64,000 nt of DNA from Pseudomonadota bacterium (GTDB lineage: Bacteria; Pseudomonadota; Gammaproteobacteria; Steroidobacterales; Steroidobacteraceae). Both the position numbers and the translations under genes were made by a program. Shown one piece after another: positions 1 through 64,000 of this stretch. Each line of letters begins with the position of its first letter. Positions within the stretch are counted from its first letter, which is position 1. The notes beneath the pieces are model-generated. The model had not been told where the DNA came from. It searched no databases and was given only the letters and a program-made list of their open reading frames with translations. The stretch spans positions 186,001 to 250,000 of the forward strand of contig JAKCDC010000001.1 of the NCBI GenBank assembly GCA_021838635.1, written 5' to 3'.

Positions 1-336
1 GCCAATACGGCCCGCGTGTTTGACGACGGCAATTGCTGCGGCCAGATCCTTCAGGGTCTGCTCCGGCTGCAATTGCTGCATATAGCCGCGGCCCTCTTCG
101 ATCTCCGGCGGACTGTAGCCGAGTTCGATTCCGCGACGGATCCGATCGAACATGCACGGCGCGATGGCCGTGTAGCCCTCGGCGGCAAATCCGTCGGTCA
201 CGGCCCGGATGTGCGCGTTGACCCCGAAGATCTCCTGAATGACGACGACGGCTCCGCGGGCCGCACCCGGCGGCGCGGCCAGATAGGCCTGGAACTGGTG
301 CCCGTCGCGGGCCATCAGGGTGGTGAAATCGCCCAT
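1..336 (-). CDS. Dienelactone hydrolase family protein (partial, C-terminus off the window)
   Basis: The 112 visible codons read from an ATG at 336 toward the left edge and give the N-terminal half of a dienelactone hydrolase-like alpha/beta hydrolase. Recognisable parts are the start MGDFTTLMARDGHQF, the strand AVVVIQEIFGVN with the family's conserved Glu, the segment HIRAVTDGFAAEGY, and APCMFDR followed by GIELGYS. The catalytic Cys-Asp-His residues would lie beyond position 1, so activity cannot be judged. The frame is open upstream, with a TTG at 354 as an alternative start, but the family usually begins at the chosen ATG. Members hydrolyse dienelactones or related cytoplasmic esters; the substrate here is unknown. 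Confidence 0.85.
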   Translation of the reverse strand, partial: MGDFTTLMARDGHQFQAYLAAPPGAARGAVVVIQEIFGVNAHIRAVTDGFAAEGYTAIAPCMFDRIRRGIELGYSPPEIEEGRGYMQQLQPEQTLKDLAAAIAVVKHAGRIG

Positions 337-514
337 AAACTGCTCAACTTTCAAGTCGTCCAGGCCGTACCTGGGCGCCGCAGAATATCGCGCGGGGCGG
401 GTCCGGGGAAGCGCCTCGCGCGCGCTCCGCGGGGGGACGCTTGGCCCGGCGCGAGCGGCCCATGATAGCCTAAGAGCCGGATCGGGACGCGACCCGTCCC
501 GAGGGAGGGGGTTC

Positions 515-1801
515 ATGCTGGTCGGCTCAGCCGTGCGGCGTGTCGCGATCGTGGGCGGCGTACGCATTCCATTCGCCAGGGCCTATAGCGCGTACGCAAG
601 CTTGGGCAACCCTGACATGCTCACTGCGGCGCTGCGCGCCCTGGTGCAGCGTTTCCGGCTCGAGGGCCAACGGCTGGGGGATGTCGCCGCCGGTGCCGTC
701 CTGAAACACTCCAAAGACTTCAATCTCACGCGCGAGAGCGTCCTGTCGAGCGGACTCGATCCGCAGACCCCAGGCCTGGATCTGCAGCGCGCCTGTGGCA
801 CCAGCCTCGAGGCGGCGATCGCGATTGGTAACAAGATCGCCCTAGGGCAGATCGACTCAGGCATCGCCGCTGGCGTCGACTCGATCAGCGATCCGCCCGT
901 GGTCTATCCGCACGCCTACCAGCGGCTGTTGCTGGCCAGTTACCGCGGCAGGAGCGCCGGTGAGCGTCTCGCGCCGTGGTTGCGGCTGCGGCCGCGGCAT
1001 TTCAAGCCGGTGTTTCCCACGGTCGCCGAGCCACGCACCGGACTGTCGATGGGCGAGAGCACTGAGCTGATGGTGCAACGCTGGCGCATCGGGCGTGAGG
1101 CGCAGGATCAGCTCGCCTACCAGAGCCACTGCAATGCGGCCGCGGCATGGCGCGAGGGTTTTTACGACGATCTGGTCGAGCCCTACCTCGGACTCGCGAC
1201 CGACAACAACGTGCGCACGGACACTTCGCTCGAAAAGCTCGCCAAGCTGCGCGCGAGCTTCGATGTGCGCGACGGCACCCTGACCGCCGGCAACAGTACC
1301 CCGCTCACCGACGGTGCGAGCGCAGTGTTACTTGCCTCCGAGGCGTGGGCTGAGCGGCACCAGCTGCCGGTACTGGCGTACCTTTCATACGGCAAAGTCT
1401 GGGCCGTGGATTTCGCCAGCGGCCGCGAAGGACTCCTCATGGCGCCGGCCTATGCGGTTTCCGCGATGTTGCGCGATGCGGGCCTGACCTTGCGGGATTT
1501 CGATTACTACGAGATCCACGAGGCATTCGCCGCCCAGGTGCTGTGTACGCTCGCCGCTTGGGAATCGGCCGCGTTCTGCCGCGATAGCCTCGGCCTCGAT
1601 GCGCCGCTCGGCGGTATCGAACGAACACGACTGAACGTCAAGGGCGGCAGCCTCGCCATCGGTCATCCATTCGCGGCCACCGGCACACGCGTCCTGGCGA
1701 CGCTGGCGAAGCTCCTGGCCGGCGACCCGACGGCCCAGCGTGGCCTGATATCGGTATGTACCGCTGGCGGGATGGGCGTCACGGCGATCGTGCAGAAATA
1801 G
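515..1801 (+). CDS. Acetyl-CoA C-acyltransferase (thiolase, FadI-like)
   Basis: This 428-residue thiolase would cleave or form 3-ketoacyl-CoA, probably in beta-oxidation. The acylated cysteine is C94 in QRACGTSLEAA, the catalytic histidine is near 384 in AIGHPFAATGTR, and the proton-relay cysteine is near 415 in CTAGGMG, so all three active-site elements are present. Length and the RIPFARAYSAY start resemble the FadI/long-chain type rather than AtoB. The ATG at 515 follows a GGGAGGGG ribosome site; the upstream open frame has no thiolase features. No FadJ-like partner is adjacent, so it may act with enzymes encoded elsewhere. Confidence 0.92.
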   Translation: MLVGSAVRRVAIVGGVRIPFARAYSAYASLGNPDMLTAALRALVQRFRLEGQRLGDVAAGAVLKHSKDFNLTRESVLSSGLDPQTPGLDLQRACGTSLEAAIAIGNKIALGQIDSGIAAGVDSISDPPVVYPHAYQRLLLASYRGRSAGERLAPWLRLRPRHFKPVFPTVAEPRTGLSMGESTELMVQRWRIGREAQDQLAYQSHCNAAAAWREGFYDDLVEPYLGLATDNNVRTDTSLEKLAKLRASFDVRDGTLTAGNSTPLTDGASAVLLASEAWAERHQLPVLAYLSYGKVWAVDFASGREGLLMAPAYAVSAMLRDAGLTLRDFDYYEIHEAFAAQVLCTLAAWESAAFCRDSLGLDAPLGGIERTRLNVKGGSLAIGHPFAATGTRVLATLAKLLAGDPTAQRGLISVCTAGGMGVTAIVQK

Positions 1802-2010
1802 TGGGTGCGGGCGCGCCGTCTGCAGGCGGACCCGCAGAAACAAACACAGACGTGCAGTAGCACGCGGGGAGGACAAGAGCGCAGCGCGGGCGGTGCGCCC
1901 GTGCCGCTATGCGCGCGCGGGGACTGCCGCGCAGGATCAGCCGGCGAGCGGCCGGCATGCGGGAGGATTCAGACCGGTCATACATCGAGCCAGCTGTCGG
2001 AGAGAGCGCA

Positions 2011-3813
2011 ATGAGCCCTGGCATCTTCGAGGACGGCAGGACGCTGCGCGATGAACTCGCGGTCTTACTGGGGGAAATGCCGCTGTTCAGCGGCCTCCCA
2101 CCTGCAGTGTTGAGCGCCATCGCTGCGGTGGCAGAGTGGCTGTCGCTGCCGGGCGGCGCGGTGCTGTTCTCCGCCGGCGAGCCGGCTGATGCGCTGTACG
2201 TGGTGCTCAGCGGCAGCCTCGCGGTGTTGGCCGCTGGCGGGCGGGCCCAGGGGCGCTTTCTAGCCCGGCTCGCCGCCGGGGATACGGTCGGGGAAATGGG
2301 GCTGATCTCCGGACATCCGCGCACCGCCAACGTCGTGGCGCTGCGCAACACCGAGCTGGCGCGTATTTCGGTCCGAGCATTCAACGACGTGCTGCGCCGC
2401 GAGCCGGAGGCGGTGTGGCGCATCGCGCAGCTGATGGTCAGCCGACTGGAGCGCATGGACGGTCCGCCGCCGCGCGCGCACGTGCGCGGCGCATGCACCT
2501 TCACGGTGTTGCCGCAGAGTCTGGAGGTTGATTTCGCCGGCTTCTCCACCGGGCTCGTCAAGGCGCTTGGCCAGTTCGGACGCACCGAGCTGGTCTGGAA
2601 TGCGCGTGGCGCGACACATACCAGCCAGTGGTTCAACAACATCGAGTCCTCCAACGATTTCGTCGTCTACGTGGCCGAGCCGACGCCGAATCGCTGGACC
2701 AAGCTCTGCGAGCGTCAGGCCGATGCGCTGCTGCTGCTGGCGCGCGCGGAGAGTCCGGCCGGTAGCTGGGCCGCGCTGCGCTGGCCGCACGATCAGACGC
2801 TCACCCCGCAGCGCTGGGAGCTGGTGCTGGTCCACGACAGCGGGATCGAGACCGGGGCGGCTGCGCGCTGGCTGACGAACCTGCCGCAGATCCCGCATCA
2901 TCACGTGCAGTCTGCGCCCGACTATGCGCGCTTGGCGCGCATGCTCACCGGGCGTGCGGTCGGGCTGGTGCTCTCAGGCGGCGGCGCGCGTGGTTTCGCG
3001 CATATCGGCGCCATCAAAGCGCTCCAGGAGGCCGGCATCCCGATCGATCTGCTGGGTGGCACCAGCATGGGTGCGATCCTGGGTGCGGGGGTGGCGGCGC
3101 GCTGGAATCTCCAGGAACTCACCGAGCGGTTCCGTTACTACTTCGTCGAATCGCGGCCGCTGCGCGATTACACACTGCCGTTCATCTCGCTGGTCTCGGG
3201 CCACAAGGTGAGCCGTTTGTTGTTCGAAGCTTTTGGCGAAACGGCGATCGAGGATCTGCCGCTTGCGCATTTCTGTGTGTCGGCGAACCTGACCTCCGGG
3301 CACACGCATGTGCACCGGCGCGGGGAGTTATGGCGCGCGCTGCGCGCCTCGGTGTCGGTGCCCGGTGTGCTGCCGCCGGTGGTGCTGGACGGTGAGGTGC
3401 TGGTCGATGGCGGGGCTATGAACAATCTGCCGGTGGATGTCATGCTCGAGCTCGGTCGGGGGCCGGTCATCGGCTGCGACGCGGGCGCCGACCGGGCCTT
3501 TGCCACGCATGGTGGCGAGATCGATGTGCCGCTGCCCTGGCAGATCATGCGCTGGCTTAAAGCGCGCCGGCAGTTGCCGAACATCTTTCAGATTCTCTGG
3601 CGCACCGGAATGGTCAACAGCTCGGCGCAAACGGCCGCGCAGCGTGACCGCACCGATCTGCTGTTGCGTCCGCCGCTTGCTGCGATCGACATGCTCAACT
3701 GGCGGGCGTTCGATCAGGCCGTCCAGGCTGGCTACGAATATACCGTGCGGCGTATCGATGAGCTGCCGGATGATTCTCCGCTGTGGCGCAGCGCCGGACC
3801 GTCCTCGCGCTAG
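2011..3813 (+). CDS. Patatin-like phospholipase with N-terminal cyclic-nucleotide-binding domain
   Basis: The 600-residue protein starts with a CAP-type cNMP-binding domain (about 20-140; FSAGEPADALYVVLSGSLAV, GDTVGEMGLISGHPRTA). A middle segment follows, then a patatin domain from about 318. The patatin signatures are intact: oxyanion loop GGGARG (323-328), nucleophile Ser352 in GTSMG and Asp466 in DGG, which make the Ser-Asp dyad of lipid acyl hydrolases. The layout resembles the neuropathy-target-esterase family without its membrane anchor. Ligand control of the lipase is known in the family and inferred here. The ATG at 2011 is preceded by GGAGAGAG. It stands alone between a thiolase and a GST gene. 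Confidence 0.9.
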   Translation: MSPGIFEDGRTLRDELAVLLGEMPLFSGLPPAVLSAIAAVAEWLSLPGGAVLFSAGEPADALYVVLSGSLAVLAAGGRAQGRFLARLAAGDTVGEMGLISGHPRTANVVALRNTELARISVRAFNDVLRREPEAVWRIAQLMVSRLERMDGPPPRAHVRGACTFTVLPQSLEVDFAGFSTGLVKALGQFGRTELVWNARGATHTSQWFNNIESSNDFVVYVAEPTPNRWTKLCERQADALLLLARAESPAGSWAALRWPHDQTLTPQRWELVLVHDSGIETGAAARWLTNLPQIPHHHVQSAPDYARLARMLTGRAVGLVLSGGGARGFAHIGAIKALQEAGIPIDLLGGTSMGAILGAGVAARWNLQELTERFRYYFVESRPLRDYTLPFISLVSGHKVSRLLFEAFGETAIEDLPLAHFCVSANLTSGHTHVHRRGELWRALRASVSVPGVLPPVVLDGEVLVDGGAMNNLPVDVMLELGRGPVIGCDAGADRAFATHGGEIDVPLPWQIMRWLKARRQLPNIFQILWRTGMVNSSAQTAAQRDRTDLLLRPPLAAIDMLNWRAFDQAVQAGYEYTVRRIDELPDDSPLWRSAGPSSR

Positions 3814-3841
3814 AGCGCCTCCACCCCGGGGCGGGGTGAGC

Positions 3842-3870
3842 TTGCCGGTAAGCCATGTAAGCTGTATATT
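3842..3870 (+). promoter_or_regulatory. Sigma-70-type promoter for the GST gene
   Basis: TTGCCG (3842-3847), a 17-bp spacer and TATATT (3865-3870) match the -35/-10 consensus at 4/6 and 5/6. The -10 ends 32 bases before the ATG at 3903. This AT-rich patch stands out from the GC-rich flanks. Confidence 0.6.
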
Positions 3871-3902
3871 TATACAATCCCCAGAGCAGCTCCGGTGCGG
3901 TC

Positions 3903-4499
3903 ATGATCACGCTGTTTCACCACCCCAAGACACGCTCCACACGCTTCATCTTCCTGCTCGAGGAGTTCGGCGTTCCCTACGAGATCCGCCGCGTCGAGGT
4001 TCGCAAGCGCGACGGCTCGGGCGCCGTCGATCCGCGCAACCCGCACCCGCACGGCAAAGTCCCCGCAATCAGCGATGATGGCACGGTCGTGTTCGAGTCC
4101 TCCGCCATTGTGCTGTATCTCACGGACCGCTTTGCCGATCGCGGACTCGGACCGCTGGTCGGCGAGTTGGACCGTGCGCCCTACCTCTCCTGGCTGGCCT
4201 ACTACAGCGGTGTGCTTGAGCCGGCTTTCGTGTCCAAATTTCTCAAAGTCGCCGTGCCGCGCGGCACGGCCGGCTGGGTGGACGTCGAAGAGGCGGTGCC
4301 GACCCTGATCACGCTGCTCTCGCGCGGACCGTACCTGCTCGGGGAGCGTTTCAGCGCCGCAGACGTGCTGTACGGGACGACTTTGGCGATGTTCCGCGAC
4401 ACTCCGCTGATGGAGCGCAACGCGTTGATCGATGCCTACGTCGACCGCGTCGTGAATCGCCCGGCCTTTCAGCGCGCCTTGGCGCTCGACGGGGCCTGA
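3903..4499 (+). CDS. Glutathione S-transferase
   Basis: A 198-residue cytosolic-type GST. The thioredoxin-fold N-terminal domain (about 1-80) has the glutathione-contacting elements HPHGKVPAI (cis-Pro loop) and VFESSAIVLYL; an all-helical C-terminal domain follows. The residue after the first strand is Ser/Thr-rich (HPKTRSTR), as in beta/theta-like bacterial enzymes. It would conjugate or reduce electrophiles with glutathione, consistent with gshA 2.5 kb downstream. It has its own predicted promoter and is followed by an independent gene with a 57-nt gap. The substrate cannot be told. Confidence 0.9.
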   Translation: MITLFHHPKTRSTRFIFLLEEFGVPYEIRRVEVRKRDGSGAVDPRNPHPHGKVPAISDDGTVVFESSAIVLYLTDRFADRGLGPLVGELDRAPYLSWLAYYSGVLEPAFVSKFLKVAVPRGTAGWVDVEEAVPTLITLLSRGPYLLGERFSAADVLYGTTLAMFRDTPLMERNALIDAYVDRVVNRPAFQRALALDGA

Positions 4500-4556
4500 C
4501 GCATCGATGCCAAGACATCGCTCGCCCGGCACGCGCCGTCGCTGAGTGGCACGACC

Positions 4557-5258
4557 GTGACGACCGACATCCCGGGTGGACACAGCGCCGCGCTGGTCTT
4601 GTTCTGCCGCCGTCCGGCGCACGGAGAGGGCAAGCGCCGCCTGGCGCGCGCACTGGGAGACGAACCGGCGTTCGCCGTTGCCGAAGCGCTGCTGCAGTGC
4701 GCCCTGGAGGATGCTGCGGCATGGCCGGGCCAGGTGGTGCTCTCCCCGGCGCGCGGTGCGGATGCCGCCTGGGCTGCCGGGCTGTTGGAGCGCGACGCTG
4801 AGGTCATCCCTCAACCCGACGGTAATCTCGGCGAAAGGATTGCAGCGGTCGACGGGCTGGTGCGAAGCCGCGGTTGTAGTCGAGTGTTGTTCATCGGCAG
4901 CGATGCGCCTTCACTGCACCCGGCCCAGCTCACTGCCGCGGCCGCGGAGCTCGAGCGTGCCGAGGTCGTGCTGATGCCGGCGGCGGACGGTGGTGTGACG
5001 CTGATGGGATCACGGACCGGGTGGCCCGATCTGGCTGCGCTGCCCTGGAGCGAGGCGGCGCTCGGTGCCATGCTCGAGCATGTCTGCCGTCATTCGGGTC
5101 GTTCCGTGCAGCGGCTGGAGGGTTCCTACGACGTCGATGAACCGGCCGACTGCCGGCTCGCGATCGAGCGACTCGAGGACGACCGGCGGGTCGCGCGCCG
5201 GCGTCTGCGCGAGCTGCTGTGTAGCCTGCAGCTCCACGAAATTCCGCTGCGCACCTGA
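4557..5258 (+). CDS. DUF2064 / TIGR04282-type GT-A fold protein
   Basis: A 233-residue protein of the DUF2064 group, nucleotidyl- or glycosyltransferase-like with a Rossmann GT-A fold. Visible signatures are LVLFCRRPAHGEGKRRLA near the N-terminus, the acidic motif GSDAPSLHP near residue 120, PAADGGVTLMG and the late SYDVDEPADC. Relatives sit next to glycosyltransferases or molybdenum-cofactor-like guanylyltransferases, but no substrate is established. It starts with GTG at 4557 and ends eight bases before the convergent MTIP gene. Confidence 0.8.
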   Translation: MTTDIPGGHSAALVLFCRRPAHGEGKRRLARALGDEPAFAVAEALLQCALEDAAAWPGQVVLSPARGADAAWAAGLLERDAEVIPQPDGNLGERIAAVDGLVRSRGCSRVLFIGSDAPSLHPAQLTAAAAELERAEVVLMPAADGGVTLMGSRTGWPDLAALPWSEAALGAMLEHVCRHSGRSVQRLEGSYDVDEPADCRLAIERLEDDRRVARRRLRELLCSLQLHEIPLRT

Positions 5259-5266
5259 GCGATCTC

Positions 5267-6115
5267 TCAGCTGCTGAGAAAATCCAGAATATCCCGCTGT
5301 GCCGCGGTGAGCTGCTCGCGCGGCGTGACGACAGCCGAGCGCAGCGCGTGCCGGCAGGGACGCGACTCGTCGTCGCGATACAGCGCAACCGCGCGCGCGA
5401 TCAGGCGCTGCACATGCGTCAGGCTGTCACGGAACTGACTCATGACCTGCTCGAGCGAAACGTGTTGGCTGGGATCATCGAGCCAGCAATCGTAATCGGT
5501 CGCGACCGCCACGGTGCAGTACCCAAGCTGCGCTTCGAGCGCGAGGAACGCCTCCGGTACGTTGGTCATGCCGACCAGGTCGGCGCCCGCGCCGCGCAGC
5601 CAGAAGCTCTCCGCACGCGTGCCGAGTCGCGGACCCTCGACGCAGGCATACGTCTTCTCGCGATGCAGCGGCAGTCCAAGCGCCTCGGCGGCCTCGGCGA
5701 GCAGTGCGCTCGTGGCCGCGCATGCCGGGTGCGCCGTGGAAATGTGCGCAACCATGCCCTGACCGAAAAAACTCGCAGCCCGCAGACCCTTGGTGAAATC
5801 GAGGTACTGCGCCGGCAGCGCCAGGTCTCCCGGACGGATTTCCTCGCGCAGGCTCCCGACCGCCGACACGCCGATCACCGTACGCACTCCAAGACTCTTC
5901 AGCGCCCAGATGTTGGCGCGAAAATTAATTTCACCCGGTAGCAGATGGTGCTCAAGTCCGTGCCGCGCCAGAAACGCGACCGGTTTTCCATCAAGGCTGC
6001 CGAGCATCACGGGCGCCGACGGCGCGCCGAACGGCGTATCCACGGGTCGCGCCTCGTTGACTTTCAAGCCGTCCATGCGGTAAAGGCCGGTACCGCCGAT
6101 AATGCCGATCATCAT
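5267..6115 (-). CDS. S-methyl-5'-thioinosine phosphorylase (MTAP/PNP family)
   Basis: A 282-residue family-2 purine nucleoside phosphorylase. The N-terminus MMIGIIGGTGLYRMDGL, the phosphate-binding segment FLARHGLEHHLLPGEINFRAN and GTRAESFWLRGAGADLVGMTNVPEA are typical of the gammaproteobacterial enzymes that act on methylthioinosine. In those organisms methylthioadenosine is first deaminated and then phosphorolysed, replacing MTA nucleosidase or MTAP. The ATG at 6115 (ATGATG) is chosen because the longer frame adds residues foreign to the family. The exact substrate (MTI versus MTA) is inferred from overall resemblance. Confidence 0.85.
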   Translation of the reverse strand: MMIGIIGGTGLYRMDGLKVNEARPVDTPFGAPSAPVMLGSLDGKPVAFLARHGLEHHLLPGEINFRANIWALKSLGVRTVIGVSAVGSLREEIRPGDLALPAQYLDFTKGLRAASFFGQGMVAHISTAHPACAATSALLAEAAEALGLPLHREKTYACVEGPRLGTRAESFWLRGAGADLVGMTNVPEAFLALEAQLGYCTVAVATDYDCWLDDPSQHVSLEQVMSQFRDSLTHVQRLIARAVALYRDDESRPCRHALRSAVVTPREQLTAAQRDILDFLSS

Positions 6116-6208
6116 GGGAATCTCTGTTGCGCCAGTGGCCGCGAGGCTGCAAGATGCCTCAAACGAGGCCGGGCAACAAGATCGACGCCTGTTCACGGGG
6201 AGCTCTCC

Positions 6209-7006
6209 ATGAATACCCCTCCATTTCCGTCGCTACGGCCACCGCGCTGGCCGGGGCGAATCGCCCGCGCCGGTCTGTGGATTCTCGCAGCCGGACTGCT
6301 CATCACGCTCGCGGCCGGGCCGCTCAACCGCTTCCAATTGGCGAGCGTTGGCCCGGCGCTGATGACACTGGTGGTCGGCCTCGGCGTCGTGGTGCTGGGT
6401 ACGGCGACAACCATCGTCGGGGTGCTGTTCTCGACCCTGAAGGGCACGCGCATGCCGGGCACCGCCGCCGTGGTCGGCATCATCATCGGCCTGGCGGTGA
6501 CCGCCTACGTGCTCTCGTGGGTGGAGCGCGCGCGGACCAGTCCGCCGATCAACGACATCAGCACGGATTTGCGCGATCCACCGAAATTCGAGCGCATCCT
6601 GGCGTTGCGCGCCCACGCGCACGCAACCGTTCCGGCGCAATACCTTCGCGAAGTACCCGGTCCTGGCGGTAAAATGATCGACGTGCCGCGGCTGCAGCGC
6701 GAGTACTACCCGTACATCAAGCCGCTGTTTCTCGCGCTGCCGCCGGCGCGGGCACTTGCGCGGGCGCGGCGGGTGGCCGCAGCGCTTGGCTGGCGCATCG
6801 ATGCCGTCGAGCCGGCGCAAGGCCGCCTGGAGGCGACCGCCCACACGTTCTTCTTCGATTTCAAGGACGACATCGTGGTGCGGGTCCGGCCGAACGGCAC
6901 CGGCTCGCGCATCGACGTGCGCAGCGAGTCGCGGGTCGGGATGAGCGATATTGGAACCAACGCGGCGCGCATCCGGCAGTTTCTCAGCCGCATGCAGGCG
7001 CCCTGA
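6209..7006 (+). CDS. DUF1499 membrane protein
   Basis: A 265-residue protein with about three hydrophobic segments in the first 110 residues (GLWILAAGLLITLAAGPL, ALMTLVVGLGVVVLGTATTIVG, AAVVGIIIGLAVTAYVLSW), then a soluble DUF1499 domain starting at INDISTDLRDPPKF and ending with GSRIDVRSESRVGMSDIGTNAARI. DUF1499 has no assigned biochemical role. It is 18 nt upstream of gshA on the same strand and probably co-transcribed. The start at 6209 lies just after the divergent MTIP gene. Confidence 0.85.
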   Translation: MNTPPFPSLRPPRWPGRIARAGLWILAAGLLITLAAGPLNRFQLASVGPALMTLVVGLGVVVLGTATTIVGVLFSTLKGTRMPGTAAVVGIIIGLAVTAYVLSWVERARTSPPINDISTDLRDPPKFERILALRAHAHATVPAQYLREVPGPGGKMIDVPRLQREYYPYIKPLFLALPPARALARARRVAAALGWRIDAVEPAQGRLEATAHTFFFDFKDDIVVRVRPNGTGSRIDVRSESRVGMSDIGTNAARIRQFLSRMQAP

Positions 7007-7024
7007 GACGAGGCACTGGCATTC

Positions 7025-8608
7025 ATGAGCGGCACCGCTCGCGATATCGTATTTGAAAAACGCCTTGCCGCGCTGCTGAACAGCGGTGCGCTTGAGCTGC
7101 TGCAGGGGGGGCGCCGCGGCGTTGAGAAGGAGTCACTGCGCGTGACGCCCGACGGACTGCTCGCGCAGACGCCGCATCCGGCGGCGCTCGGCTCGGCACT
7201 CACCAGCGAGCACATCACCACGGATTACTCCGAGGCGCTGATCGAGCTGGTTACGCCCACGTTCAATACCAACTGGGAGTTGCTGCAGTACCTGCTTGAT
7301 TTGCACCAGTTCGTCTACCGGCATCTCGATGATGAGCTGCTGTGGGCGACCAGCATGCCGTGTCGGATCGATCGCGACGAAGACATCCCGATCGCCCGCT
7401 ACGGCCGCTCGCACGTAGGCCGAATGAAGAGCATCTACCGCGAGGGCCTCGGTGTGCGCTACGGCCGCATGATGCAGGCCATCTCCGGAGTGCATTTCAA
7501 CTACTCGTTTCCGAGTGCGTTCTGGCCGGCATATGCTGAACTGCTGGGCTCACGCGATGACTCCCGAGAGTTCATCTCAGCGCGCTATTTCGACCTGCTG
7601 CGCAACTACCGTCGTCATGGCTGGCTGGTGCTGTATCTCTTTGGCGTGTCGCCGGTCGTGTGCAAATCGTTCCTGCGCGGCCGCGAACATACGCTCACCG
7701 ACCTCACTGCGCACAGCGCCTACGAGCCGTATGCGACCAGCTTGCGAATGAGCGACATCGGCTACCGCAACCGCAATCAGGCGGATCTGACCGTCTCGGT
7801 CAACAGTCTCGCCGAATACGTGCGCGACCTCGGTCGGGCGATTAGCACGCCGCACGCGCCGTATGCCGCGCTCGGTGTGCGCAGCGGCGCAGATTATCGG
7901 CAGCTCAATGCGAACGTGCTGCAGATTGAGAACGAGTATTACAGCTTCATCCGGCCGAAGCGCGTCGCACATTCCGGCGAGCGGCCGACCCAGGCGCTCG
8001 CCCGCGCCGGCGTCGAGTACGTCGAGGTGCGGGCGCTTGATGTCAGCGCCTTCGACCCGGTCGGCGTGAACCAGAACAAGATGCGCTTCCTCGAGGCGTT
8101 TCTCGCGCTGTGTCTGCTCAAGGACAGCCCGCCGATTGCCGATCACGAACAGCATGCCGTCGATCACAACCATCTCACGGTGGCGCACCGCGGCCGCGAA
8201 CCCGGCCTGATGCTCTGGCGTGATGAGCACGAGGTGCCGTTGCGCCAATGGGCCGAGTCGCTGCTGGAGGAGATGGGTCCGCTGTGCGAGATCCTTGATC
8301 GGGGCGACCCCGCCCGACCGTATTCTCAGGCTCTCGCCGTGCAGGGCGCCAAGGTCGCCGACGTTGCGCGTACCCCCTCAGCGCGCATGCTGGCGGAACT
8401 CGCCTCGACCGGGGAGTCGTTCGCGCAGCTGGCGCTGCGGATGTCCAAGCTGCACAAGGCGTATTTCCTCGAGATGTACCCTCCGAACCAGGCGCGCCTG
8501 GCGGAGTTCGCCGTCGAGGCGCAGCAGTCACTGCAGCGTCACCAGGCGATCGAGGCGGCTGATCACGGCACGTTCGAGGAATATCTGGCCCATTACTTCG
8601 CGGCTTGA
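7025..8608 (+). CDS. gshA: Glutamate-cysteine ligase, gamma-proteobacterial type
   Basis: This 527-residue enzyme makes gamma-glutamylcysteine, the first step of glutathione synthesis. Length and motifs match E. coli-type GshA (about 518 residues): GGRRGVEKESLRV near residue 30, TTDYSEALIELVTP near 66, GVHFNYSFP near 155 and VRALDVSAFDPVG near 335. No fused glutathione synthetase domain is present, so gshB must be elsewhere. The ATG follows the DUF1499 gene closely. Confidence 0.96.
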   Translation: MSGTARDIVFEKRLAALLNSGALELLQGGRRGVEKESLRVTPDGLLAQTPHPAALGSALTSEHITTDYSEALIELVTPTFNTNWELLQYLLDLHQFVYRHLDDELLWATSMPCRIDRDEDIPIARYGRSHVGRMKSIYREGLGVRYGRMMQAISGVHFNYSFPSAFWPAYAELLGSRDDSREFISARYFDLLRNYRRHGWLVLYLFGVSPVVCKSFLRGREHTLTDLTAHSAYEPYATSLRMSDIGYRNRNQADLTVSVNSLAEYVRDLGRAISTPHAPYAALGVRSGADYRQLNANVLQIENEYYSFIRPKRVAHSGERPTQALARAGVEYVEVRALDVSAFDPVGVNQNKMRFLEAFLALCLLKDSPPIADHEQHAVDHNHLTVAHRGREPGLMLWRDEHEVPLRQWAESLLEEMGPLCEILDRGDPARPYSQALAVQGAKVADVARTPSARMLAELASTGESFAQLALRMSKLHKAYFLEMYPPNQARLAEFAVEAQQSLQRHQAIEAADHGTFEEYLAHYFAA

Positions 8609-8696
8609 ATCCGCTCCGTGGGGGGGCGGGCCAATCGGGTCAATCTCCCGCACGGGCCATTGCGCCGCGCGGGCCGGTAAGGGATTCTTAGCGGCT

Positions 8697-9617
8697 ATGA
8701 ACGCGCTTTCCGTCCAGGGTTTGACCAAGACCTACCGTAACGGCGTACAGGCCTTGAAGGGCATCGATCTCGCCGTCGAGGAAGGAGACTTCTTCGCGCT
8801 GCTCGGGCCGAACGGTGCCGGCAAGACGACGCTGATCGGCATCGTGACCTCGCTGGTGCGCAAAACCGGAGGTGTGGCCAGCATTTTCGGCTACGACATC
8901 GACCGGCAGCTCGAGCAGGCCAAGAGCTGCATCGGCGTGGTGCCGCAGGAAATCAACTTCAACATGTTCGAGACGCCGCTGACCATCGTGGTCAACCAGG
9001 CGGGTTTTTATGGAATTCCGCGCGCGATCGCCCATCAGCGCGCTGAGAAATACCTCAAGCAATTGCAACTCTGGGAGAAGCGCAATCACGCCTCGCGCGG
9101 CTTGTCCGGCGGCATGAAGCGCCGCCTGATGATTGCACGCGCGCTGATGCATGAGCCGCGGCTGCTGATCCTCGATGAGCCTACCGCGGGCGTCGACATC
9201 GAGATTAGGCGCTCGATGTGGGATTTTCTACGCGATATCAACCAGCGTGGCACGACCATCATCCTCACGACTCACTACCTCGAGGAGGCCGAGACGCTCT
9301 GCCGCAACATCGCGATCATCGACGGCGGCCGCATCATCGAGCGCGACCGGATGAGCAATTTGCTGCGCCGGCTGCACAGCGAGACGTTCGTGCTCAGCCT
9401 GAGCCAGCCGCTCACCGCGGCGCCGGCGCTCGAGCGTTATCCAGTCAAGCTGATCGATGAGACGACGCTCGAGGTCGAAGTGTCCAAGCAGGAGAACCTC
9501 AACGATCTGTTCGCGCGGCTCTCGGCGCTCGGCATCGAGGTCCTCTCGCTGCGCAACAAAGTCAACCGGCTGGAGGAAATCTTCATGCGCCTGGTCGAGC
9601 GGGGGGCGGCGGCATGA
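8697..9617 (+). CDS. yadG: ABC transporter ATP-binding protein (YadG-like)
   Basis: A 306-residue ABC-2-type nucleotide-binding subunit. Walker A is GPNGAGKT (37-44), the signature is LSGGMKRR, Walker B is LLILDEP followed by TAGVDIE, and the H-loop is [11 protein letters not shown]-terminal extension of about 75 residues after the H-loop is typical of DrrA/YadG exporters. It overlaps the permease gene by 4 nt (ATGA), so the two are translationally coupled. The substrate is unknown. The ATG at 8697 is preceded by a poor ribosome site, and the longer open frame upstream overlaps gshA and is not credible. Confidence 0.93.
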
Positions 9618-10426
9618 GTTCGATGGTGGAGCATTCGGCGGCGCCGCCGCAGTCGATGGCGCAGATCCGCCGGGTCGGCTTTCAGACGATCGTGATTCGG
9701 GAGTTCCACCGGATCGTGCGCATCTGGAGTCAGACCATCCTGCCCTCGGGCGTCACTGCAACGTTGTACTTCCTGATCTTCGGGGCCGTGATCGGCAGCC
9801 GCCTCGGACCGATGGAAGGCATCAGTTACATGACGTACATCGCGCCCGGGCTGATCATGCAGGCGGTGATTCTCAATTCGTACAACAACGTCGTCTCCTC
9901 GTTCTTCGGCGCGAAGTTCGGCAAACACATCGAGGAACTGCTGGTCTCACCGTTGCCGAGCTGGATCATTGTGTCAGGGTACGTCGCCGGCGGATTGCTG
10001 CGCGGTGCCATGGTCGGTCTGCTGGTGAGCATCGTCACGCTGTTCTTCACGCACCTGCCGGTCAGGCATCCGGTGATCGTGGTGGCCGCCGCCGCGATGA
10101 CTTCGGTGACGTTCGCGCTTGGTGGATTTCTCAACGCGATGTTCGCCAAGAATTTCGATCAGATCAGCATCATCCCCAACTTCGTGCTGACGCCGTTGAT
10201 CTACCTGGGCGGGGTGTTCTACTCGATCGTCCAGCTGCCGGCCTGGGCGCAGCATCTCTCGCTCGTCGACCCGATTCTCTATATGGTCAACGCGTTCCGC
10301 TTCGGATTTCTCGGTGTGTCAGATGTTCCAGTCGTGGCGGCGTTCACGATCATGATCATCGCCATTGTCGCGCTTTTCTCCACGGCCGTTCTGCTGCTCG
10401 ATCGCAGTTCCGGAATCCGCGAATGA
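9614..10426 (+). CDS. yadH: ABC-2 type transporter permease (YadH-like)
   Basis: A 270-residue integral membrane protein with six hydrophobic segments and the ABC-2 signature region LTPLIYLGGVFYS near residue 200. The conserved SYNNVVSSFFGAKFGKHIEELLVSPLP segment, which likely contacts the ATPase, lies near 95-120. Together with the upstream ATPase it should form a two-gene exporter in the inner membrane. It ends at a strong hairpin shared with the convergent ydbL-like gene. Confidence 0.92.
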   Translation: MSSMVEHSAAPPQSMAQIRRVGFQTIVIREFHRIVRIWSQTILPSGVTATLYFLIFGAVIGSRLGPMEGISYMTYIAPGLIMQAVILNSYNNVVSSFFGAKFGKHIEELLVSPLPSWIIVSGYVAGGLLRGAMVGLLVSIVTLFFTHLPVRHPVIVVAAAAMTSVTFALGGFLNAMFAKNFDQISIIPNFVLTPLIYLGGVFYSIVQLPAWAQHLSLVDPILYMVNAFRFGFLGVSDVPVVAAFTIMIIAIVALFSTAVLLLDRSSGIRE

Positions 10427-10430
10427 ATCG

Positions 10431-10468
10431 GTGCGGCTGCGGTCCCCACGCGGGGACCGCAGCCGCAC
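10431..10468. terminator. Bidirectional hairpin between convergent yadH and ydbL
   Basis: GTGCGGCTGCGGTCCCC (10431-10447) pairs perfectly with 10452-10468 over 17 bp around a 4-nt ACGC loop. It sits between the two stop codons and has no clear U-run on either side, so it may act as a bidirectional terminator or a 3'-end stabiliser. Confidence 0.7.
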
Positions 10469-10473
10469 GGGCC

Positions 10474-11166
10474 TTAACCCTTGATCCAGCTGCCGTTGCT
10501 GTCGCGGTAGTACCAGCCGTTTTGCTTCGCATGCGCGATCCAGCGGCTGGCGAAGGTGCTGCGGATGTTGCCGGCCCAGGCCGGGTGGCCGTTGGCATCG
10601 GCAATCTGCGTGTACAGCTGCGACAGGTCGTGGTTCTGCTGCGCCACCCAGTGCGCCAGCTGCGCCCGCTGCATCAGCGGAACACTGCTCTGGTCGCGGA
10701 TCGCGATGACCCCTTCAGTGGTCATGCCGATCACGCCGTTGCGGAAGTACGGCTTGAGCTGCGCGAAGCGCTGATGCATGGCCGCGATGATGGCGCGGAT
10801 CTGCGGTGTCGAGATGTCGAGGTCGGCCTGTCCGGCCGCATGCGCCACCGGCACCAGCGCCATCACCACCCGGCCCGCAAGTGCTTCGAGGATCGACCCG
10901 CCCTGCGGCCCGCGAACCGTGGCGGCGGTCGGTGGCGCCGCCGCCGGGGTGCTCGGCGGGCTGGCCGGTTGTGCCGCTGCGCCGCCGTTGCCGCCCGTGA
11001 CGGCGCGGATGATCTTATCGGCGGCCTTCTGGGCGGCGGCAGCGGGGAAATACACATTGACCGTGACGCAGCTGGCGAGCACCGTGGCCGCGGCGAGGAT
11101 CAGGGCGAGGCGGGCGGTGCGCGCCGAAGCGCGCTCGAGCGGTGCGGAACGGGTCGCTAATCGCAT
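10474..11166 (-). CDS. YdbL-like lipoprotein (DUF1318)
   Basis: A 230-residue protein with an N-terminal signal and lipobox VLASC (cysteine near 33) followed by VTVNVYFPAAAAQKAADKII. A Pro/Ala-rich linker comes next, then a C-terminal domain of the YdbL/DUF1318 type ending FASRWIAHAKQNGW and GSWIKG. In E. coli, YdbL is a periplasmic partner of YdbH and the small lipoprotein YnbE in inner-to-outer-membrane phospholipid transport. Here the YdbL-like protein itself is a lipoprotein and no separate YnbE is seen in the 116-nt gap to ydbH. The ATG follows GGAG by 7 nt. Confidence 0.82.
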   Translation of the reverse strand: MRLATRSAPLERASARTARLALILAAATVLASCVTVNVYFPAAAAQKAADKIIRAVTGGNGGAAAQPASPPSTPAAAPPTAATVRGPQGGSILEALAGRVVMALVPVAHAAGQADLDISTPQIRAIIAAMHQRFAQLKPYFRNGVIGMTTEGVIAIRDQSSVPLMQRAQLAHWVAQQNHDLSQLYTQIADANGHPAWAGNIRSTFASRWIAHAKQNGWYYRDSNGSWIKG

Positions 11167-11282
11167 GGACGTTCTCCGATGAAACCGTGCGGATATTCTG
11201 GCACTTGCCGCTGAATAGGGTCTGGGCCAAGGGGCTGCGGTGGAAACTCCGGCGTGCTCAGCATCTTACCGCCTGGGCGGCC

Positions 11283-13361
11283 TCAGTTCACCTTCATGCC
11301 CCCGCTGCTGATGCCCTGCTTGATCTGCTCGAGCATCTGCGGCCAGTTGACCCGCTGGACGTTGCCGATGATGTCCAGTCGCGGAATCCAACTGCCCTGC
11401 ACGAGGTAGTATCCGCCATCGTCCGCCGGACCCACCCCGGACATGTGGCAGACCTCGTTGTGCAGACGGCAGCCGATGGCCAGGCGCCGGTAGTGGAAGG
11501 TTTTGAAGAACTGCAAGACGCCGGATTCGAGTGCCGCGGCGACCTCGCCGCCGCCACCACCGAAGGCCGCGATGCGCGTGACGGCCTTCTGGCTGATCTG
11601 GTGGCTGGATCGGTCACCCGGCATGGTGTAAATGCGCGCATCGAACGCCACTGGTGACCAGTCGAACAGTTTCAATCCAGTGATGTCGGCATCGATCAAT
11701 CCGGTCATCGAGCCGAACGCGAACGTATGGGTCACCATGCCCAGATTCAGTGCCCGCGCCGCGACATCGGCATGCAGTTGCGGCCACTGTCCGAGCGGGT
11801 CGTCGAGACGGATATGACTGCCGGTGATCACGCCGTTGAACACGTGTGCGACCAGGTTGCCGTTGAACTTCAGCACGTGATGGCGGTACTGCACCAGGGG
11901 GATGTGGGCAAACAACTGTCCGTTCATGATCGGCCAGCCGAATGCCTTGCACATCACCGGCATGCTGATCGGGGTGAGGTCAGCATTGAAATCGAATTGC
12001 GCATGCGGCGTGCCGAGATTGCGCCCCACCAGCGTATGGATGAGGATCGCCCCGTTGAACACCGGCACGCGCACGTTGCCGCCGAGCAGCGCGAAGTTGC
12101 GATTCCAGGTGAGGAAGGTCAGATGCGTCGCACCGCCGGCGAGGCCGTACAGGCCGATGCGCTGCCAGCTGAGCTGCGAGTGCGCCACCGCCACGCCGGA
12201 GGCGGATGCCCAGTGGATCGCACCGTTGAGGCCAGCGATCGACAGGCTCGCGGTGGGATCTGTGAAGCCGATGCCGTGCAGGCGCGCGTCGATGCGCTCG
12301 ATGTGTCCGGCGCGCAGGCGCAGTGAGCCGCTCGCCCAGCCTCGGGTGTGTAGCGAGCCGAGTGGGCCGGAGGCCAGGGTCATTTGCATGAAACTGGTAT
12401 AGGCGCCCGGGAAGGTGATCCGGGCGAGGTGCACCTGCGCATCGAGAAGCCTCGGCCGGGGGGTGAGCGCCACCTGGGCCGTCGCATGGGCGTCGATGAC
12501 GCCCCGCTCGTGCAGTGCGAGGCGTGAAATCTTAAGCGGACCAGTACCGCGGCGGGCGGCGGTGAGCTGCAGCGCGAACGGATGAGCCGCCAGGTCCAGA
12601 TACAGCGGACCGGCGAGCGCCTCTCCGTGTGAGCCGGCGAGCATGAGGCTGCCGCTTAGCGCGCCGCTGCGCTCCGTGACGGCACCGTGCAGAGTCGCGG
12701 CCACGTGCTGCGAGACGATTGTACCGGCGGCATTGCTGAAGTTCAGGTCCGCACTGCGCAGGCGTATCCGCGCATGCAGGGCCGGACGATTGGCCGCGCG
12801 TAGCGCCAGACTCACCGGTCCGCCGAGTGAATCGCCGGGCGGCAGCCTGAACCACGGACGTGCCCAGCGCACGACTTCGGCGAGCTGTACCCCCGAGGCA
12901 GTCATCTGCAGCTGCCATCGGCCCGGGCGCAGCGCGGCCGCGACTCGCAGCTCACCGTGCGCGAGCGGGACTCTGGCGGCGCTGACGGTAAGCGCGCGCG
13001 TCTGCGCGTCGTAGCTCGTTGTGAGGTCTCCATGCAGGGCGCCGAACGCGCCTGCCCGGACCGCGAAATGGCCGCCCCGGCATGCGTACGGTCCGCTCAG
13101 GCGGACCTCGGCGCAGCGCAGCACCGCGCCGCGCAGCGGGGGGGGGCCGGGGCGGCTCAGCTGCACGGAGGCGGCCCGCAGACGGCCCGAGAGGCCCTGC
13201 GGCCCCAGGCGCATCACCACCTGGACCCCCCGCACCTGCGCCTGTGGTGTCTGCAGCTGCGATACCGTGAGCGTGATCTGGTCGACGGCATGTGCCGGCC
13301 CCGCCAGGACCGCCACCAGCGCTCCGAGCATCCAGCATGCCGGCTGCAACGAAAACTTCAC
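11283..13361 (-). CDS. YdbH-like AsmA-type intermembrane transport protein
   Basis: A 692-residue protein with a signal or anchor (VKFSLQPACWMLGALVAVLAGPAHA) and long beta-rich repeats, then a conserved C-terminal part (VPVFNGAILIHTLVGRNLGTPHAQFDFNA, VFNGVITGSHIRLDDPLG, GLIDADITGLKLFDWSPVAFDARI). These match YdbH/DUF3971 proteins, one of the AsmA-like lipid-transfer proteins that span the periplasm. E. coli YdbH has 879 residues. I chose the GTG at 13361 because it gives a proper signal peptide and leaves 90 bp to the divergent PAP2 gene; the longer open frame upstream is antisense to that gene. Confidence 0.82.
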   Translation of the reverse strand: MKFSLQPACWMLGALVAVLAGPAHAVDQITLTVSQLQTPQAQVRGVQVVMRLGPQGLSGRLRAASVQLSRPGPPPLRGAVLRCAEVRLSGPYACRGGHFAVRAGAFGALHGDLTTSYDAQTRALTVSAARVPLAHGELRVAAALRPGRWQLQMTASGVQLAEVVRWARPWFRLPPGDSLGGPVSLALRAANRPALHARIRLRSADLNFSNAAGTIVSQHVAATLHGAVTERSGALSGSLMLAGSHGEALAGPLYLDLAAHPFALQLTAARRGTGPLKISRLALHERGVIDAHATAQVALTPRPRLLDAQVHLARITFPGAYTSFMQMTLASGPLGSLHTRGWASGSLRLRAGHIERIDARLHGIGFTDPTASLSIAGLNGAIHWASASGVAVAHSQLSWQRIGLYGLAGGATHLTFLTWNRNFALLGGNVRVPVFNGAILIHTLVGRNLGTPHAQFDFNADLTPISMPVMCKAFGWPIMNGQLFAHIPLVQYRHHVLKFNGNLVAHVFNGVITGSHIRLDDPLGQWPQLHADVAARALNLGMVTHTFAFGSMTGLIDADITGLKLFDWSPVAFDARIYTMPGDRSSHQISQKAVTRIAAFGGGGGEVAAALESGVLQFFKTFHYRRLAIGCRLHNEVCHMSGVGPADDGGYYLVQGSWIPRLDIIGNVQRVNWPQMLEQIKQGISSGGMKVN

Positions 13362-13451
13362 GAAACTGTCATCTTGCGGACTTGCGGACCGCAGATCCTC
13401 TACGGGCGAGCCATTTCGCACCTGCATCATAGTGCACGCCCGGATGCCGCA

Positions 13452-13991
13452 ATGAAAGCACCCGCCCTCTCCGAGTGGATCGCGCGAGCGGATGCCGCCG
13501 AATACGCGCTGTGCCGCCGGTTGAACCGGGGTGCGGCGTTCGCGCTGCCCCGACGCATCTTCCAGATCGCCAGCCGTCTCGGCGACGGGCTGATCTGGTA
13601 TGCGGTGATTCTGGCACTGCCGCTGCTCTGCGGCCGTGCCGCCGTGTGGCCGGCACTGGTGATGGCCCTGACCGGCATCGCCGGTCTGGGACTCTACAAG
13701 GGACTTAAGCACACGCTGGTGCGCGAGCGGCCATTCATGACCCACGCGACCATCGATCTGGCCATGGCGCCGCTCGACCGATACAGCTTCCCCTCGGGAC
13801 ACACACTGTATGCCGTGTGCTTCACGGTCCAGGCGACCGCGCATTTCCCGGCGCTCGGCTGGGTGCTGATTCCGCTCACGCTGCTCATCGCCGGATCGCG
13901 TACCGTGCTCGGTTTGCACTACCCGACGGATGTGCTCGCTGGCGCGGTCATCGGGCTGGCGCTCGGCTTGGTGGGCGTGTCGCTCGCCTGA
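13452..13991 (+). CDS. PAP2-family membrane phosphatase
   Basis: A 179-residue protein with about five membrane segments and all three PAP2 signatures: K(x6)RP as KHTLVRERP, PSGH as FPSGHTLY, and SR(x5)H(x3)D as SRTVLGLHYPTD. Such enzymes dephosphorylate lipid phosphates (phosphatidate, undecaprenyl pyrophosphate) at the periplasmic face. The stop overlaps the start of the following glycosyltransferase (TGATG), so the pair is probably one operon with a cell-envelope role. Confidence 0.9.
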   Translation: MKAPALSEWIARADAAEYALCRRLNRGAAFALPRRIFQIASRLGDGLIWYAVILALPLLCGRAAVWPALVMALTGIAGLGLYKGLKHTLVRERPFMTHATIDLAMAPLDRYSFPSGHTLYAVCFTVQATAHFPALGWVLIPLTLLIAGSRTVLGLHYPTDVLAGAVIGLALGLVGVSLA

Positions 13992-15148
13992 TGCGCGTTC
14001 TGTTCGTCTCGGATGTCTTCTTCCCGCGCGTCAATGGCGTGTCGACTTCCATCGCTACCTTTCGCGCTGACCTTGAACGTCTGGGCGTCCAGACCATCCT
14101 CGTGGCGCCGCGTTATACGGACGAGGTGGTCAGTGCGGAGCAGGCGGTGGTACGCGTGACCGGCAGCAAAGTACCCGGCGATCCGGAGGACCGGCGGATG
14201 CGCTGGGGCGCGCTACGCCGAGCGCTCGCGGAGCTGGAGCGTGAGCCTTTCGATCTGGTCCATGTCCACACCCCGTTCGTGGCTCACTACGCGGGAGTGC
14301 GCACTGCGCGCCGGCGCCGTGTTCCGTGTCTGGCCACCTACCATACGTTCTTCGAGGAGTACCTGCATCACTACGTGCCGGTGCTGCCGCGAACCATGGG
14401 CCGCACGCTGGCGCGCGCATTCACCCGCTCTCAATGTTCCGACGTGCAGGCGCTGGTTGCCCCGTCGGAACCGCTGCGTCAGGTGCTGCGCGATTATGGG
14501 GTGCAGACTCCGGTGCACGTCATCCCGACCGGGCTGCCCGCGGACCGATTTCAGCCGGGCAACGCCGCACGCTTTAGGGCCCTCGCACAGCTGCCAGCGC
14601 ATCGGCCGCTCGTGACCTACGTCGGTCGAGTCGCGCACGAGAAGAACATCGATTTTCTGGTGCGCGTCTTTGCCCGCGTACGCCAGTCCGTTCCCGAGGC
14701 GATGCTGATCATCGCCGGCGAAGGACCGGCGCGCGAGCCGTTGCGCAAGCTCGTCGAGCAGCTCGGCCTGGCCGAGGACGTGCGTTTCGTCGGTTACCTG
14801 GATCGCAACACTGCCCTGCTCGACTGTTATGCGGCTGCGTCAGTGTTCGTATTCGCCTCACGCACGGAAACGCAGGGGCTGGTGCTGCTCGAGGCGCTCG
14901 CCCAGGGCAGTGCGGTGGTCTCCACGGCTGAATTAGGTACGAAGTCCATCCTCGCGCCCGCGTGCGGCGCGTTGATTGCCGAGGAACGCGAGCACCCCTT
15001 TGCCGCCGCGGTCGTGCAGGTGCTGCGCGACGCTGAACTGCGCAGCACGTTGAGCGATCAGGCCCGCACGTACGCGCGCGGCTGGTCTTCGGCCAGCATG
15101 GCCGCCCGCCTTGCCGAGCTGTACCGAACGCTGCTCAGTCCGACCTAG
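13991..15148 (+). CDS. Glycosyltransferase family 4 protein
   Basis: A 385-residue GT-B retaining glycosyltransferase. The N-terminal Rossmann half begins MRVLFVSDVFFPRVNGVSTSI. The C-terminal donor-binding half has VTYVGRVAHEKNIDFLVRVF, a hallmark segment of GT4, and the E-x7-E pair in SRTETQGLVLLEALAQG. The N-terminus resembles enzymes that mannosylate or glucosylate diacylglycerol or phosphatidylinositol, which fits the overlapping PAP2 phosphatase gene, but the acceptor is an inference. The tail overlaps the convergent sixA by 14 nt. Confidence 0.9.
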   Translation: MRVLFVSDVFFPRVNGVSTSIATFRADLERLGVQTILVAPRYTDEVVSAEQAVVRVTGSKVPGDPEDRRMRWGALRRALAELEREPFDLVHVHTPFVAHYAGVRTARRRRVPCLATYHTFFEEYLHHYVPVLPRTMGRTLARAFTRSQCSDVQALVAPSEPLRQVLRDYGVQTPVHVIPTGLPADRFQPGNAARFRALAQLPAHRPLVTYVGRVAHEKNIDFLVRVFARVRQSVPEAMLIIAGEGPAREPLRKLVEQLGLAEDVRFVGYLDRNTALLDCYAAASVFVFASRTETQGLVLLEALAQGSAVVSTAELGTKSILAPACGALIAEEREHPFAAAVVQVLRDAELRSTLSDQARTYARGWSSASMAARLAELYRTLLSPT

Positions 15149-15626
15149 CGCCTCTTGGCGTCTCGAGAGTGACGCGCGAGAACTCGATTGAGGCGAATTC
15201 CCTCCACGTTCCGTCGTACTCGAACACGGCCGCGGCACAGGTGGGCAGGTGTGTGATCTGCGCCGCGCAGCGGTGGGCCAACTCACTGAGACCTGGGTTG
15301 TGCGCCACCAGCATCACCTGATACGTGTCCTGCTCAAGCGTGCGGATGACGGCGAGCAGCTGCGCGGCATCCCCGGGATAGAGCCGCTCGTCCACGATAA
15401 TGCGCCGCGACGGGTATTGCAGCGCGGCGGCCATGAGTCGCGCGGTGGCCAGCGCACGTACCGCCGGACTCGAAATCAGTCTATCGAGTCGGGCGCCATG
15501 CCCGTGCAGGCGTTGACCCATGCGCGGCGCATCGAGCGTACCGCGCGCAGCGAGCGGGCGGTCCCGATCCGAGAGTCCCGGCGGATGGTCGGATTTCGCG
15601 TGCCGCAACAGGATCAGCGTCCTCAC
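15135..15626 (-). CDS. sixA: Phosphohistidine phosphatase SixA-like
   Basis: A 163-residue histidine-phosphatase-superfamily protein. The RHG motif is LLRHAKSD with the phospho-acceptor His8, and the second catalytic histidine is in MLVAHNPGL. Length matches SixA (about 160 residues), which removes phosphate from histidine phosphocarrier domains. It is monocistronic and tail-to-tail with the glycosyltransferase. Other small phosphoglycerate-mutase-like phosphatases remain possible. Confidence 0.85.
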   Translation of the reverse strand: MRTLILLRHAKSDHPPGLSDRDRPLAARGTLDAPRMGQRLHGHGARLDRLISSPAVRALATARLMAAALQYPSRRIIVDERLYPGDAAQLLAVIRTLEQDTYQVMLVAHNPGLSELAHRCAAQITHLPTCAAAVFEYDGTWREFASIEFSRVTLETPRGARSD

Positions 15627-15827
15627 TCGGCGGTGTCTCCTCGTATGCGGCGCGATCGGTACGGACGGGGCGTGTTCATGGGGTCACCTGACTCGGCCTG
15701 GCTGTCGGACCCGCGAACCGAGCATAACGCAGGAATCGCACCGTGGCGGGTGGACGGTGTGCCACACATCTGAAAAAATCCAGCCCCTCACCCGACCGCC
15801 GCGCATTCTGATGCAGGAGCTTTGCCG

Positions 15828-16442
15828 ATGCCCGACGCAAGACCGAACGATTTTGACGCGCGCGCGCAGCAGTGGGACGACGCCGAGAAGATCCGGCGCG
15901 CTGATCTGGTGGCCGCCGCCCTGCGACGCGCGGTCGCACTGCACCCGGGGATGAGGGGATTGGAGTACGGCGCCGGCACGGGTTTGTTGTCGTTTGCGCT
16001 GCGCGGGGCGATCGGACAGATCACGCTGGCGGACAGCTCCGCGGGCATGCGCGCCGTCGCCGAGCGAAAGATCGCGGCCGCCAACGCCTCCGAGCTGCGA
16101 GTGATCGATCTGGACCTGATGCGCGATCCGCTCCCGGCGGCGCACTACGATCTCATCTTCAGCATGATGACGCTGCATCACGTTGCAGACGTGCCGGGTC
16201 TCCTCGGCGCATTCCATTCGATGCTCAATCCTGGCGGCCAGGTGTGTCTGGCCGATCTGGACACCGAGGACGGATCTTTTCATGGTCCCGGCGTGCCGGT
16301 GCATCACGGCTTTGAGCGCCGCGCGCTGCGCTCGTGGCTGGTCGCGACCGGCTTTCAGGACGCCGCCGTCGGGGACTGCTGCGCCATTCAGCACCATGGG
16401 CGCGAATATTCGGTTTTCCTCGCCACCGCCCGCAAATCTTAG
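15828..16442 (+). CDS. Class I SAM-dependent methyltransferase
   Basis: A 204-residue methyltransferase with SAM motif I GLEYGAGTGLLS near residue 42, acidic motif II at TLADSSAGM and post-motif FSMMTLHHVADV. After that it reads NPGGQVCLADLD. The N-terminal MPDARPNDFDARAQQWDDAEKIRRADLVA is typical of the YcgJ/UbiE-like group. The ATG at 15828 has AGGAG 8 nt upstream; a TTG at 15822 is too close to that site. The substrate is unknown. Confidence 0.88.
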   Translation: MPDARPNDFDARAQQWDDAEKIRRADLVAAALRRAVALHPGMRGLEYGAGTGLLSFALRGAIGQITLADSSAGMRAVAERKIAAANASELRVIDLDLMRDPLPAAHYDLIFSMMTLHHVADVPGLLGAFHSMLNPGGQVCLADLDTEDGSFHGPGVPVHHGFERRALRSWLVATGFQDAAVGDCCAIQHHGREYSVFLATARKS

Positions 16443-16581
16443 CGCTGGCGCACGGGTCACGGGGCGTCCCGAGCGGAGCTTTGGCCGATTGCGTTACACT
16501 CGCGCCCGATCGTTCAGAGGCCGGCGGGGGCGGCAGGTGATACAGACGGAAGCGCGGAACGCCGCAGAAGCGGAAGCAGTC

Positions 16582-17622
16582 ATGCCGATGCCAGTCGAGC
16601 TGCAGGTGCCCGCGGATGACTTTCAGCCGCCCTGGTGGCTGCGCAATCGCCACCTGCAGTCCATGTTGGCGAGTGTCGCCTTGCGGCGCGGCCCCATCGT
16701 GCGCCGGGCACAACCGTTGCTGGCGGCTCAGCGCGAACTTCTGCTCGACTGCGGGGATGAGGTGCGGCTGCAGTGCTGGCGCTCAAGCGCCTCCCCGGGC
16801 GGCCCACCGGTGGTGGTACTGCACGGCTGGGAAGGCAGCGCCGAGTCGCTTTACGTACTGTCGCTCTCGCAACAGCTCTACGAGCGCGGCTTCGACGTGT
16901 TTCGGCTCAATCTGCGCGATCACGGCGAGACCCACCACCTCAACTCCGGGCTGTTTCATTCCTGCCGGCTCGCGGAAGTCTGCGGCGCGCTGCGCGCGGT
17001 GCGGCGCCTTACCGGACAGCCGCTGAGCCTCGTCGGATTCTCGCTTGGGGGAAACTTCCTGCTGCGCGCGGCCGCACAGGCCCGCAGCGCGCGGCTCGAT
17101 CTACACTCCGTCGTGGCGGTCTCCCCGGTGCTCGACCCGCACGAAACGCTGCGTGCGCTGGAGGAAGGATTCACCGGCTACGCCCGCTACTTCGCCCGCA
17201 AATGGTGGCGGTCGCTGCGCAAGAAGGAAGCGGTGTGGCCGCAACAGTACGATCTGCGCGAGCTGCGCGGCATCAACAATTTGCGTCGCCTGACCGACGA
17301 ATTGATCCGCCGCTATACCGAGTTCGAGACGCTCGATGAGTATTTGCTCGGTTACTCGATCACCGGCGAGCGGCTCGCGGCGCTCGAGACCCCCTCGCTC
17401 GTGATCACCTCACTCGATGATCCCATCATCCCGGCACAGGGCCTGCGCCACCTGGCGGGGCCGGCGCGGTTGCGCCTTCTGGTGACAAGGCACGGCGGGC
17501 ACTGCGGATTCCTCGACCGCCTGACCGGGCCGACCTGGGCGGAACGGCGCATCGTCGCGGAGCTGACGGCCACGGCGCCTCGCCCGGCGGCCACCGAGAC
17601 CGGGACCGAAGAGCCGGCGTGA
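16582..17622 (+). CDS. YheT-family alpha/beta hydrolase
   Basis: A 346-residue hydrolase of the YheT group. The N-terminal FQPPWWLRNRHLQSMLAS is a family hallmark. The nucleophile elbow is GFSLGGN, the oxyanion region is VVVLHGWEGSAES and the late catalytic histidine is in RHGGHCGFLD; the acid is probably in TSLDDPIIP. The family shows weak carboxylesterase activity and its natural substrate is not known. An in-frame GTG at 16537 could extend it by 15 residues, but the ATG aligns better with the family. Confidence 0.87.
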   Translation: MPMPVELQVPADDFQPPWWLRNRHLQSMLASVALRRGPIVRRAQPLLAAQRELLLDCGDEVRLQCWRSSASPGGPPVVVLHGWEGSAESLYVLSLSQQLYERGFDVFRLNLRDHGETHHLNSGLFHSCRLAEVCGALRAVRRLTGQPLSLVGFSLGGNFLLRAAAQARSARLDLHSVVAVSPVLDPHETLRALEEGFTGYARYFARKWWRSLRKKEAVWPQQYDLRELRGINNLRRLTDELIRRYTEFETLDEYLLGYSITGERLAALETPSLVITSLDDPIIPAQGLRHLAGPARLRLLVTRHGGHCGFLDRLTGPTWAERRIVAELTATAPRPAATETGTEEPA

Positions 17623-17745
17623 GCGTCAGCGTGGCAGCGCCGGAGGGCATCGCGATCCCCCGGCCGGCAGAGCTCCGAGTCCTCCGGAGGGCGTAGACGA
17701 GCGCAGCGCGGGCGCGCCCGCAGGATCGGGGCGTACACTGCTGCC

Positions 17746-19068
17746 ATGAGACGAACCGCCCTCGCGAGCTCCCCAGTGCTGCGCAGCCCGGCGCCGGCGG
17801 GCGGCGATGGGGTGCTGGCGCGCACGCTCGCCAACGGGATGCAGGTGATCGTCTGGCCGGTGCACCACATACCCAATATTGCCCTGAACCTGTGGGTGAG
17901 GGCGGGCAGCCGCAACGAGCGCCCTGGCATCACGGGCCTCGCCCATTTCTTCGAACACATGATGTTCAATGGCACACAGACCCGCGCGCCGGGGGAGTTC
18001 GACCGGCTGATGGAGGCGCAGGGCGGTGCCAACAATGCCTTCACCAGCGATGATGTTACCGTCTACGAGGACTGGTTCCCCTCCAGCGCGCTCGAACTGG
18101 TGCTGGAGCTCGAGGCCGACCGGGTCGCCCATCTCGCGTTCCTGCCGGAGATGATCGAAAGCGAGCGCGGCGTCGTTGCCTCCGAGCGCCGGTTGCGCGT
18201 CGAGGACAACAATCACGGGCTGCTCGCCGAGCGGGTGCAGGCGGAGGCCTTCACCGTTCATCCCTACCGCTTTCCGACGATCGGCTGGCCGCAGGACATC
18301 CGCGCCTGGCGACTGGAGGATTTGCAGGCGTTCTACCGGACCTACTACGCACCCAACAATCTGACGCTGACGCTCGCCGGGGATCTCGATCCGCACTCCG
18401 CGCTCGGTCTGGTGCAGCGCTATTTCGAGCCGATTGCCGCACAAGCGCCGCCCGCGCCGGTGCGCGAACGCGAGCCGCCGCAGTTCGCTGAGCGGCGTGT
18501 CACCGTGCGCCGCAAGGTGCAGACGCCCCTGCTGCAGTGCGCTTACAAGGCCCCAGCGGCCACCGATGAGCGCGCAAGCGCGGTCCATCTGCTGATGTCG
18601 GTGCTGATGGAAGGTAACGCCTCGCGTCTGCACCGCGCTCTGGTCGAGGAGCAGCGCCTGGCGATCGAGGTGGGCGGGCATTGGCAGGAGGGCTTTGATC
18701 CGGGACTGCTGTGGCTATCGCTCACCTTGCCGCAGTCCACCGATCCGCAGCAGGCGCTCGTGGCGCTCGATGCGCAGCTCGCCCGCATCACCGCCTCCGG
18801 TGTCAGCTCGGCCGAGCTCGAGCGTGCCCGCAATCTGGCAATAGTGGGGTTCTGGAAGCGGCTCGCGACCATTGACGGCAAGGCACACCTGCTCGGGGAA
18901 TACGCGGTGTTCCATGGCCGTTGGTTGGATCTGTTCGCCGAGCCGCAGCGTCTGGCGGCGGTCACGCCGCAACAGGTGCAGGCGGTGGCCGCCGACATTC
19001 TCGCACCGCAACGGCGTACCGTGGGCATGCTGGTGCCGCTCGGAGCGCGCACGCGGATTGAAAGTTGA
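17746..19068 (+). CDS. M16 zinc peptidase, catalytic subunit
   Basis: A 440-residue pitrilysin-type peptidase. The inverted zinc motif HxxEH is intact (HFFEH, 67-71) and a downstream Glu lies in the helix about 75 residues later. The order of N- and C-terminal halves is as in PqqF-like/mitochondrial-processing-type subunits. The start ATG is at 17746. Its stop overlaps the start of a second M16 gene (TGATG), the classic arrangement of an active and an inactive subunit that form a heterodimer. No export signal is obvious, so the location is uncertain. Confidence 0.9.
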   Translation: MRRTALASSPVLRSPAPAGGDGVLARTLANGMQVIVWPVHHIPNIALNLWVRAGSRNERPGITGLAHFFEHMMFNGTQTRAPGEFDRLMEAQGGANNAFTSDDVTVYEDWFPSSALELVLELEADRVAHLAFLPEMIESERGVVASERRLRVEDNNHGLLAERVQAEAFTVHPYRFPTIGWPQDIRAWRLEDLQAFYRTYYAPNNLTLTLAGDLDPHSALGLVQRYFEPIAAQAPPAPVREREPPQFAERRVTVRRKVQTPLLQCAYKAPAATDERASAVHLLMSVLMEGNASRLHRALVEEQRLAIEVGGHWQEGFDPGLLWLSLTLPQSTDPQQALVALDAQLARITASGVSSAELERARNLAIVGFWKRLATIDGKAHLLGEYAVFHGRWLDLFAEPQRLAAVTPQQVQAVAADILAPQRRTVGMLVPLGARTRIES

Positions 19069-20420
19069 TGGTGGGTGTTCCGGAGCACGAACGCCTCGTG
19101 CTCGAGAACGGGGCGACGCTGATCCTGCTGCCGCGCCGCGAGGTGCCGCTGATTGCCGCGCAGGTGCTGCTGCGCGGCGGCAGCGCGGCCGATCCACCGT
19201 CGCGCCCCGGGGTCGCCTCGCTGGTCGCGGCGCTGCTGGAGAAGGGCGCCGGGACGCGCAATGCCTACGCGTTCGCGGAAGTTCTCGAGGGTGCCGGAGG
19301 CAGTTTCAGCGCCGTGGCGGGGCCGGAGGCGATTGCGGTGCGCAGCCAGTTCCTCGCCCGCGATCAAGATCTGATGCTCGAGTTGCTCGCCGCGACGCTG
19401 CGGGCACCTCAACTGGCGGCCGAGGAGTTCGAGCAGCTGCGCCTGCGGCAGATCGAGTTCATCAAAGCGGTGAAGGATTCAGAGCCGGCCGAACTGCTCG
19501 ATGCGTATGGTCGTGCGATGCTGTTCGCCGATCATCCCTATGCACAGCCGGTACATGGCAGTGAACGCTCGCTGGCGCAGATCACGCACGAGGACGTCCG
19601 TGATTACTACCGGGCACAGTTTGGCGCCGACCGGCTGATCGTGGTGCTCGCCGGCGATCTGGATCTGCGGCGGGCCGAGGCGGCCGTCCGCGGCGCGTTG
19701 GCGACGTGGCCGCGCACAACGGTAAGTCCGGGGCTGCCGCCGGTGCGCACCACGGCGCAGCGCCGAGTGCTGCTGGTTGATGCACCGGGCTCGGCGCAGA
19801 GTCACTTCTGGATCGGTGCTGCCGGCGTTGAGCGCAAATACCCGCGCCGCGCCGCGCTCGACCTTGTCAACACGCTGTTTGGTGGACGCTTCACCTCGCT
19901 GCTCAATGCGGAACTGCGCATCAAGTCGGGTCTGTCCTACGGCGCACGGTCGAGTTTCATGCGCGGCACCGTGGCCGGGGAGTTCGCGATCCGCTCCTTC
20001 GTGGCTACCGCGAGTACGGCGCGGGCCATTCGGCTTGCGCAGCAAGCGCTCGAGCGGCTGCACCGTGATGGGGTGAGTGAACAGATGCTCGCCTCGGCGC
20101 GCGCTTACGCGCTCGGTCAGTACGCGCTTGGGCTGGAAACTGCGGCCGATTGGGCCGGTGCGCTCGCGGATCTCGAATTCTTCGGGCTCGGCACCGAGGA
20201 TATCGATGAGTATCCGGCGCGGCTCGCCGAGGTCGATCCGACGCTCGCGACCGCGGTCATCGCCGAGACATTTCCACGGCCGGAATCCTCCACGCTGGTG
20301 GTGATCGGCGACGCGCAGCGTATTTCCGGGCAGCTCGCCGAGTTCGGTCCGATCCTAACGATGCGTCTGACCGACCCGGATTTCGCCCCAGGGGCGACGG
20401 GAGACGAAGCTCGGCCGTGA
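19068..20420 (+). CDS. M16 peptidase-like protein, non-catalytic partner
   Basis: A 450-residue M16-fold protein that keeps the family layout but has lost the zinc site: where the partner has HFFEH this one reads LVAALLEKGAG. It has a C-terminal half with GGRFTSLLNAELRIKSGLSYGARS, the R-x-Y pair typical of substrate-binding subunits. It overlaps the active subunit by one base and should be co-translated with it. The last codons run into the first copy of a REP-like repeat, so the C-terminal TGDEARP is partly repeat-derived. Confidence 0.88.
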   Translation: MVGVPEHERLVLENGATLILLPRREVPLIAAQVLLRGGSAADPPSRPGVASLVAALLEKGAGTRNAYAFAEVLEGAGGSFSAVAGPEAIAVRSQFLARDQDLMLELLAATLRAPQLAAEEFEQLRLRQIEFIKAVKDSEPAELLDAYGRAMLFADHPYAQPVHGSERSLAQITHEDVRDYYRAQFGADRLIVVLAGDLDLRRAEAAVRGALATWPRTTVSPGLPPVRTTAQRRVLLVDAPGSAQSHFWIGAAGVERKYPRRAALDLVNTLFGGRFTSLLNAELRIKSGLSYGARSSFMRGTVAGEFAIRSFVATASTARAIRLAQQALERLHRDGVSEQMLASARAYALGQYALGLETAADWAGALADLEFFGLGTEDIDEYPARLAEVDPTLATAVIAETFPRPESSTLVVIGDAQRISGQLAEFGPILTMRLTDPDFAPGATGDEARP

Positions 20421-20651
20421 GGGGGGAATACGGCTTGCTTCGTCCCCCGGACCCGCAAACTTCCCTGTGCTCCCTGCTCCATGTTGTGGTCATCCCGGTA
20501 CGCTGTGGATTCCGGGAGACGGACCGTGCTCGAGGGGGGGGATGAGCGTCCGTTCCGTCTCCCGGACCCGTTCGGTATCGCGGGGGAGCGAGTGGATTCC
20601 GGGAGACGAGGCGTGCTCATGAGGGGGGGAGAGTCCGCCCCGTCTCCCGGA
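20395..20651. repeat. Three tandem REP-like hairpin repeats
   Basis: Three related units of about 55-70 bp lie between the convergent M16 gene and the minus-strand gene that follows. Each has a left arm CGGGAGACG, a G-run (GAGGGGGG) in the middle and a right arm CGTCTCCCGG followed by AYCCG. Unit 1 is 20395-20455, with one mismatch in the stem and an overlap with the M16 stop region. Unit 2 has perfect 13-bp arms TCCGGGAGACGGA (20511-20523) and its complement (20554-20566). Unit 3 has perfect 11-bp arms (20598-20608 and 20641-20651). Units 2 and 3 share a GTGGATTCCGGGAGACG leader. Confidence 0.8.
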
Positions 20652-20655
20652 TCCG

Positions 20656-21201
20656 TCAACTGCCGTGCGCAGGGACTGCGCTCGGATGGGCGCGTAGCGC
20701 CCGAACGTTTCTCACAACGAACCGCGCTTGTGGTGCAAAGGTTCGTGCCCGCTCCAGATCAGCTTGCGCGCCGTGCGCATCACCGTCCATCCAGCGCATC
20801 ACTGCGCGGTCTGAGTACGCGGCGGCCAATGCCCGATCAGAGCTGATCGTGGCCGACTCCGTCCACGGCGCGGCATCGATGCGCGCATTACGCGCCTCGC
20901 GCACTGCTGCGTTGCAGGCGCCTTGTGCGGCGTGCCAGCGTTGCGTCATGGCGAAAGCTACGCAGCTGTTGGCGCTCACCGCGGCCGGTTCGAGTGCGGT
21001 CCTGCCGTCGATACGCAGTTGCTGCACCGCTGCCGGGTAGCGTCCGCGCAGCAGATCTTCCCCGCCGGGCGCGCTGCCGTAGGCGGTGAGCACGAACGGT
21101 TGGGGTTGCGCATCCGCCCAGGCGGCCGTTGAACTCGCGAGTGACATCGCGGCGTATAGCGCCAGAGGCAACGCGCGAAGTGTGCGGCTGTGTGGCGTCA
21201 T
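20656..21201 (-). CDS. Predicted periplasmic TPR-like protein, unknown function
   Basis: A 181-residue protein beginning with a clear signal peptide (RTLRALPLALYAAMSLASSTAAWA, cleavage likely after AWA). The mature part has one or two TPR-like helical pairs near the C-terminus (ALAAAYSDRAVMRWMDGDAHGAQADLERA). I do not recognise a named family. The ATG at 21201 has AGGAG 8 nt upstream. It follows a LysR gene on the same strand with a 125-nt gap and ends against the REP-like repeats. Confidence 0.7.
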   Translation of the reverse strand: MTPHSRTLRALPLALYAAMSLASSTAAWADAQPQPFVLTAYGSAPGGEDLLRGRYPAAVQQLRIDGRTALEPAAVSANSCVAFAMTQRWHAAQGACNAAVREARNARIDAAPWTESATISSDRALAAAYSDRAVMRWMDGDAHGAQADLERARTFAPQARFVVRNVRALRAHPSAVPAHGS

Positions 21202-21326
21202 GTTCACTCTCCTGTCGGTTGGTGTCCGATACAAGCGCTCCGTGAGCGCAGGTGCAGGATATGAGGGACGTACCGTGGCGACAAACGAAAAGAATTTCGG
21301 CATGCATGAACACATCTCAAGCAACA

Positions 21327-22232
21327 TCAGGCCGCCCTGGACGCTTCACCGAACTGCTCGAGCATCCATGCCGCGAGCATGCGTACGTCGGCTTTATCCG
21401 CGTCCTTGGTACGGCTGACTACATACAGCGCATCGGCAGTGGGTAAATCGACGGCGAAGATCGGTACAAGTGTCCCGCAGCGAAACCGCTCTGCGCAGTG
21501 CGCCGTGGGTACCAGTGCGACGCCGAGGCCCCGTTCAGCGGCGTGCAGGACCGCATGCATGGCATCGAGTTCCAGCACGCTCGCCGGTTCCGGCGGACCG
21601 ATGCCGACCTCCTGCGCCCAGGCGCTCCAGGCGCCGGCGGAGGCTTTGTGTAGGATCAGAGTCAGCTCCCGGAACAAGTCCCCGCCGAGTCGTGCTACGT
21701 CGGGCAACAACTGCGGTGCGCACGCCGCGCTGAGTGATATGTTGAATAACCGTGTGCACTGCAGGCCCTGCGGTGGAGAGTCGGTGAGCAGGACTGACAC
21801 ATCGGCGCTCGCCGGATGTATTTGTGGACGCGGATCGTGCGAGTCGATCTGAATGTTGATATCCGGGTGAAGCGCGCGCAATGTCCCGAGACGTGGAATG
21901 AATAGTTCGGTGGCGAACAGCGGCGGCAGCACCATGCGAATGCTGCGCCGCGCAGCGCCACGGGCAACCTGCGCGAGACTGCGATCGAGCGCCTCGAGCA
22001 GCGGTTCGACTTCCGCGAGCAGCGCTTCGCCGGCGCGCGTCAGCTCCAGTGACCGCGGGCGGCGCTCGAACAGCCGTGCTCCGAGGATGTCCTCCAGCTC
22101 CTTTATCTGATGGCTCACCGCCGAAGGCGTCAGATACAACTCCTCGGCGGCAAACTTGAAGCTGCGGTGTCGCGCGGCGACACAGAACACCCGCAGGCTG
22201 CGGGTTGGAGGCGGACGGGACAGGCGCATCAT
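21327..22232 (-). CDS. LysR-family regulator (GcvA-like)
   Basis: A 301-residue LysR protein. The winged-helix N-terminus reads SLRVFCVAARHRSFKFAAEELYLTPSAVSHQIKELE, the pattern of the GcvA subgroup, and a periplasmic-binding-like effector domain follows (about 95-300). The start is uncertain: ATGATG at 22232/22229 fits the family, while the frame opens earlier at a TTG (22265). No divergent target gene is adjacent, so its regulon cannot be deduced here. It may regulate the downstream periplasmic protein. Confidence 0.87.
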   Translation of the reverse strand: MMRLSRPPPTRSLRVFCVAARHRSFKFAAEELYLTPSAVSHQIKELEDILGARLFERRPRSLELTRAGEALLAEVEPLLEALDRSLAQVARGAARRSIRMVLPPLFATELFIPRLGTLRALHPDINIQIDSHDPRPQIHPASADVSVLLTDSPPQGLQCTRLFNISLSAACAPQLLPDVARLGGDLFRELTLILHKASAGAWSAWAQEVGIGPPEPASVLELDAMHAVLHAAERGLGVALVPTAHCAERFRCGTLVPIFAVDLPTADALYVVSRTKDADKADVRMLAAWMLEQFGEASRAA

Positions 22233-22416
22233 TGCGGCAATCAGGGCATCGGGTGCCCGAAGCAATGCAACGGGCGTGCCAGCACCGCATCACGCTTTGA
22301 CGGCGGCGTAGCGCCCCGGTGCGCCGTACCTGTCGCTGGGGCGCATCAATTTGGGTCGATTTACCGCCGGAGTGCACCAGGATGAGGCGCTGATGTGCGG
22401 TGTCGGTCCCCCGGTC

Positions 22417-23064
22417 TTAGTGGCTGAAGCGCTCCGGGTGGCGCAAAAAGACGAGTTCCTCGGGGGTGCTGGCGCGCCCGAGTGCCTGATTGCGGTGCGG
22501 GAAGCGGCCGAAGCGGCGGATGATCGCGAGATGGCGGCTGGCGAAGCGCTGTACGCCGGCGAGAAACGGTCGCAGCTCGGTCGGCGCCTCTTCGAACAAG
22601 CGCAGGTAAGCGGCGACGGATTCTTCCTGAACGTCGAGCCGCTCGGCGTGTTGCAGCGGCATGTAGAGAAAGACACGCTCGAGCGGCGAGAGGGTCGCAT
22701 CGGCGCCGGCCTGGATGCCCGAGAGCGCGAGCGTGAGCGCCGCCTCATCGGTGGCGAACGCGCGGGCTGTCCCGCGGTGGGCGTTACGCGGAAACTGATC
22801 GAGCAGCAGGATTAGGGCCAGGCGCCGATGGGAGCCTCCCGCCCAGCGGGCGAGTTCGCCCGCCGCAGCCCGCTGCATCAGTCCGGCGAATCGCTCACGG
22901 ATCAATTCGTCGATAGCGCCTCTTTGCTGCTCGCCGGTTGAGACACCAAACCAGAGCCGCTCGCGCTCGCGGATCGTCTGCAGCCCGTACGGCTGGGGAC
23001 CGAACCAAAACCGTATGACCTCGTGAGCTTCGTCCGACGAAGCACTGTCGCTAGCGGCGCTCAC
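22417..23064 (-). CDS. DUF924 family protein
   Basis: A 215-residue all-helical DUF924 protein. Characteristic segments are IRFWFGPQPYG, RLALILLLDQFPRNAHRGTARAF and VFLYMPLQHAERLDVQEESVA, ending in the usual GRFPHRNQALGR and TPEELVFL. The family is TPR-like with no established activity. It begins with GTG at 23064, 2 nt after the stop of the preceding gene, so the two are translationally linked. Confidence 0.88.
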   Translation of the reverse strand: MSAASDSASSDEAHEVIRFWFGPQPYGLQTIRERERLWFGVSTGEQQRGAIDELIRERFAGLMQRAAAGELARWAGGSHRRLALILLLDQFPRNAHRGTARAFATDEAALTLALSGIQAGADATLSPLERVFLYMPLQHAERLDVQEESVAAYLRLFEEAPTELRPFLAGVQRFASRHLAIIRRFGRFPHRNQALGRASTPEELVFLRHPERFSH

Positions 23065-23066
23065 GC

Positions 23067-23447
23067 CTACTCGCAGAGGCTCTCGAGATAGCCCTGCGCG
23101 ACGGGCGAGAGGCGCTTGCGGGCCAGCGCCCGCGCCTTGGGCGCATCGACGATGTACTCCAGGGGACCGGATACGAGGATCTGGCGAATGCCGGGATGGC
23201 GTGCCGAGGCCCGCGCCATCTTGTTCAGTACCGTGAAACCGCGGTTGATCTTCTGGCGCGGTGCGCGGTTCTGCTCGATCGTGCGCGCCAGATACTGGCC
23301 GAAGCGGGCGTAGAGAAAATAGTCGTCGTCGCCGACCTGAAATCGCGCTTCGGCGAAGAAGTCGGGGAAGTTCTTCTCCAGATACGAATTGACGCTGCAC
23401 AGAGCGGGTCGGGAATCGCGTTCTCGCGACGCTGTACGCTGCTTCAT
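23067..23447 (-). CDS. Conserved hypothetical protein
   Basis: About 126 residues from the ATG at 23447; the frame is open to 23555, so the start is uncertain. The core reads SYLEKNFPDFFAEARFQVGDDDYFLYARFGQYLARTIEQ, then KINRGFTVLNKMARASARHPGIRQILVSGPLEYIV. It is a soluble helical protein I cannot assign. It lies 2 nt upstream of the DUF924 gene and 20-130 nt after the truncated sensor gene, so the three form a likely operon. Confidence 0.6.
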   Translation of the reverse strand: MKQRTASRERDSRPALCSVNSYLEKNFPDFFAEARFQVGDDDYFLYARFGQYLARTIEQNRAPRQKINRGFTVLNKMARASARHPGIRQILVSGPLEYIVDAPKARALARKRLSPVAQGYLESLCE

Positions 23448-23574
23448 TTCGCTGGCTACGCCTCCAGAGGGTCCTGAGCCGTCGCGGGTCGCCTCCGGTA
23501 CTGGAGCACCTTGCGACGCGGCGCGAATGGTGCGCGAGAAGCTCGTCCGACGCAAGAGCCAGCGCGGCAGATTT

Positions 23575-24735
23575 TCAGTGTCGGCGCCGCCAGGCGCGCA
23601 GCGCCATCTGGATCGCCAGTCCGGTGGCGATCAGACCGGCGAGTGCGCTGGTCGCGAGCGTGAGATTCAACATCTGCTCGAGCGTGTGGTCACGTAGTTG
23701 CGCCCAGCGATCGGACGTCTGGGTGATCTTGAGACGGCCTATCACGCCGTCGCCGCCGCGGCCGCGAATGGGGGCCACCGCCGTGATGCGGGTGCGGCTT
23801 TGCGGTCCGCTCAGGCGGCGGAACAGGCGGGTCAACAGGCCCGGTTGCGGTGCCGGGATGGTCGGCACGATCGGCTCTTCCGCCGCGGCGAGCCGAGCGC
23901 CGGACGGTGTGCACACTGTGACCCGCAGTCCCGGTCGCACCAGGCGGCGCAGGTAGGCCGGCAACTGCGCCGAGGCGAGGATGAGGCCGCCGCGCGCTCG
24001 CCGGTCGGCCGGTCCGAGCATCCCGTAACGCAGCGGCCGGCCGCCGCGGCCACTGCGGTCATCGACGAGCACGCCGAACGGACCGCCCAGCATGGACAGC
24101 GGGATGGACAGCTCGAGGTCGTAGCCACCGGGCTGCGGCTGCAGGGCCCCGACCACGCGCGGATCGAGCACTGCGCGCCGCCGGCCATACTCCCCGCGCA
24201 CGATGCGGTGTGCGATTACCGGGCCGGGACCGGTGAGGGCCAGGAATTCCGCATGCGGGTGTCCCTGCGGTCCCGCGAAGCCGATCCAGATCCGATCCCC
24301 GCGGGTGCTGCGCCGCAGCGGGTTGGCGAGCGGCGCGTCGAACACCACGTGCGGATCGGTTACGTGCAGCAACACGTAGAGCATCCGGCCGTTGACGCCG
24401 GTGAGGATGTCGAAGCGATGCAGACCCCGCCCGTAGTGGCGCCAGAGTCGGCTGCTGGTGGGCCAGCCGCCGGCGTAACCGTCGGCATAGACCGGCGCGG
24501 GCAACACTACCGGGATCAGATCGTAACGACCCGGGGTGGTGCCCAGCGCGGGGAAACGGTAAATGAGACGCAGGCGCCCCTGGAGCGAGGCGGCCAGGGA
24601 GGCAGCCAGGGAGTGCAGGTCCTGCCGTTCGCTCTGACGCAGCGCCGCTTCCATCTGCCGCGCGTAGCGCACCCCATCCCACGGCAGCACCAGCGTGACC
24701 AGCACGAGCAGCAGCAGCTTCAGCCAAGGTCGCAT
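23575..24735 (-). CDS. Sensor-like membrane protein without kinase domain
   Basis: A 386-residue protein: N-terminal membrane segment (about 5-20), a large periplasmic region, and a second membrane segment near 350-378, ending in WRRRH. The periplasmic part carries a carbohydrate-binding-like module (PVYADGYAGGW, FDILTGVNGRMLYVLLHVTDPHVV, YDLELSIPLSMLGGPFGVLVDD). This order matches my memory of the sensor half of the proteobacterial dedicated-sortase-system histidine kinases. The protein stops exactly where HAMP and kinase domains should begin, and the DNA after the stop encodes an unrelated protein. It is either a truncated kinase or a stand-alone receptor. No response regulator or sortase is nearby. 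Confidence 0.65.
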   Translation of the reverse strand: MRPWLKLLLLVLVTLVLPWDGVRYARQMEAALRQSERQDLHSLAASLAASLQGRLRLIYRFPALGTTPGRYDLIPVVLPAPVYADGYAGGWPTSSRLWRHYGRGLHRFDILTGVNGRMLYVLLHVTDPHVVFDAPLANPLRRSTRGDRIWIGFAGPQGHPHAEFLALTGPGPVIAHRIVRGEYGRRRAVLDPRVVGALQPQPGGYDLELSIPLSMLGGPFGVLVDDRSGRGGRPLRYGMLGPADRRARGGLILASAQLPAYLRRLVRPGLRVTVCTPSGARLAAAEEPIVPTIPAPQPGLLTRLFRRLSGPQSRTRITAVAPIRGRGGDGVIGRLKITQTSDRWAQLRDHTLEQMLNLTLATSALAGLIATGLAIQMALRAWRRRH

Positions 24736-24811
24736 CAGATTCTTTAAGCCATATTTTAGGCGGGGCGCTTATAGTTCAGCCACCGCGTGACGGGAGCGCA
24801 TCGCAACAGAT

Positions 24812-26113
24812 ATGAAGATACCCGAGATTCTGATCGTCGAAACCGTTCATCAGCCAGGCAGCCTCGCCAAGGTGCTGCAGGTCATCGCCGATGCTGGGCT
24901 GACTATTCAGCATCTCTCGGCGGTGCGGCGTGTGCCGGGTCACACGCTCTGGGAAATCACCCTGGAGATGGACGAGCAGGCCAATAGCGATCTCTATGAG
25001 CGCATCGACCAGCTGCCCAATGCCCGCTTTATCGGCAAATCCGACCGCGTCTTCAATCGTCACCGTGGCGGCAAGATCCGCACCGTGGCGAGCCTCCCGA
25101 TCAACACACAGCAGACGCTGCGCGACGTGTATACCCCGGGGGTGGCGCGCGTGTGCTTGGCGATCCGGCAGAACCCGGCGCTCGCCCGCGAGTTCACCAG
25201 CATCGACAGCACGGTGGCGGTGATCACCAACGGCACGGCCATTCTCGGACTGGGCAACATCGGCCCGCTCGCCGGCTTGCCGGTGATGGAGGGCAAGGCG
25301 GCGCTGTTTGCCGACCTGGTGGGACTCTCGGCCGTGCCGATTCTGCTCGAGGAGACCCGGCCGGAGAAGATCGTCGAGCTGATCAGCGGGATTCATCTCT
25401 CCTTCGGCGCGATCCAGTTGGAGGACTTCGCCGCGCCGGAGTGCTTCCAGATCGAGTCGCAGCTGCGCGAGCGGCTGGGCAAGCCGGTGATGCATGACGA
25501 TCAGCACGGCACGGCGGTGGTGGCATTGGCCGCGCTCATCAACGCCGCCCGGCGTGCCGAGCGTAGTCTGCCGGAGAGCACGGTCGGCCAGATCGGCCTC
25601 GGCGCCGCTGGCACCGGCATCGTGCGGTTGCTGCGCGCCTACGGCGTCACTCGAGTGCTCGGTGCGGACCGCAATCCCGAGGCGATTGCGCGCATCCGCA
25701 CGCTCGGGGCCGAGGGGGCGAGTCTGGAGGAAATCATGCAGCGCGCGGACATCGTGGTGGCCACCACCGGCGTGAGGGATCTGATTCGTCCGCAGTGGAT
25801 TCGTCCCGGGCAGGTCATCCTGGCGCTGTCCAACCCGGACCCGGAGATCGAGCCGCACGTGGCGCGTGAACATGGCGCGGCGTTCGCAGCAGATGGCAAG
25901 GGCATCAACAACGTCCTGGCCTTCCCCGGTCTGTTCAAGGGCGCGCTGGCTGCCCACGCGACGCATTTCACCGATGCGATGCTCATGGCGGCGGCCCGGA
26001 CGCTGGCCGAGATCGCCCCACTCACCCAGGAGGACGCGTTGGTGCCCGACCCGCTCGACAAGAGCGTTCACGAGCGGGTGGCGGCAGCCGTCCAGGCGGC
26101 GTATCAGCCGTAA
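24812..26113 (+). CDS. NAD-dependent malic enzyme with N-terminal ACT domain
   Basis: A 433-residue malic enzyme that decarboxylates malate to pyruvate. Residues 1-75 form an ACT regulatory domain (PEILIVETVHQPGSLAKVLQVIADAGLTI). The catalytic part has DVYTPGVARVC with the conserved tyrosine, ITNGTAILGLGNIGPLAGLPVMEGKA, HDDQHGTAVV, a Rossmann loop GLGAAGTGI and ALSNPDPEI. The compact size is bacterial, with no phosphotransacetylase-like tail. The ACT domain suggests amino-acid control, as in Bacillus-type enzymes; the ligand is not predictable. It is convergent with rpoH, 20 nt apart. Confidence 0.93.
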   Translation: MKIPEILIVETVHQPGSLAKVLQVIADAGLTIQHLSAVRRVPGHTLWEITLEMDEQANSDLYERIDQLPNARFIGKSDRVFNRHRGGKIRTVASLPINTQQTLRDVYTPGVARVCLAIRQNPALAREFTSIDSTVAVITNGTAILGLGNIGPLAGLPVMEGKAALFADLVGLSAVPILLEETRPEKIVELISGIHLSFGAIQLEDFAAPECFQIESQLRERLGKPVMHDDQHGTAVVALAALINAARRAERSLPESTVGQIGLGAAGTGIVRLLRAYGVTRVLGADRNPEAIARIRTLGAEGASLEEIMQRADIVVATTGVRDLIRPQWIRPGQVILALSNPDPEIEPHVAREHGAAFAADGKGINNVLAFPGLFKGALAAHATHFTDAMLMAAARTLAEIAPLTQEDALVPDPLDKSVHERVAAAVQAAYQP

Positions 26114-26133
26114 GGCGCGCCGCCGCCGCAGTC

Positions 26134-27018
26134 TCAGGCCGGGACGGGTTCCGGCGTCATGATGCCGCGCAGCTTGCCTAGCGCATTGGCCTCGATCTGG
26201 CGGATGCGCTCGGCGGACACGCCGTACTGGCCGGCGAGTTCGTGCAACGTGGCCTTGTCCTCGCGCATCCAGCGCCGCTCGAGAATGTCGCGACTGCGCT
26301 CATCGAGCCGCTGGAGCGCACCGCGCAGGCGCAGCGCTGCGTCGTTCTCCCACTCGGCATCCTCGACCTGTTCGGCAGGGTCGGCGTCGGGGGCGGGCAG
26401 ATAGGCGGCCGGGCTGTAGGATTCCTCCTCATCTGCATCCGGTGCCGGATCAAATGCCATGTCGTGCGCCGCCAAGCGCTTTTCCATTTCCGTCACCTCC
26501 CCGGGCGTGACGCCCAGGTCGCGGGCGACGGCCGCCGTTTCCTCCGCGGACAGCCAGGTCAGGTTCTTCTTCATCCGCCGGAGGTTGAAGAAGAGCTTGC
26601 GCTGCGCCTTGGTGGTGGCGATTTTCACCAGCCGCCAGTTGCGCAGCACGTATTCGTGAATTTCCGCGCGGATCCAGTGCACGGCGAACGACACCAGGCG
26701 CACATTCAGCGCCGGATCAAAGCGCTTGACAGCCTTCATCAGTCCGACATTGCCTTCTTGGATGAGGTCCCCGAACGGCAGGCCGTAGCCGCGGTAGCCG
26801 CGCGCGATATGCACCACGAAGCGCAGGTGAGCGAGCACCAGCTTGCGGGCGGCATCGAGGTCGCCCTCGTCGCGGAAGCGCACGGCCAGCGCATGTTCCG
26901 CCTCGCGGTCGAGGACGGAGATGCGGCTGACCCGGTCAACGTAGGCATCGACACTGCCGACAGGGCCAACGAGCGCACATTCGTAGGGCCGCGCAACCAA
27001 TGCAGTCGCTGTACTCAT
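26134..27018 (-). CDS. rpoH: RNA polymerase heat-shock sigma factor (sigma-32)
   Basis: A 294-residue RpoH. Region 2 shows LVLAHLRFVVHIARGYRGYGLPFGDLIQEGNVGLMKAVKRFDP, followed by the RpoH box region (VLRNWRLVKIATTKAQRKLFFNLRRMKKN). Region 4 has the helix-turn-helix ATLHELAGQYGVSAERIRQIE. It directs transcription of heat-shock genes. The ATG at 27018 has GGAGCCTCC just upstream. A perfect CIRCE element lies 30 nt upstream of the start. Unlike many gammaproteobacteria, rpoH does not follow ftsX; it is about 2.9 kb from ftsY on the opposite strand. Confidence 0.96.
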   Translation of the reverse strand: MSTATALVARPYECALVGPVGSVDAYVDRVSRISVLDREAEHALAVRFRDEGDLDAARKLVLAHLRFVVHIARGYRGYGLPFGDLIQEGNVGLMKAVKRFDPALNVRLVSFAVHWIRAEIHEYVLRNWRLVKIATTKAQRKLFFNLRRMKKNLTWLSAEETAAVARDLGVTPGEVTEMEKRLAAHDMAFDPAPDADEEESYSPAAYLPAPDADPAEQVEDAEWENDAALRLRGALQRLDERSRDILERRWMREDKATLHELAGQYGVSAERIRQIEANALGKLRGIMTPEPVPA

Positions 27019-27047
27019 GGAGGCTCCGAGATCGATATGGGCCAATT

Positions 27048-27074
27048 TTAGCACTCGAGTCTTTTGAGTGCTAA
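27048..27074. promoter_or_regulatory. CIRCE operator (HrcA-binding site)
   Basis: TTAGCACTC (27048-27056), nine bases, then GAGTGCTAA (27066-27074): the canonical 9-N9-9 CIRCE inverted repeat without a mismatch. It lies in the rpoH leader, 30 nt before the ATG. The minus strand carries a TAAAAT, a possible -10, at the downstream edge of the element. Known function: HrcA represses chaperone genes from CIRCE. Its position suggests HrcA control of rpoH; the divergent b561 gene starts about 200 nt away on the other side. Confidence 0.93.
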
Positions 27075-27268
27075 TCACCCCTGAAGTTCGATCCGACGAG
27101 TATTTTTATGGCAAAGGTCTAGATTAAGAAGAATTTGCGCGGGCGGGCGGGGCCCAAAACATGTCAATAATGTCAATTTTCCGAGAACTTTAGAGTTCTG
27201 GCGGCTAAGCTGCCGGCCCTGCATTTTGCGAACGATTCACCTGCTACTGCTGCACGAAGGGGACCGAC

Positions 27269-27826
27269 TTGGCGACGACGGCGACGACGGCACATTCCGA
27301 AATGAAGTACGACGGACTCAGCATTCTGCTGCACTGGCTCACAGCCCTGCTCGTGATTACGCTCTGGGCGCTCGGTCAGTCGCTGAGCTTCTTCCCCAAG
27401 GGCGCGCCGCGCCTGACCGCGCTTTCGGTGCACATGGTGCTCGGACTGCTGATTGCCGCGGTCATTCTGGTGCGGATCGGTTGGCGCTCCTCGGCCGGAC
27501 GCCGACTGCCGGCGGCGGATGAGGGCTTCTTGAACCTGGTTGCAAAAGGGGTCCATTACGGCTTGTACCTGCTGCTTGTGCTCACGGTGGCCTTCGGCGT
27601 CGCGCGCGCGTGGGTGCACGGCCTGCACGTGTTCAACTGGTTCACCTTCCACCGGCCGGCCTTTGCCACCCCTGGGATCATCTACATCGTGAGCGAAACC
27701 CATAGCGATCTGGCGGACCTGCTGGTGATCGTGGCCGGCATGCATGCCGCCGCGGCGCTGATGCACCATTACGTGATGCGCGACTCCGTGCTGAAGCGCA
27801 TGCTGCCGCGCCGCGACGCCCAGTAG
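27269..27826 (+). CDS. Cytochrome b561 family protein
   Basis: A 185-residue four-helix membrane cytochrome. Haem-ligand histidines are visible in LLHWLTALL, SVHMVLGLL, VHYGLYLLL and MHAAAALMHHYV. The loop HVFNWFTFHRPAF is typical of the CybB group, which passes electrons from quinol, for example to superoxide or periplasmic acceptors. The TTG at 27269 follows AAGGGGA by about 6 nt; the ATG at 27302 (MKYDGLSILLHW) fits the family start but lacks a ribosome site. Confidence 0.88.
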   Translation: MATTATTAHSEMKYDGLSILLHWLTALLVITLWALGQSLSFFPKGAPRLTALSVHMVLGLLIAAVILVRIGWRSSAGRRLPAADEGFLNLVAKGVHYGLYLLLVLTVAFGVARAWVHGLHVFNWFTFHRPAFATPGIIYIVSETHSDLADLLVIVAGMHAAAALMHHYVMRDSVLKRMLPRRDAQ

Positions 27827-27911
27827 CCCGGCGCCTCTTCCGGTCGGCGCGCCCGCCCGCTACGCTGGACCCCCCGTCCCGCTGCGGGCCTGCGCCCGGC
27901 CGCGAGTGCCC

Positions 27912-28727
27912 ATGCCGGAACTTCCCGAAGTCGAGACCACGCGCCGCGGCATCGAGCCGCACGTCCTCGGCAAGACGATCGTCGCATTCCAGTTGTACCA
28001 GCCGCGGCTGCGCTGGCCGATTCCGCCTACGCTGCCGGGGGCATTGGCGGGGCAACGCATCGAGGCAGTCGGACGGCGTGCGAAGTACCTGCTCATCGCC
28101 CTAGAGCGTGGCAGTCTGATCGTGCACCTCGGAATGTCGGGCTCACTGCGCGTGCTCAGCGCCGGCGAGCCGCGCCGTGCGCACGACCAGTACGATCTGC
28201 GCTTGGATTCGGCGCGGATCGTGCGCTTCAACGATCCGCGCCGCTTCGGCAGTCTGCATTACGTCGAGGGTGACCCGCTCGCGCACCGGCTGCTGCGCGA
28301 CCTGGCGCCCGAGCCGTTCGATGCGGCATTCACCGGCGAGTATCTCTGGCGGCTCACGCGCCGGCGGCGACTTGCGGTCAAACAGCTGTTGATGAACAGC
28401 CGACTGGTGGTGGGCGTGGGCAACATTTACGCCAACGAGGCGCTGTTCCGCGCAGGGGTGCGACCGAGCCGGGAAGCCCGCCGCTTGACTCGTGCTGAAA
28501 CGCAACGACTGGTTAAAGCGGTACGAGCGGTACTGGCACAGGCGATTCGCGTCGGTGGCACGACCTTGCGCGATTACGTCGGCGCGGACGGCTCGCCGGG
28601 TCATTTCCGCCAGAAGCTCTTTGTCTACGAACGCACAGGACAGCCGTGCCGCGTGTGCGCGACGCTGATTCGCCACCGCGTCCAGCAGGGTCGCTCGAGC
28701 TACTACTGCCCGGCTTGCCAGCGCTGA
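27912..28727 (+). CDS. mutM: Formamidopyrimidine-DNA glycosylase
   Basis: A 271-residue Fpg that excises 8-oxoguanine and formamidopyrimidines. The mature N-terminus must be Pro, and the ATG at 27912 gives MPELPEVET with catalytic Pro2 and Glu3; the in-frame GTG at 27906 would spoil this. Lys in the GRRAKYLL loop, the helix-two-turn-helix VVGVGNIYANEALF and the C-terminal zinc finger (CRVC...CPAC) are all present. It is adjacent to coaD, tail to tail, as in E. coli. Confidence 0.96.
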   Translation: MPELPEVETTRRGIEPHVLGKTIVAFQLYQPRLRWPIPPTLPGALAGQRIEAVGRRAKYLLIALERGSLIVHLGMSGSLRVLSAGEPRRAHDQYDLRLDSARIVRFNDPRRFGSLHYVEGDPLAHRLLRDLAPEPFDAAFTGEYLWRLTRRRRLAVKQLLMNSRLVVGVGNIYANEALFRAGVRPSREARRLTRAETQRLVKAVRAVLAQAIRVGGTTLRDYVGADGSPGHFRQKLFVYERTGQPCRVCATLIRHRVQQGRSSYYCPACQR

Positions 28728-28731
28728 GCGT

Positions 28732-29822
<1,091 letters not shown>

Positions 29823-29831
29823 GGGCCGTCT

Positions 29832-29860
29832 TTCGAACCTGCGGACCGGGCCGCTACGAT
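29832..29860 (+). promoter_or_regulatory. Candidate promoter for ftsYEX
   Basis: TTCGAA (29832-29837), a 17-bp spacer and TACGAT (29855-29860) lie 16 nt upstream of the ftsY ATG in the 54-bp gap between rsmD and ftsY. The match to sigma-70 consensus is moderate (3/6 and 4/6), supported by position only. Confidence 0.4.
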
Positions 29861-29876
29861 ACACTAGCCCACAGTC

Positions 29877-30863
29877 ATGTTCGGACGAGAACCCAAAGAA
29901 GCCCCGGCCGGCGGGACGCAGCGTCAGGGCTTTCTGAAGCGCCTGACGCAGGGGCTTGGGCGCGGCAAGCTCAGTTTCGATCTGGCCAATCTGTTTCGCG
30001 GCCGGCGTATCGACGATGAGCTGCTCGAGGAGCTCGAGACGCGGCTGCTGACCGCCGATGTGGGCGTAGAAGCCACCGAATTCATTCTCGCCGGACTGCA
30101 CAAGCGCCTGGCGCGCAAGGAGCTCACCGACGTCGACGCCCTGATCGGCGCGCTGCGCACGGCGGTGGAGGAGATCCTCGCGCCCTGCGCGCAGCCGCTG
30201 CGCATCGACCCGGCGCACAAGCCCTTCACCATCCTGGTGGTCGGGGTCAACGGTTCAGGCAAAACCACGACGATCGGCAAGTTGGCGCGCCGTTTCAGCG
30301 ACGAGGGGCGCAGCGTCATGCTCGCCGCCGGCGACACGTTCCGCGCCGCTGCGATCGAGCAGCTCGGCGTCTGGGCCGAGCGCACCGGCGCAAGCTGCGT
30401 GGCGCAGCACGCTGGCGCTGATCCGGCCGCGGTGGTGTTCGATGCGCTGCAGTCCGCGCGGGCTCGCCGCACCGACGTGCTGATCGCCGATACGGCCGGG
30501 CGGTTGCACAGTCAGTCCCACCTGATGGAGGAGCTGAAGAAGGTCAAGCGGGTCCTGCATCGCGGTGATCCACAAGCGCCGCACGAAGTGCTGCTGGTGC
30601 TTGATGCGAACCAGGGTCAGAACGCACTGGCACAGGCGGTACAGTTTCACGAGGCTGTCGGGGTGAGTGGGCTGGTGATCACCAAGCTCGACGGCACGGC
30701 CAAGGGCGGCATCGTCATCGCCATTGCGCGCCGTTTGGGGCTGCCGATCCGCTTTATCGGTATCGGCGAGCAACCGGGAGACTTCGGTGAATTCGACGCC
30801 CAGGCATTTGCCACCGCACTGGCCGGGGGCGCGCGTCTCGAAGGGGTCGAGGCGCCGGCATGA
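29877..30863 (+). CDS. ftsY: Signal recognition particle receptor FtsY
   Basis: A 328-residue SRP GTPase receptor. The N domain (about 35-110) and G domain are complete: P-loop GVNGSGKTT (from 123), [30 protein letters not shown] and the closing [13 protein letters not shown]. It lacks the long acidic A domain of E. coli FtsY (497 residues) and keeps only a short basic lead, as in many bacteria. It overlaps ftsE by 4 nt, giving a coupled ftsY-ftsE-ftsX operon. Confidence 0.96.
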
Positions 30864-31552
30864 TCCAGTTCGAGCGCGTGAGCAAGCGCTATCCGAACGG
30901 TCGCGAGGCGCTGAACAACGTCGGCTTCTTCGTCGGACGCGGCGAACTGGTGTTCATCACCGGACGCTCCGGTGCCGGCAAGAGCACGTTACTGAAGCTG
31001 ATCGCGCTGCTGGAGCGTCCGACGCGGGGCACGGTGAGCGTCAACGGACACAGCATCGGGGCGCTGCAAGTGCGGCACATCCCGGCGTTCCGCCGTCAGA
31101 TCGGCATGGTGTTCCAGGATCACAAGCTGCTCGCCGACCGACCGGTCTTCGACAACGTGGCGCTGCCACTGGTGGTCGCCGGGGCGCCGCTGAAGGAAAT
31201 CGACAAACGAGTCCGTGCGGCTCTCGACCAGGTGGGGTTGCTCGGCAAGGAGCGCATGCTCCCTGTCGAGCTGTCTGTCGGGGAGCAGCAGCGCGTCGGT
31301 ATCGCCCGGGCGATCGTCGGCAAGCCGCCGATCATCGTTGCCGATGAGCCGACCGGCAATCTCGATCCGGATCTGGCGCTCGAAGTGATGCGCCTGTTCA
31401 AACGCTTCAGCGAAGTCGGCGTGACGGTGCTGGTGGCCACGCACGACCTGCATGTGGTGCGCGAGTTCGTTGGCCGCGAAATCATACTCGCGAACGGACA
31501 GCTCACCGCCGGCGGTACCGAGCCGCTGCCTTCGCTCATCGCCAGCCGCTGA
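30860..31552 (+). CDS. ftsE: Cell division ATP-binding protein FtsE
   Basis: A 230-residue ABC ATPase that pairs with FtsX to activate septal peptidoglycan hydrolases. Walker A GRSGAGKST, the FtsE-type signature LSVGEQQRV (SVGEQ instead of SGGEQ), Walker B IIVADEPTGNLDP and the H-loop ATHDLH are present. The N-terminus [18 protein letters not shown] is diagnostic. The start overlaps ftsY and the gene is followed after 8 nt by ftsX. Confidence 0.96.
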   Translation: MIQFERVSKRYPNGREALNNVGFFVGRGELVFITGRSGAGKSTLLKLIALLERPTRGTVSVNGHSIGALQVRHIPAFRRQIGMVFQDHKLLADRPVFDNVALPLVVAGAPLKEIDKRVRAALDQVGLLGKERMLPVELSVGEQQRVGIARAIVGKPPIIVADEPTGNLDPDLALEVMRLFKRFSEVGVTVLVATHDLHVVREFVGREIILANGQLTAGGTEPLPSLIASR

Positions 31553-31560
31553 GGGCGCCC

Positions 31561-32484
31561 ATGACACCCGCGACACTCGCCACCCGGCACACCCAGGCGC
31601 TGCTCGGCGCGCTGGGCCGCTTGGTTCGCGCGCCGCTCGCTACGGTGCTGACGTTGCTGGTCATCGGACTTGCGCTGACGTTGCCGGCGGCGCTCGGAAT
31701 GCTGGTGCGCAACGCCGAATCGGCGACGGGCCGACTCGGGCGTGCGGTCGACATGTCAGTGTATCTGCGCAGTAGCGTACCGCTTGCGCGGGCGCGCCAG
31801 CTGGCCGTCGAGGCGCGTGCGGTACATGGGGTTGCGCGCGTGCAGGTCATCTCGGCCGCCGCAGGGTTGCGGCAGTTTCGCAAATATTCCGGGTTCGGGG
31901 CTGCGCTCAACGCGCTGCCGAGCAATCCGCTGCCGAATGTGCTGCGCATCGTGCCGCAGCCGCGCTCGAGCGGGGCCGCCGCGCTCGAGCAGCTGCAGCG
32001 GACGTTCGCGCGCTGGCCGGAAGTGAGCATGGTGCAGCTCGATGCGCAGTGGGTCATGCGTTTCGACGCGATGTTGGCAGTGCTGCATCGGCTCGTCTCG
32101 ATTGCCGCAATCCTCTTCGGCGCCGGGGTACTCGCCGTGATTGGCAACACCATCCGCCTGGAGATCCTCAATCGGCGCGCGGAGATCGAGGTGACCAAGC
32201 TTGTCGGCGGTTCGAACGCGTTCGTACGCCGGCCGTTTCTCTACACCGGGATGATCTACGGCCTTGGTGGCGCGCTGCTCGCCTGGTTGGTGCTCGAGGG
32301 CGCGGTACTCGACCTGCGTGCTCCCGTGGCGCACCTGGCGCAGCTCTACGGCAGCACGTTCACGCTGAGCGGACTGAAAGGACGAGATTTGGCCGCGCTG
32401 TTCGGCGGCGGCATGACCTTGGGCTGGCTCGGGGCCTGGATCTCGGCCCACCGCCACCTGCGCGGAATCGAGCCGCGGGCCTGA
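31561..32484 (+). CDS. ftsX: Cell division permease-like protein FtsX
   Basis: A 307-residue membrane protein with four transmembrane helices: one near 25-45, then three in the C-terminal third (IAAILFGAGVLAVIGNTIRLEI, LYTGMIYGLGGALLAWLVLEG, LAALFGGGMTLGWLGAWISAH). A large periplasmic loop after the first helix carries the FtsX domain (VDMSVYLRSSVPLARARQLA). RRAEIEVTKLVGGSNAFVRRPF is the conserved coupling segment. The stop lies inside a hairpin facing rpmG. Confidence 0.95.
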   Translation: MTPATLATRHTQALLGALGRLVRAPLATVLTLLVIGLALTLPAALGMLVRNAESATGRLGRAVDMSVYLRSSVPLARARQLAVEARAVHGVARVQVISAAAGLRQFRKYSGFGAALNALPSNPLPNVLRIVPQPRSSGAAALEQLQRTFARWPEVSMVQLDAQWVMRFDAMLAVLHRLVSIAAILFGAGVLAVIGNTIRLEILNRRAEIEVTKLVGGSNAFVRRPFLYTGMIYGLGGALLAWLVLEGAVLDLRAPVAHLAQLYGSTFTLSGLKGRDLAALFGGGMTLGWLGAWISAHRHLRGIEPRA

Positions 32485-32494
32485 GACCCGCGGC
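32472..32494. terminator. Hairpin between convergent ftsX and rpmG
   Basis: GCCGCGGG (32472-32479) and CCCGCGGC (32487-32494) form a perfect 8-bp GC stem with a 7-nt loop that contains the ftsX stop codon. No U-run follows in either direction, so bidirectional terminator function is a moderate inference. Confidence 0.5.
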
Positions 32495-32501
32495 CGCAGG
32501 A

Positions 32502-32657
32502 TTACTTGATCTTGGCTTCTTTGTAGGCGACGTGCTTGCGCGCCACCGGGTCGAACTTGCGCACTTCCATCTTATCCGGATGCAGGCGCTTGTTCTTGGT
32601 CGTCACGTAGAAGTGGCCGGTACCGGCGCTCGAGAGCAACTTGATCTTGTCACGCAT
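32502..32657 (-). CDS. rpmG: 50S ribosomal protein L33
   Basis: A 51-residue protein reading [20 protein letters not shown], then [21 protein letters not shown] and ending YKEAKIK. Length and sequence match L33 of the cysteine-free, zinc-independent type. It follows rpmB by 16 nt on the minus strand, the usual rpmB-rpmG pair. Confidence 0.97.
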
Positions 32658-32673
32658 CGGTGAACTCCTACCG

Positions 32674-32910
32674 TCAGATCTTCATGCCCTGGGCACGCAG
32701 GTCGGCCACGACCTGATCGATGCCCTTCTTCTCGATGGTGCGCAGGCCGTGCGCAGAAATGCGCAGCGACACCCAACGCTTCTCGGTTTCGAGCCAGAAC
32801 CGCTGGGTATGCAGGTTCGGCAGGAAGCGACGACGCTTCTTGTTGTTCGCGTGGGAGACGCGATTTCCGACGGCCGGCCCTTTGCCGGTGATCTCGCAGA
32901 CGCGCGACAT
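32674..32910 (-). CDS. rpmB: 50S ribosomal protein L28
   Basis: A 78-residue L28 starting [20 protein letters not shown] with the family motif [13 protein letters not shown] and ending AQGMKI. The ATG at 32910 gives the standard length; an upstream TTG would add two residues. It sits downstream of radC and upstream of rpmG, the order seen in E. coli. Confidence 0.97.
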
Positions 32911-33011
32911 ATGCAACGACCTTACAAATCAAATACTTGGCACGGGAAGGGGTCGCCTGCCCGCAGGAGCCGGACTTTATACCAGCAGTCCGGCGCTCCG
33001 GCAAGCCTCCC

Positions 33012-33710
33012 TCACAGAAGGCCGTGTTCGGCGAACGAGTAGCAGTGGCTGCCGCCGACGATGACGTGATCCACGACCCGCATGTCCATGAGCGACAGGC
33101 CGGCTTTCAGACGGCGCGTGATGGCTTCGTCCGCTGGACTCGGCTCCAGGCCGCCCGAGGGGTGATTGTGCGCCAGGATCAGTGCCGTTGCATTATGCAG
33201 CAGCGCTTGGCGCAGCACCTCGCGCGGATGAACCTGCGCGCAGTCGACGGTGCCGCGGAACAGCTCCTCGAATGCGATCAGCCGGTGCCGGTTATCCAGG
33301 TATAGGCAGCAGAAGACCTCATAGGGCCGGTCGCGCAGTTGCGCCTGCAGGAAGCGAAACGCGGCCTGCGGGGTCGTCAGCGGCAGGCCTGAGCGCAGCT
33401 CCTCCTGCAGGTGGCGGCGTGCCAGTTCCACGGCGGCCTGGATGGCGGCATAGCGCGCCGGCCCGAGGCCCTTGCGTGTCCAGCGAGAGCGCTCCGCGAG
33501 CAGCAGCGCCCGCAGCGAGCCGAAATCGCCGAGCAGACCCCGGGCGAGCTCGACCGCCGAGCAGCCGCGTGTGCCCGAACCGATCAGCAGCGCGAGCAGC
33601 TCCGCGTCGGACAGGGACCGCGGACCGCGATCGAGCAGCTTTTCGCGCGGCCGTTCGGTGCGCGGCCAATCGCGGATGGCGAGTCTCGGGACCGATGTGT
33701 TCAGTGACAT
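33012..33710 (-). CDS. radC: RadC/YeeS-type JAMM-domain protein
   Basis: A 232-residue RadC with an N-terminal helix-hairpin-helix region (LLDRGPRSLSDAELLALLIGSGTRG) and a C-terminal JAMM domain with metal motif HNHPSGGLEPSPAD. The older link to recombination repair is not firmly supported, and the molecular role is open. The ATG at 33710 is chosen by family length; the frame continues open for about 1.7 kb antisense to coaBC, which is not coding. It is divergent from coaBC and upstream of rpmB. Confidence 0.94.
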   Translation of the reverse strand: MSLNTSVPRLAIRDWPRTERPREKLLDRGPRSLSDAELLALLIGSGTRGCSAVELARGLLGDFGSLRALLLAERSRWTRKGLGPARYAAIQAAVELARRHLQEELRSGLPLTTPQAAFRFLQAQLRDRPYEVFCCLYLDNRHRLIAFEELFRGTVDCAQVHPREVLRQALLHNATALILAHNHPSGGLEPSPADEAITRRLKAGLSLMDMRVVDHVIVGGSHCYSFAEHGLL

Positions 33711-33845
33711 GGGGCAACTCCGGTGCGCGCCGCTCAATCCTCGCGCCGGGCGAGCGCTTTGGGCAGGGGGGCAAACTCTCCCTTCGTGCACAAATGCGCA
33801 TGTGCGGTTTGCGTCCGCGGGGACACGGGCCGGATAATCGCGGCC

Positions 33846-35063
33846 ATGCAAGGCAAACGCATCCTGCTCGGCGTCACCGGGGGCATCGCCGCCTACAAGA
33901 GCGCGGAGCTCGTGCGGCGGCTGCGTGAGCGTGGCGCCGACGTGCAGGTGGTCATGACCGCCGCGGCGCGCGAGTTCGTCGGCCCGCTCACCTTCCAGGC
34001 GCTCTCGGGACGGCCCGTGCGCACCGATCTGTGGGACAGTGCCGCGGAATCCGCGATGGGACACATTGAGCTCGCACGCTGGGCGGACGCGGTGCTGGTG
34101 GCGCCGGCCACTGCGGACTTCCTCGCGCGGCTCGCCCAGGGGCGCGCCGATGACCTGCTCGCCACGCTGTGTCTGGCGAGCGCCGCGCCCATTGCCGTGG
34201 CGCCCGCGATGAATCGCCTGATGTGGGCCAACGCCGCAACCGTCGCTAATATCGAGCGGCTGCGCGCACGCGGCGTGCAGGTCTTGGGTCCGGCTGAGGG
34301 CGCGCAGGCCTGCGGGGAGTTCGGCGAGGGCCGCATGCTCGAACCGACTGAACTCGCTGAGCAACTCGATGCGCTGCTGCCGGCGGCCGGGCCGCTGCGC
34401 GGCCGCCGTGTCCTGATCACTGCCGGCCCGACGCGCGAGCGCATCGATCCGGTGCGCTTCATCAGCAACCGCAGCTCCGGCAAGATGGGCTTCGCCGTCG
34501 CGCAGGCCGCGCGTGAGGCGGGTGCAGAGGTCGTATTGGTCAGCGGGCCGGTGGCGCTGCCGACGCCGCCCGGCGTGCGGCGGGTGGACGTGGAGAGCGC
34601 CGAGGCGATGTACGCGGCAGTCGAAGCCGAGGTCAACGGCACCGACATTTTCATCTCCACCGCGGCGGTTGCGGACTATCGGCCGGCGCACCCGTCGGGA
34701 CAGAAGATCAAAAAGACGAGCGAACGGCTGCAGCTGGAAATGGAGCGTACCGTCGATGTGCTGGCGAGCGTCGCAGCCCGGCCGAACCGACCGTTCGTCG
34801 TCGGGTTCGCCGCTGAGACTGAATCCGTGGAGCACAATGCGCGCGCCAAGCTGCTGCGCAAGAATCTCGACATGATCGCGGCTAATGAGGTCAGTCACAC
34901 CAAAGGGTTCGACTGCGAGGACAATCACCTGATTGTGCTGTGGCGCGAGGCGCGCCGTGACCTCGGCGCTGGACCGAAGATCGCGTTGGCGCGCGAGCTG
35001 GTGCAGCTGATCGCGACTTCCTACGCTGAGGCGCGCGACGTGCCGGGCACGGTGTCGGCGTGA
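33846..35063 (+). CDS. coaBC: Bifunctional phosphopantothenoylcysteine decarboxylase / phosphopantothenate-cysteine ligase
   Basis: A 405-residue fusion for two steps of CoA synthesis. The CoaC flavoprotein half (1 to about 185) shows [18 protein letters not shown], the catalytic His in [11 protein letters not shown] and APAMNRLMW. The CoaB half (from about 190) shows [32 protein letters not shown] and the catalytic lysine segment KIKKTSERL. The ATG at 33846 matches the family start MQGKRILLG. It overlaps dut by 4 nt. Confidence 0.96.
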
Positions 35064-35530
35064 GCGCCGCAGCGGTGCGGCCGCTGAAGATTCGCATCCT
35101 CGATGCGCGGTTGGGTCGGGAATTCCCGCTGCCAGCCTATGCCACCGCGGGCTCCGCGGGCATGGATCTGCGTGCCTGTGTCGATGCGCCGCTTGCTCTC
35201 GCGCCGGGCTGCGCGGAGCTGGTTCCCACCGGCATGGCCATCCATCTGGATGATCCCGGTCTGGCCGCGATGATCCTGCCGCGCTCCGGACTTGGCCACA
35301 AACACGGCGTGGTGCTGGGCAATCTCGTTGGGCTGATCGATTCGGATTATCAGGGGCAGCTGATGGTCTCGTGTTGGAATCGCGCCGCCGCCACATTCAT
35401 CATCCAGCCTGGCGAGCGCATCGCGCAGCTGATCATCGTGCCGGTGGTGCAGGTGGCACTCGAGGTGGTTGAGTCATTCGACGAGAGTGCGCGCGGTGCG
35501 GGCGGATTCGGACACTCGGGCCGGCACTGA
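35060..35530 (+). CDS. dut: Deoxyuridine 5'-triphosphate nucleotidohydrolase
   Basis: A 156-residue trimeric dUTPase with all five motifs: [42 protein letters not shown] and the C-terminal [10 protein letters not shown] arm. It hydrolyses dUTP to keep uracil out of DNA. The GTG start at 35060 overlaps the coaBC stop (GTGA), the E. coli dfp-dut order. Confidence 0.96.
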
Positions 35531-35540
35531 CGGCACGCAC

Positions 35541-37124
35541 TCAGGCCGCGAGCAGCCACACCCCAAATTCGCTGCGGCCGAACAGTGTACGGAAGTTCTC
35601 CGGCATGCCCTCATTGAGCATGGTCTTCAGCAGTCCGTGCACGCCGAGCGAGCCTAGTTCGCGCCACATCCTCTGCGGTAGTGGCCCGCCGCTCGCGCGC
35701 TGCATCAGCAACGCGATCAGATAGAGCACGATCAGGTAATTGTGCGCGCTGGTCAGATCGAGCGGGTACGAGTACACCTTGCAGAAGAGAGTGTTGCGCA
35801 GGACGCTGGCGAGCAGCGCCGGTTCGGCCACCTCCTGCAGGGCCAGATCGGCTGGGATGGCGCGCGGCAGTTCGCGCAGCACCGCGCGGTTCCATCCGAG
35901 CAGGCGAGCGAGCATGCCGTGGATGGCCGCGCGCAGATCATCCCGCAGCGGCGCGATCGGCTCGTCCTGCCAGGTTGCGATTTCGACCGGACTGTCTTCA
36001 GCGAGTGCTCTGAGCAGCCGGGCACCGACGTACAGCCGGCGGCGCAGCGGCAGATGTTCTGCGGCCAGGCAATCGCACAGACCTTTCTCGATGTCGCGGA
36101 ACGGTTGCCACGGGATGGCGCGCTCGGGAGTGAGCCGAAAGATCTCGCTGGAGCGCGGTTCAGCGTGAACCAGCCGTTCGCGCAGATCTTCAATCCGCTC
36201 CTGCGGGGCGATGCCGAGTCCGAGTCGGGCACTGCCGCAGATCGGGCTCAGTCCGACCGCGATCCCCTCCGGCGTCCGCGCGAATGAGAACGGGAAGACG
36301 CAGCAGGCGCCAAACGGCTGGCGACCTAGTGCCTGATGAATCCGACACTGGCTGTCCGTGCCGAGAAATCGGCACGTCTCTTCGGGCGATTTCAGCTGCA
36401 GCGTGCCGTCGGCGCGCACCGGCAGGCGCGTTCCAGCAAGCTGCGGCGCGAGCCGCTGCCAGGGCAGCGCGTCGATCAGCAGCTGTGCCTCCGGCGGCAA
36501 TGTGATCTCGTAGTCGTGACGGCAACACGCCGAACTCATCTGGCAGCTGAAACGGGCATCCGGTAGTGTCGAGATTGCCAGCGGCGGACGCCAATATCGC
36601 CGAAAATACCCCGCATCAAGCAGCGCGCGCGCCGCCACCGGCTCGCCGCGGCGCAACCACGGATAATCGGCAAGTGACTGCACTAGGCCGTCCTCGAACG
36701 ACCATGGCAGTATCTGTTCGGACAGCGTACACCACACGATGCGCAGTTCCTTGGCCGCAACGCGAACTCCGAGCGCGACATGAACATTGCGCTGCGCGCA
36801 ATGTTCATGGACCTCGAACCACGCAACCGCCACCTGCCCAGTAGCCTGGAGTTGACGCAGCGGGCCAGCGGCAAATCGCGGCAGCTGCGCCGCTCCATCT
36901 TGGTTGATGTCGTGGTGAGCCGCAGTGAATGCTGCAACCGTCAGCGAGCACGCCGCGCCGATGCCGGCGCCGCAGCGCACTGGCGCTTCAGGCGCGTATA
37001 GGGCGTACAGCGCCTCACCGCCGTCCGGATCCTGCAGCCGCTGGAGGAACGAATCGAACAGCGCGCACAAGCGCGCCTCATCGAAGGGCGCACCCGGAGG
37101 GTTGTCAGCGTCTGCGTCGCTCAC
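35541..37124 (-). CDS. NTF2-like domain fused to YkgJ-type cysteine-cluster domain
   Basis: A 527-residue two-part protein. Residues 10-150 look like a SnoaL/NTF2-like fold (LCALFDSFLQRLQDPDGGEALYALYAPEA). Residues 185 to about 290 form a YkgJ/FliB-like metal- or Fe-S-binding module with Cys194, Cys200, Cys201, Cys251, Cys260, Cys274 and Cys275. A helical C-terminal region of about 230 residues with one hydrophobic stretch (NYLIVLYLIALLM) follows. FliB-type relatives methylate lysines, but that activity is not proven for this group. The codons for residues 105-115 contain a perfect 14-bp inverted repeat. It is convergent with dut, 10 nt apart. Confidence 0.7.
   Translation of the reverse strand: MSDADADNPPGAPFDEARLCALFDSFLQRLQDPDGGEALYALYAPEAPVRCGAGIGAACSLTVAAFTAAHHDINQDGAAQLPRFAAGPLRQLQATGQVAVAWFEVHEHCAQRNVHVALGVRVAAKELRIVWCTLSEQILPWSFEDGLVQSLADYPWLRRGEPVAARALLDAGYFRRYWRPPLAISTLPDARFSCQMSSACCRHDYEITLPPEAQLLIDALPWQRLAPQLAGTRLPVRADGTLQLKSPEETCRFLGTDSQCRIHQALGRQPFGACCVFPFSFARTPEGIAVGLSPICGSARLGLGIAPQERIEDLRERLVHAEPRSSEIFRLTPERAIPWQPFRDIEKGLCDCLAAEHLPLRRRLYVGARLLRALAEDSPVEIATWQDEPIAPLRDDLRAAIHGMLARLLGWNRAVLRELPRAIPADLALQEVAEPALLASVLRNTLFCKVYSYPLDLTSAHNYLIVLYLIALLMQRASGGPLPQRMWRELGSLGVHGLLKTMLNEGMPENFRTLFGRSEFGVWLLAA
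36779..36809. repeat. Perfect 14-bp inverted repeat inside a coding region
   Basis: CATGAACATTGCGC (36779-36792) and its exact complement (36796-36809) flank a 3-nt TGC loop. It lies within the NTF2-like domain of the minus-strand gene and encodes HEHCAQRNVH. Either strand could fold into a 14-bp hairpin. Confidence 0.85.
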
Positions 37125-37619
37125 CTGAGGACCTCGTCTTGCAGCAGGAGGTTATCACGCCACGAGCAGCTGCCTGTTGTCCACTGGCTGCGGCTGAGTG
37201 TTCGACCAATGACCGCAAAAAAACGCCGGTCAGATCAATCCCCGATTCGCGCGTCCAGAAAACGGACCGATGCTCGGTGCGCATTATATAAGCGCCGTCG
37301 CCGGAGCGGTGCTGCGTGCACGGCGCTGCGTCGAACAGCATGCACGCGTGCCGCGGTCTGTCGGTCGGGCATACAACGCCAATTGTGCGGCATCCGAGCC
37401 GTCACGGATCTGAGTGTCCCGCGCAATGCCCTGCCGCACATCGTCGCAATCGCACGACGATCCGCAGGTCCGCGTATCGAGGCAAGCGGTCCCGTTGCCT
37501 TGCGCAGGCCGGACGCGTGCGCGAGACTCACCGGGTCCGTATGCTGAAATCCGCATACGCGGTGCTCTCGCCTCAAGAGGCGGTGCCGTCGTGGCGGCGT
37601 GAAACGTCGAGGTTTGCCG
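37125..37619. other. 495-bp intergenic region
   Basis: This separates the YkgJ-fusion start from the mscS gene (divergent). No convincing ORF was found; short frames here lack family resemblance. An AT-rich TTATATAAG at about 37284-37292 could belong to a promoter for mscS, with a long leader. Confidence 0.4.
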
Positions 37620-38729
37620 ATGATTCCTCCGAAATGGTTCGGCTCGTATCAGACTTTGGTGGTGCATGCCTGCATCATCGCTGTGGCGAGCGCGCTGCTT
37701 TCTTTGCTGCTGCGGGCGCTCGGTCGGCGGCTGATCGCGCACGCCGCGCGTCACGCCGAACCGATGCGCGAGGCGCTGTATCGCTCGACGCTCTCTCCGC
37801 TGGCGGCGCTGATTCTGCTCTGCGGGGCCTACATCATCGCGGTGCTGATCAATCGGCGCATTCATGCGCACGCACTGGCGAGCGCCATCGGACCGTCTGT
37901 TCAGGCCGCCATTATCGTGGTCGTCGCCTGGGCAGTCTGGAACCTGCTCGAGGCGTATCCGCGCGCCCGCCGCCCGCGCGAGCACGAACTCGATCCGATG
38001 ATTTACGACCTGATCGGCAAGGCGGCCCGTCTGGGGCTGTTGGTACTGACCGCACTGATGGTGCTACGCGCGCTGCATTTCCCCATCAGCAGCCTGCTCA
38101 CCGTCGGTGGTGTTGCCGGGATCGCGATCGGGTTCGCCGCCCAGGGCGTCGTCTCCAACGTTTTCGGCGCCATGGTGGTCTATCTGGACAAACCGTTCAA
38201 AATCGGCGAATGGATCACCCTGCCAGCGATGAACATCTCCGGCACCGTCGAGCACATTGGCTGGCGTTCGACGCGCGTGCGGGGATTTGATACTAGTCCG
38301 TATTACGTTCCGAACTATCTCTTCAATACCCAAGTGGTCGAGACGCCGCCGCGCATGCAGGCTCGGCGCATCCAGCAGACCATTCCCGTGCGCTACGCCG
38401 ACGTCGGTCGTCTGCCCGCGATCCTCCATGAGTTGCGCACCTACATTAACAATCATCCCGGGATCGATCATCATCAGAGTCAGATGGTGAATTTCATCAA
38501 TTACGGGACCCACTCCCTCGACATCATGATCTATTGCTTCGCGGGAACGGTGCAGTGGGGTGAATCCCTGGATGTCCAGGAGGATGTTCTGCTCAATGCC
38601 GCTCAGATCATCACCAGTCACGGTGGCGAGCTGGCGCTGCCCATTACGCGCGTGCAGATGCAGGCGCCGGAGTCGGAATCGAACACCGTGGCGCATGATC
38701 CTGTTCCACGGGACGTCCCACCCTCATGA
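37620..38729 (+). CDS. MscS-family mechanosensitive channel
   Basis: A 369-residue membrane protein with about four to five N-terminal helices and the pore helix/MscS core VGGVAGIAIGFAAQGVVSNVFGAMVVYLDKPFKIGEWI near 165-200. A cytoplasmic beta/alpha cage follows. Length and the extra N-terminal helices resemble the YnaI/YbdG group more than MscS itself (286 residues). The ATG at 37620 has GAGG about 8 nt upstream; a GTG at 37599 is in frame. It would release solutes on hypo-osmotic shock. Confidence 0.9.
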   Translation: MIPPKWFGSYQTLVVHACIIAVASALLSLLLRALGRRLIAHAARHAEPMREALYRSTLSPLAALILLCGAYIIAVLINRRIHAHALASAIGPSVQAAIIVVVAWAVWNLLEAYPRARRPREHELDPMIYDLIGKAARLGLLVLTALMVLRALHFPISSLLTVGGVAGIAIGFAAQGVVSNVFGAMVVYLDKPFKIGEWITLPAMNISGTVEHIGWRSTRVRGFDTSPYYVPNYLFNTQVVETPPRMQARRIQQTIPVRYADVGRLPAILHELRTYINNHPGIDHHQSQMVNFINYGTHSLDIMIYCFAGTVQWGESLDVQEDVLLNAAQIITSHGGELALPITRVQMQAPESESNTVAHDPVPRDVPPS

Positions 38730-38788
38730 GCGGGTTCCGTTCCCGCATCACTCGTCTACGCGTGCGGCGCGGGCGTCGTGCGCTACGC

Positions 38789-38983
38789 TCAGCCGCCCGC
38801 CTTGTCGCATGCTTTGCAGTTTAGCGTCGTGCCGAGCGTTTGCGCACGGCCTTGCGGGGAGATGACCCAGGGGCGGTTGATCCAGGGCGGGTTGTGCCGG
38901 ACGTGTTGGGTGTGCCCGCACTCCAGGACAGCGACCCAGTCCCCGTGCTCGTCGGTATGAAATCCGGCGATCCTTCGCTCCAT
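38789..38983 (-). CDS. DUF3565 small protein
   Basis: A 64-residue protein MERRIAGFHTDEHGDWVAVL followed by ECGHTQHVRHNPPWINRPWV and a C-terminal CKACD. The Cys/His pattern (C-G-H, H-x-x-H, C-x-x-C) suggests a zinc ribbon. DUF3565 has no known function. Start chosen by family length. It follows the L,D-transpeptidase gene on the same strand with a 29-nt gap. Confidence 0.82.
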   Translation of the reverse strand: MERRIAGFHTDEHGDWVAVLECGHTQHVRHNPPWINRPWVISPQGRAQTLGTTLNCKACDKAGG

Positions 38984-39012
38984 CGGCGTGGTTCGGACCG
39001 ATTGGCCGGCCG

Positions 39013-39711
39013 TCAGCTGCGCGCCTTGAGGAAAGCAGAGGAGTGTAGCCACTGCGGATCGGGGTAATACCCCACCAATACCGTTGCACCCTGGATCAGG
39101 TGCACGATGGCGCCTTCCACTGTGCGGCTGAGCGCGAAGCAACCCCAACTGCGGCCCATGCGGCCGTACTTCTGCGCGAACGCCTTGCTGACGTACCACG
39201 CGCTGTGCACGACGATGTCGCGGCGGTACGCGTCACCGTTGAATTTCGGGTCCAGTCCTCTCAATCGCAGCGAATACCCGTGTTTTCCGTAGTAGGTGCC
39301 GGCGGTGAGAAATACTCCGAGGCTGCTGGCATCGGTGCCGGGACGATTGGAGAAGCGGGTCGCATAGTCGAGTCCGCTGCCCTTGCCGTGTGCCACGTAA
39401 GTGTAGAAGAGCACTTTGCCGGTCGTGACGTCCGCGACCGCGAGTCGGCGTCGTGCCGACGGTAACGAGTAATCGACGATGGTCACGAGCGGCCTGTCGG
39501 TGAGTTTCTCTGCCCGCACGTGCCGGTAGGCCTCGAGCGACGTAGTGATGGCCCGCATGCCGATATTCGGCGCCTGGGCATGGATGCGCTGCGCCAGCTG
39601 TCGCATTGTGGGCGGTGCGGCGGGCGCCGCGTGGGCCGCGAGCGAGCCGGCGAGCAGCGCGGCTGCGCTGCAGAGGGCGCGCTGCCGCGCGTGGAGTCGG
39701 GAGTTCATCAT
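39013..39711 (-). CDS. Murein L,D-transpeptidase family protein (YkuD_2 type)
   Basis: A 232-residue exported protein. A signal peptide covers about 1-30 (ALCSAAALLAGSLAAHAAPA). The catalytic region has VVHSAWYVS and the cysteine motif SWGCFAL, the YkuD_2 variant of HxxxxxSxGCxx. Proteins of this kind sit in the periplasm and may make or cut 3-3 peptidoglycan links or attach proteins to it. ATGATG at 39711/39708 is the start. A second L,D-transpeptidase gene lies 470 bp away, so two different subfamilies adjoin. Confidence 0.85.
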   Translation of the reverse strand: MMNSRLHARQRALCSAAALLAGSLAAHAAPAAPPTMRQLAQRIHAQAPNIGMRAITTSLEAYRHVRAEKLTDRPLVTIVDYSLPSARRRLAVADVTTGKVLFYTYVAHGKGSGLDYATRFSNRPGTDASSLGVFLTAGTYYGKHGYSLRLRGLDPKFNGDAYRRDIVVHSAWYVSKAFAQKYGRMGRSWGCFALSRTVEGAIVHLIQGATVLVGYYPDPQWLHSSAFLKARS

Positions 39712-40182
39712 GGCCGATCTGCGAGCCTCGCTCGTAGCTGTTGAATTCAAGAGATACCTGTCTGCCGCCGCCCTGGAGGGCTGGCGGTACGACGGCTACC
39801 GTTGCGATCGGCTTGCAGGCGGCACGAGCGTGTCGCGCCGGATACGGACGTCCCGGTCCGCGCCTACCTCCCCGACTTCCCGGCCACATCCCGGCCTGGT
39901 GCGCGCTGATGCACACCTCCCCAATGCTTCATCTTATCCGGTCGATGGCAGTCAAACCTAGTGCAGGTGGTGCCTCACGGCCCTGCGCGAGCGCGGTGCG
40001 CTCTTTCCGCCGGAGGGGGGCGCTATCGCGCCCCGGGTTCAGGTCCCATGGCCCTAGTCTGGGGTCGATCCGCGGCACCGCAACCCCAGAGTCACGTGGC
40101 CTTCAGCACGGCAGTGCCGCACGGCGTGTGCGCCTGTGTTCACGGTCCGCATCGGGACAGGGCGGGACACGCGTCCCGAAGC
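39712..40182. other. 471-bp intergenic region
   Basis: This lies between two minus-strand transpeptidase genes and would hold the promoter of the first. No ORF with family resemblance is visible on either strand; I see no repeats or RNA gene. Confidence 0.4.
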
Positions 40183-41052
40183 CTAAGGCGCAGCCCTGAC
40201 AGTGCGGGGCGGGTAGTCTGGCGCCTGTCCGATGATTTCGACCGTAGGCCCATTGGTCAGCGTATGGAACCGTCCATCATCAGGATGCGGCGCGATGGCC
40301 CACTCATAGAGTGTCTTGGCGTCCTCCAGGGCCGGGTTGCGGGGAGTGCCGTAATACTCCTTCTGCATCTGCTCGTCGTACAGCCCGATGCAGCCATGAG
40401 ACGCGGCATAGCCGGGAACGTCCCGGCCATGGATCCAGACTGCAACCCCATTGAGCGTGACAAGAAAGCGCAGCGCGTAATGCATGGGGTAGGGTCTATC
40501 GGTGTCCGCCAAGTCGTAGAGAGAACTCACGTGCAGCCGGTCATAGGCGGTGACGTGGAAGGTTCCGGCCGGCGTGCGATGCTGCGCCACCGCATTGTCC
40601 CCGGACGTGATGGGGAACGACATCACGAGCTTGCCGAAATCATATGCGCCGAGGAACTGTTCAGAGAGATCGACGAGAATGAACTTGGGAAGCTGAGCGG
40701 CCGGCGCGTAGGTCTGCGGCAGCGGGGTGAAATGAGCAACTTGCCCAAGGTCCTTCGGAACCTTGATGCGCACGCCGGGGTAGATGTGTCGGCGGTCGAT
40801 GCGATTGAATCGAAGGACGCCTTGCCAATCCGCGCCGAACAGGCGTTTGACGTTCGTTTGGCGCCGGATGCGCACGCAGGTCCAGGGGACGCGCGCATCG
40901 CTCGGGTAGTGGATCCGACAGGTGTCCGGAACCGGCTCGGCCGAGGCCGCGGCGTTGAACACACCGGTCAGAATGACCAGAACGACGGACGCCCAGCGGG
41001 CGCCGTACGGACTCAGACGCAGGCGGCTGAGCCGCACTTGGCCGCGCGTCAT
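40183..41052 (-). CDS. L,D-transpeptidase (YkuD) with LysM-like N-terminal domain
   Basis: A 289-residue exported protein. A hydrophobic signal lies at about 18-38 (WASVVLVILTGVFNAAASA). A LysM-like segment follows (TNVKRLFGADWQGVLRFNRI, then YPGVRIKVP). The YkuD catalytic domain contains VWIHGRDVPGYAASHGCIGL with the His and Cys of the active site. It probably forms 3-3 crosslinks or anchors proteins to murein. It is the last recognisable gene before the gene-poor accessory segment. Confidence 0.9.
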   Translation of the reverse strand: MTRGQVRLSRLRLSPYGARWASVVLVILTGVFNAAASAEPVPDTCRIHYPSDARVPWTCVRIRRQTNVKRLFGADWQGVLRFNRIDRRHIYPGVRIKVPKDLGQVAHFTPLPQTYAPAAQLPKFILVDLSEQFLGAYDFGKLVMSFPITSGDNAVAQHRTPAGTFHVTAYDRLHVSSLYDLADTDRPYPMHYALRFLVTLNGVAVWIHGRDVPGYAASHGCIGLYDEQMQKEYYGTPRNPALEDAKTLYEWAIAPHPDDGRFHTLTNGPTVEIIGQAPDYPPRTVRAAP

Positions 41053-41980
41053 CGATGCCCTCGAGCGCTCCCGATCAGATCCGCTCGGGCTACCGGCAGG
41101 ACGCTCCGCTCATACCATGTATCGGCTTGGCTCATGCCGTCGCTTTCTGCCCGCCGCGCGGTGCGGCCCACTGATCTCACAGAACAGTGTAGGCCAAACA
41201 CCTCCCGGGTCGGGTGCGCGATTTCCGCAAGGATGTTTCGGGATACCGGCGACCCGGCGCTGTGCAGCCGCCGAGCGCCCCCCGAAAGCCCCTCTGGTCG
41301 GATCCGAGACGACAGTGTCGGGAACTCGCTGCCGACACTCCCGTGAGTCAGATCGGACTCGGGGGCACTACTCTAAATCCCGCGCCCGGCGTGTTTGCGC
41401 CTGCGGACTGCGGTGATAGTGTGTCGGCGCCTGAAGCAAGTGAAGAACAACCACGAATCCACGGCATCTGCCGGCGTTCCGCATGCCGTTGAATTGATCC
41501 GTGGCTTCGAACTCCCCGGAGCACCGTGGATCGGAACGCCTGGCCGCCAATCCACCGTTCCGGTCATCGGTCGGCTCAATCTGGCCCGAGACTCTCTATG
41601 CAATACGGGGAGGATGATCGTTCCGCGCGGCACGAGGTGTCCCGGGGGCGCCCGTGGTGGAGGCCGTTCGACCGAATCGATGGGGCGCACCACACAGAAG
41701 CACTCACGGGTCACCTGCGAGTGGAACAGTAGGCCTCCGTGCCGCGCAATTGGGTCGATACCTTTCGCTGATGCGTGTCTGGAACCATCAGTCTAGGGTC
41801 CTCGCGCTGCTGTTCTGTCGAGCGGCAATGGTGCGCGCAATGCGCCATTTCGCCGTCCGTGGACGCTCCTCGGCCCGCGTCGAACGAGAGTTTTTTGCGG
41901 AGTGAAGACGGGGCGGGGCGGGAGCGTGCGCCGCCAAGATTTATATTACGATAGCGGTCCGTGTCTGAGAGTCCGCGTGC
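41053..41980. other. 928-bp segment without a recognisable gene
   Basis: Several open frames up to about 150 codons exist on both strands, but none shows signal peptide, motif or codon pattern like its neighbours. It marks the left part of the accessory region. No repeat or RNA gene was identified. Confidence 0.4.
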
Positions 41981-43057
41981 ATGATCGATCACAAATCGGA
42001 ACACGAAATTCGGGTGGCCTTGATCGGCTTTGGTCTTGGAGGAGCGAGTTTTCATGCGCCCTTGATTGCGGCGACACCCGGCATGATGCTCGCCACCATC
42101 GTCACGTCGAATCGCGAGCGCGTATCGCAGGCGCGCCACTTGTATCCCCGAGCGCATATCGCACCGGCGGTGCAATCCCTATGGGACCATGCCGCAGAAC
42201 ATGACTTGGTCGTGATCACGACCCCTAATCGGTATCACGCTTCGCTTGCTCGTGAGGCGCTCACGGCGGGGCTCCCGGTGGTAGTGGATAAGCCGTTCGC
42301 ACGAACTGCCGCGGAGGCGCGAGACGTCATTCAGCTTGCTCGTGCCAAGCGATTGCCCGTAATTCCGTATCACAACCGGCGCTGGGACAGCGAATATTTG
42401 ACGCTGCGCCGCTTGATGGGCGCCGGAGTGCTGGGTCGCATCCTGCGCTTTGAATCTCGCTTGGAGCGGTGGCGCCCGCAATTGAAAGGCGGCTGGCGTG
42501 AGCATAGTGGTGCTGAAGACGCGGGTGGCTTGCTGTACGACCTGGGCACCCATTTGATCGACCAGGCACTGACCCTCTTCGGGCCCGTCACGCAGGTTTA
42601 CGCCGAATCGGACGTCCGGCGCAGCGGCGCGCAAACCGACGATGACGTCTTTGTTGCGCTCACCCACGCGACCGGGGTGCGTTCGCACCTGTGGTCGAGC
42701 GCTGTGGCCGCACACATCGGTCCGCGCATGCGAGTCATCGGCGAACGCGGCGCCTTTGTGAAACAAGACGTCGATCCGCAAGAAGCGGCACTGCGAAGCG
42801 GGAAGATCCCAGACGGTCCGGATTGGGGCGCGGAGTCAGCCGAATCATGGGGATTTTTGACCGACGGCGTACACAAGCACCCCGTCGAAAGTGAACCCGG
42901 TGCATACCAGAGGTTCTACGCGGAAATTTCGGCAATGCTGCGGGATGCAGCGCCGCCGCCGGTCAACCCCGAGGATGCGCTCGCCGGACTTCGGATCATT
43001 GAGGCCGCGCAGCGCTCTGCCGCAGAGCGCTGCGTCATCATCCTCGGCTCAGAGTAA
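41981..43057 (+). CDS. Gfo/Idh/MocA family oxidoreductase
   Basis: A 358-residue NAD(P)-dependent oxidoreductase. The Rossmann start is VALIGFGLGGASFHAPLI, the EKP-like motif is VVVDKPFARTAAEA (DKP variant), and the C-terminal half carries GGLLYDLGTHLIDQALTLFG with the catalytic region D-x-x-x-H. Closest in layout to YvaA/scyllo-inositol dehydrogenase-like sugar or inositol oxidoreductases. It is isolated, with no sugar genes near it, so the substrate is unknown. Confidence 0.9.
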   Translation: MIDHKSEHEIRVALIGFGLGGASFHAPLIAATPGMMLATIVTSNRERVSQARHLYPRAHIAPAVQSLWDHAAEHDLVVITTPNRYHASLAREALTAGLPVVVDKPFARTAAEARDVIQLARAKRLPVIPYHNRRWDSEYLTLRRLMGAGVLGRILRFESRLERWRPQLKGGWREHSGAEDAGGLLYDLGTHLIDQALTLFGPVTQVYAESDVRRSGAQTDDDVFVALTHATGVRSHLWSSAVAAHIGPRMRVIGERGAFVKQDVDPQEAALRSGKIPDGPDWGAESAESWGFLTDGVHKHPVESEPGAYQRFYAEISAMLRDAAPPPVNPEDALAGLRIIEAAQRSAAERCVIILGSE

Positions 43058-43626
43058 CAGTTCCGTAGACTTCCCGAGAGCGGGCATTTGCAGGCGATTT
43101 TCGTGGTTGGTCGGGGCGTTGTACTGATGCATCGAGGTCCATTCTGCCCTTGGACGGGGCATCATCGAGACACGTGGCGCGGCCAGCACCCCAACTTAGG
43201 AGCACTGGCGGCTCATGGGTCCTCGATATTTAATGAATGGCCATGGGATTTGTACCGCCAAACGGGTGATCGTTGGGTCGGACGCCCCGGGAGGCACGCC
43301 GCAGCACGTCGCTAGGTCGGCTAGAGTGCGCCGTGCGCCACTTGGTACGATGCGCCAGCCCGCGGCCGAAGATGCGCGGTGTCTCGTGGTCCGGGCGGCA
43401 ATGCTTGGATTGGGATGTGTGTCGATTCGGCAGCGGTTTCCGTGACTCTTTCGGTCACCGCAACCCAGGTCCACGGCGATACACGACAAGACCTTGATAC
43501 TCCGGTGAATCCCAGTCCTCTCGCTTGAACAATCACCGCTCGGGAGCTGTGGCATCGCGCACGGGGCACACTTTCACGATGACAAGGTGAACATCCGGCA
43601 CACGAGTGACCGTGGAACTGCCCGTA
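43058..43626. other. 569-bp segment without a recognisable gene
   Basis: Short frames only, no family resemblance. It lies between the oxidoreductase end and the DUF202 gene end, so it is a 3'-3' gap, unusually long for this genome. Confidence 0.4.
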
Positions 43627-44013
43627 CTATGCAATCAACGCCTGCGAGACATAGACCGCAAGCGCAACGCCGAGAATGACCATCACCGCCGAGAGTGCGA
43701 GGTCCATGCGCGCGCCGCCGGGACGTCGTTCCGGGGAATCGATCGCTTGGGCGGTGCGGATGAACCGTACGGAGGCCATCGCGACCATCACCGTGCCGGC
43801 AATGATCAAGATCAACCCGGCAACGTCGCCAAACCCACCGCCGGGAACGGTGACATTTTGTCCGGGGATGCGCGCCAGGGATTGGGCTGCGATTTTCAGG
43901 AACAGATTGAATTTTGCCACCAGAAAGCCGAACGCCATCACCGCTATCGCAGTGCGTACCCAGGCTAGAAACGTGCGTTCGTTCGCTGCATGATCAGAGT
44001 AGTGATCAATCAT
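43627..44013 (-). CDS. DUF202 (YidH-like) membrane protein
   Basis: A 128-residue protein with the DUF202 start NERTFLAWVRTAIAVMAFGFLVAKF and two further hydrophobic segments (VAGLILIIAGTVMVAMASV, LALSAVMVILGVALAVYVSQ). Inner-membrane location is clear; function is unknown for the family. It stands alone in the accessory region. Confidence 0.88.
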   Translation of the reverse strand: MIDHYSDHAANERTFLAWVRTAIAVMAFGFLVAKFNLFLKIAAQSLARIPGQNVTVPGGGFGDVAGLILIIAGTVMVAMASVRFIRTAQAIDSPERRPGGARMDLALSAVMVILGVALAVYVSQALIA

Positions 44014-44469
44014 CTGCTGACTCCTCGTGCCGCCATCCGTGTCGTCATTGCTGTTCGGTTGTGCGCAAGAATATCAATATGATCGGGGCGGCGCCCGCGG
44101 TTCACCGCACCCGCGAGAAAGCCGAGGAAGGCGCGATCCCGTAAGGGGGCATCCAATCGCAATGCCGCGGTTGCGGTCTGCGGCGGTTGACCGGCGTGCC
44201 GCACTGCTGGAACCGGTTGTAACGGGTTTCGTGAAGGTTGCCGGCTGCGAATGTTTTACGGCCAGTCAGTTGACCGAGGCGGTTACGTGAGGATCGCGTG
44301 TGCAGCGCCTGGCAGCGGAAAAAAATCTGGGTGAGACGATCGCTCTGCACAACGGCCCTTTGCCCGACCCGACTCTCGCACGGAAAAGTTCGGGCCGCCT
44401 GTTCGCGACCTCGGATCGGTGCGAGCACGTGCGGGGACCGGTCTCCACGGCAAGCAGACGCGGTACACT
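44014..44469. other. 456-bp segment without a recognisable gene
   Basis: Divergent gap between the DUF202 and thioesterase genes. Only short frames without motif are present; it must hold both promoters but I see none that is convincing. Confidence 0.4.
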
Positions 44470-45312
44470 ATGCAGATGGCGGACTCCACCAATCTCCACC
44501 TCGGCCAAGCGGGCGAGGAATTCCCTGATGCATTCTATGCGCGCGTCGGCGAGCACCGGTTTGTCTCGACGCTGCATTCTCAAGGCGCCTGGCAGCCGGG
44601 CGAACAACATTTGGCGCCTGCGTCCGCACTGGTATTGGCGGAGATCGAGCGCCGCCTGCCGAGCGATAAATTGGTGTCTCGCGTCTCTTTTGACGTTCTG
44701 GGGGTCATTCACTCCGGTGAATTCATGATCGATGTCACTGTGGTGCGTCCGGGACGGTCCATTGAACTGATCGAAGCCAGCATGCGTCATGGCGAACGCA
44801 CCAGTATTCTTGCGCGGATCTGGCGCCTTGCGTGCACGGACACCAAGCAGGTTCAAGGCACCGAATGGACACCGCTGCCGCCGCCGGATGCGATGCTCGC
44901 TAGGACACTCTCCTCGGAGTGGAGCGGCGGCTTTATTGACTCCTTGGATGTCCGTCAAGATGTCGAGGCCCGTCCGGGCCGTGGACGAAGTTGGGTTCGT
45001 ACGCGTTATCCATTGGTTGCGGGCGAATCTGATCCCCCGGTCGCGGCCTTTGTGAAACTGGCCGACACCGCCAATGGACTGGTCGTTCGCGAACGCCCCA
45101 GCAGAGTGTTCTTCGCTAACGTCGATCTCACCGTGCATTTCATTCGTCAGCCTGAGCCGGGCTGGGTCGGCTTCGACACCCGAGTCAATTTCGGTCCGAG
45201 CGGACTTGGCGAGACGATTTCGGTCTTGAGCGATATTCATGGGCCGGTTGGAACCGCCGCGCAAAGCCTGACTGTTCGGGTGGGTGAGAATTTGCGCGAC
45301 GGGCGAAAATGA
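44470..45312 (+). CDS. Thioesterase-family protein (double hot-dog, TesB-like)
   Basis: A 280-residue protein. The N-terminal half reads FVSTLHSQGAWQPGEQHLAPASALVLAEIERR and continues VRPGRSIELIEASMRHGERTSILARIWRLA, matching the first hot-dog of TesB-like acyl-CoA thioesterases. The second half has VFFANVDLTVHFIRQPEPGWVGFDTR, the usual second hot-dog. It would hydrolyse acyl-CoA; chain length is unknown. ATG at 44470 or 44476. It is monocistronic. Confidence 0.78.
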   Translation: MQMADSTNLHLGQAGEEFPDAFYARVGEHRFVSTLHSQGAWQPGEQHLAPASALVLAEIERRLPSDKLVSRVSFDVLGVIHSGEFMIDVTVVRPGRSIELIEASMRHGERTSILARIWRLACTDTKQVQGTEWTPLPPPDAMLARTLSSEWSGGFIDSLDVRQDVEARPGRGRSWVRTRYPLVAGESDPPVAAFVKLADTANGLVVRERPSRVFFANVDLTVHFIRQPEPGWVGFDTRVNFGPSGLGETISVLSDIHGPVGTAAQSLTVRVGENLRDGRK

Positions 45313-45607
45313 CTTGCGCAGCTCAGCGATGAGCCGCGGTTGCCGACGACGGCACGGTATCGGTTAGCGGCGACGAGGCTCTGCAGGTGACGGGGTGAGT
45401 CGGGGATGCCGGCGCCCGCCTGAAGGTGAACAGCAGTTTCGCCGCGGCGATTTGCAGGCAATCTTCGTGCTGCTTCGTTCGGGTTTATCAGGATGCATGC
45501 GCACGGGAGTCAATGCCAACAGCAGGTCCAGTTGCGACCTCCTCGGTGGAATCGGAATACCCCAGCTCCCCGGCGGTGGGTGGAAATTGCCTAGGATCGA
45601 CGAGCGC

Positions 45608-46513
45608 TTAAGCGCGCCCGGAGGCGGGCAAGCGCAGTGCGGCGAGAACCAGCGAAAAAGCAGGCGAAGGCTGCCGGCGGCTGGGGTAATAGAGGAAGTA
45701 TCCGGGAAACGCCGGACACCAGTCCTCGAGCACGCGGGTAAGTCGCCCCTGCTCGAGATGCGGTGAGAATTCTTCCTCTGGAAGAAACGCGACACCAAGC
45801 CCGGCCAGCGCCGCCATGACGATGTGTGGCGAGGTATTGAAGGTGAGCGGGCCCTCGACATGGACATTGACGGGCCGACCGCGGCGCTCGAATTCCCAGG
45901 CGTAGAGACCGCCATAGGTCGGCAGTCGCAAATTGATGCAGCGGTGCGACAAAAGGTCCCGTGGGCTCTTCGGGACAGGATGTGAGGCGAAGTAGGACGG
46001 TGCAGCGACTGCAGCCATCCGCAGCGGCGGACCGATCGGAACGGCGATCATGTCCTTGTCGATGCTTTCACCCAGGCGAACGCCTGCATCGAAGCGGTCC
46101 GCGACGATATCTCTGAAGCCGTAATTCACGTCGAACTCGACTTTAATGTCGGGATATTCGCGCAGCAGTGGCAGGAGCCTGGGCAGAATGGAGTTGCTCA
46201 AGACGTGGTCTGCGCAAGTGATCCGCACGGTTCCGGCCGGCTTGTCGCGTAGGACCGTCAGAGCGTCAAGCTCCGCGTCGATTTCGTCGAAACGGTGGCC
46301 TATCGCCCGCAGCAAGCGTTCGCCAGCGTCCGTGGGCGACACGCTGCGCGTCGTTCGCGTCAACAGCCGGATGCCCAGGCGAGCTTCCAGCCCTCGCATC
46401 GACTGACTGAGCGCCGATTGAGTGACGCCGATGAGCGCCGCCGCGCGGGTGAAGCTCCCTTCGCGAGCGACAGTCACGAACGCCTGCAGATCGTTGAGGT
46501 TGCGCCTCGCCAT
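45608..46513 (-). CDS. LysR-family regulator of the cupin/ADH/CMD cassette
   Basis: A 301-residue LysR protein. The helix-turn-helix region is NLNDLQAFVTVAREGSFTRAAALIGVTQSALSQSMRGLE and the effector domain follows. It is divergent from the cupin-alcohol dehydrogenase-CMD genes with a 138-bp gap that contains a TTA-N9-TAA dyad, the typical LysR layout. By position it most likely controls that cassette. The N-terminus and PAFPGYFLYYPSRRQPSPAF tail place it in the PgrR/DmlR-like group. Confidence 0.9.
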   Translation of the reverse strand: MARRNLNDLQAFVTVAREGSFTRAAALIGVTQSALSQSMRGLEARLGIRLLTRTTRSVSPTDAGERLLRAIGHRFDEIDAELDALTVLRDKPAGTVRITCADHVLSNSILPRLLPLLREYPDIKVEFDVNYGFRDIVADRFDAGVRLGESIDKDMIAVPIGPPLRMAAVAAPSYFASHPVPKSPRDLLSHRCINLRLPTYGGLYAWEFERRGRPVNVHVEGPLTFNTSPHIVMAALAGLGVAFLPEEEFSPHLEQGRLTRVLEDWCPAFPGYFLYYPSRRQPSPAFSLVLAALRLPASGRA

Positions 46514-46546
46514 GGTTCGAAGCCGGGTGATTATTAATTAGCTTAG

Positions 46547-46563
46547 CTTATAGACAATTTAAG
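46547..46563. promoter_or_regulatory. Candidate LysR operator
   Basis: CTTA (46547-46550) and TAAG (46560-46563) form a T-N11-A type dyad in an AT-rich stretch between the divergent LysR and cupin genes. Position and shape suit a LysR recognition site; the sequence alone is not specific. Confidence 0.35.
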
Positions 46564-46651
46564 TATTCATCACCTAGCCGTCGGTGTCGCAGCGCGGGAT
46601 ACTTGCACCTCGATTTCATCGACGCTGCCGGGACAGCGAGGAAGACCAGCC

Positions 46652-47068
46652 ATGCAGATGCGCATCTACCGCAACGGGTCGCGCCGCTCCGCGACGGGCT
46701 CGGCGGTGTACTTCGGCGGCGACGTCCGGGTGGATCCGCTTTTCGATCCGGCCGAGCCAGGACGGGTGTCTGCTGCCCAGGTGACCTTCGAGCCCGGGGC
46801 GCGATCGGCATGGCACACCCATCCGCTCGGACAGCACCTCGTGGTTGTGTCCGGTCTCGGTTGGACTCAATGCTGGGGTGGGCCGAAAAAGGAAATCAGA
46901 CCCGGCGATGTCGTGTTCTGCAACTGCGGTCAGAAGCACTGGCATGGCGCGACGGACACTACGGCGATGAGTCACATCGCGGTGCAGGAATGGTTGGACG
47001 GCTCGGCCGTCCACTGGATGGAGCACGTGTCGGAGGCCGATTACCTGGCTCCCGTTGAGCCGGACTGA
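46652..47068 (+). CDS. Cupin-domain protein
   Basis: A 138-residue single cupin. Motif 1 is [20 protein letters not shown] and motif 2 is the [16 protein letters not shown] segment, so the metal-binding histidines are in place. It resembles the cupins paired with carboxymuconolactone decarboxylase-like proteins. AGGAAG lies upstream of the ATG. First gene of the cassette with a zinc alcohol dehydrogenase and a CMD protein. Substrate unknown. Confidence 0.85.
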
Positions 47069-47153
47069 TCGAGCGGCGGATGGATGACGTGCTCACAGGC
47101 GCTCGCATGTGATGCTGCGCTCTTACTGAAAGCCGGATATCGGAGATGAACCT

Positions 47154-48170
47154 ATGCTAGCGACTGTCCTGCACGGTCCCCGTGACGTGCGCTACGAGCA
47201 GGTCGATGAGCCAAGCATCATTCTGCCCACCGATGCCATCATCAAACTGTCGGCCACGTGCGTCTGTGGCTCAGACCTATGGCCCTACCGGGGACTGCAG
47301 CCGATGGACGGCCCAATGCACATGGGCCATGAATACTGCGGCGTCGTGACCGAGGTTGGCCGCGAGGTCAAGACGGTCAAGCCGGGCCAATTCGTCGTCG
47401 GGTCGTTCTGCCTCTCGGACAACACGTGCCCGCACTGCCAATACGGCTTCCAGTCCTCGTGCGTGCAGCGGGAGTTCATGAGCGGCGCCCAGGCGCCCTA
47501 TGCGCGCGTGCCGTTGGCCGATGGCACGCTGGTGCCGACCGCGGCGGTCCCGTCCGAGGATCTGATACCGAGCTTGCTGGCGGCCTCGGACGTGCTCGGC
47601 ACCGGCTGGTACGCGGCGGACGCGGCGCGGGTCAAGCAGGGATCGACGGTGGCGGTAGTCGGCGACGGCGCGGTGGGCCTGATGGGCGTCCTGTCGGCCA
47701 AGCAGATGGGTGCGGAGCGAATCATCGTCATGAGCCGCCATCGGCGCCGCCAGGAATTGGCTCTCGAATACGGTGCCACCGATATCGTGTCGGCCCGTGG
47801 CGAAGAAGGTGTGGCACAGATCAAAGCGCTGACCCACGGCATCGGGGCTGACTCGGTGCTCGAATGTGTGGGTACCCAGGAATCCATGAGCCAAGCGATC
47901 CGAAGCACGCGCCCTGGCGGCGTTGTCGGCTACGTCGGTGTGCCTCATGGGGTCGAGTTGAGTGGTCAATCGCTGTTCTTCTCCCAGATCGGAATGCTGG
48001 GGGGACCTGCCCCCGTACGACGGTTCCTGCCGCATTTGCTGGACTTGGTGTTGAACCGCTCGATCAACCCGGAGAAGGTGTTCGATCTGCAGATTCCGCT
48101 ATCCGATGTGGCCGAAGGCTATCGCGCCATGGATGAGCGCCGCGCCATCAAGACCTTGCTTCGGGTGTAA
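47154..48170 (+). CDS. Zinc-dependent alcohol dehydrogenase
   Basis: A 338-residue MDR-family dehydrogenase. Catalytic zinc ligands: Cys in CVCGSDLWPY and His-Glu in GHEYCGVV. Structural zinc cysteines cluster in NTCPHCQYGFQSSC, although one of the usual four is shifted. The NAD-binding loop is VVGDGAVGLMGV. It oxidises an alcohol or reduces an aldehyde; the neighbours suggest a role in aromatic or terpenoid detoxification, an inference. 85 nt after the cupin gene. Confidence 0.92.
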   Translation: MLATVLHGPRDVRYEQVDEPSIILPTDAIIKLSATCVCGSDLWPYRGLQPMDGPMHMGHEYCGVVTEVGREVKTVKPGQFVVGSFCLSDNTCPHCQYGFQSSCVQREFMSGAQAPYARVPLADGTLVPTAAVPSEDLIPSLLAASDVLGTGWYAADAARVKQGSTVAVVGDGAVGLMGVLSAKQMGAERIIVMSRHRRRQELALEYGATDIVSARGEEGVAQIKALTHGIGADSVLECVGTQESMSQAIRSTRPGGVVGYVGVPHGVELSGQSLFFSQIGMLGGPAPVRRFLPHLLDLVLNRSINPEKVFDLQIPLSDVAEGYRAMDERRAIKTLLRV

Positions 48171-48209
48171 TGCCGTGCAGCGATCGTCCCAGAATCGAGG
48201 TGACGTGTC

Positions 48210-48557
48210 ATGAAAGAAGAACCCACCACTGCACGAAATTCCTTCGGAGACATCGCGCCTCATCTGGCGGAAATCACAGACAAAGTGCTCTTCGGAGACG
48301 TATGGGATCGGACGGACCTTTCGCCACGCGATCGTAGCCTGGTCACGATCACAAGCCTCGTCTCGCTGTATCGCACCAACGAAATGCCGTTCCACTTGAA
48401 GAAGGGGCTCGAAAACGGCCTCACCCCCGAGGAGATCATCGCAACGGTAACGCACCTGGCGTTCTACGCGGGTTGGCCGGCGGCGATGACCGCGCTGCAG
48501 ATCGCACGCAGAGTTCTCGACGAAGCGCGCCGGTCCACCGCCCCGAAGGGACTCTGA
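48210..48557 (+). CDS. Carboxymuconolactone decarboxylase family protein
   Basis: A 115-residue helical protein with the CMD core LSPRDRSLVTITSLVSLYRTNEMPFHLKKGLENG followed by LTPEEIIATVTHLAFYAGWPAAM. It lacks the CxxC of AhpD-type peroxidases, so a peroxidase role is unlikely. It ends the LysR-controlled cassette, 39 nt after the dehydrogenase. Function within the cassette is unknown. Confidence 0.9.
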   Translation: MKEEPTTARNSFGDIAPHLAEITDKVLFGDVWDRTDLSPRDRSLVTITSLVSLYRTNEMPFHLKKGLENGLTPEEIIATVTHLAFYAGWPAAMTALQIARRVLDEARRSTAPKGL

Positions 48558-48891
48558 TCGACCCAGGGTGATCGCGGCCGGGCGGCCCCGGCGCCTCGAT
48601 TTCGAAATCGCAATTCGGCGTTCCTGATGTCTATCCGCATGACGGAGCTAAAGATTGAGGTGCTGCGCCGTGCACACCGCGAAAATCCGGCAGTCACTGA
48701 AGGAATTTCAGGGTGATGTGCCTGCATGCTGGATCGCCCTCGGTTGCCGAGCCAGATACAATGTGGACTCAAATGCAGCGGTATTGCTGCTCTGACCGGC
48801 CTGCGACAGAGTGGAGGACCTACGCTGAGCGACAGATGGTGCCGAGCGGATGAGTTTGTGCCGTCAAGGTGGACGCGATGCTTCAGTTCGA
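48558..48891. other. 334-bp 3'-3' gap
   Basis: Between the CMD gene and the convergent hipA. No gene, repeat or clear terminator hairpin was recognised. Confidence 0.4.
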
Positions 48892-50112
48892 TTAGATCGC
48901 TGCACGTTCAATCTGCTTGTCGATTGCTTCGCGGAGTTCCGCGGGCAACAAATCCCTGGCAACGTAATCACGCCAGGCATCCACGATGTGGGCCGATGTT
49001 TCCTGCGCAATCGTCCATAGTTGGTGGACCGGCAGACCGGCCTTTTCGGCGAAACGGCGCACCTGATCGGGCATGATGCGGCCGATGTTCTTCTCGCCAC
49101 CGAAGTTGAGTGCCAGATTGTCTCTCGGGAGATACGGAACCGTTGACACCAGATCATAGGCGGGTGACAGAATGGGAGCCCGGCTGTCTAGGTAAAGTAG
49201 GGTCCAGTTCTTCAGGTGCATGTCACCATTGCCGGTCAGCACTGTGAAGACCAACCGCCGCATGAATTCGTGCACAGCGGCTTCACCCGCCTCGGCGGCA
49301 AGTACGGCGGCGATATTGGCGTAATTGCGCCCTTTATACTTGTCGTCGGGATAGGTGCCGAACACTTGGGCGAAGTCTTCCATGTGCACGCGGATACCGT
49401 CTGCCGTGCGGTCGAAACGGCGGATGGCCAGTGCCTGACCGGGTACGCGGTTGATGTCTTCCGGCAGGCCGGCGATCTGCTCGAGCGGCAGCAGGCGGAC
49501 TTCGGGCACATTGATCCCGATGCTGCGCGCAAGCTCCATCATCGCGTATTCGTTTTCCGCGATCGCCGGATAATGGGGCGACGGCAGCTTAACGATCCAG
49601 GAACCACCGACACCGCTGGCCGGTATGGTCAGGTGTCCTTTGCCATTCACCAAGGCGGAGAATTTCATCTGCACGCCTGCCAGCGAGAATTTCAGAAGGG
49701 CAGTAGCGTCATTCGTACCGGCGTCCTTTTCGACGTTCGGCCGCGGCGCCCATGTGTCGTCGAGCTGTTCGACCGTGACAGCGCCGGGCAGATCAGCGCC
49801 CAACTGCCAGAGGAGGATGAATTCCTGTCCGGGCTTCACGTCCGCTCTAGCAGCCAGGTAATCGCGCAAGGCACCTTCGGGCAGCAGATTGGAAAAAAAG
49901 GCCGGCAGACGCATCGCTGTCGGTTTAACCGTCGTCACCAACCCAGAGGCGCCCTTATAGGACAAGCTTAGCGTCGGGCGGTTAGTGTCCTCGACATAGG
50001 CTTCATCGAAGGCAAAGAGGTATCTGTCGCCGGAAAGGCGATTGATGACGCCGATCCGTTTGCCGTGAAGGAGAACGGCGAGCGCGGCCGGCAGTTTGGT
50101 GGCGCCGCTCAT
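48892..50112 (-). CDS. hipA: HipA-family serine/threonine kinase toxin
   Basis: A 406-residue HipA. The N-terminal domain has LLHGKRIGVINRLSGDRYLFAFDEAY and LLPEGALRDYLAAR. The kinase core has FSLAGVQMKFSALV (P-loop-like), the catalytic loop GNGDMHLKNW and the metal-binding SPAYDLVST. HipA kinases phosphorylate glutamyl-tRNA synthetase or other targets and induce dormancy. The start overlaps hipB by 4 nt and lies downstream of it, the standard antitoxin-first order. Catalytic residues look intact, so the toxin is probably active. Confidence 0.92.
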   Translation of the reverse strand: MSGATKLPAALAVLLHGKRIGVINRLSGDRYLFAFDEAYVEDTNRPTLSLSYKGASGLVTTVKPTAMRLPAFFSNLLPEGALRDYLAARADVKPGQEFILLWQLGADLPGAVTVEQLDDTWAPRPNVEKDAGTNDATALLKFSLAGVQMKFSALVNGKGHLTIPASGVGGSWIVKLPSPHYPAIAENEYAMMELARSIGINVPEVRLLPLEQIAGLPEDINRVPGQALAIRRFDRTADGIRVHMEDFAQVFGTYPDDKYKGRNYANIAAVLAAEAGEAAVHEFMRRLVFTVLTGNGDMHLKNWTLLYLDSRAPILSPAYDLVSTVPYLPRDNLALNFGGEKNIGRIMPDQVRRFAEKAGLPVHQLWTIAQETSAHIVDAWRDYVARDLLPAELREAIDKQIERAAI

Positions 50113-50447
50113 GATGCGTCACCGTCCTCCTCGGCGTCGGCAGCATAGAGGGGGCGTTCGTCGGCTTTGCCCACGTGGCTGTCACGCACTAAGGCGTTGA
50201 CGGCAGGAACGAGGGACTGCGGCACCAGAACCAGATCCATGCCGAGTACCCGCACCAGATCGAGCAGGGTATCGAAGCGCGGCACAATGCGGCCCGTCTC
50301 GATCCCGGAGATATGGGTCTGGGGAAGGCCCGCGTGCTTTCCGACCTCGGTCTGGCTCCAGCCGCGGCGAAGGCGGGCCGCCTTAAGCTCCCGGCTGATG
50401 GTTTCCGGAAGGCGGTTCATGCGGAGCGACTTGATATGCGACTTCAT
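50109..50447 (-). CDS. hipB: HipB-type XRE antitoxin
   Basis: A 112-residue protein with an XRE helix-turn-helix (LRRGWSQTEVGKHAGLPQTHISGIETGRIVPRFDTLLDLVRVLGM) and an acidic C-terminal tail (ADAEEDGDAS) of the type that protrudes from HipB dimers. It should neutralise HipA and repress the operon. The ATG at 50447 has a GGGA 5 nt upstream and a near-consensus promoter just before it. Confidence 0.9.
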   Translation of the reverse strand: MKSHIKSLRMNRLPETISRELKAARLRRGWSQTEVGKHAGLPQTHISGIETGRIVPRFDTLLDLVRVLGMDLVLVPQSLVPAVNALVRDSHVGKADERPLYAADAEEDGDAS

Positions 50448-50468
50448 CTGATTCCCAATTTAACAAGC

Positions 50469-50497
50469 AATATCGCATATACGTCAGCGCCTATCAA
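50469..50497 (-). promoter_or_regulatory. Predicted hipBA promoter
   Basis: On the minus strand TTGATA (50492-50497), 17 bp, and GATATT (50469-50474) match sigma-70 boxes at 5/6 and 4/6, giving a leader of about 15 nt. The surrounding AT-rich DNA has partial dyads (CGCATATACG) that could be HipB operators, but no consensus pair is clear. Confidence 0.55.
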
Positions 50498-50777
50498 TAT
50501 GTGAATTGAGCTAAATGATTGTAGAATAGCTAGAAATACATATGAGAATAGCAGTGGCCTGATGGCGAGGCGGTCTCGCTCGAGGGGGTATTCCCCCAAT
50601 ACTCGAGGTGAGTTCGGTCCCGATCTGTTTTGAGGGGAGGGTGATTATTTTTCAGTGAATGCCGGGGCGTCCCATGAGTGGCCGCCTTCGGGAAACCCTG
50701 CTCTCCTGCTGACTGACCGGCCACGACCCAGAGTGGAAGTGGAGAATTGCAATGCGTCGAACCACCGGCTGGAGCAG
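50498..50777. other. Intergenic region with a GC hairpin
   Basis: Between the hipBA promoter and the ydeI remnant. CTCGAG repeats flank GGGGGTATTCCCCC (about 50579-50605), which could fold. No gene recognised. Confidence 0.35.
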
Positions 50778-51284
50778 TCAGTGAAATTTCTCGCCGCGCG
50801 CGAGCATCTCGATCATCAGCTTTATGCGCTTGATCTTTGTCTCTGAGCGCTTTGCTGTTTGCAACCGGTAGGCAATCGAATACAGATTGGCCTTGTCGAG
50901 CGTCGCGTAGAACTGCTTTGCCTTGGCATTACGTGCGAGCTCCTTGACGAACTCCGGGGGCACCGTTGCGTTGGCGGGAGAATCGTACGCACTGGTCCAG
51001 CGCCCGTCGGCTTTGGCTGCTTCTACCTCCTTGAGACCTGCAGGCGTCATTTGGCCTCCCTGGATAAGCCGATCCACATGTGCAACATTTATCTTGGACC
51101 AACCGCTTCTCGCCCTGCGCGGAGTGAATTTCTGCACCCAGGAGATTGCGTCAAACGGCAGCTTCTGGCCATCTATCCAACCGAAACACAGCGCTTGGTC
51201 AAGCGCCTCGGCATACGTGACCGAGGGAACACCAGAATTTTTCTTGTAAATTCGCAGGAGCAGGTTACGGGCCCTCGTATTGCC
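50778..51284 (-). pseudogene. YdeI/OmdA-like protein, 5'-truncated
   Basis: The frame codes from about 51284 for RNLLLRIYKKNSGVPSVTYA, then EALDQALCFGWIDGQKL and QKFTPRRARSGWSKINVAHVDRLIQ, to a normal C-terminus at 50778. This is the body of YdeI, a family linked to peptide and bacteriocin resistance. Upstream it hits an in-frame TGA (51285-51287) before the usual N-terminal 20-25 residues, and an IS-like element begins 19 bp beyond. A short form could start at a GTG (51137) inside the frame, but it would lack the first half of the domain. I call it a pseudogene. Confidence 0.7.
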
Positions 51285-51305
51285 TCACATAATTCTGTTA
51301 CCGGC

Positions 51306-51542
51306 TGCGTCATCAGTGATGTTACCGGAGACATCTTCCCGTTCGCTCTTGGCCGGGTTGCAACCGGCAAAAGAGGAACGTCAGCCTGCCGCCAAAGGCG
51401 GCCGGTTCCGCCCGGGCCGTGTGCATCACATTCATGCCCATGGACACCTCCGCAGGTGACGGGGCGACATGATGCAGCTCCGGCCGCTGGTAGCATTTCA
51501 GGTGAGGCAACGATCCCAGCCGGTAACATTTTGAGTGACGCA
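51306..51542. mobile_element. 237-bp IS-like element with terminal inverted repeats
   Basis: Reading inward, both ends begin TGCGTCA and continue to ATGTTACCGG with 6-7 variable bases between (left 51306-51329, right 51520-51542). TGTTACCGG recurs just outside the left end. TG-started ends with multiple internal repeats recall the IS21 family, but no transposase is encoded; only a short frame is present. No target duplication is visible. It may be a MITE-like derivative or a solo remnant. Confidence 0.5.
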
Positions 51543-51658
51543 ATGCGAGGGGTTACGGGTTCGGGCGTGCGTCCAGCACCATCATATGACCGCCCCTGGC
51601 TGGTTGCGGAAGCTCCGAGTCATCGTCGGTCTCAGGTCGTTGGTTGATGATGAGTTGA

Positions 51659-51792
51659 GGGATGGCTATCGCAGTCTCTGATTCGCACTTGAAATTTGCG
51701 GCCGGGGCCATGTGCGACTGTGGGCGCGAATGTTGAAGTGAGGCCCGGAAATCCGCGGCAATGACCCGGGCGAGCCCGAACGGGCTCTGGCC
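51659..51792. repeat. Diverged extension of the tRNA-linked repeat (left copy)
   Basis: This stretch aligns at roughly three quarters identity with 56363-56488, including GCAG(T/C)CTCTGATTCGCACTT and a short palindrome of the type AGCCCGAACGGGCT. It is contiguous with the 99-bp near-identical repeat that follows. Confidence 0.65.
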
Positions 51793-51891
51793 ATGGAATT
51801 TCCCCAGCCATCAGAAATTTACCGCTGCTGCTGTTGCCGCAGGTTGCCGTGCATCGCCTGGGAATGGAGCGGGTGATGGGAATCGAACCCA
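51793..51891. repeat. Attachment-site-like direct repeat with tRNA-Gly 3' end (left copy)
   Basis: 99 bp identical at 98 positions to 56489-56587. Its last 27 bp (51865-51891) are the CCA end, acceptor strand and T-arm part of tRNA-Gly(CCC) on the minus strand; beyond that the tRNA body is missing. This is the signature of a distal att site left by integration at the 3' end of a tRNA gene. Confidence 0.85.
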
Positions 51892-52036
51892 TAGACTTCT
51901 CGAGAAGAATCATTATCTTAGACGCTTCTGGACATGTAAGTGCGATTCAAGTGCGAGATTTCGCGCTACGTGGGGCGCTCTGAGGCAGAGTAGGGCAATT
52001 GACGGAAAGAACGTTTTGGGCTTGTGGTTGCTACTG

Positions 52037-53338
52037 CTACGGCCCGAGAAGTGATGCAGGGACGACTGCGACACCGTCCTGCCGCCGGTATGCGTGCTTG
52101 CCGGTCGTAATGACCACCATGTCCATCAGGATGGTGCCGAGCTGCTCACGGAGCCAAAGCAGATGGTTCACGTCCGCGTCTGTCACGTCCGCACTCGTCT
52201 TGACCTCAAGTGCGAGTACGCGCTGATCCGCTGTCTCAACGATTAGGTCGATCTCACGGCGTCCGTCGTAGGTGCGGCAGTGGTAAACCCGCGCTTCGGC
52301 GGCCTGTGCATAGACACGGACGGATTGAGTTACGAGCGCCTCGAACATCTGACCGAGGAGCGTTCCGTCTCGGGGTGGGGCATCCGTCTGCGATACCGTC
52401 ACGAGTTTCGCGCCCGTTGCGATGCCGCCGAGTAATGCCCCGGCATCTACGCCGAGCAGTCGTGCCGCCAGTGCGGGATCAGCCAAGTGATGCTTCGGAG
52501 CCTGGGTGAGGCGTCTCAAGTGGTTCTTCGTCGGTACCCAGCCGGGAACTTGATCGAGAATCCAGAGTTGCTCAAGTACGTCGCGGTAGGCGATGACCGT
52601 GGTCTTCGCCGGGACCTCCTCATCGCCAACCGAGGCGGCGTTGCGAATTTTCTCCAGCGACGTGGTGGTAGCTGTGGCCGCCGCGAAAGCCGCCATCCAG
52701 CGGCGGAGGGTCTGCGGCCGTCGCACAGCATGCCCCTGCGCTTCGAAGTCACGATCAACAAGTCGGTCGAGGTAACCGTCCAGCTGTGCACGCAGCGCCC
52801 GGCCCGACAAGCTGCGAATGCCTGGGAATCCTGAGACGATGATTTCGTGAGCATAATCTGCGAGACCGAAGCTTGTCCGACCGTCGGGTGTCTCTCGTGC
52901 ACCGCTAAGCAGGTTGGAGAGGCTGACGGTTGGCCTGTCCAGGCCACGCTCGGCCAGGCTGAGCGGTCGCATCCGGATTCGTACGATACGACCCGCTCCA
53001 GAGTGGCTCGGTGGTTTTGTGGGCGTTGCAGAGCCTGCGAGGATAAACCGACCCGGGGTCGGATCCCGATCGACTGCGTCGCGCACGGCGTCCCAAATCG
53101 CCGGCACATGCTGCCACTCATCCAGCAGGATGGGCGCCGGATCCTTGAGCAACACGGTCGGGTCCGCAGTCGCGATGGATCTGATTTCAGACACATCCAG
53201 GCGGTGAACAGTGCGGGCGCGGCGTTCGGCGGTCGCCGTTTTGCCCACCGCTTTGGGTCCTTCGATCGCGATGGCCGCGAGCTGAACGACGAGTTCATCG
53301 AGCTCACTGTCGACGATTCGCTGCGAGTAATCGGTCAT
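52037..53338 (-). CDS. DUF4143-type AAA+ ATPase
   Basis: A 433-residue protein. Walker A is GPKAVGKT (27-34), Walker B is PAPILLDEWQHVP near 75, and a sensor-like FILAGSATPT follows. The C-terminal DUF4143 part contains RVYHCRTYDGRREIDLIVETADQRVLALEVKTSADV, a PD-(D/E)xK-like D...ExK pattern. Such proteins are common on islands and their role is unknown. The ATG at 53338 fits the family start (TDYSQRIVDSELDEL). It lies alone inside the tRNA-Gly-flanked segment. Confidence 0.88.
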   Translation of the reverse strand: MTDYSQRIVDSELDELVVQLAAIAIEGPKAVGKTATAERRARTVHRLDVSEIRSIATADPTVLLKDPAPILLDEWQHVPAIWDAVRDAVDRDPTPGRFILAGSATPTKPPSHSGAGRIVRIRMRPLSLAERGLDRPTVSLSNLLSGARETPDGRTSFGLADYAHEIIVSGFPGIRSLSGRALRAQLDGYLDRLVDRDFEAQGHAVRRPQTLRRWMAAFAAATATTTSLEKIRNAASVGDEEVPAKTTVIAYRDVLEQLWILDQVPGWVPTKNHLRRLTQAPKHHLADPALAARLLGVDAGALLGGIATGAKLVTVSQTDAPPRDGTLLGQMFEALVTQSVRVYAQAAEARVYHCRTYDGRREIDLIVETADQRVLALEVKTSADVTDADVNHLLWLREQLGTILMDMVVITTGKHAYRRQDGVAVVPASLLGP

Positions 53339-53728
53339 GCGTGGTGGCCTGCGTGCCTTGCCGATAAGAATACCAGTCACCCGCACATAAGGCTACCGCA
53401 CAACCGATTTATCCGCTACCGTTTAACCGCGATGCGCGATCTGCTTCAACCGAATGCAGAGCGATGAGGGCGGTACACCTTTTGGCCTAGCCGAGGGATG
53501 AATGGGGAATGGGATCCCTTGTGGCGTGGGGTGCGCCCGTTGTGCCTTGATCCGACACAGCCGGGTCACCGCGCCAAACACTCCAAGCCCGCGACCACGT
53601 AATCATCCATCGGCGTTGACGTGCCCGCGGCAAATTCCGTCCGCATGTCAAAGCCGGAGGAATTCGACCGTCTCCAAAGCCTTAAGGACTGCCGAAACTC
53701 TCGTGCAGCAGCCTCCAAAATCCATCTC
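53339..53728. other. 390-bp intergenic region
   Basis: Between the DUF4143 start and the BlaI promoter. Only short frames; nothing recognised. It presumably holds the promoter of the minus-strand ATPase gene. Confidence 0.4.
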
Positions 53729-53785
53729 CTAATGAATTAGTTGACAGCCAAAGGTGAGTCGGCCATGATTCCTAAAGATTTAGGA
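53729..53785 (+). promoter_or_regulatory. blaI promoter with two BlaI-type operators
   Basis: TTGACA (53741-53746), 17 bp, CATGAT (53764-53769). Two dyads share the core CTAA(A/T)GA(A/T)TTAG: CTAATGAATTAG (53729-53740) directly before the -35 box and TCCTAAAGATTTAGGA (53770-53785) directly after the -10 box, just before the blaI ATG at 53794. Operators that bracket the promoter of a BlaI gene strongly suggest autorepression. The core differs from the TACA/TGTA operators of staphylococcal BlaI/MecI. Confidence 0.8.
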
Positions 53786-53793
53786 GTCATGAC

Positions 53794-54168
53794 ATGAGCA
53801 AGACGCTGACAGACCGGGAGTCCGACATCATGCGCGTCCTCTGGGACCGCGGGGCCTGTCGCGTCAGCGATGTGCGCCACCATCTCAAGGACGTCTTGGC
53901 GCACAACACAGTCCTGACGATGCTCGGGATCTTGGAAGAGAAAGGTTTCGTGCGCCGCGAAGCGCAAGGGCGAGGACACGTCTATTTTGCAATCGTCCCT
54001 GAGAAGGAGGCGCGACACAGCGCCGTGCGACATTTGGTTGGAAAGTTCTTCCGCGGCTCCTCGGAGCTTCTCATCACACATCTGGTTTCGGATCAGCATC
54101 TGAGCGCAGCGCAGATCGAACGCCTGCGGACCCTCTTGCAGGATGCGGGCGACGAGGAGCAGCCGTGA
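53794..54168 (+). CDS. BlaI/MecI-family repressor
   Basis: A 124-residue winged-helix repressor with SKTLTDRESDIMRVLWDRGACRVSDVRHHLKDVLAHNTVLTMLGILEEKGFVRRE and the typical LVGKFFRGSSELLITHLV dimerisation tail. In this family a membrane M56 sensor cleaves the repressor on signal, here proposed for the gene that overlaps it (TGATG). No beta-lactamase gene is in the window, so the regulated output is unknown. GAGTC lies upstream of the ATG. Confidence 0.93.
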   Translation: MSKTLTDRESDIMRVLWDRGACRVSDVRHHLKDVLAHNTVLTMLGILEEKGFVRREAQGRGHVYFAIVPEKEARHSAVRHLVGKFFRGSSELLITHLVSDQHLSAAQIERLRTLLQDAGDEEQP

Positions 54169-55118
54169 TGCTGATTTGGCCCGCCTACCTCGTGATGATA
54201 TTGGCGATCATCAGCGGCTCTGCGTTGGCTGTGGAGCGCATCGGGCGCTCCTACGGCTTCGAGACGCGATGGACGTGGGCCGCGGCACTAGCGGTCTCGT
54301 TAACTTTACCGCTCGCTCTATCATCGATGCTGAAGCGACCCGCAATGGTCGTCACGACGAGCGCGTCGCAGTAAAAAGCCGTAGCAGGCAACTATCGAGC
54401 CGATGCACGCTTGGCGCCCGTCGCTTCACCGGCCCTCACCCTTGCCGGTTCTGTGTCGCAACGATTCGACTCTGCTCTGGAAGTCGCTTGGCTGATAAGT
54501 TCGTTTGCGGTCACGGTGACGCTGCTTGGGGGACTGTGGTATGGCGACAGACGACGTCGTCACTGGAAGAAGTCATCCATCGGCCACACCGCGATCCTGG
54601 TGGCAAGGGATACAGGGCCGGCGACAGTTGGACTCCTGCATCCGCAAATCGTCATCCCCGAATGGCTGCTCGCAGCGGCTCCCGGCGAACTCGAACTGGT
54701 TATTGCGCATGAACGGAGACACATTGAAGCGCGCGATAACCTACTGCTGACTTTCGGGCTGGGATTGGCAACCCTGATGCCGTGGAACGCCATCCTATGG
54801 TGGCAGGTGCGCCGCCTGCGTCTCGCGATCGAAGTGGACTGCGATAGTCGTGTGTTGCGCGGCAGTCCCGACGTGCGGCGTTATGCGAAAGCTCTGGTTG
54901 CCGTGAGCCTGCGACGGTCCGCGTGTCTCGTTGGACTGTCTGCTGCACCCCGGTCGATCTCTTCCATTGAGCGGAGGCTCCATATCATGAGTACACCCAA
55001 AGTGCGCGGTTGGAGAGCGAGCAGTGCTGCACTTGCAGTATTGGCGGTCGGCGTCGTTGCGACGTGTTTCCTGATCACGCGCCGGCCATACCGCTCGCAA
55101 GAGCAGGCATGGGGGTAA
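54168..55118 (+). pseudogene. M56 (BlaR1-like) membrane peptidase with an in-frame stop
   Basis: One open frame of about 316 codons is broken only by a TAA at 54372-54374, after TSASQ. Before it are two membrane segments (LIWPAYLVMILAIISGSALA, WAAALAVSLTLPLALSS). After it the frame continues with LEVAWLISSFAVTVTLLGGLW, the zinc site IAHERRHIEARDN (HExxH) and a last membrane helix SAALAVLAVGVVATCFLI. At the 3' end a run of five G (55111-55115) precedes the stop, and one extra G would fuse it to the following DUF3471-like frame. A TTG at 54411 could start the zinc-containing part alone. Decay is the likeliest reading; stop readthrough is not excluded. Confidence 0.75.
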
Positions 55119-55750
55119 ACGTTGTGCCAGCGAGTGTCCAGCGCTACGTCGGTAGCTACAGAATGTCCTCGATCAGTGTGATGCGCATCGAACTGCAAAA
55201 GGGTCAGCTGTTCGCACTTTCTTCGGGGACGCCACCGCAGAAATTGACCAGGCTGTCCTCGCACCGGTATCGCTTCGGACGCTACGATGCGTACGTCCGG
55301 TTCGCAGTGAATTCCGCCGGGCAGGTCAACGGGCTCGTATTTCAGCAGAATGGCGCTGTAACCGAAGCGCCCCGCATTGGTGGCGGCGGAGTCGATGCCG
55401 TCAAGAAATTGGTCGCTGAGCGCGTGCATGCGCAGACCGCAACGCTTGGAAGCGCGTCGGCACTGCGTCATCTCATTCGCAGTATCCAGTCAGGTAAACC
55501 GGATTACTCGGAATTGAGCCCCCAGCTCGCGGCAGGGACCCGAGCGTTGCTGCACCATTTGCAGGCGAAGTTGACGCCGCTGGGCGCACTGCGTTCGGTC
55601 GACTTCCTGGGCGTGAACTCATTGGGCTGGGATCGGTACGTCGTCCACCTTCAACACGGCACAGCGGATGTCGATATAGCGCTGGATGCCTATGGAATCG
55701 TCGTGGGCGCCGGAATCACGCATCTCCGAGAGGATAGTCGCCCGCTCTGA
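55109..55750 (+). CDS. DUF3471-like domain protein, probable C-terminal part of the M56 sensor
   Basis: A 213-residue product if translated from ATG 55109, which overlaps the M56 stop by 10 nt. It reads PASVQRYVGSYRMSSISVMRIELQKGQLFALSSGTPPQKL followed by SHRYRFGRYDAYVRFAVNSAGQVNGLVFQQNG, a DUF3471-type beta domain usually found in the periplasm at the end of M56 or beta-lactamase-like proteins. It has no signal peptide, which argues that it was once continuous with the upstream membrane protein through the G-run. It may still be translated by coupling. Confidence 0.6.
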   Translation: MGVNVVPASVQRYVGSYRMSSISVMRIELQKGQLFALSSGTPPQKLTRLSSHRYRFGRYDAYVRFAVNSAGQVNGLVFQQNGAVTEAPRIGGGGVDAVKKLVAERVHAQTATLGSASALRHLIRSIQSGKPDYSELSPQLAAGTRALLHHLQAKLTPLGALRSVDFLGVNSLGWDRYVVHLQHGTADVDIALDAYGIVVGAGITHLREDSRPL

Positions 55751-55846
55751 GTGAGATGCCATTCCCCGGCCGAATCCTGCATGAAGTGATCATGGCCGTG
55801 GAGGCATGAATCAAGTGGTTGTGCAGAGCTTTCACAGGGAGACGTC

Positions 55847-56056
55847 ATGGAGAAACGCGCATCAGTTCATTTGCAGGTGCTCGTTAATTATGATCTGGAT
55901 CCGGGCTACTCCAGTGAATCTGCGGAGGAAATTCTGAGGTCGCTTCGAGCGGCGTTGCCCCGAAATCGCGCCAAGGCAGTGCTGCGGACGTTTGAGGCGC
56001 GTATCACCCTGGCAGGACGCCCCGTCGGCGACGAGAAGAGAAGCCGACAGAATTGA
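55847..56056 (+). CDS. Small hypothetical protein
   Basis: A 69-residue product starting MEKRASVHLQVLVNYDLDPG, with a good AGGGAG site 5 nt upstream of the ATG. The middle (SAEEILRSLRAALPRNRAKAVLRTF) looks helical and basic. I recognise no family. Located at the right end of the island after the BlaI/M56 genes. Confidence 0.5.
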   Translation: MEKRASVHLQVLVNYDLDPGYSSESAEEILRSLRAALPRNRAKAVLRTFEARITLAGRPVGDEKRSRQN

Positions 56057-56362
56057 TTCGATGCCGTGGGGCCGCAAAATGCTGGTGGAGCGAACGTCGT
56101 ACGCAGGCGTGATCCATTGGGAAAAGAGCGGTGCCGGTCGCCACGGATTTCCGTGTCATAGGACCAGGCCGCGCCGTCCCTTCGCCTCCAGACATTACCT
56201 AGACAGACATCTCCCTGGCCAGGCAAAGTGTCTACAACATCTAGCCAGTGACCGCCCTGCGGCAGGCAAAATGAAGAGGTGAACTTCCGCCCCTGGTCGA
56301 TAGTGTAAATCCGCTCCCGACGTCGGTTGCGCCACGTTGTTTTGCGACGAGTTCAGTGGTGC
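56057..56362. other. 306-bp segment without a gene
   Basis: Between the small ORF and the tRNA-linked repeat. No integrase or other gene is recognisable here, although the position next to a tRNA would be typical for one. Confidence 0.4.
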
Positions 56363-56488
56363 TCGCGCAGCCTCTGATTCGCACTTGGAATATGCGGCTT
56401 GAGTCAAGTGCGACGGTGGGTGCGAATAATGGGGCAATGCCCGGCAATCGGCGGCAACGACACGGGCCAGCCCGATCGGGCTTTGATT
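56363..56488. repeat. Diverged extension of the tRNA-linked repeat (right copy)
   Basis: Counterpart of 51659-51792 at roughly three quarters identity. It contains the palindrome AGCCCGATCGGGCT (about 56469-56482). Confidence 0.65.
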
Positions 56489-56587
56489 ATGGAATTTCCC
56501 CAGCCATCAGAAATTTACCGCTGCTGCTGTTGCCGCAGCTTGCCGTGCATCGCCTGGGAATGGAGCGGGTGATGGGAATCGAACCCA
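56489..56587. repeat. Attachment-site-like direct repeat with tRNA-Gly 3' end (right copy)
   Basis: 98 of 99 bases equal the copy at 51793-51891. The right 27 bp are part of the intact tRNA-Gly gene. Together the copies bracket about 4.7 kb. Confidence 0.85.
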
Positions 56588-56634
56588 CGTTAGCAGCTTG
56601 GGAAGCTGCAGTTCTACCATTGAACTACACCCGC
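56561..56634 (-). tRNA. tRNA-Gly (CCC)
   Basis: On the minus strand: acceptor GCGGGTG...CACCCGC with discriminator T and encoded CCA; D-arm GTTC/GAAC; anticodon stem GCAGC/GCTGC with loop TTCCCAA, so positions 34-36 read CCC; T-arm GTGGG TTCGATT CCCAT. All stems pair. Total 74 nt including CCA. Its 3' end is the integration target of the island to its left. Confidence 0.93.
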
Positions 56635-56849
56635 GCGGGGGTCGTAATCTTACGGAATCGCGGGGCTTTCTGGCAATCGCCATCGGGGCAGGGTCGCTCG
56701 GCGCCCTGCGAGCAGCCTGCGCCTTCTGGGGTGCGGGCGGGGTGAAGTGCATACGCGCCGGGGAAGCGGAGCGGTGCGCATTAGTGGCTTCCATTCTGCT
56801 AGGGTCCGCCTATGGCCCGCATTCATCGTGTTTTGCCTGGGTGGCGCCC

Positions 56850-57455
56850 ATGAGCGTCACCGCCGAGCATTCATTCGCGCGCACCGTGTGCGTCTACTGT
56901 GCGTCCAGCAGCAGTGCCGATGCTGAATATCGTCGCGCGGCCTCCCGCCTCGGCGAGGTGCTAGCCGAGCAGGGCATTGCCATCGTGTACGGAGGCGGCG
57001 CCCGCGGATCGATGGGCGCGCTCGCCGATGGCGCGCTCGGACGCGGTGGGCGAGTCGTGGGCATTCTGCCCCAGTTCATGGCTGATCTCGAATGGGGACA
57101 CCGGGGGCTGAGCGAGCTGAAGCTGGTCGAGGACATGCGAACCCGCAAGCATCTGATGCTCTCCGGTGCGCATGCGGCGATTGCGTTGCCGGGCGGCAGC
57201 GGCACTTTTGAGGAACTGCTTGAGGCATTGACGCTGAAGCGCCTGGGCCTTTTTTTGGGTCCTATCGTGCTCGTGAATACGCGGAATTACTTCGAACCGC
57301 TCCGCATTCTGCTCGAAGCTGCAGTGCGGGAGCGCTTCATGGACGAACGGCATCTGGCAATGTGGCAGATCGTTTCTCGTGCCGAGGACGTGCCCGAGGC
57401 ACTCGCGAATGCCCCGGAGTGGTCCGCCGCGGCCCGCCAGTTCGCTGCAGTCTAG
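56850..57455 (+). CDS. LOG-family phosphoribohydrolase (TIGR00730)
   Basis: A 201-residue LOG protein with the PGGxGTxxE motif (PGGSGTFEE, 114-122), the nucleotide-binding GGGARGSMGALADGAL and the conserved MRTRKHLML. LOG enzymes release free base from nucleoside 5'-monophosphates (cytokinin activation in plants, AMP/NMP hydrolysis in bacteria). The ATG at 56850 removes a longer frame that would run through the tRNA region. It is convergent with the uppS-like gene, 7 nt apart. Confidence 0.9.
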   Translation: MSVTAEHSFARTVCVYCASSSSADAEYRRAASRLGEVLAEQGIAIVYGGGARGSMGALADGALGRGGRVVGILPQFMADLEWGHRGLSELKLVEDMRTRKHLMLSGAHAAIALPGGSGTFEELLEALTLKRLGLFLGPIVLVNTRNYFEPLRILLEAAVRERFMDERHLAMWQIVSRAEDVPEALANAPEWSAAARQFAAV

Positions 57456-57462
57456 GTTTCGC

Positions 57463-58170
57463 TCACGCTGATTCGGCCAGGACCTTGCCGAAGCGACGTT
57501 GGCGGCCACCGAAGTCCTCGAGTGCCGCGTGCAGACCGGCTTCGCCGAACTCCGGCCACAGCACGTCGGTGAAATAGAGTTCCGCGTACGCGCAGTCCCA
57601 GAGCAGGAAGTCAGATAGACGCTGATCGCCGCCGGTGCGGATCAGCAGATCAACCGCGCCGGCGTCCCCTGCGGAATGATCCACCTCGGCGAGTAGCGCC
57701 TCGAACGTCTCGGTGTTCAGGGTGCCGGTCGCGGCCCGGCGCACGGCCTCCAGAATGCTGTGCTTGGACGAATAGTCGACTGCGATACGCAGCCGCATCC
57801 GCGTGCAGTGCGCGGTCAGCTGCTCGCTGGTCTCGATCGCGCGCACCAGCCCCGATGGCAGCCGATCGCGGCGACCGATGACATTGATGCGTACGGAGTT
57901 GCGCAGGCAGCGGCGCGTTTCGCTCGCAAGATAGCACTGCAGCAGCCGCAGCAGCGATTCCACCTCGGGACTGGGCCGGCCCCAGTTGTCCGAGGAGAAT
58001 GCGTACAGTGTCAAGGTGCGGATGCCGGCACGGGCGCTCGCCTCAACGACGCGGCGCACCATTTTCGCGCCCTGCACGTGCCCGGCGCTGCGCGGCAGAC
58101 CCCGGCGCTGAGCCCAGCGGCCGTTGCCGTCCATGATGATGGCGACGTGAAATTTTCCCGTAGCGCTCAT
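57463..58170 (-). CDS. cis-Prenyltransferase (UppS-like)
   Basis: A 235-residue polyprenyl diphosphate synthase with the catalytic MDGNGRWA (Asp14), SSDNWGRPSPEV and the C-terminal DLLIRTGGDQRLSDFLLWDCAYAELYF followed by WPEF. Canonical gammaproteobacterial uppS sits with cdsA, dxr, rseP and bamA; this copy sits with a winged-helix regulator and a membrane protein instead. It may be a second paralogue with another chain length or the only copy. It overlaps the regulator gene by 4 nt. Confidence 0.88.
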   Translation of the reverse strand: MSATGKFHVAIIMDGNGRWAQRRGLPRSAGHVQGAKMVRRVVEASARAGIRTLTLYAFSSDNWGRPSPEVESLLRLLQCYLASETRRCLRNSVRINVIGRRDRLPSGLVRAIETSEQLTAHCTRMRLRIAVDYSSKHSILEAVRRAATGTLNTETFEALLAEVDHSAGDAGAVDLLIRTGGDQRLSDFLLWDCAYAELYFTDVLWPEFGEAGLHAALEDFGGRQRRFGKVLAESA

Positions 58171-58547
58171 GAGCGTCTCGTGGCCTTGATCACCGCTTCG
58201 ATGTGATCGAGATAACGGTACAGGGCATGGCGACCCGCCGGCGTGAGCCGATACTCGGATTTCGGGCGTCGTCCCGCGAACGACTTCTCACACTCGATGT
58301 AGCCAGCCTCTTCGAGCTTGCGCGCGTGCGCGCTCAAATTTCCGTCGCTGACGTCGAACAGCGCCTTCAGTTCATTGAAAGTCAGCTGCTCATTCACCGC
58401 CAGCGCGCTCATGATTCCGAGTCGGACGCGCTCATAAACGAGACGGTCGAATTTAGTGTCGTCCGCGCTCGCGGTTGCGTGTGGTGCGCTCTTCTCCAGG
58501 ACCGGTTCGTTCAGTGGCGCTTCGTTGCGACGGGTGTTCGACTTCAC
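58167..58547 (-). CDS. Winged-helix transcriptional regulator
   Basis: A 126-residue regulator: disordered lead (about 1-30), then FDRLVYERVRLGIMSALAVNEQLTFNELKALFDVSDGNLSAHARKLEEAGYIECEKSF and PKSEYRLTPAGRHAL. This is the ArsR/MarR-like group with a TrmB-style DNA-binding domain. It starts with GTG at 58547 and overlaps both neighbours by 4 nt. By context it probably controls its own operon; a palindrome lies beside the operon promoter. Confidence 0.88.
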   Translation of the reverse strand: MKSNTRRNEAPLNEPVLEKSAPHATASADDTKFDRLVYERVRLGIMSALAVNEQLTFNELKALFDVSDGNLSAHARKLEEAGYIECEKSFAGRRPKSEYRLTPAGRHALYRYLDHIEAVIKATRRS

Positions 58548-59134
58548 GCGACAGCCTCCGCGCGCGCATCGAGACGCCCGATCAGCAGTCCGAACACCAG
58601 GTGCAGCAGCCCAAAGCCGCCGCCGAGCACCACGTTGTGCCATCCCGGGGGGAGCACGTAGGCCATCATCCCGAGCACAACGAATAGCGCGCCCATGGAG
58701 CCGACCAGGCGCATCATCACCGGCGCGGTGAGCAGCGTGGCCGACAGGACGGCGCTGCCGTAGAGCAGCAGCCAAGTGCCGGGAATCAGCCGGGCCTCGC
58801 CCGCGTGCAGCAGCACCGCCGTCAGCACCCCGCCGGTCAGTAGCGCCGGCGCTAGGCACAGCACGAACCGTCGTGCCGGCCCACGGTACAGGGGCAGTCC
58901 CGTACCGGAGCTGTGCCGCGCGATCAGCACGATCCCGAGCCCCGCGCCGAGCACGCTTGCGAGCAGCCAGATGGGCAGCCAGTGTGGGGCGAGTCGTGGC
59001 AACGACGCCAGTCCCGCCGCGGCGAGCCCCACCAGACCCATGGCGACTCCGGCCGTACCCGGTACGGCAAAAGCGCCGGCCGCTTCGATCGAGGCGCGGA
59101 TGTAGTTCAGCGTTCCGAGCGCGTGGCTGTCCAT
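58544..59134 (-). CDS. Polytopic membrane protein, unknown function
   Basis: About 196 residues with five or six hydrophobic segments (GVAMGLVGLAAAGLASL, WLPIWLLASVLGAGLGIVLI, FVLCLAPALLTGGVLTAVLL, GTWLLLYGSAVLSATLL, GALFVVLGMMAYVLPPG, GGGFGLLHLVFGLLIG). ATG at 59134 (GGTGG upstream) or 59158. Proteins of this type are often paired with the winged-helix regulator that follows, possibly as a sensing or effector unit. First gene of the three-gene operon. Confidence 0.72.
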   Translation of the reverse strand: MDSHALGTLNYIRASIEAAGAFAVPGTAGVAMGLVGLAAAGLASLPRLAPHWLPIWLLASVLGAGLGIVLIARHSSGTGLPLYRGPARRFVLCLAPALLTGGVLTAVLLHAGEARLIPGTWLLLYGSAVLSATLLTAPVMMRLVGSMGALFVVLGMMAYVLPPGWHNVVLGGGFGLLHLVFGLLIGRLDARAEAVA

Positions 59135-59191
59135 GGCCACCGGGGAATTCGATCGCATCGGAGTGATCTGGCCGAAACAGATGGAGGCACT

Positions 59192-59238
59192 AATGTAGTG
59201 AAGAACTTCGCAGTCGTCAAGTACTCTGCATTGCAGAG
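59192..59238 (-). promoter_or_regulatory. Operon promoter with adjacent palindrome
   Basis: Minus strand: TTGACG (59215-59220), 17 bp, TACATT (59192-59197), 58 nt before the ATG at 59134. Just upstream of the -35 box is the perfect palindrome CTCTGCA-T-TGCAGAG (59224-59238), a likely operator for the operon's own regulator. Confidence 0.6.
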
Positions 59239-59308
59239 CGTAGAATGCCGAACCTTGGGCCGCGGCGGGACAAACAGGCCGCAATGAACGTAAGATATAT
59301 TCCTCGCC

Positions 59309-60454
59309 ATGGATCCGACGAACACCTCCTCCGGCCGCGATGGACGGCCCGAAAACTCGCCAGCACCGGCGGCGTCCGCAGCGCACGCAGGCAGTCCGGG
59401 GACTCCCGCACAGGCCGCCGCGCCGCTGCAACCGGGGCGTCGCACGGCCGTCATGATCGCCGGCATCGTGGTGCTTGCCACGATCGTGGCGGTGAGCATC
59501 TTGGCTTGGTGGTACGAGAGCCACTTTCTCACCACCGATGATGCGTTCATCGATACGCGCGTGGTCGCCGTGGCCCCGCGTGTGGCCGGGCAGGTGATCG
59601 CTGTGCCCGTGACGGACAACGAGCGAGTCGTTGCCGGTCAAGTGGTGGCGCAAATCGACCCGACGCCCTATCGACTCGCGCTGGCGCAGTCGCTTGCGGC
59701 TGAGCGGCTCGCCAAGACCGGACTTGCCCAGGCGCGTGCGAACATCGTGGTGGCGCAGGCCGCAGTGCAGCAGGCGCGGGCCGCCTATGTCAGCGCCGCG
59801 GCCCAGGCCGCCAATGCCAGAGCCAACCTCAAGCGCTACCGATTCCTGCATCAGCGCAACGCCAAGGCCGTGGCCCGGACCCAGATGGATCAGGTGCGCA
59901 CCGCAGCGCGCAGCGCGAGCGCCGAAGCGCTTGCCGCCCTGCAGCGGGTGAGCGGCGCCAGAGCCCAGATCGTAGCTGCGCGCGCGGCACTCGCTGGCGC
60001 AGTCGCCCGCGTGGCCAGTGCCCGCGCCGAAGTCAAATCGGCTCGACTCGACCTGAGCTACACGACCGTGCACGCCGCGCAGGCCGGACACGTCACCAAG
60101 AAGTCTGTCGCGGTCGGTAACTATGTCGGACCGGGCCAAGAACTCATGGCGATCGTCCCGCGGCAGCTGTGGGTTACGGCTAATTTCAAAGAAACCGACC
60201 TGAATCTGATCCACCCCGGCCAGCGCGTGAGCATCAACATCGATGCCTGTCCAAACGCCAAGGTGCGCGGACACGTCGTTTCGATCCAACGCGGCTCCGG
60301 CGAGGCATTCGATCTGCTGCCACCGCAGAATGCTACCGGCAACTACGTCAAGATCGTGCAGCGCGTGCCCGTACGGATCGATTTCGATTCGTTGCCGCCA
60401 CACTGCCTGATCGGCCCGGGCATGTCGGTCGAGCCGGACATCAGGGTCAACTGA
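59309..60454 (+). CDS. emrA: EmrA-type membrane fusion protein (HlyD family)
   Basis: A 381-residue periplasmic adaptor. A disordered Ala/Pro-rich cytoplasmic lead is followed by one membrane helix near 48-68 (AVMIAGIVVLATIVAVSILAWW). The biotinyl-lipoyl half-motifs are DAFIDTRVVAVAPRVAGQVIAVPV and AAQAGHVTKKSVAVGNYVGPGQELM, separated by a long Ala-rich coiled coil. It links the EmrB pump to an outer-membrane channel. emrB follows after 1 nt. Confidence 0.93.
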   Translation: MDPTNTSSGRDGRPENSPAPAASAAHAGSPGTPAQAAAPLQPGRRTAVMIAGIVVLATIVAVSILAWWYESHFLTTDDAFIDTRVVAVAPRVAGQVIAVPVTDNERVVAGQVVAQIDPTPYRLALAQSLAAERLAKTGLAQARANIVVAQAAVQQARAAYVSAAAQAANARANLKRYRFLHQRNAKAVARTQMDQVRTAARSASAEALAALQRVSGARAQIVAARAALAGAVARVASARAEVKSARLDLSYTTVHAAQAGHVTKKSVAVGNYVGPGQELMAIVPRQLWVTANFKETDLNLIHPGQRVSINIDACPNAKVRGHVVSIQRGSGEAFDLLPPQNATGNYVKIVQRVPVRIDFDSLPPHCLIGPGMSVEPDIRVN

Positions 60455-60455
60455 G

Positions 60456-62096
60456 ATGGCGCCGTCCGCTCACGAGGACGCGGCAGCCCACATCTGGACG
60501 CCCGCCCGTTCCGCCGCCGGGCGGCACAGTCCATGGCTGATCGCCATCATTATCTCCATTTCCGCCTTCATGGAGGTCCTCGATACCGCGATCGCCAACG
60601 TGTCGCTGCGTCACATCGCCGGCTCTTTGGCTGTCAGCTACGACCAAGCGACCTGGGTGCTGACGACCTATCTTGTGGCCAATGCCGTGGTCATACCCAT
60701 GAGCAGCTGGTTGAGCGACGTCTTCGGCCGTAAACGCTATTACATGTTCAGCGTTGCGCTGTTTACGATCTCCTCATTGTGTTGCGGCATCGCCTCATCG
60801 CTGCCAATGCTGATCATCTCGCGTGTAGCCCAAGGTCTCGGCGGTGGTGGTCTGCAGCCGAACACTCAGGCGATGCTGGTCGACTCCTTTCCGCCCGCTT
60901 CCAGGGGAAAAGCGATGGCGGTCTACGGCTTCACCGTGATTCTGGCTCCGATGCTTGGACCGCTGCTCGGGGGCGTCATTACCGACCGATTTTCCTGGCA
61001 CTGGATCTTCCTGATCAATGTGCCGATCGGCCTGCTGTCCCTTGCCCTGGTGAGTGCCTTCGTCGATGAGCCGCCGCTGCTCGTGAAAGAGCGTCGTGAG
61101 CGGTGGCGGCGCGGGATTCATTTCGATTTTCCGGGTGCCGTGCTGATCGCTCTCGGTTTGGGATTCCTCGAGATCATGACCGACCGGGGAGTCCAGGATG
61201 ACTGGTTTGGCAGCTCACTGATTCGCATTGCAGCCCTGACCGCGGCTGTCTGCATCGCCGGATTCGTCATCTGGGAGCTGTGGACTCCCCGCCCGTTGCT
61301 CGACATGCGTTTGTTCAAGCACCGCAATTTCGCCGCCGGTTCGCTCATTGTCATGGTGATCGGGGTGATTCTGTTCGGAACGACGCAGTTCGTGCCGCAG
61401 CTCGTGCAGCAGGTGCTCGGTTATACAGCCACCGAAGCGGGTCTGGTGTTGACCTTCGGCGGAATGATCACCATCGTCACCATGCCGCTTGCCGGCATTC
61501 TCAGCGGGCGCGTGCAGCCGCGTCTGCTGATGGGAATTGCTTTTCCCGTAATCGCCGTATCGCTGTGGATGATGTCGCATTTCACGGTAAACGAGACGTT
61601 TGCACAGATTGCGATCGCTCGCGCCTGGCAATCCGGTGCCATTCCGTTTCTGTTCGTGCCGCTGATGAGCGCCGCTTACATCGGCGTTCCGCCGCAGCGA
61701 ACCGGCAATGCAACGGCGATCATCAATGTCGCGCGCAACCTCGGCGGCAGCGTGGGCATCGGCATGGTCCAGGCGCTGTTCGCGCGTCGTCAGCAGTTTC
61801 ACCAGGCGCGGATGGTGAGTGCCTTGCAGCCGCTCAATCCAATTTATGAACACGCGGTCCGGACACTTTCACACGCATTCGTCACCCGAGGTGCGTCGCC
61901 TGCCGCGTCGCTGCAGATGGCCACCGCGGAGATCTACGCGATGATGCAGCGTCAGGCGCTGATGATGTCCTTCGCAGACGTGTTTCGCGCCCTGATGCTG
62001 TTCGTGCTGATCATTTCGCCGATTCTCCTGTTGCTTAAGCCCGGGCCGAACGCACACCGCGGCGGGGCCGCGGCCATGGGGGAAGCGCTAGGCTGA
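60456..62096 (+). CDS. emrB: EmrB-type MFS multidrug exporter (DHA2 family, 14 TM)
   Basis: A 546-residue exporter. Motifs: MEVLDTAIANVSLRHIAGSL and WVLTTYLVANAVVIPMSSWLSDVFGRK (motif A), plus GPLLGGVITDRFSWHWIFLINVPIG (motif C, family hallmark). It uses the proton gradient to expel drugs or metabolites with EmrA. Its stop overlaps the kynU start (TGATG), coupling the pump to tryptophan-degradation genes. Confidence 0.94.
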   Translation: MAPSAHEDAAAHIWTPARSAAGRHSPWLIAIIISISAFMEVLDTAIANVSLRHIAGSLAVSYDQATWVLTTYLVANAVVIPMSSWLSDVFGRKRYYMFSVALFTISSLCCGIASSLPMLIISRVAQGLGGGGLQPNTQAMLVDSFPPASRGKAMAVYGFTVILAPMLGPLLGGVITDRFSWHWIFLINVPIGLLSLALVSAFVDEPPLLVKERRERWRRGIHFDFPGAVLIALGLGFLEIMTDRGVQDDWFGSSLIRIAALTAAVCIAGFVIWELWTPRPLLDMRLFKHRNFAAGSLIVMVIGVILFGTTQFVPQLVQQVLGYTATEAGLVLTFGGMITIVTMPLAGILSGRVQPRLLMGIAFPVIAVSLWMMSHFTVNETFAQIAIARAWQSGAIPFLFVPLMSAAYIGVPPQRTGNATAIINVARNLGGSVGIGMVQALFARRQQFHQARMVSALQPLNPIYEHAVRTLSHAFVTRGASPAASLQMATAEIYAMMQRQALMMSFADVFRALMLFVLIISPILLLLKPGPNAHRGGAAAMGEALG

Positions 62097-63364
62097 TGGC
62101 TCTGACTCTGGAAGACGCGCTGCGCAACGACGCCGATGATCCGCTGCACCGGCTGCGCGCGCGGTTTGCGCTGCCGCGGACTGCCGACGGCGAGTCCGCT
62201 ATTTATCTGTGCGGGCATTCCTTGGGCTTGATGCCGCTCGCCGCGCGTGTCGACATGGTTGCCGCGCTCGACGACTGGGCGCGCTTGGCAGTGCTAGGCC
62301 ATGAGCAGGGCGAGCGGCCGTGGATCACCTACCATGACGTACTCGCGGCGCCAACCGCGGAACTCCTCGGCTGCCGGCCTGAGGAAATTGCGATCATGAA
62401 CACCCTCAGCGTCAATCTGCAGTTGATGATGGCGAGCTTCTTTCGACCCGCGGGTCACCGCCGCTGCATCGTGATCGAAGCGGGGGCCTTTCCGTCGGAT
62501 CGCTACGCCACCGCGACGCACTTGCAGTGGCACGGCCTTGACCCGGCCGACGCGCTTATCGAGATCGCACCTCGGGATGGGCAGGAGTGCGTAAGCGAGG
62601 AGGACATCGAGGCGTTGCTCGCACGTCGCGGCGAGGAGATCGCGCTCGTGCTCTGGCCGGGCGTGCAATATCTCACCGGTCAGGCATTTGACCTGGGGCG
62701 TATAGCGCGCGCTGCGCGCGCAGCCGGTGCGTTGTTCGGCGTTGACTTGGCGCATTCGGTGGGCAACATGCCGCAGCCGCTGCGCGCGCTCGAGGCGGAC
62801 TTCGCGGTCTGGTGCAATTACAAATATCTCAACGCGGGCCCCGGTGCGGTGGCCGGCTGCTTCGTGCACCAGCGGCACTTCGATGCGAACCGACCGCGGC
62901 TCGCAGGCTGGTGGGGGCACGAGCTGCAGACGCGGTTCCGGATGCCGCAGGCGTTCCGTGCCGCGTACGGCGCTGCCGGTTTTCAGCTCAGCAATCAGTC
63001 GGTGTTCGCGGCTGCGCCGCTCATCGCCTCCCTCGGCTTGTTCCACGAGGCCGGCGCGCAGCGCCTGCGCGAGAAATCGCTCGCTCTCGGCAGGTTCTTC
63101 GCTGAGCTGCTCGCGGTGCACACCCCGCAGGTACGCATCATTACGCCGCGCGAGCCGGCCGCGCATGGCGCTCAGCTGTCGCTGCGCATCGGCACCGATC
63201 CGGCACGGGCGAGGCGCATCTTCCAGCGGCTCGCGGCGCACGGGGCGATTTGCGACTGGCGGGAGCCGGACATCATCCGTGCCGCCCCCGCGCCGCTCTA
63301 CAACAGCTTCACCGACGTGTTCACGTTCGTGATGCGCCTCGCCGAGGCGCTGCGCGCCGCATGA
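62096..63364 (+). CDS. kynU: Kynureninase
   Basis: A 422-residue PLP enzyme that cleaves kynurenine or 3-hydroxykynurenine to (3-hydroxy)anthranilate and alanine. Motifs: YLCGHSLGLMP at the start, the phosphate-binding NTLSVNLQLMM, DLAHSVGNMP with the cofactor-stacking region, and the Schiff-base lysine near 243 in WCNYKYLNAGPGA. The kmo start overlaps its stop by 4 nt. It belongs to the kynurenine route used for tryptophan breakdown or NAD synthesis. Confidence 0.95.
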   Translation: MALTLEDALRNDADDPLHRLRARFALPRTADGESAIYLCGHSLGLMPLAARVDMVAALDDWARLAVLGHEQGERPWITYHDVLAAPTAELLGCRPEEIAIMNTLSVNLQLMMASFFRPAGHRRCIVIEAGAFPSDRYATATHLQWHGLDPADALIEIAPRDGQECVSEEDIEALLARRGEEIALVLWPGVQYLTGQAFDLGRIARAARAAGALFGVDLAHSVGNMPQPLRALEADFAVWCNYKYLNAGPGAVAGCFVHQRHFDANRPRLAGWWGHELQTRFRMPQAFRAAYGAAGFQLSNQSVFAAAPLIASLGLFHEAGAQRLREKSLALGRFFAELLAVHTPQVRIITPREPAAHGAQLSLRIGTDPARARRIFQRLAAHGAICDWREPDIIRAAPAPLYNSFTDVFTFVMRLAEALRAA

Positions 63365-64000
63365 GCGCTGCGGGGCAGCGTAAGGTCGCAGTCATTGGCG
63401 CGGGCCTGACCGGCCCCTTGCTGGGACTGCTGCTGGCGCGGCGCGGGTTCGCAGTCACGCTGCTCGAGCGCCGGCCCGACCCGCGCCGTAGTGCGGCTGA
63501 CGGCGGTCGATCGATCAATCTGGCGCTCGCCGCGCGCGGCATGCGGCCGCTGGCGCGTGCTGGAGTGTTGCAGCAGGTCGAACCGTTTCTGCTGCCGATG
63601 CGCGGACGCATGGTGCACGAATTGTCTGCTGCGCCTGTCTTGCAGCGCTACGGACAACGTTCGCAGGAAGTCATTTATTCGGTCGGGCGCGCCGAGCTGA
63701 ATCGAGTCCTGATCGACGCGGCTGAACGGGCCGGCGTGACGCTGTGCTTCGAGCATCGATGTCTCGGCTTTTACGATCAGGCGTTGCGCTGCGTAGAGGA
63801 GCGACCGGGCCGCACGTTTGATCTGGAGTGCGAGACGGCGATTGCGGCCGATGGGGCTGGCTCGCTGGTACGCGAGAGCCTCGAGCGCTGCGGCGTCTGT
63901 GCGGTGCAGATCGAGCCGCTCGGGCACGACTATAAGGAAATGTCGCTGCCGGCGCTGCCCGACGGCAGCCATGCGCTCGACCCCGCGGCATTGCACATCT
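63361..64000 (+). CDS. kmo: Kynurenine 3-monooxygenase (partial, C-terminus off the window)
   Basis: 213 codons are visible. FAD-binding VAVIGAGLTGPLLGLLLARRG opens the protein, followed by LLERRPDPR, then DGGRSINLALAARGMRPL, a segment diagnostic for Kmo. YSVGRAELNRVLIDAAERAGV and the second FAD motif AIAADGAGSLVRESL complete the class A flavin-monooxygenase pattern. It hydroxylates kynurenine with NADPH and oxygen, giving the substrate of the adjacent kynureninase. The last part of the protein lies beyond 64000. Confidence 0.93.
   Translation, partial: MSAAGQRKVAVIGAGLTGPLLGLLLARRGFAVTLLERRPDPRRSAADGGRSINLALAARGMRPLARAGVLQQVEPFLLPMRGRMVHELSAAPVLQRYGQRSQEVIYSVGRAELNRVLIDAAERAGVTLCFEHRCLGFYDQALRCVEERPGRTFDLECETAIAADGAGSLVRESLERCGVCAVQIEPLGHDYKEMSLPALPDGSHALDPAALHI

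Follow-up and report, generated by a model that had tools for sequence, protein, structure and literature searches.

A CIRCE element overlapping predicted sigma-E and sigma-70 promoters of rpoH in a gammaproteobacterium and its relatives

The amount of sigma-32, the product of rpoH, is a central knob of the heat-shock response. In Escherichia coli, this level is controlled mainly after transcription, and the rpoH promoter P3 is sigma-E-dependent. An enterobacterial relative, Lelliottia (L283), shows GGAACTT-N16-TCTGA ahead of rpoH, with the same -35 and 16-nt spacing as the locus described here; unlike that locus, it has no CIRCE (best match with 8 mismatches). E. coli itself, used as a control in the hrcA family search, gave no HrcA match. 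In Pseudomonas aeruginosa, transcription of rpoH P3 by sigma-E (AlgU) is given as established in the accessible text of PMC13104619. CIRCE before rpoH has been in print since 2004 for Geobacter sulfurreducens, as a computational prediction (PMC545781, Table 8, position -51). Judging from the portion of that paper available to us, G. sulfurreducens resembles our organism in having a perfect CIRCE close before rpoH and a CIRCE at groESL; it differs in being a deltaproteobacterium with CIRCE also at hrcA-grpE-dnaK-dnaJ, and no sigma-E promoter is named there for its rpoH CIRCE. The preliminary description of our locus took no position on whether the arrangement had been described in this lineage; by this precedent, CIRCE before rpoH is not new in itself.

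Control of groESL by HrcA and CIRCE involves the same operator and regulator, and groESL carries a CIRCE-like site in the genome studied here. Unlike the rpoH sites, groESL sites rarely carry the promoter-like bases considered below. The available parts of PMC10696704, PMC4577112, PMC13104619, PMC11764788, PMC3224663, PMC10490939, PMC3989490, PMC8119881 and PMC3135505 do not report CIRCE before rpoH. In the open literature, as far as its text was accessible and with key papers lying outside it, we found no account of an rpoH promoter, whether of sigma-E or sigma-70 type, that is overlapped by CIRCE. A study by Permina and Gelfand from 2003, which reportedly covers beta-, gamma- and epsilon-proteobacteria, may list rpoH in HrcA regulons. 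That the gammaproteobacterial rpoH-CIRCE is undescribed so far can be proposed only weakly. All parts of the arrangement are of known kinds, and the sharing of one operator by two rpoH promoters is new as far as we could check.

The window, by which we mean the whole 64-kb stretch of DNA analyzed, holds a perfect CIRCE (TTAGCACTCGAGTCTTTTGAGTGCTAA, 0 mismatches) ahead of rpoH (Table 1). It is the only match in the window even when three mismatches are allowed, and none of 100 dinucleotide-preserving shuffles of the window contained a match at that threshold, which bears out the earlier claim of a perfect element at these positions. The rpoH ATG lies at 27018, preceded by GGAG at 27027-27024, and is 29 nt away from CIRCE. 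An alternative GTG start at 27078, found in the list of open reading frames, would place CIRCE within rpoH. Across rpoH loci, with start positions extrapolated by aligning each protein with that of the window, CIRCE lies anywhere from 6 to 173 nt ahead of rpoH; a coding role for CIRCE is therefore unlikely, and the GTG start was set aside.

Table 1. Features of the rpoH upstream region, in positions of the window
Feature	Position	Strand	Remarks
rpoH, heat-shock sigma factor sigma-32, 294 aa	26134..27018	-	TIGR02392 398.8 bits (cut-off 323.1)
Predicted sigma-70 extended -10, TGCTAAAAT	27045..27053	-	right CIRCE arm plus conserved nnT
CIRCE, predicted HrcA operator	27048..27074	-	perfect TTAGCACTC-N9-GAGTGCTAA; found ahead of rpoH in 38/40 genomes, counting our own
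Predicted sigma-E -10, TCAAA	27063..27067	-	last two bases of left CIRCE arm plus first three of spacer; 16 nt from -35
Weak sigma-70 -35-like TTAGCA (4 of 6)	27069..27074	-	18 nt from TAAAAT; end of CIRCE arm
Predicted sigma-E -35, GAACTT	27084..27089	-	register 14-16 nt before CIRCE, as in relatives

We also identified a putative sigma-E promoter that runs into CIRCE. The sigma-E consensus, which we take to be a GGAACTT-like -35 and a TCnnA-like -10 some 16 nt apart, is matched in the window by GAACTT-N16-TCAAA, with the -35 reading CGAACTT and thus missing the first G of GGAACTT. In relatives, the rpoH-CIRCE is repeatedly preceded, at a constant distance, by a GGAACTT-like block, and the spacer following TTAGCACTC tends to start with nnA. 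The genome has rpoE followed by rseA, and GAACTT-N16-TCTAT before rpoE matches the -35 and spacing seen at rpoH. Of four relatives inspected, three show GAACTT-N16 some 80-100 bases upstream of an early RpoE motif; in the fourth there is only a weaker match, lying at a greater distance. The predicted assignments to sigma factors depend on general consensus sequences, and the GAAC and TCnnA patterns are loose.

The sigma-E elements were counted at sites fetched by CIRCE alone. All CIRCE sites found were taken from a set of 40 genomes (our own and 39 relatives), 25 of which belong to one genus, and 30 loci (L076-L105, one per genome) joined this CIRCE-selected set from the 106 class genomes with CIRCE. 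The counts leave out L003, L004, L191 and L192, which are not CIRCE neighborhoods of rpoH or groESL, as well as sites at neither rpoH nor groES, namely L038, L080 and L097 (before hrcA) and L048 (no heat-shock gene recognized). GAAC starts 14-16 nt before CIRCE at 43/51 rpoH sites versus 1/48 groESL sites, TCnnA is present at 42/51 versus 11/48, and both elements occur together, with AAC accepted for GAAC, at 41/51 versus 0/48. Five of the eight rpoH exceptions (L076, L083, L086, L096 and L102) have GAACTT-N16 or N17-TCnnA in another register; the remaining three (L014, L070 and L084) have no sigma-E motif in any register.

A predicted sigma-70 promoter may occupy the same bases. The extended -10 consensus, presumably TGnTAnnnT, is completed by a T that stands third after CIRCE in 51/51 rpoH sites versus 3/48 groESL sites, again fetched by CIRCE alone. 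The same T is found at 79/83 rpoH sites of a set chosen for the composite of GAAC and CIRCE, and at 33/34 sites (two mismatches at most) among loci chosen solely by their RpoH protein, these being the best 80 of 590. A promoter scan returned TTAGCA-N18-TAAAAT, with TG in front, exactly on CIRCE, a match that is weak when taken alone (1 found, 0.2 expected, sd 0.6); since TTAGCA is the CIRCE arm itself, its conservation is indistinguishable from that of CIRCE. Genomes without RpoE keep this T (G029, G036 and, at L084, G155), which fits an operator shared by two promoters. From these patterns, rpoH transcripts are predicted to start near 27056 (sigma-E) and 27038 (sigma-70), inside and downstream of CIRCE. 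The preliminary description had called CIRCE a leader element; the predicted promoters would make it core promoter DNA instead, probably untranscribed in large part or altogether.

If the GAAC motif is a sigma-E promoter, it might be expected to accompany RpoE. RpoE scored over the cut-off in 11/16 genomes, taking one genome per family in the order, and RseA was found in 30/40 genomes. Two genomes (G029 and G036) have no RpoE over the cut-off and no RseA match, and their rpoH-CIRCE lacks the -35. A prediction fixed beforehand, that the motif-less G155 would have no RpoE and that eleven others would, was correct in 12/12 class genomes, namely those for which CIRCE alone had served to retrieve the rpoH-CIRCE site. 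When the five sites with a shifted register are counted along with those in register, the sigma-E motif occurs in 22/22 CIRCE-rpoH genomes with RpoE over the cut-off versus 1/4 without (Fisher 0.0015, a value that overstates the significance because the genomes are related, 25/40 being of one genus; G033, with RpoE in fragments, was omitted). The exception is G031, an 82% complete genome with the motif and with neither RpoE over the cut-off nor RseA. In G035, which has rpoH without CIRCE, no GAAC-N16-TC motif was found within 400 bases upstream.

These counts bear on a simpler scheme, in which HrcA alone controls rpoH through one sigma-70 promoter and the GAAC motif is no sigma-E promoter. The nnT after CIRCE is indeed more constant than the GAAC motif (51/51 against 43/51), and some rpoH-CIRCE sites lack the motif altogether (L014, L070 and L084, and seven sites of the named-organism set below). 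Against this, the motif holds its 16-17 nt spacing even where its register to CIRCE shifts, is almost absent at groESL-CIRCE, matches the element before the genome's own rpoE, and tracks RpoE, and we regard the single-promoter scheme as unlikely. A CIRCE that serves as the HrcA operator over the rpoH core promoters and gates both sigma-70 and sigma-E transcription is, by our estimate from these patterns, the probable arrangement.

Alternatively, the palindrome might work at the RNA level, as a hairpin in the rpoH leader that senses temperature or affects stability, rather than as an operator on the DNA. A perfect 9-bp inverted repeat can fold, and the structure of the E. coli rpoH mRNA is thermoregulatory. 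However, transcription is predicted to begin within CIRCE or past it, unequal arms break a stem pair in 9/51 CIRCE-selected rpoH sites, and Rfam at gathering scores reports nothing at CIRCE. The sequence is moreover the HrcA consensus and goes with hrcA, and a hairpin function appears very unlikely.

Returning to the operator reading, the genome (3.47 Mb, 96.5% complete) has a single hrcA match, at 219.3 bits against a cut-off of 22.2, so that the regulator, whose presence the preliminary description had left to be checked, is there. With up to three mismatches, the genome contains three CIRCE-like sites: the perfect one at rpoH, one with two mismatches upstream of groESL (L002, G000:C3:43435-43461), and one with three mismatches (L003, contig C92). 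The last adjoins genes without a recognized heat-shock link, and we set L003 aside because, with three mismatches allowed, a reversed control pattern likewise matches once on each strand of this genome. The contig of hrcA carries none of the three sites, and dnaK was neither located in the genome nor recognized beside the third, weak site. In the cascade proposed earlier, in which chaperones respond together with rpoH, the chaperone partner visible here is groESL, with its CIRCE-like site. As a side observation, the groESL operator of this genus has one divergent half-site (TTAGCAGCC), seen in all 18/18 same-genus groESL sites taken, and within the genus the rpoH CIRCE is better kept than the groESL CIRCE in many of the same genomes. 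Some relatives also have, by coordinates, a CIRCE before hrcA itself (L038, L080 and L097), an arrangement of autoregulation.

The element is kept in close and distant relatives, a point on which the preliminary description had sought an answer. When two mismatches are allowed, CIRCE stands ahead of rpoH in 38/40 genomes and of groESL in 32/40, and hrcA is matched in 33/40. In one of the two exceptions, G023, no rpoH-CIRCE was found; the other, G035, has neither CIRCE nor matches over the cut-off to hrcA, RseA or RpoE. Six of the 40 genomes (G004, G009, G012, G013, G027 and G036), which are 63-100% complete and several of them incomplete, have CIRCE without an hrcA match. Among 185 class genomes, exact CIRCE and hrcA occur together in 100, CIRCE only in 6, hrcA only in 30, and neither in 49. 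Control of rpoH by HrcA is well supported in silico, because hrcA is present and the element is conserved.

Two further explanations are highly improbable. CIRCE is palindromic and lies between rpoH and a divergent cytochrome b561-like gene (27269-27826), which it might serve in place of rpoH, except that a relative of the cytochrome gene is near just 10/39 rpoH-CIRCE loci of the 40 genomes and the promoter-like conservation found runs in the rpoH direction. Likewise, the site might be a relic, or a palindrome arisen by chance, that does nothing today, as the 6/106 class genomes with exact CIRCE and no hrcA match might suggest, but this is scarcely credible for a sequence that is perfect, conserved across families and accompanied by hrcA.

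Beyond these genomes, a composite pattern of GAAC-N10..12 followed by an exact CIRCE was found in 88/369 class genomes (own included) under 50 family labels, and the reversed pattern in none. Since the composite set (L106-L190) was chosen for the -35 and overlaps the CIRCE-selected set, it was not used to judge the -35. Composite sites stand ahead of rpoH in 86/88 cases (83/85 plus L001, L035 and L072). The other 2/88 are L154 at groES, where the -10 does not fit, and L160/L287 at clpB, where we recognize the downstream protein as what is presumably ClpB. Among 299 genomes of the phylum, there were four composite matches, all within the window's class. The locus at clpB (L287:1501-1542, or G111:C8:47854-47895) is an observation of its own, a sigma-E and CIRCE module before the ClpB gene, and the module may serve other heat-shock genes.

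Additionally, we drew a set from named organisms by the RpoH protein, using 79 of the best 80 of 590 rpoH loci (L207 came without upstream DNA). CIRCE with up to two mismatches is present at 34 of these 79 loci from the best 80 of 590; among the 34, GAAC is in register at 26, the motif is farther upstream at one (L266), and none is present at seven (L227, L249, L250, L257, L278, L279 and L281). The in-register loci include MAGs and strains labeled Woeseiaceae, Haliea, Parahaliea, Alcanivorax, Dyella, Lysobacteraceae, Methylothermaceae, Sedimenticola and Sulfuritalea. A loose sigma-E motif occurs in 30/45 loci without CIRCE, again among the best 80 of 590, where mononucleotide shuffles of the 79 upstream stretches lead one to expect 2.5%; several Pseudomonas and enterobacterial relatives are among the 30.

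The preliminary description envisaged a cascade in which HrcA sets sigma-32 synthesis. The cascade is plausible, hrcA being present and CIRCE conserved, and the scheme has to be widened, since CIRCE also covers the predicted sigma-E and extended -10 sigma-70 promoters. In unstressed cells, HrcA on its 27 bp would block both the sigma-70 promoter (right arm plus AAT) and the sigma-E promoter (GAACTT-N16-TCAAA), occupying both -10 regions and the sigma-E start. Heat or unfolded protein would inactivate HrcA, probably by way of occupied GroESL; in Caulobacter, GroESL keeps HrcA folded, according to the text of PMC8119881 available to us. With HrcA inactive, groESL and rpoH would be released together. 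Envelope stress would free sigma-E from RseA and add rpoH transcription from the second promoter, which would still be gated by HrcA. We infer that HrcA binds and represses at rpoH, where the transcripts start and how the promoters are gated, as well as which signals matter in the cell (heat, GroESL load and envelope stress). What we observe is the sequences themselves, how far they are conserved and the fact that they occur along with hrcA and rpoE.

A broader idea, to which we give slightly less than an even chance, is that compact rpoH control modules, some 45 bp long and with a single HrcA operator doubling as sigma-E -10 and sigma-70 extended -10, are widespread and perhaps ancestral in Gammaproteobacteria as GTDB defines them. 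If so, rpoH would be a gate for two compartments, the cytoplasm through HrcA and the envelope through sigma-E, and the CIRCE-less sigma-E-type rpoH promoters of enterobacterial, Vibrio and Pseudomonas relatives would be what remained after HrcA was lost. In many Gammaproteobacteria, the level of rpoH transcription would then be governed by a repressor responsive to how heavily the chaperonin is loaded, sitting on bases that sigma-E must read. The two classical heat-shock circuits, HrcA and sigma-32, would act one after the other instead of in parallel, with E. coli possibly showing a reduced version. Here and in many related families, where the predicted HrcA site lies exactly over what look like two rpoH promoters, a single short stretch of DNA could integrate information on damage to cytoplasmic proteins and on envelope stress.

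Several smaller observations concern individual loci. Two loci upstream of rpoH, L275 and L233, stand out: in Lysobacteraceae NML93-0793 both CIRCE arms are altered in concert, giving TTAGCAGTC-N9-GACTGCTAA, and Luteimonas is similar; such paired changes suggest that HrcA specificity may have shifted. Pseudoalteromonas luteoviolacea (L250) has a perfect CIRCE before rpoH with the sigma-E motif not in register. Two different CIRCE-rpoH loci (L021 and L052) occur in G013, a 75% complete MAG that may hold mixed strains. Within the window, a malic-enzyme-like protein is encoded at 24812-26113 (+); its N-terminus (residues 6-73) has a weak match to the terminal part of the PGDH model and may be a regulatory domain of ACT type. 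A tRNA gene at 56564-56634 (-) is the sole Rfam match in the window at gathering scores.
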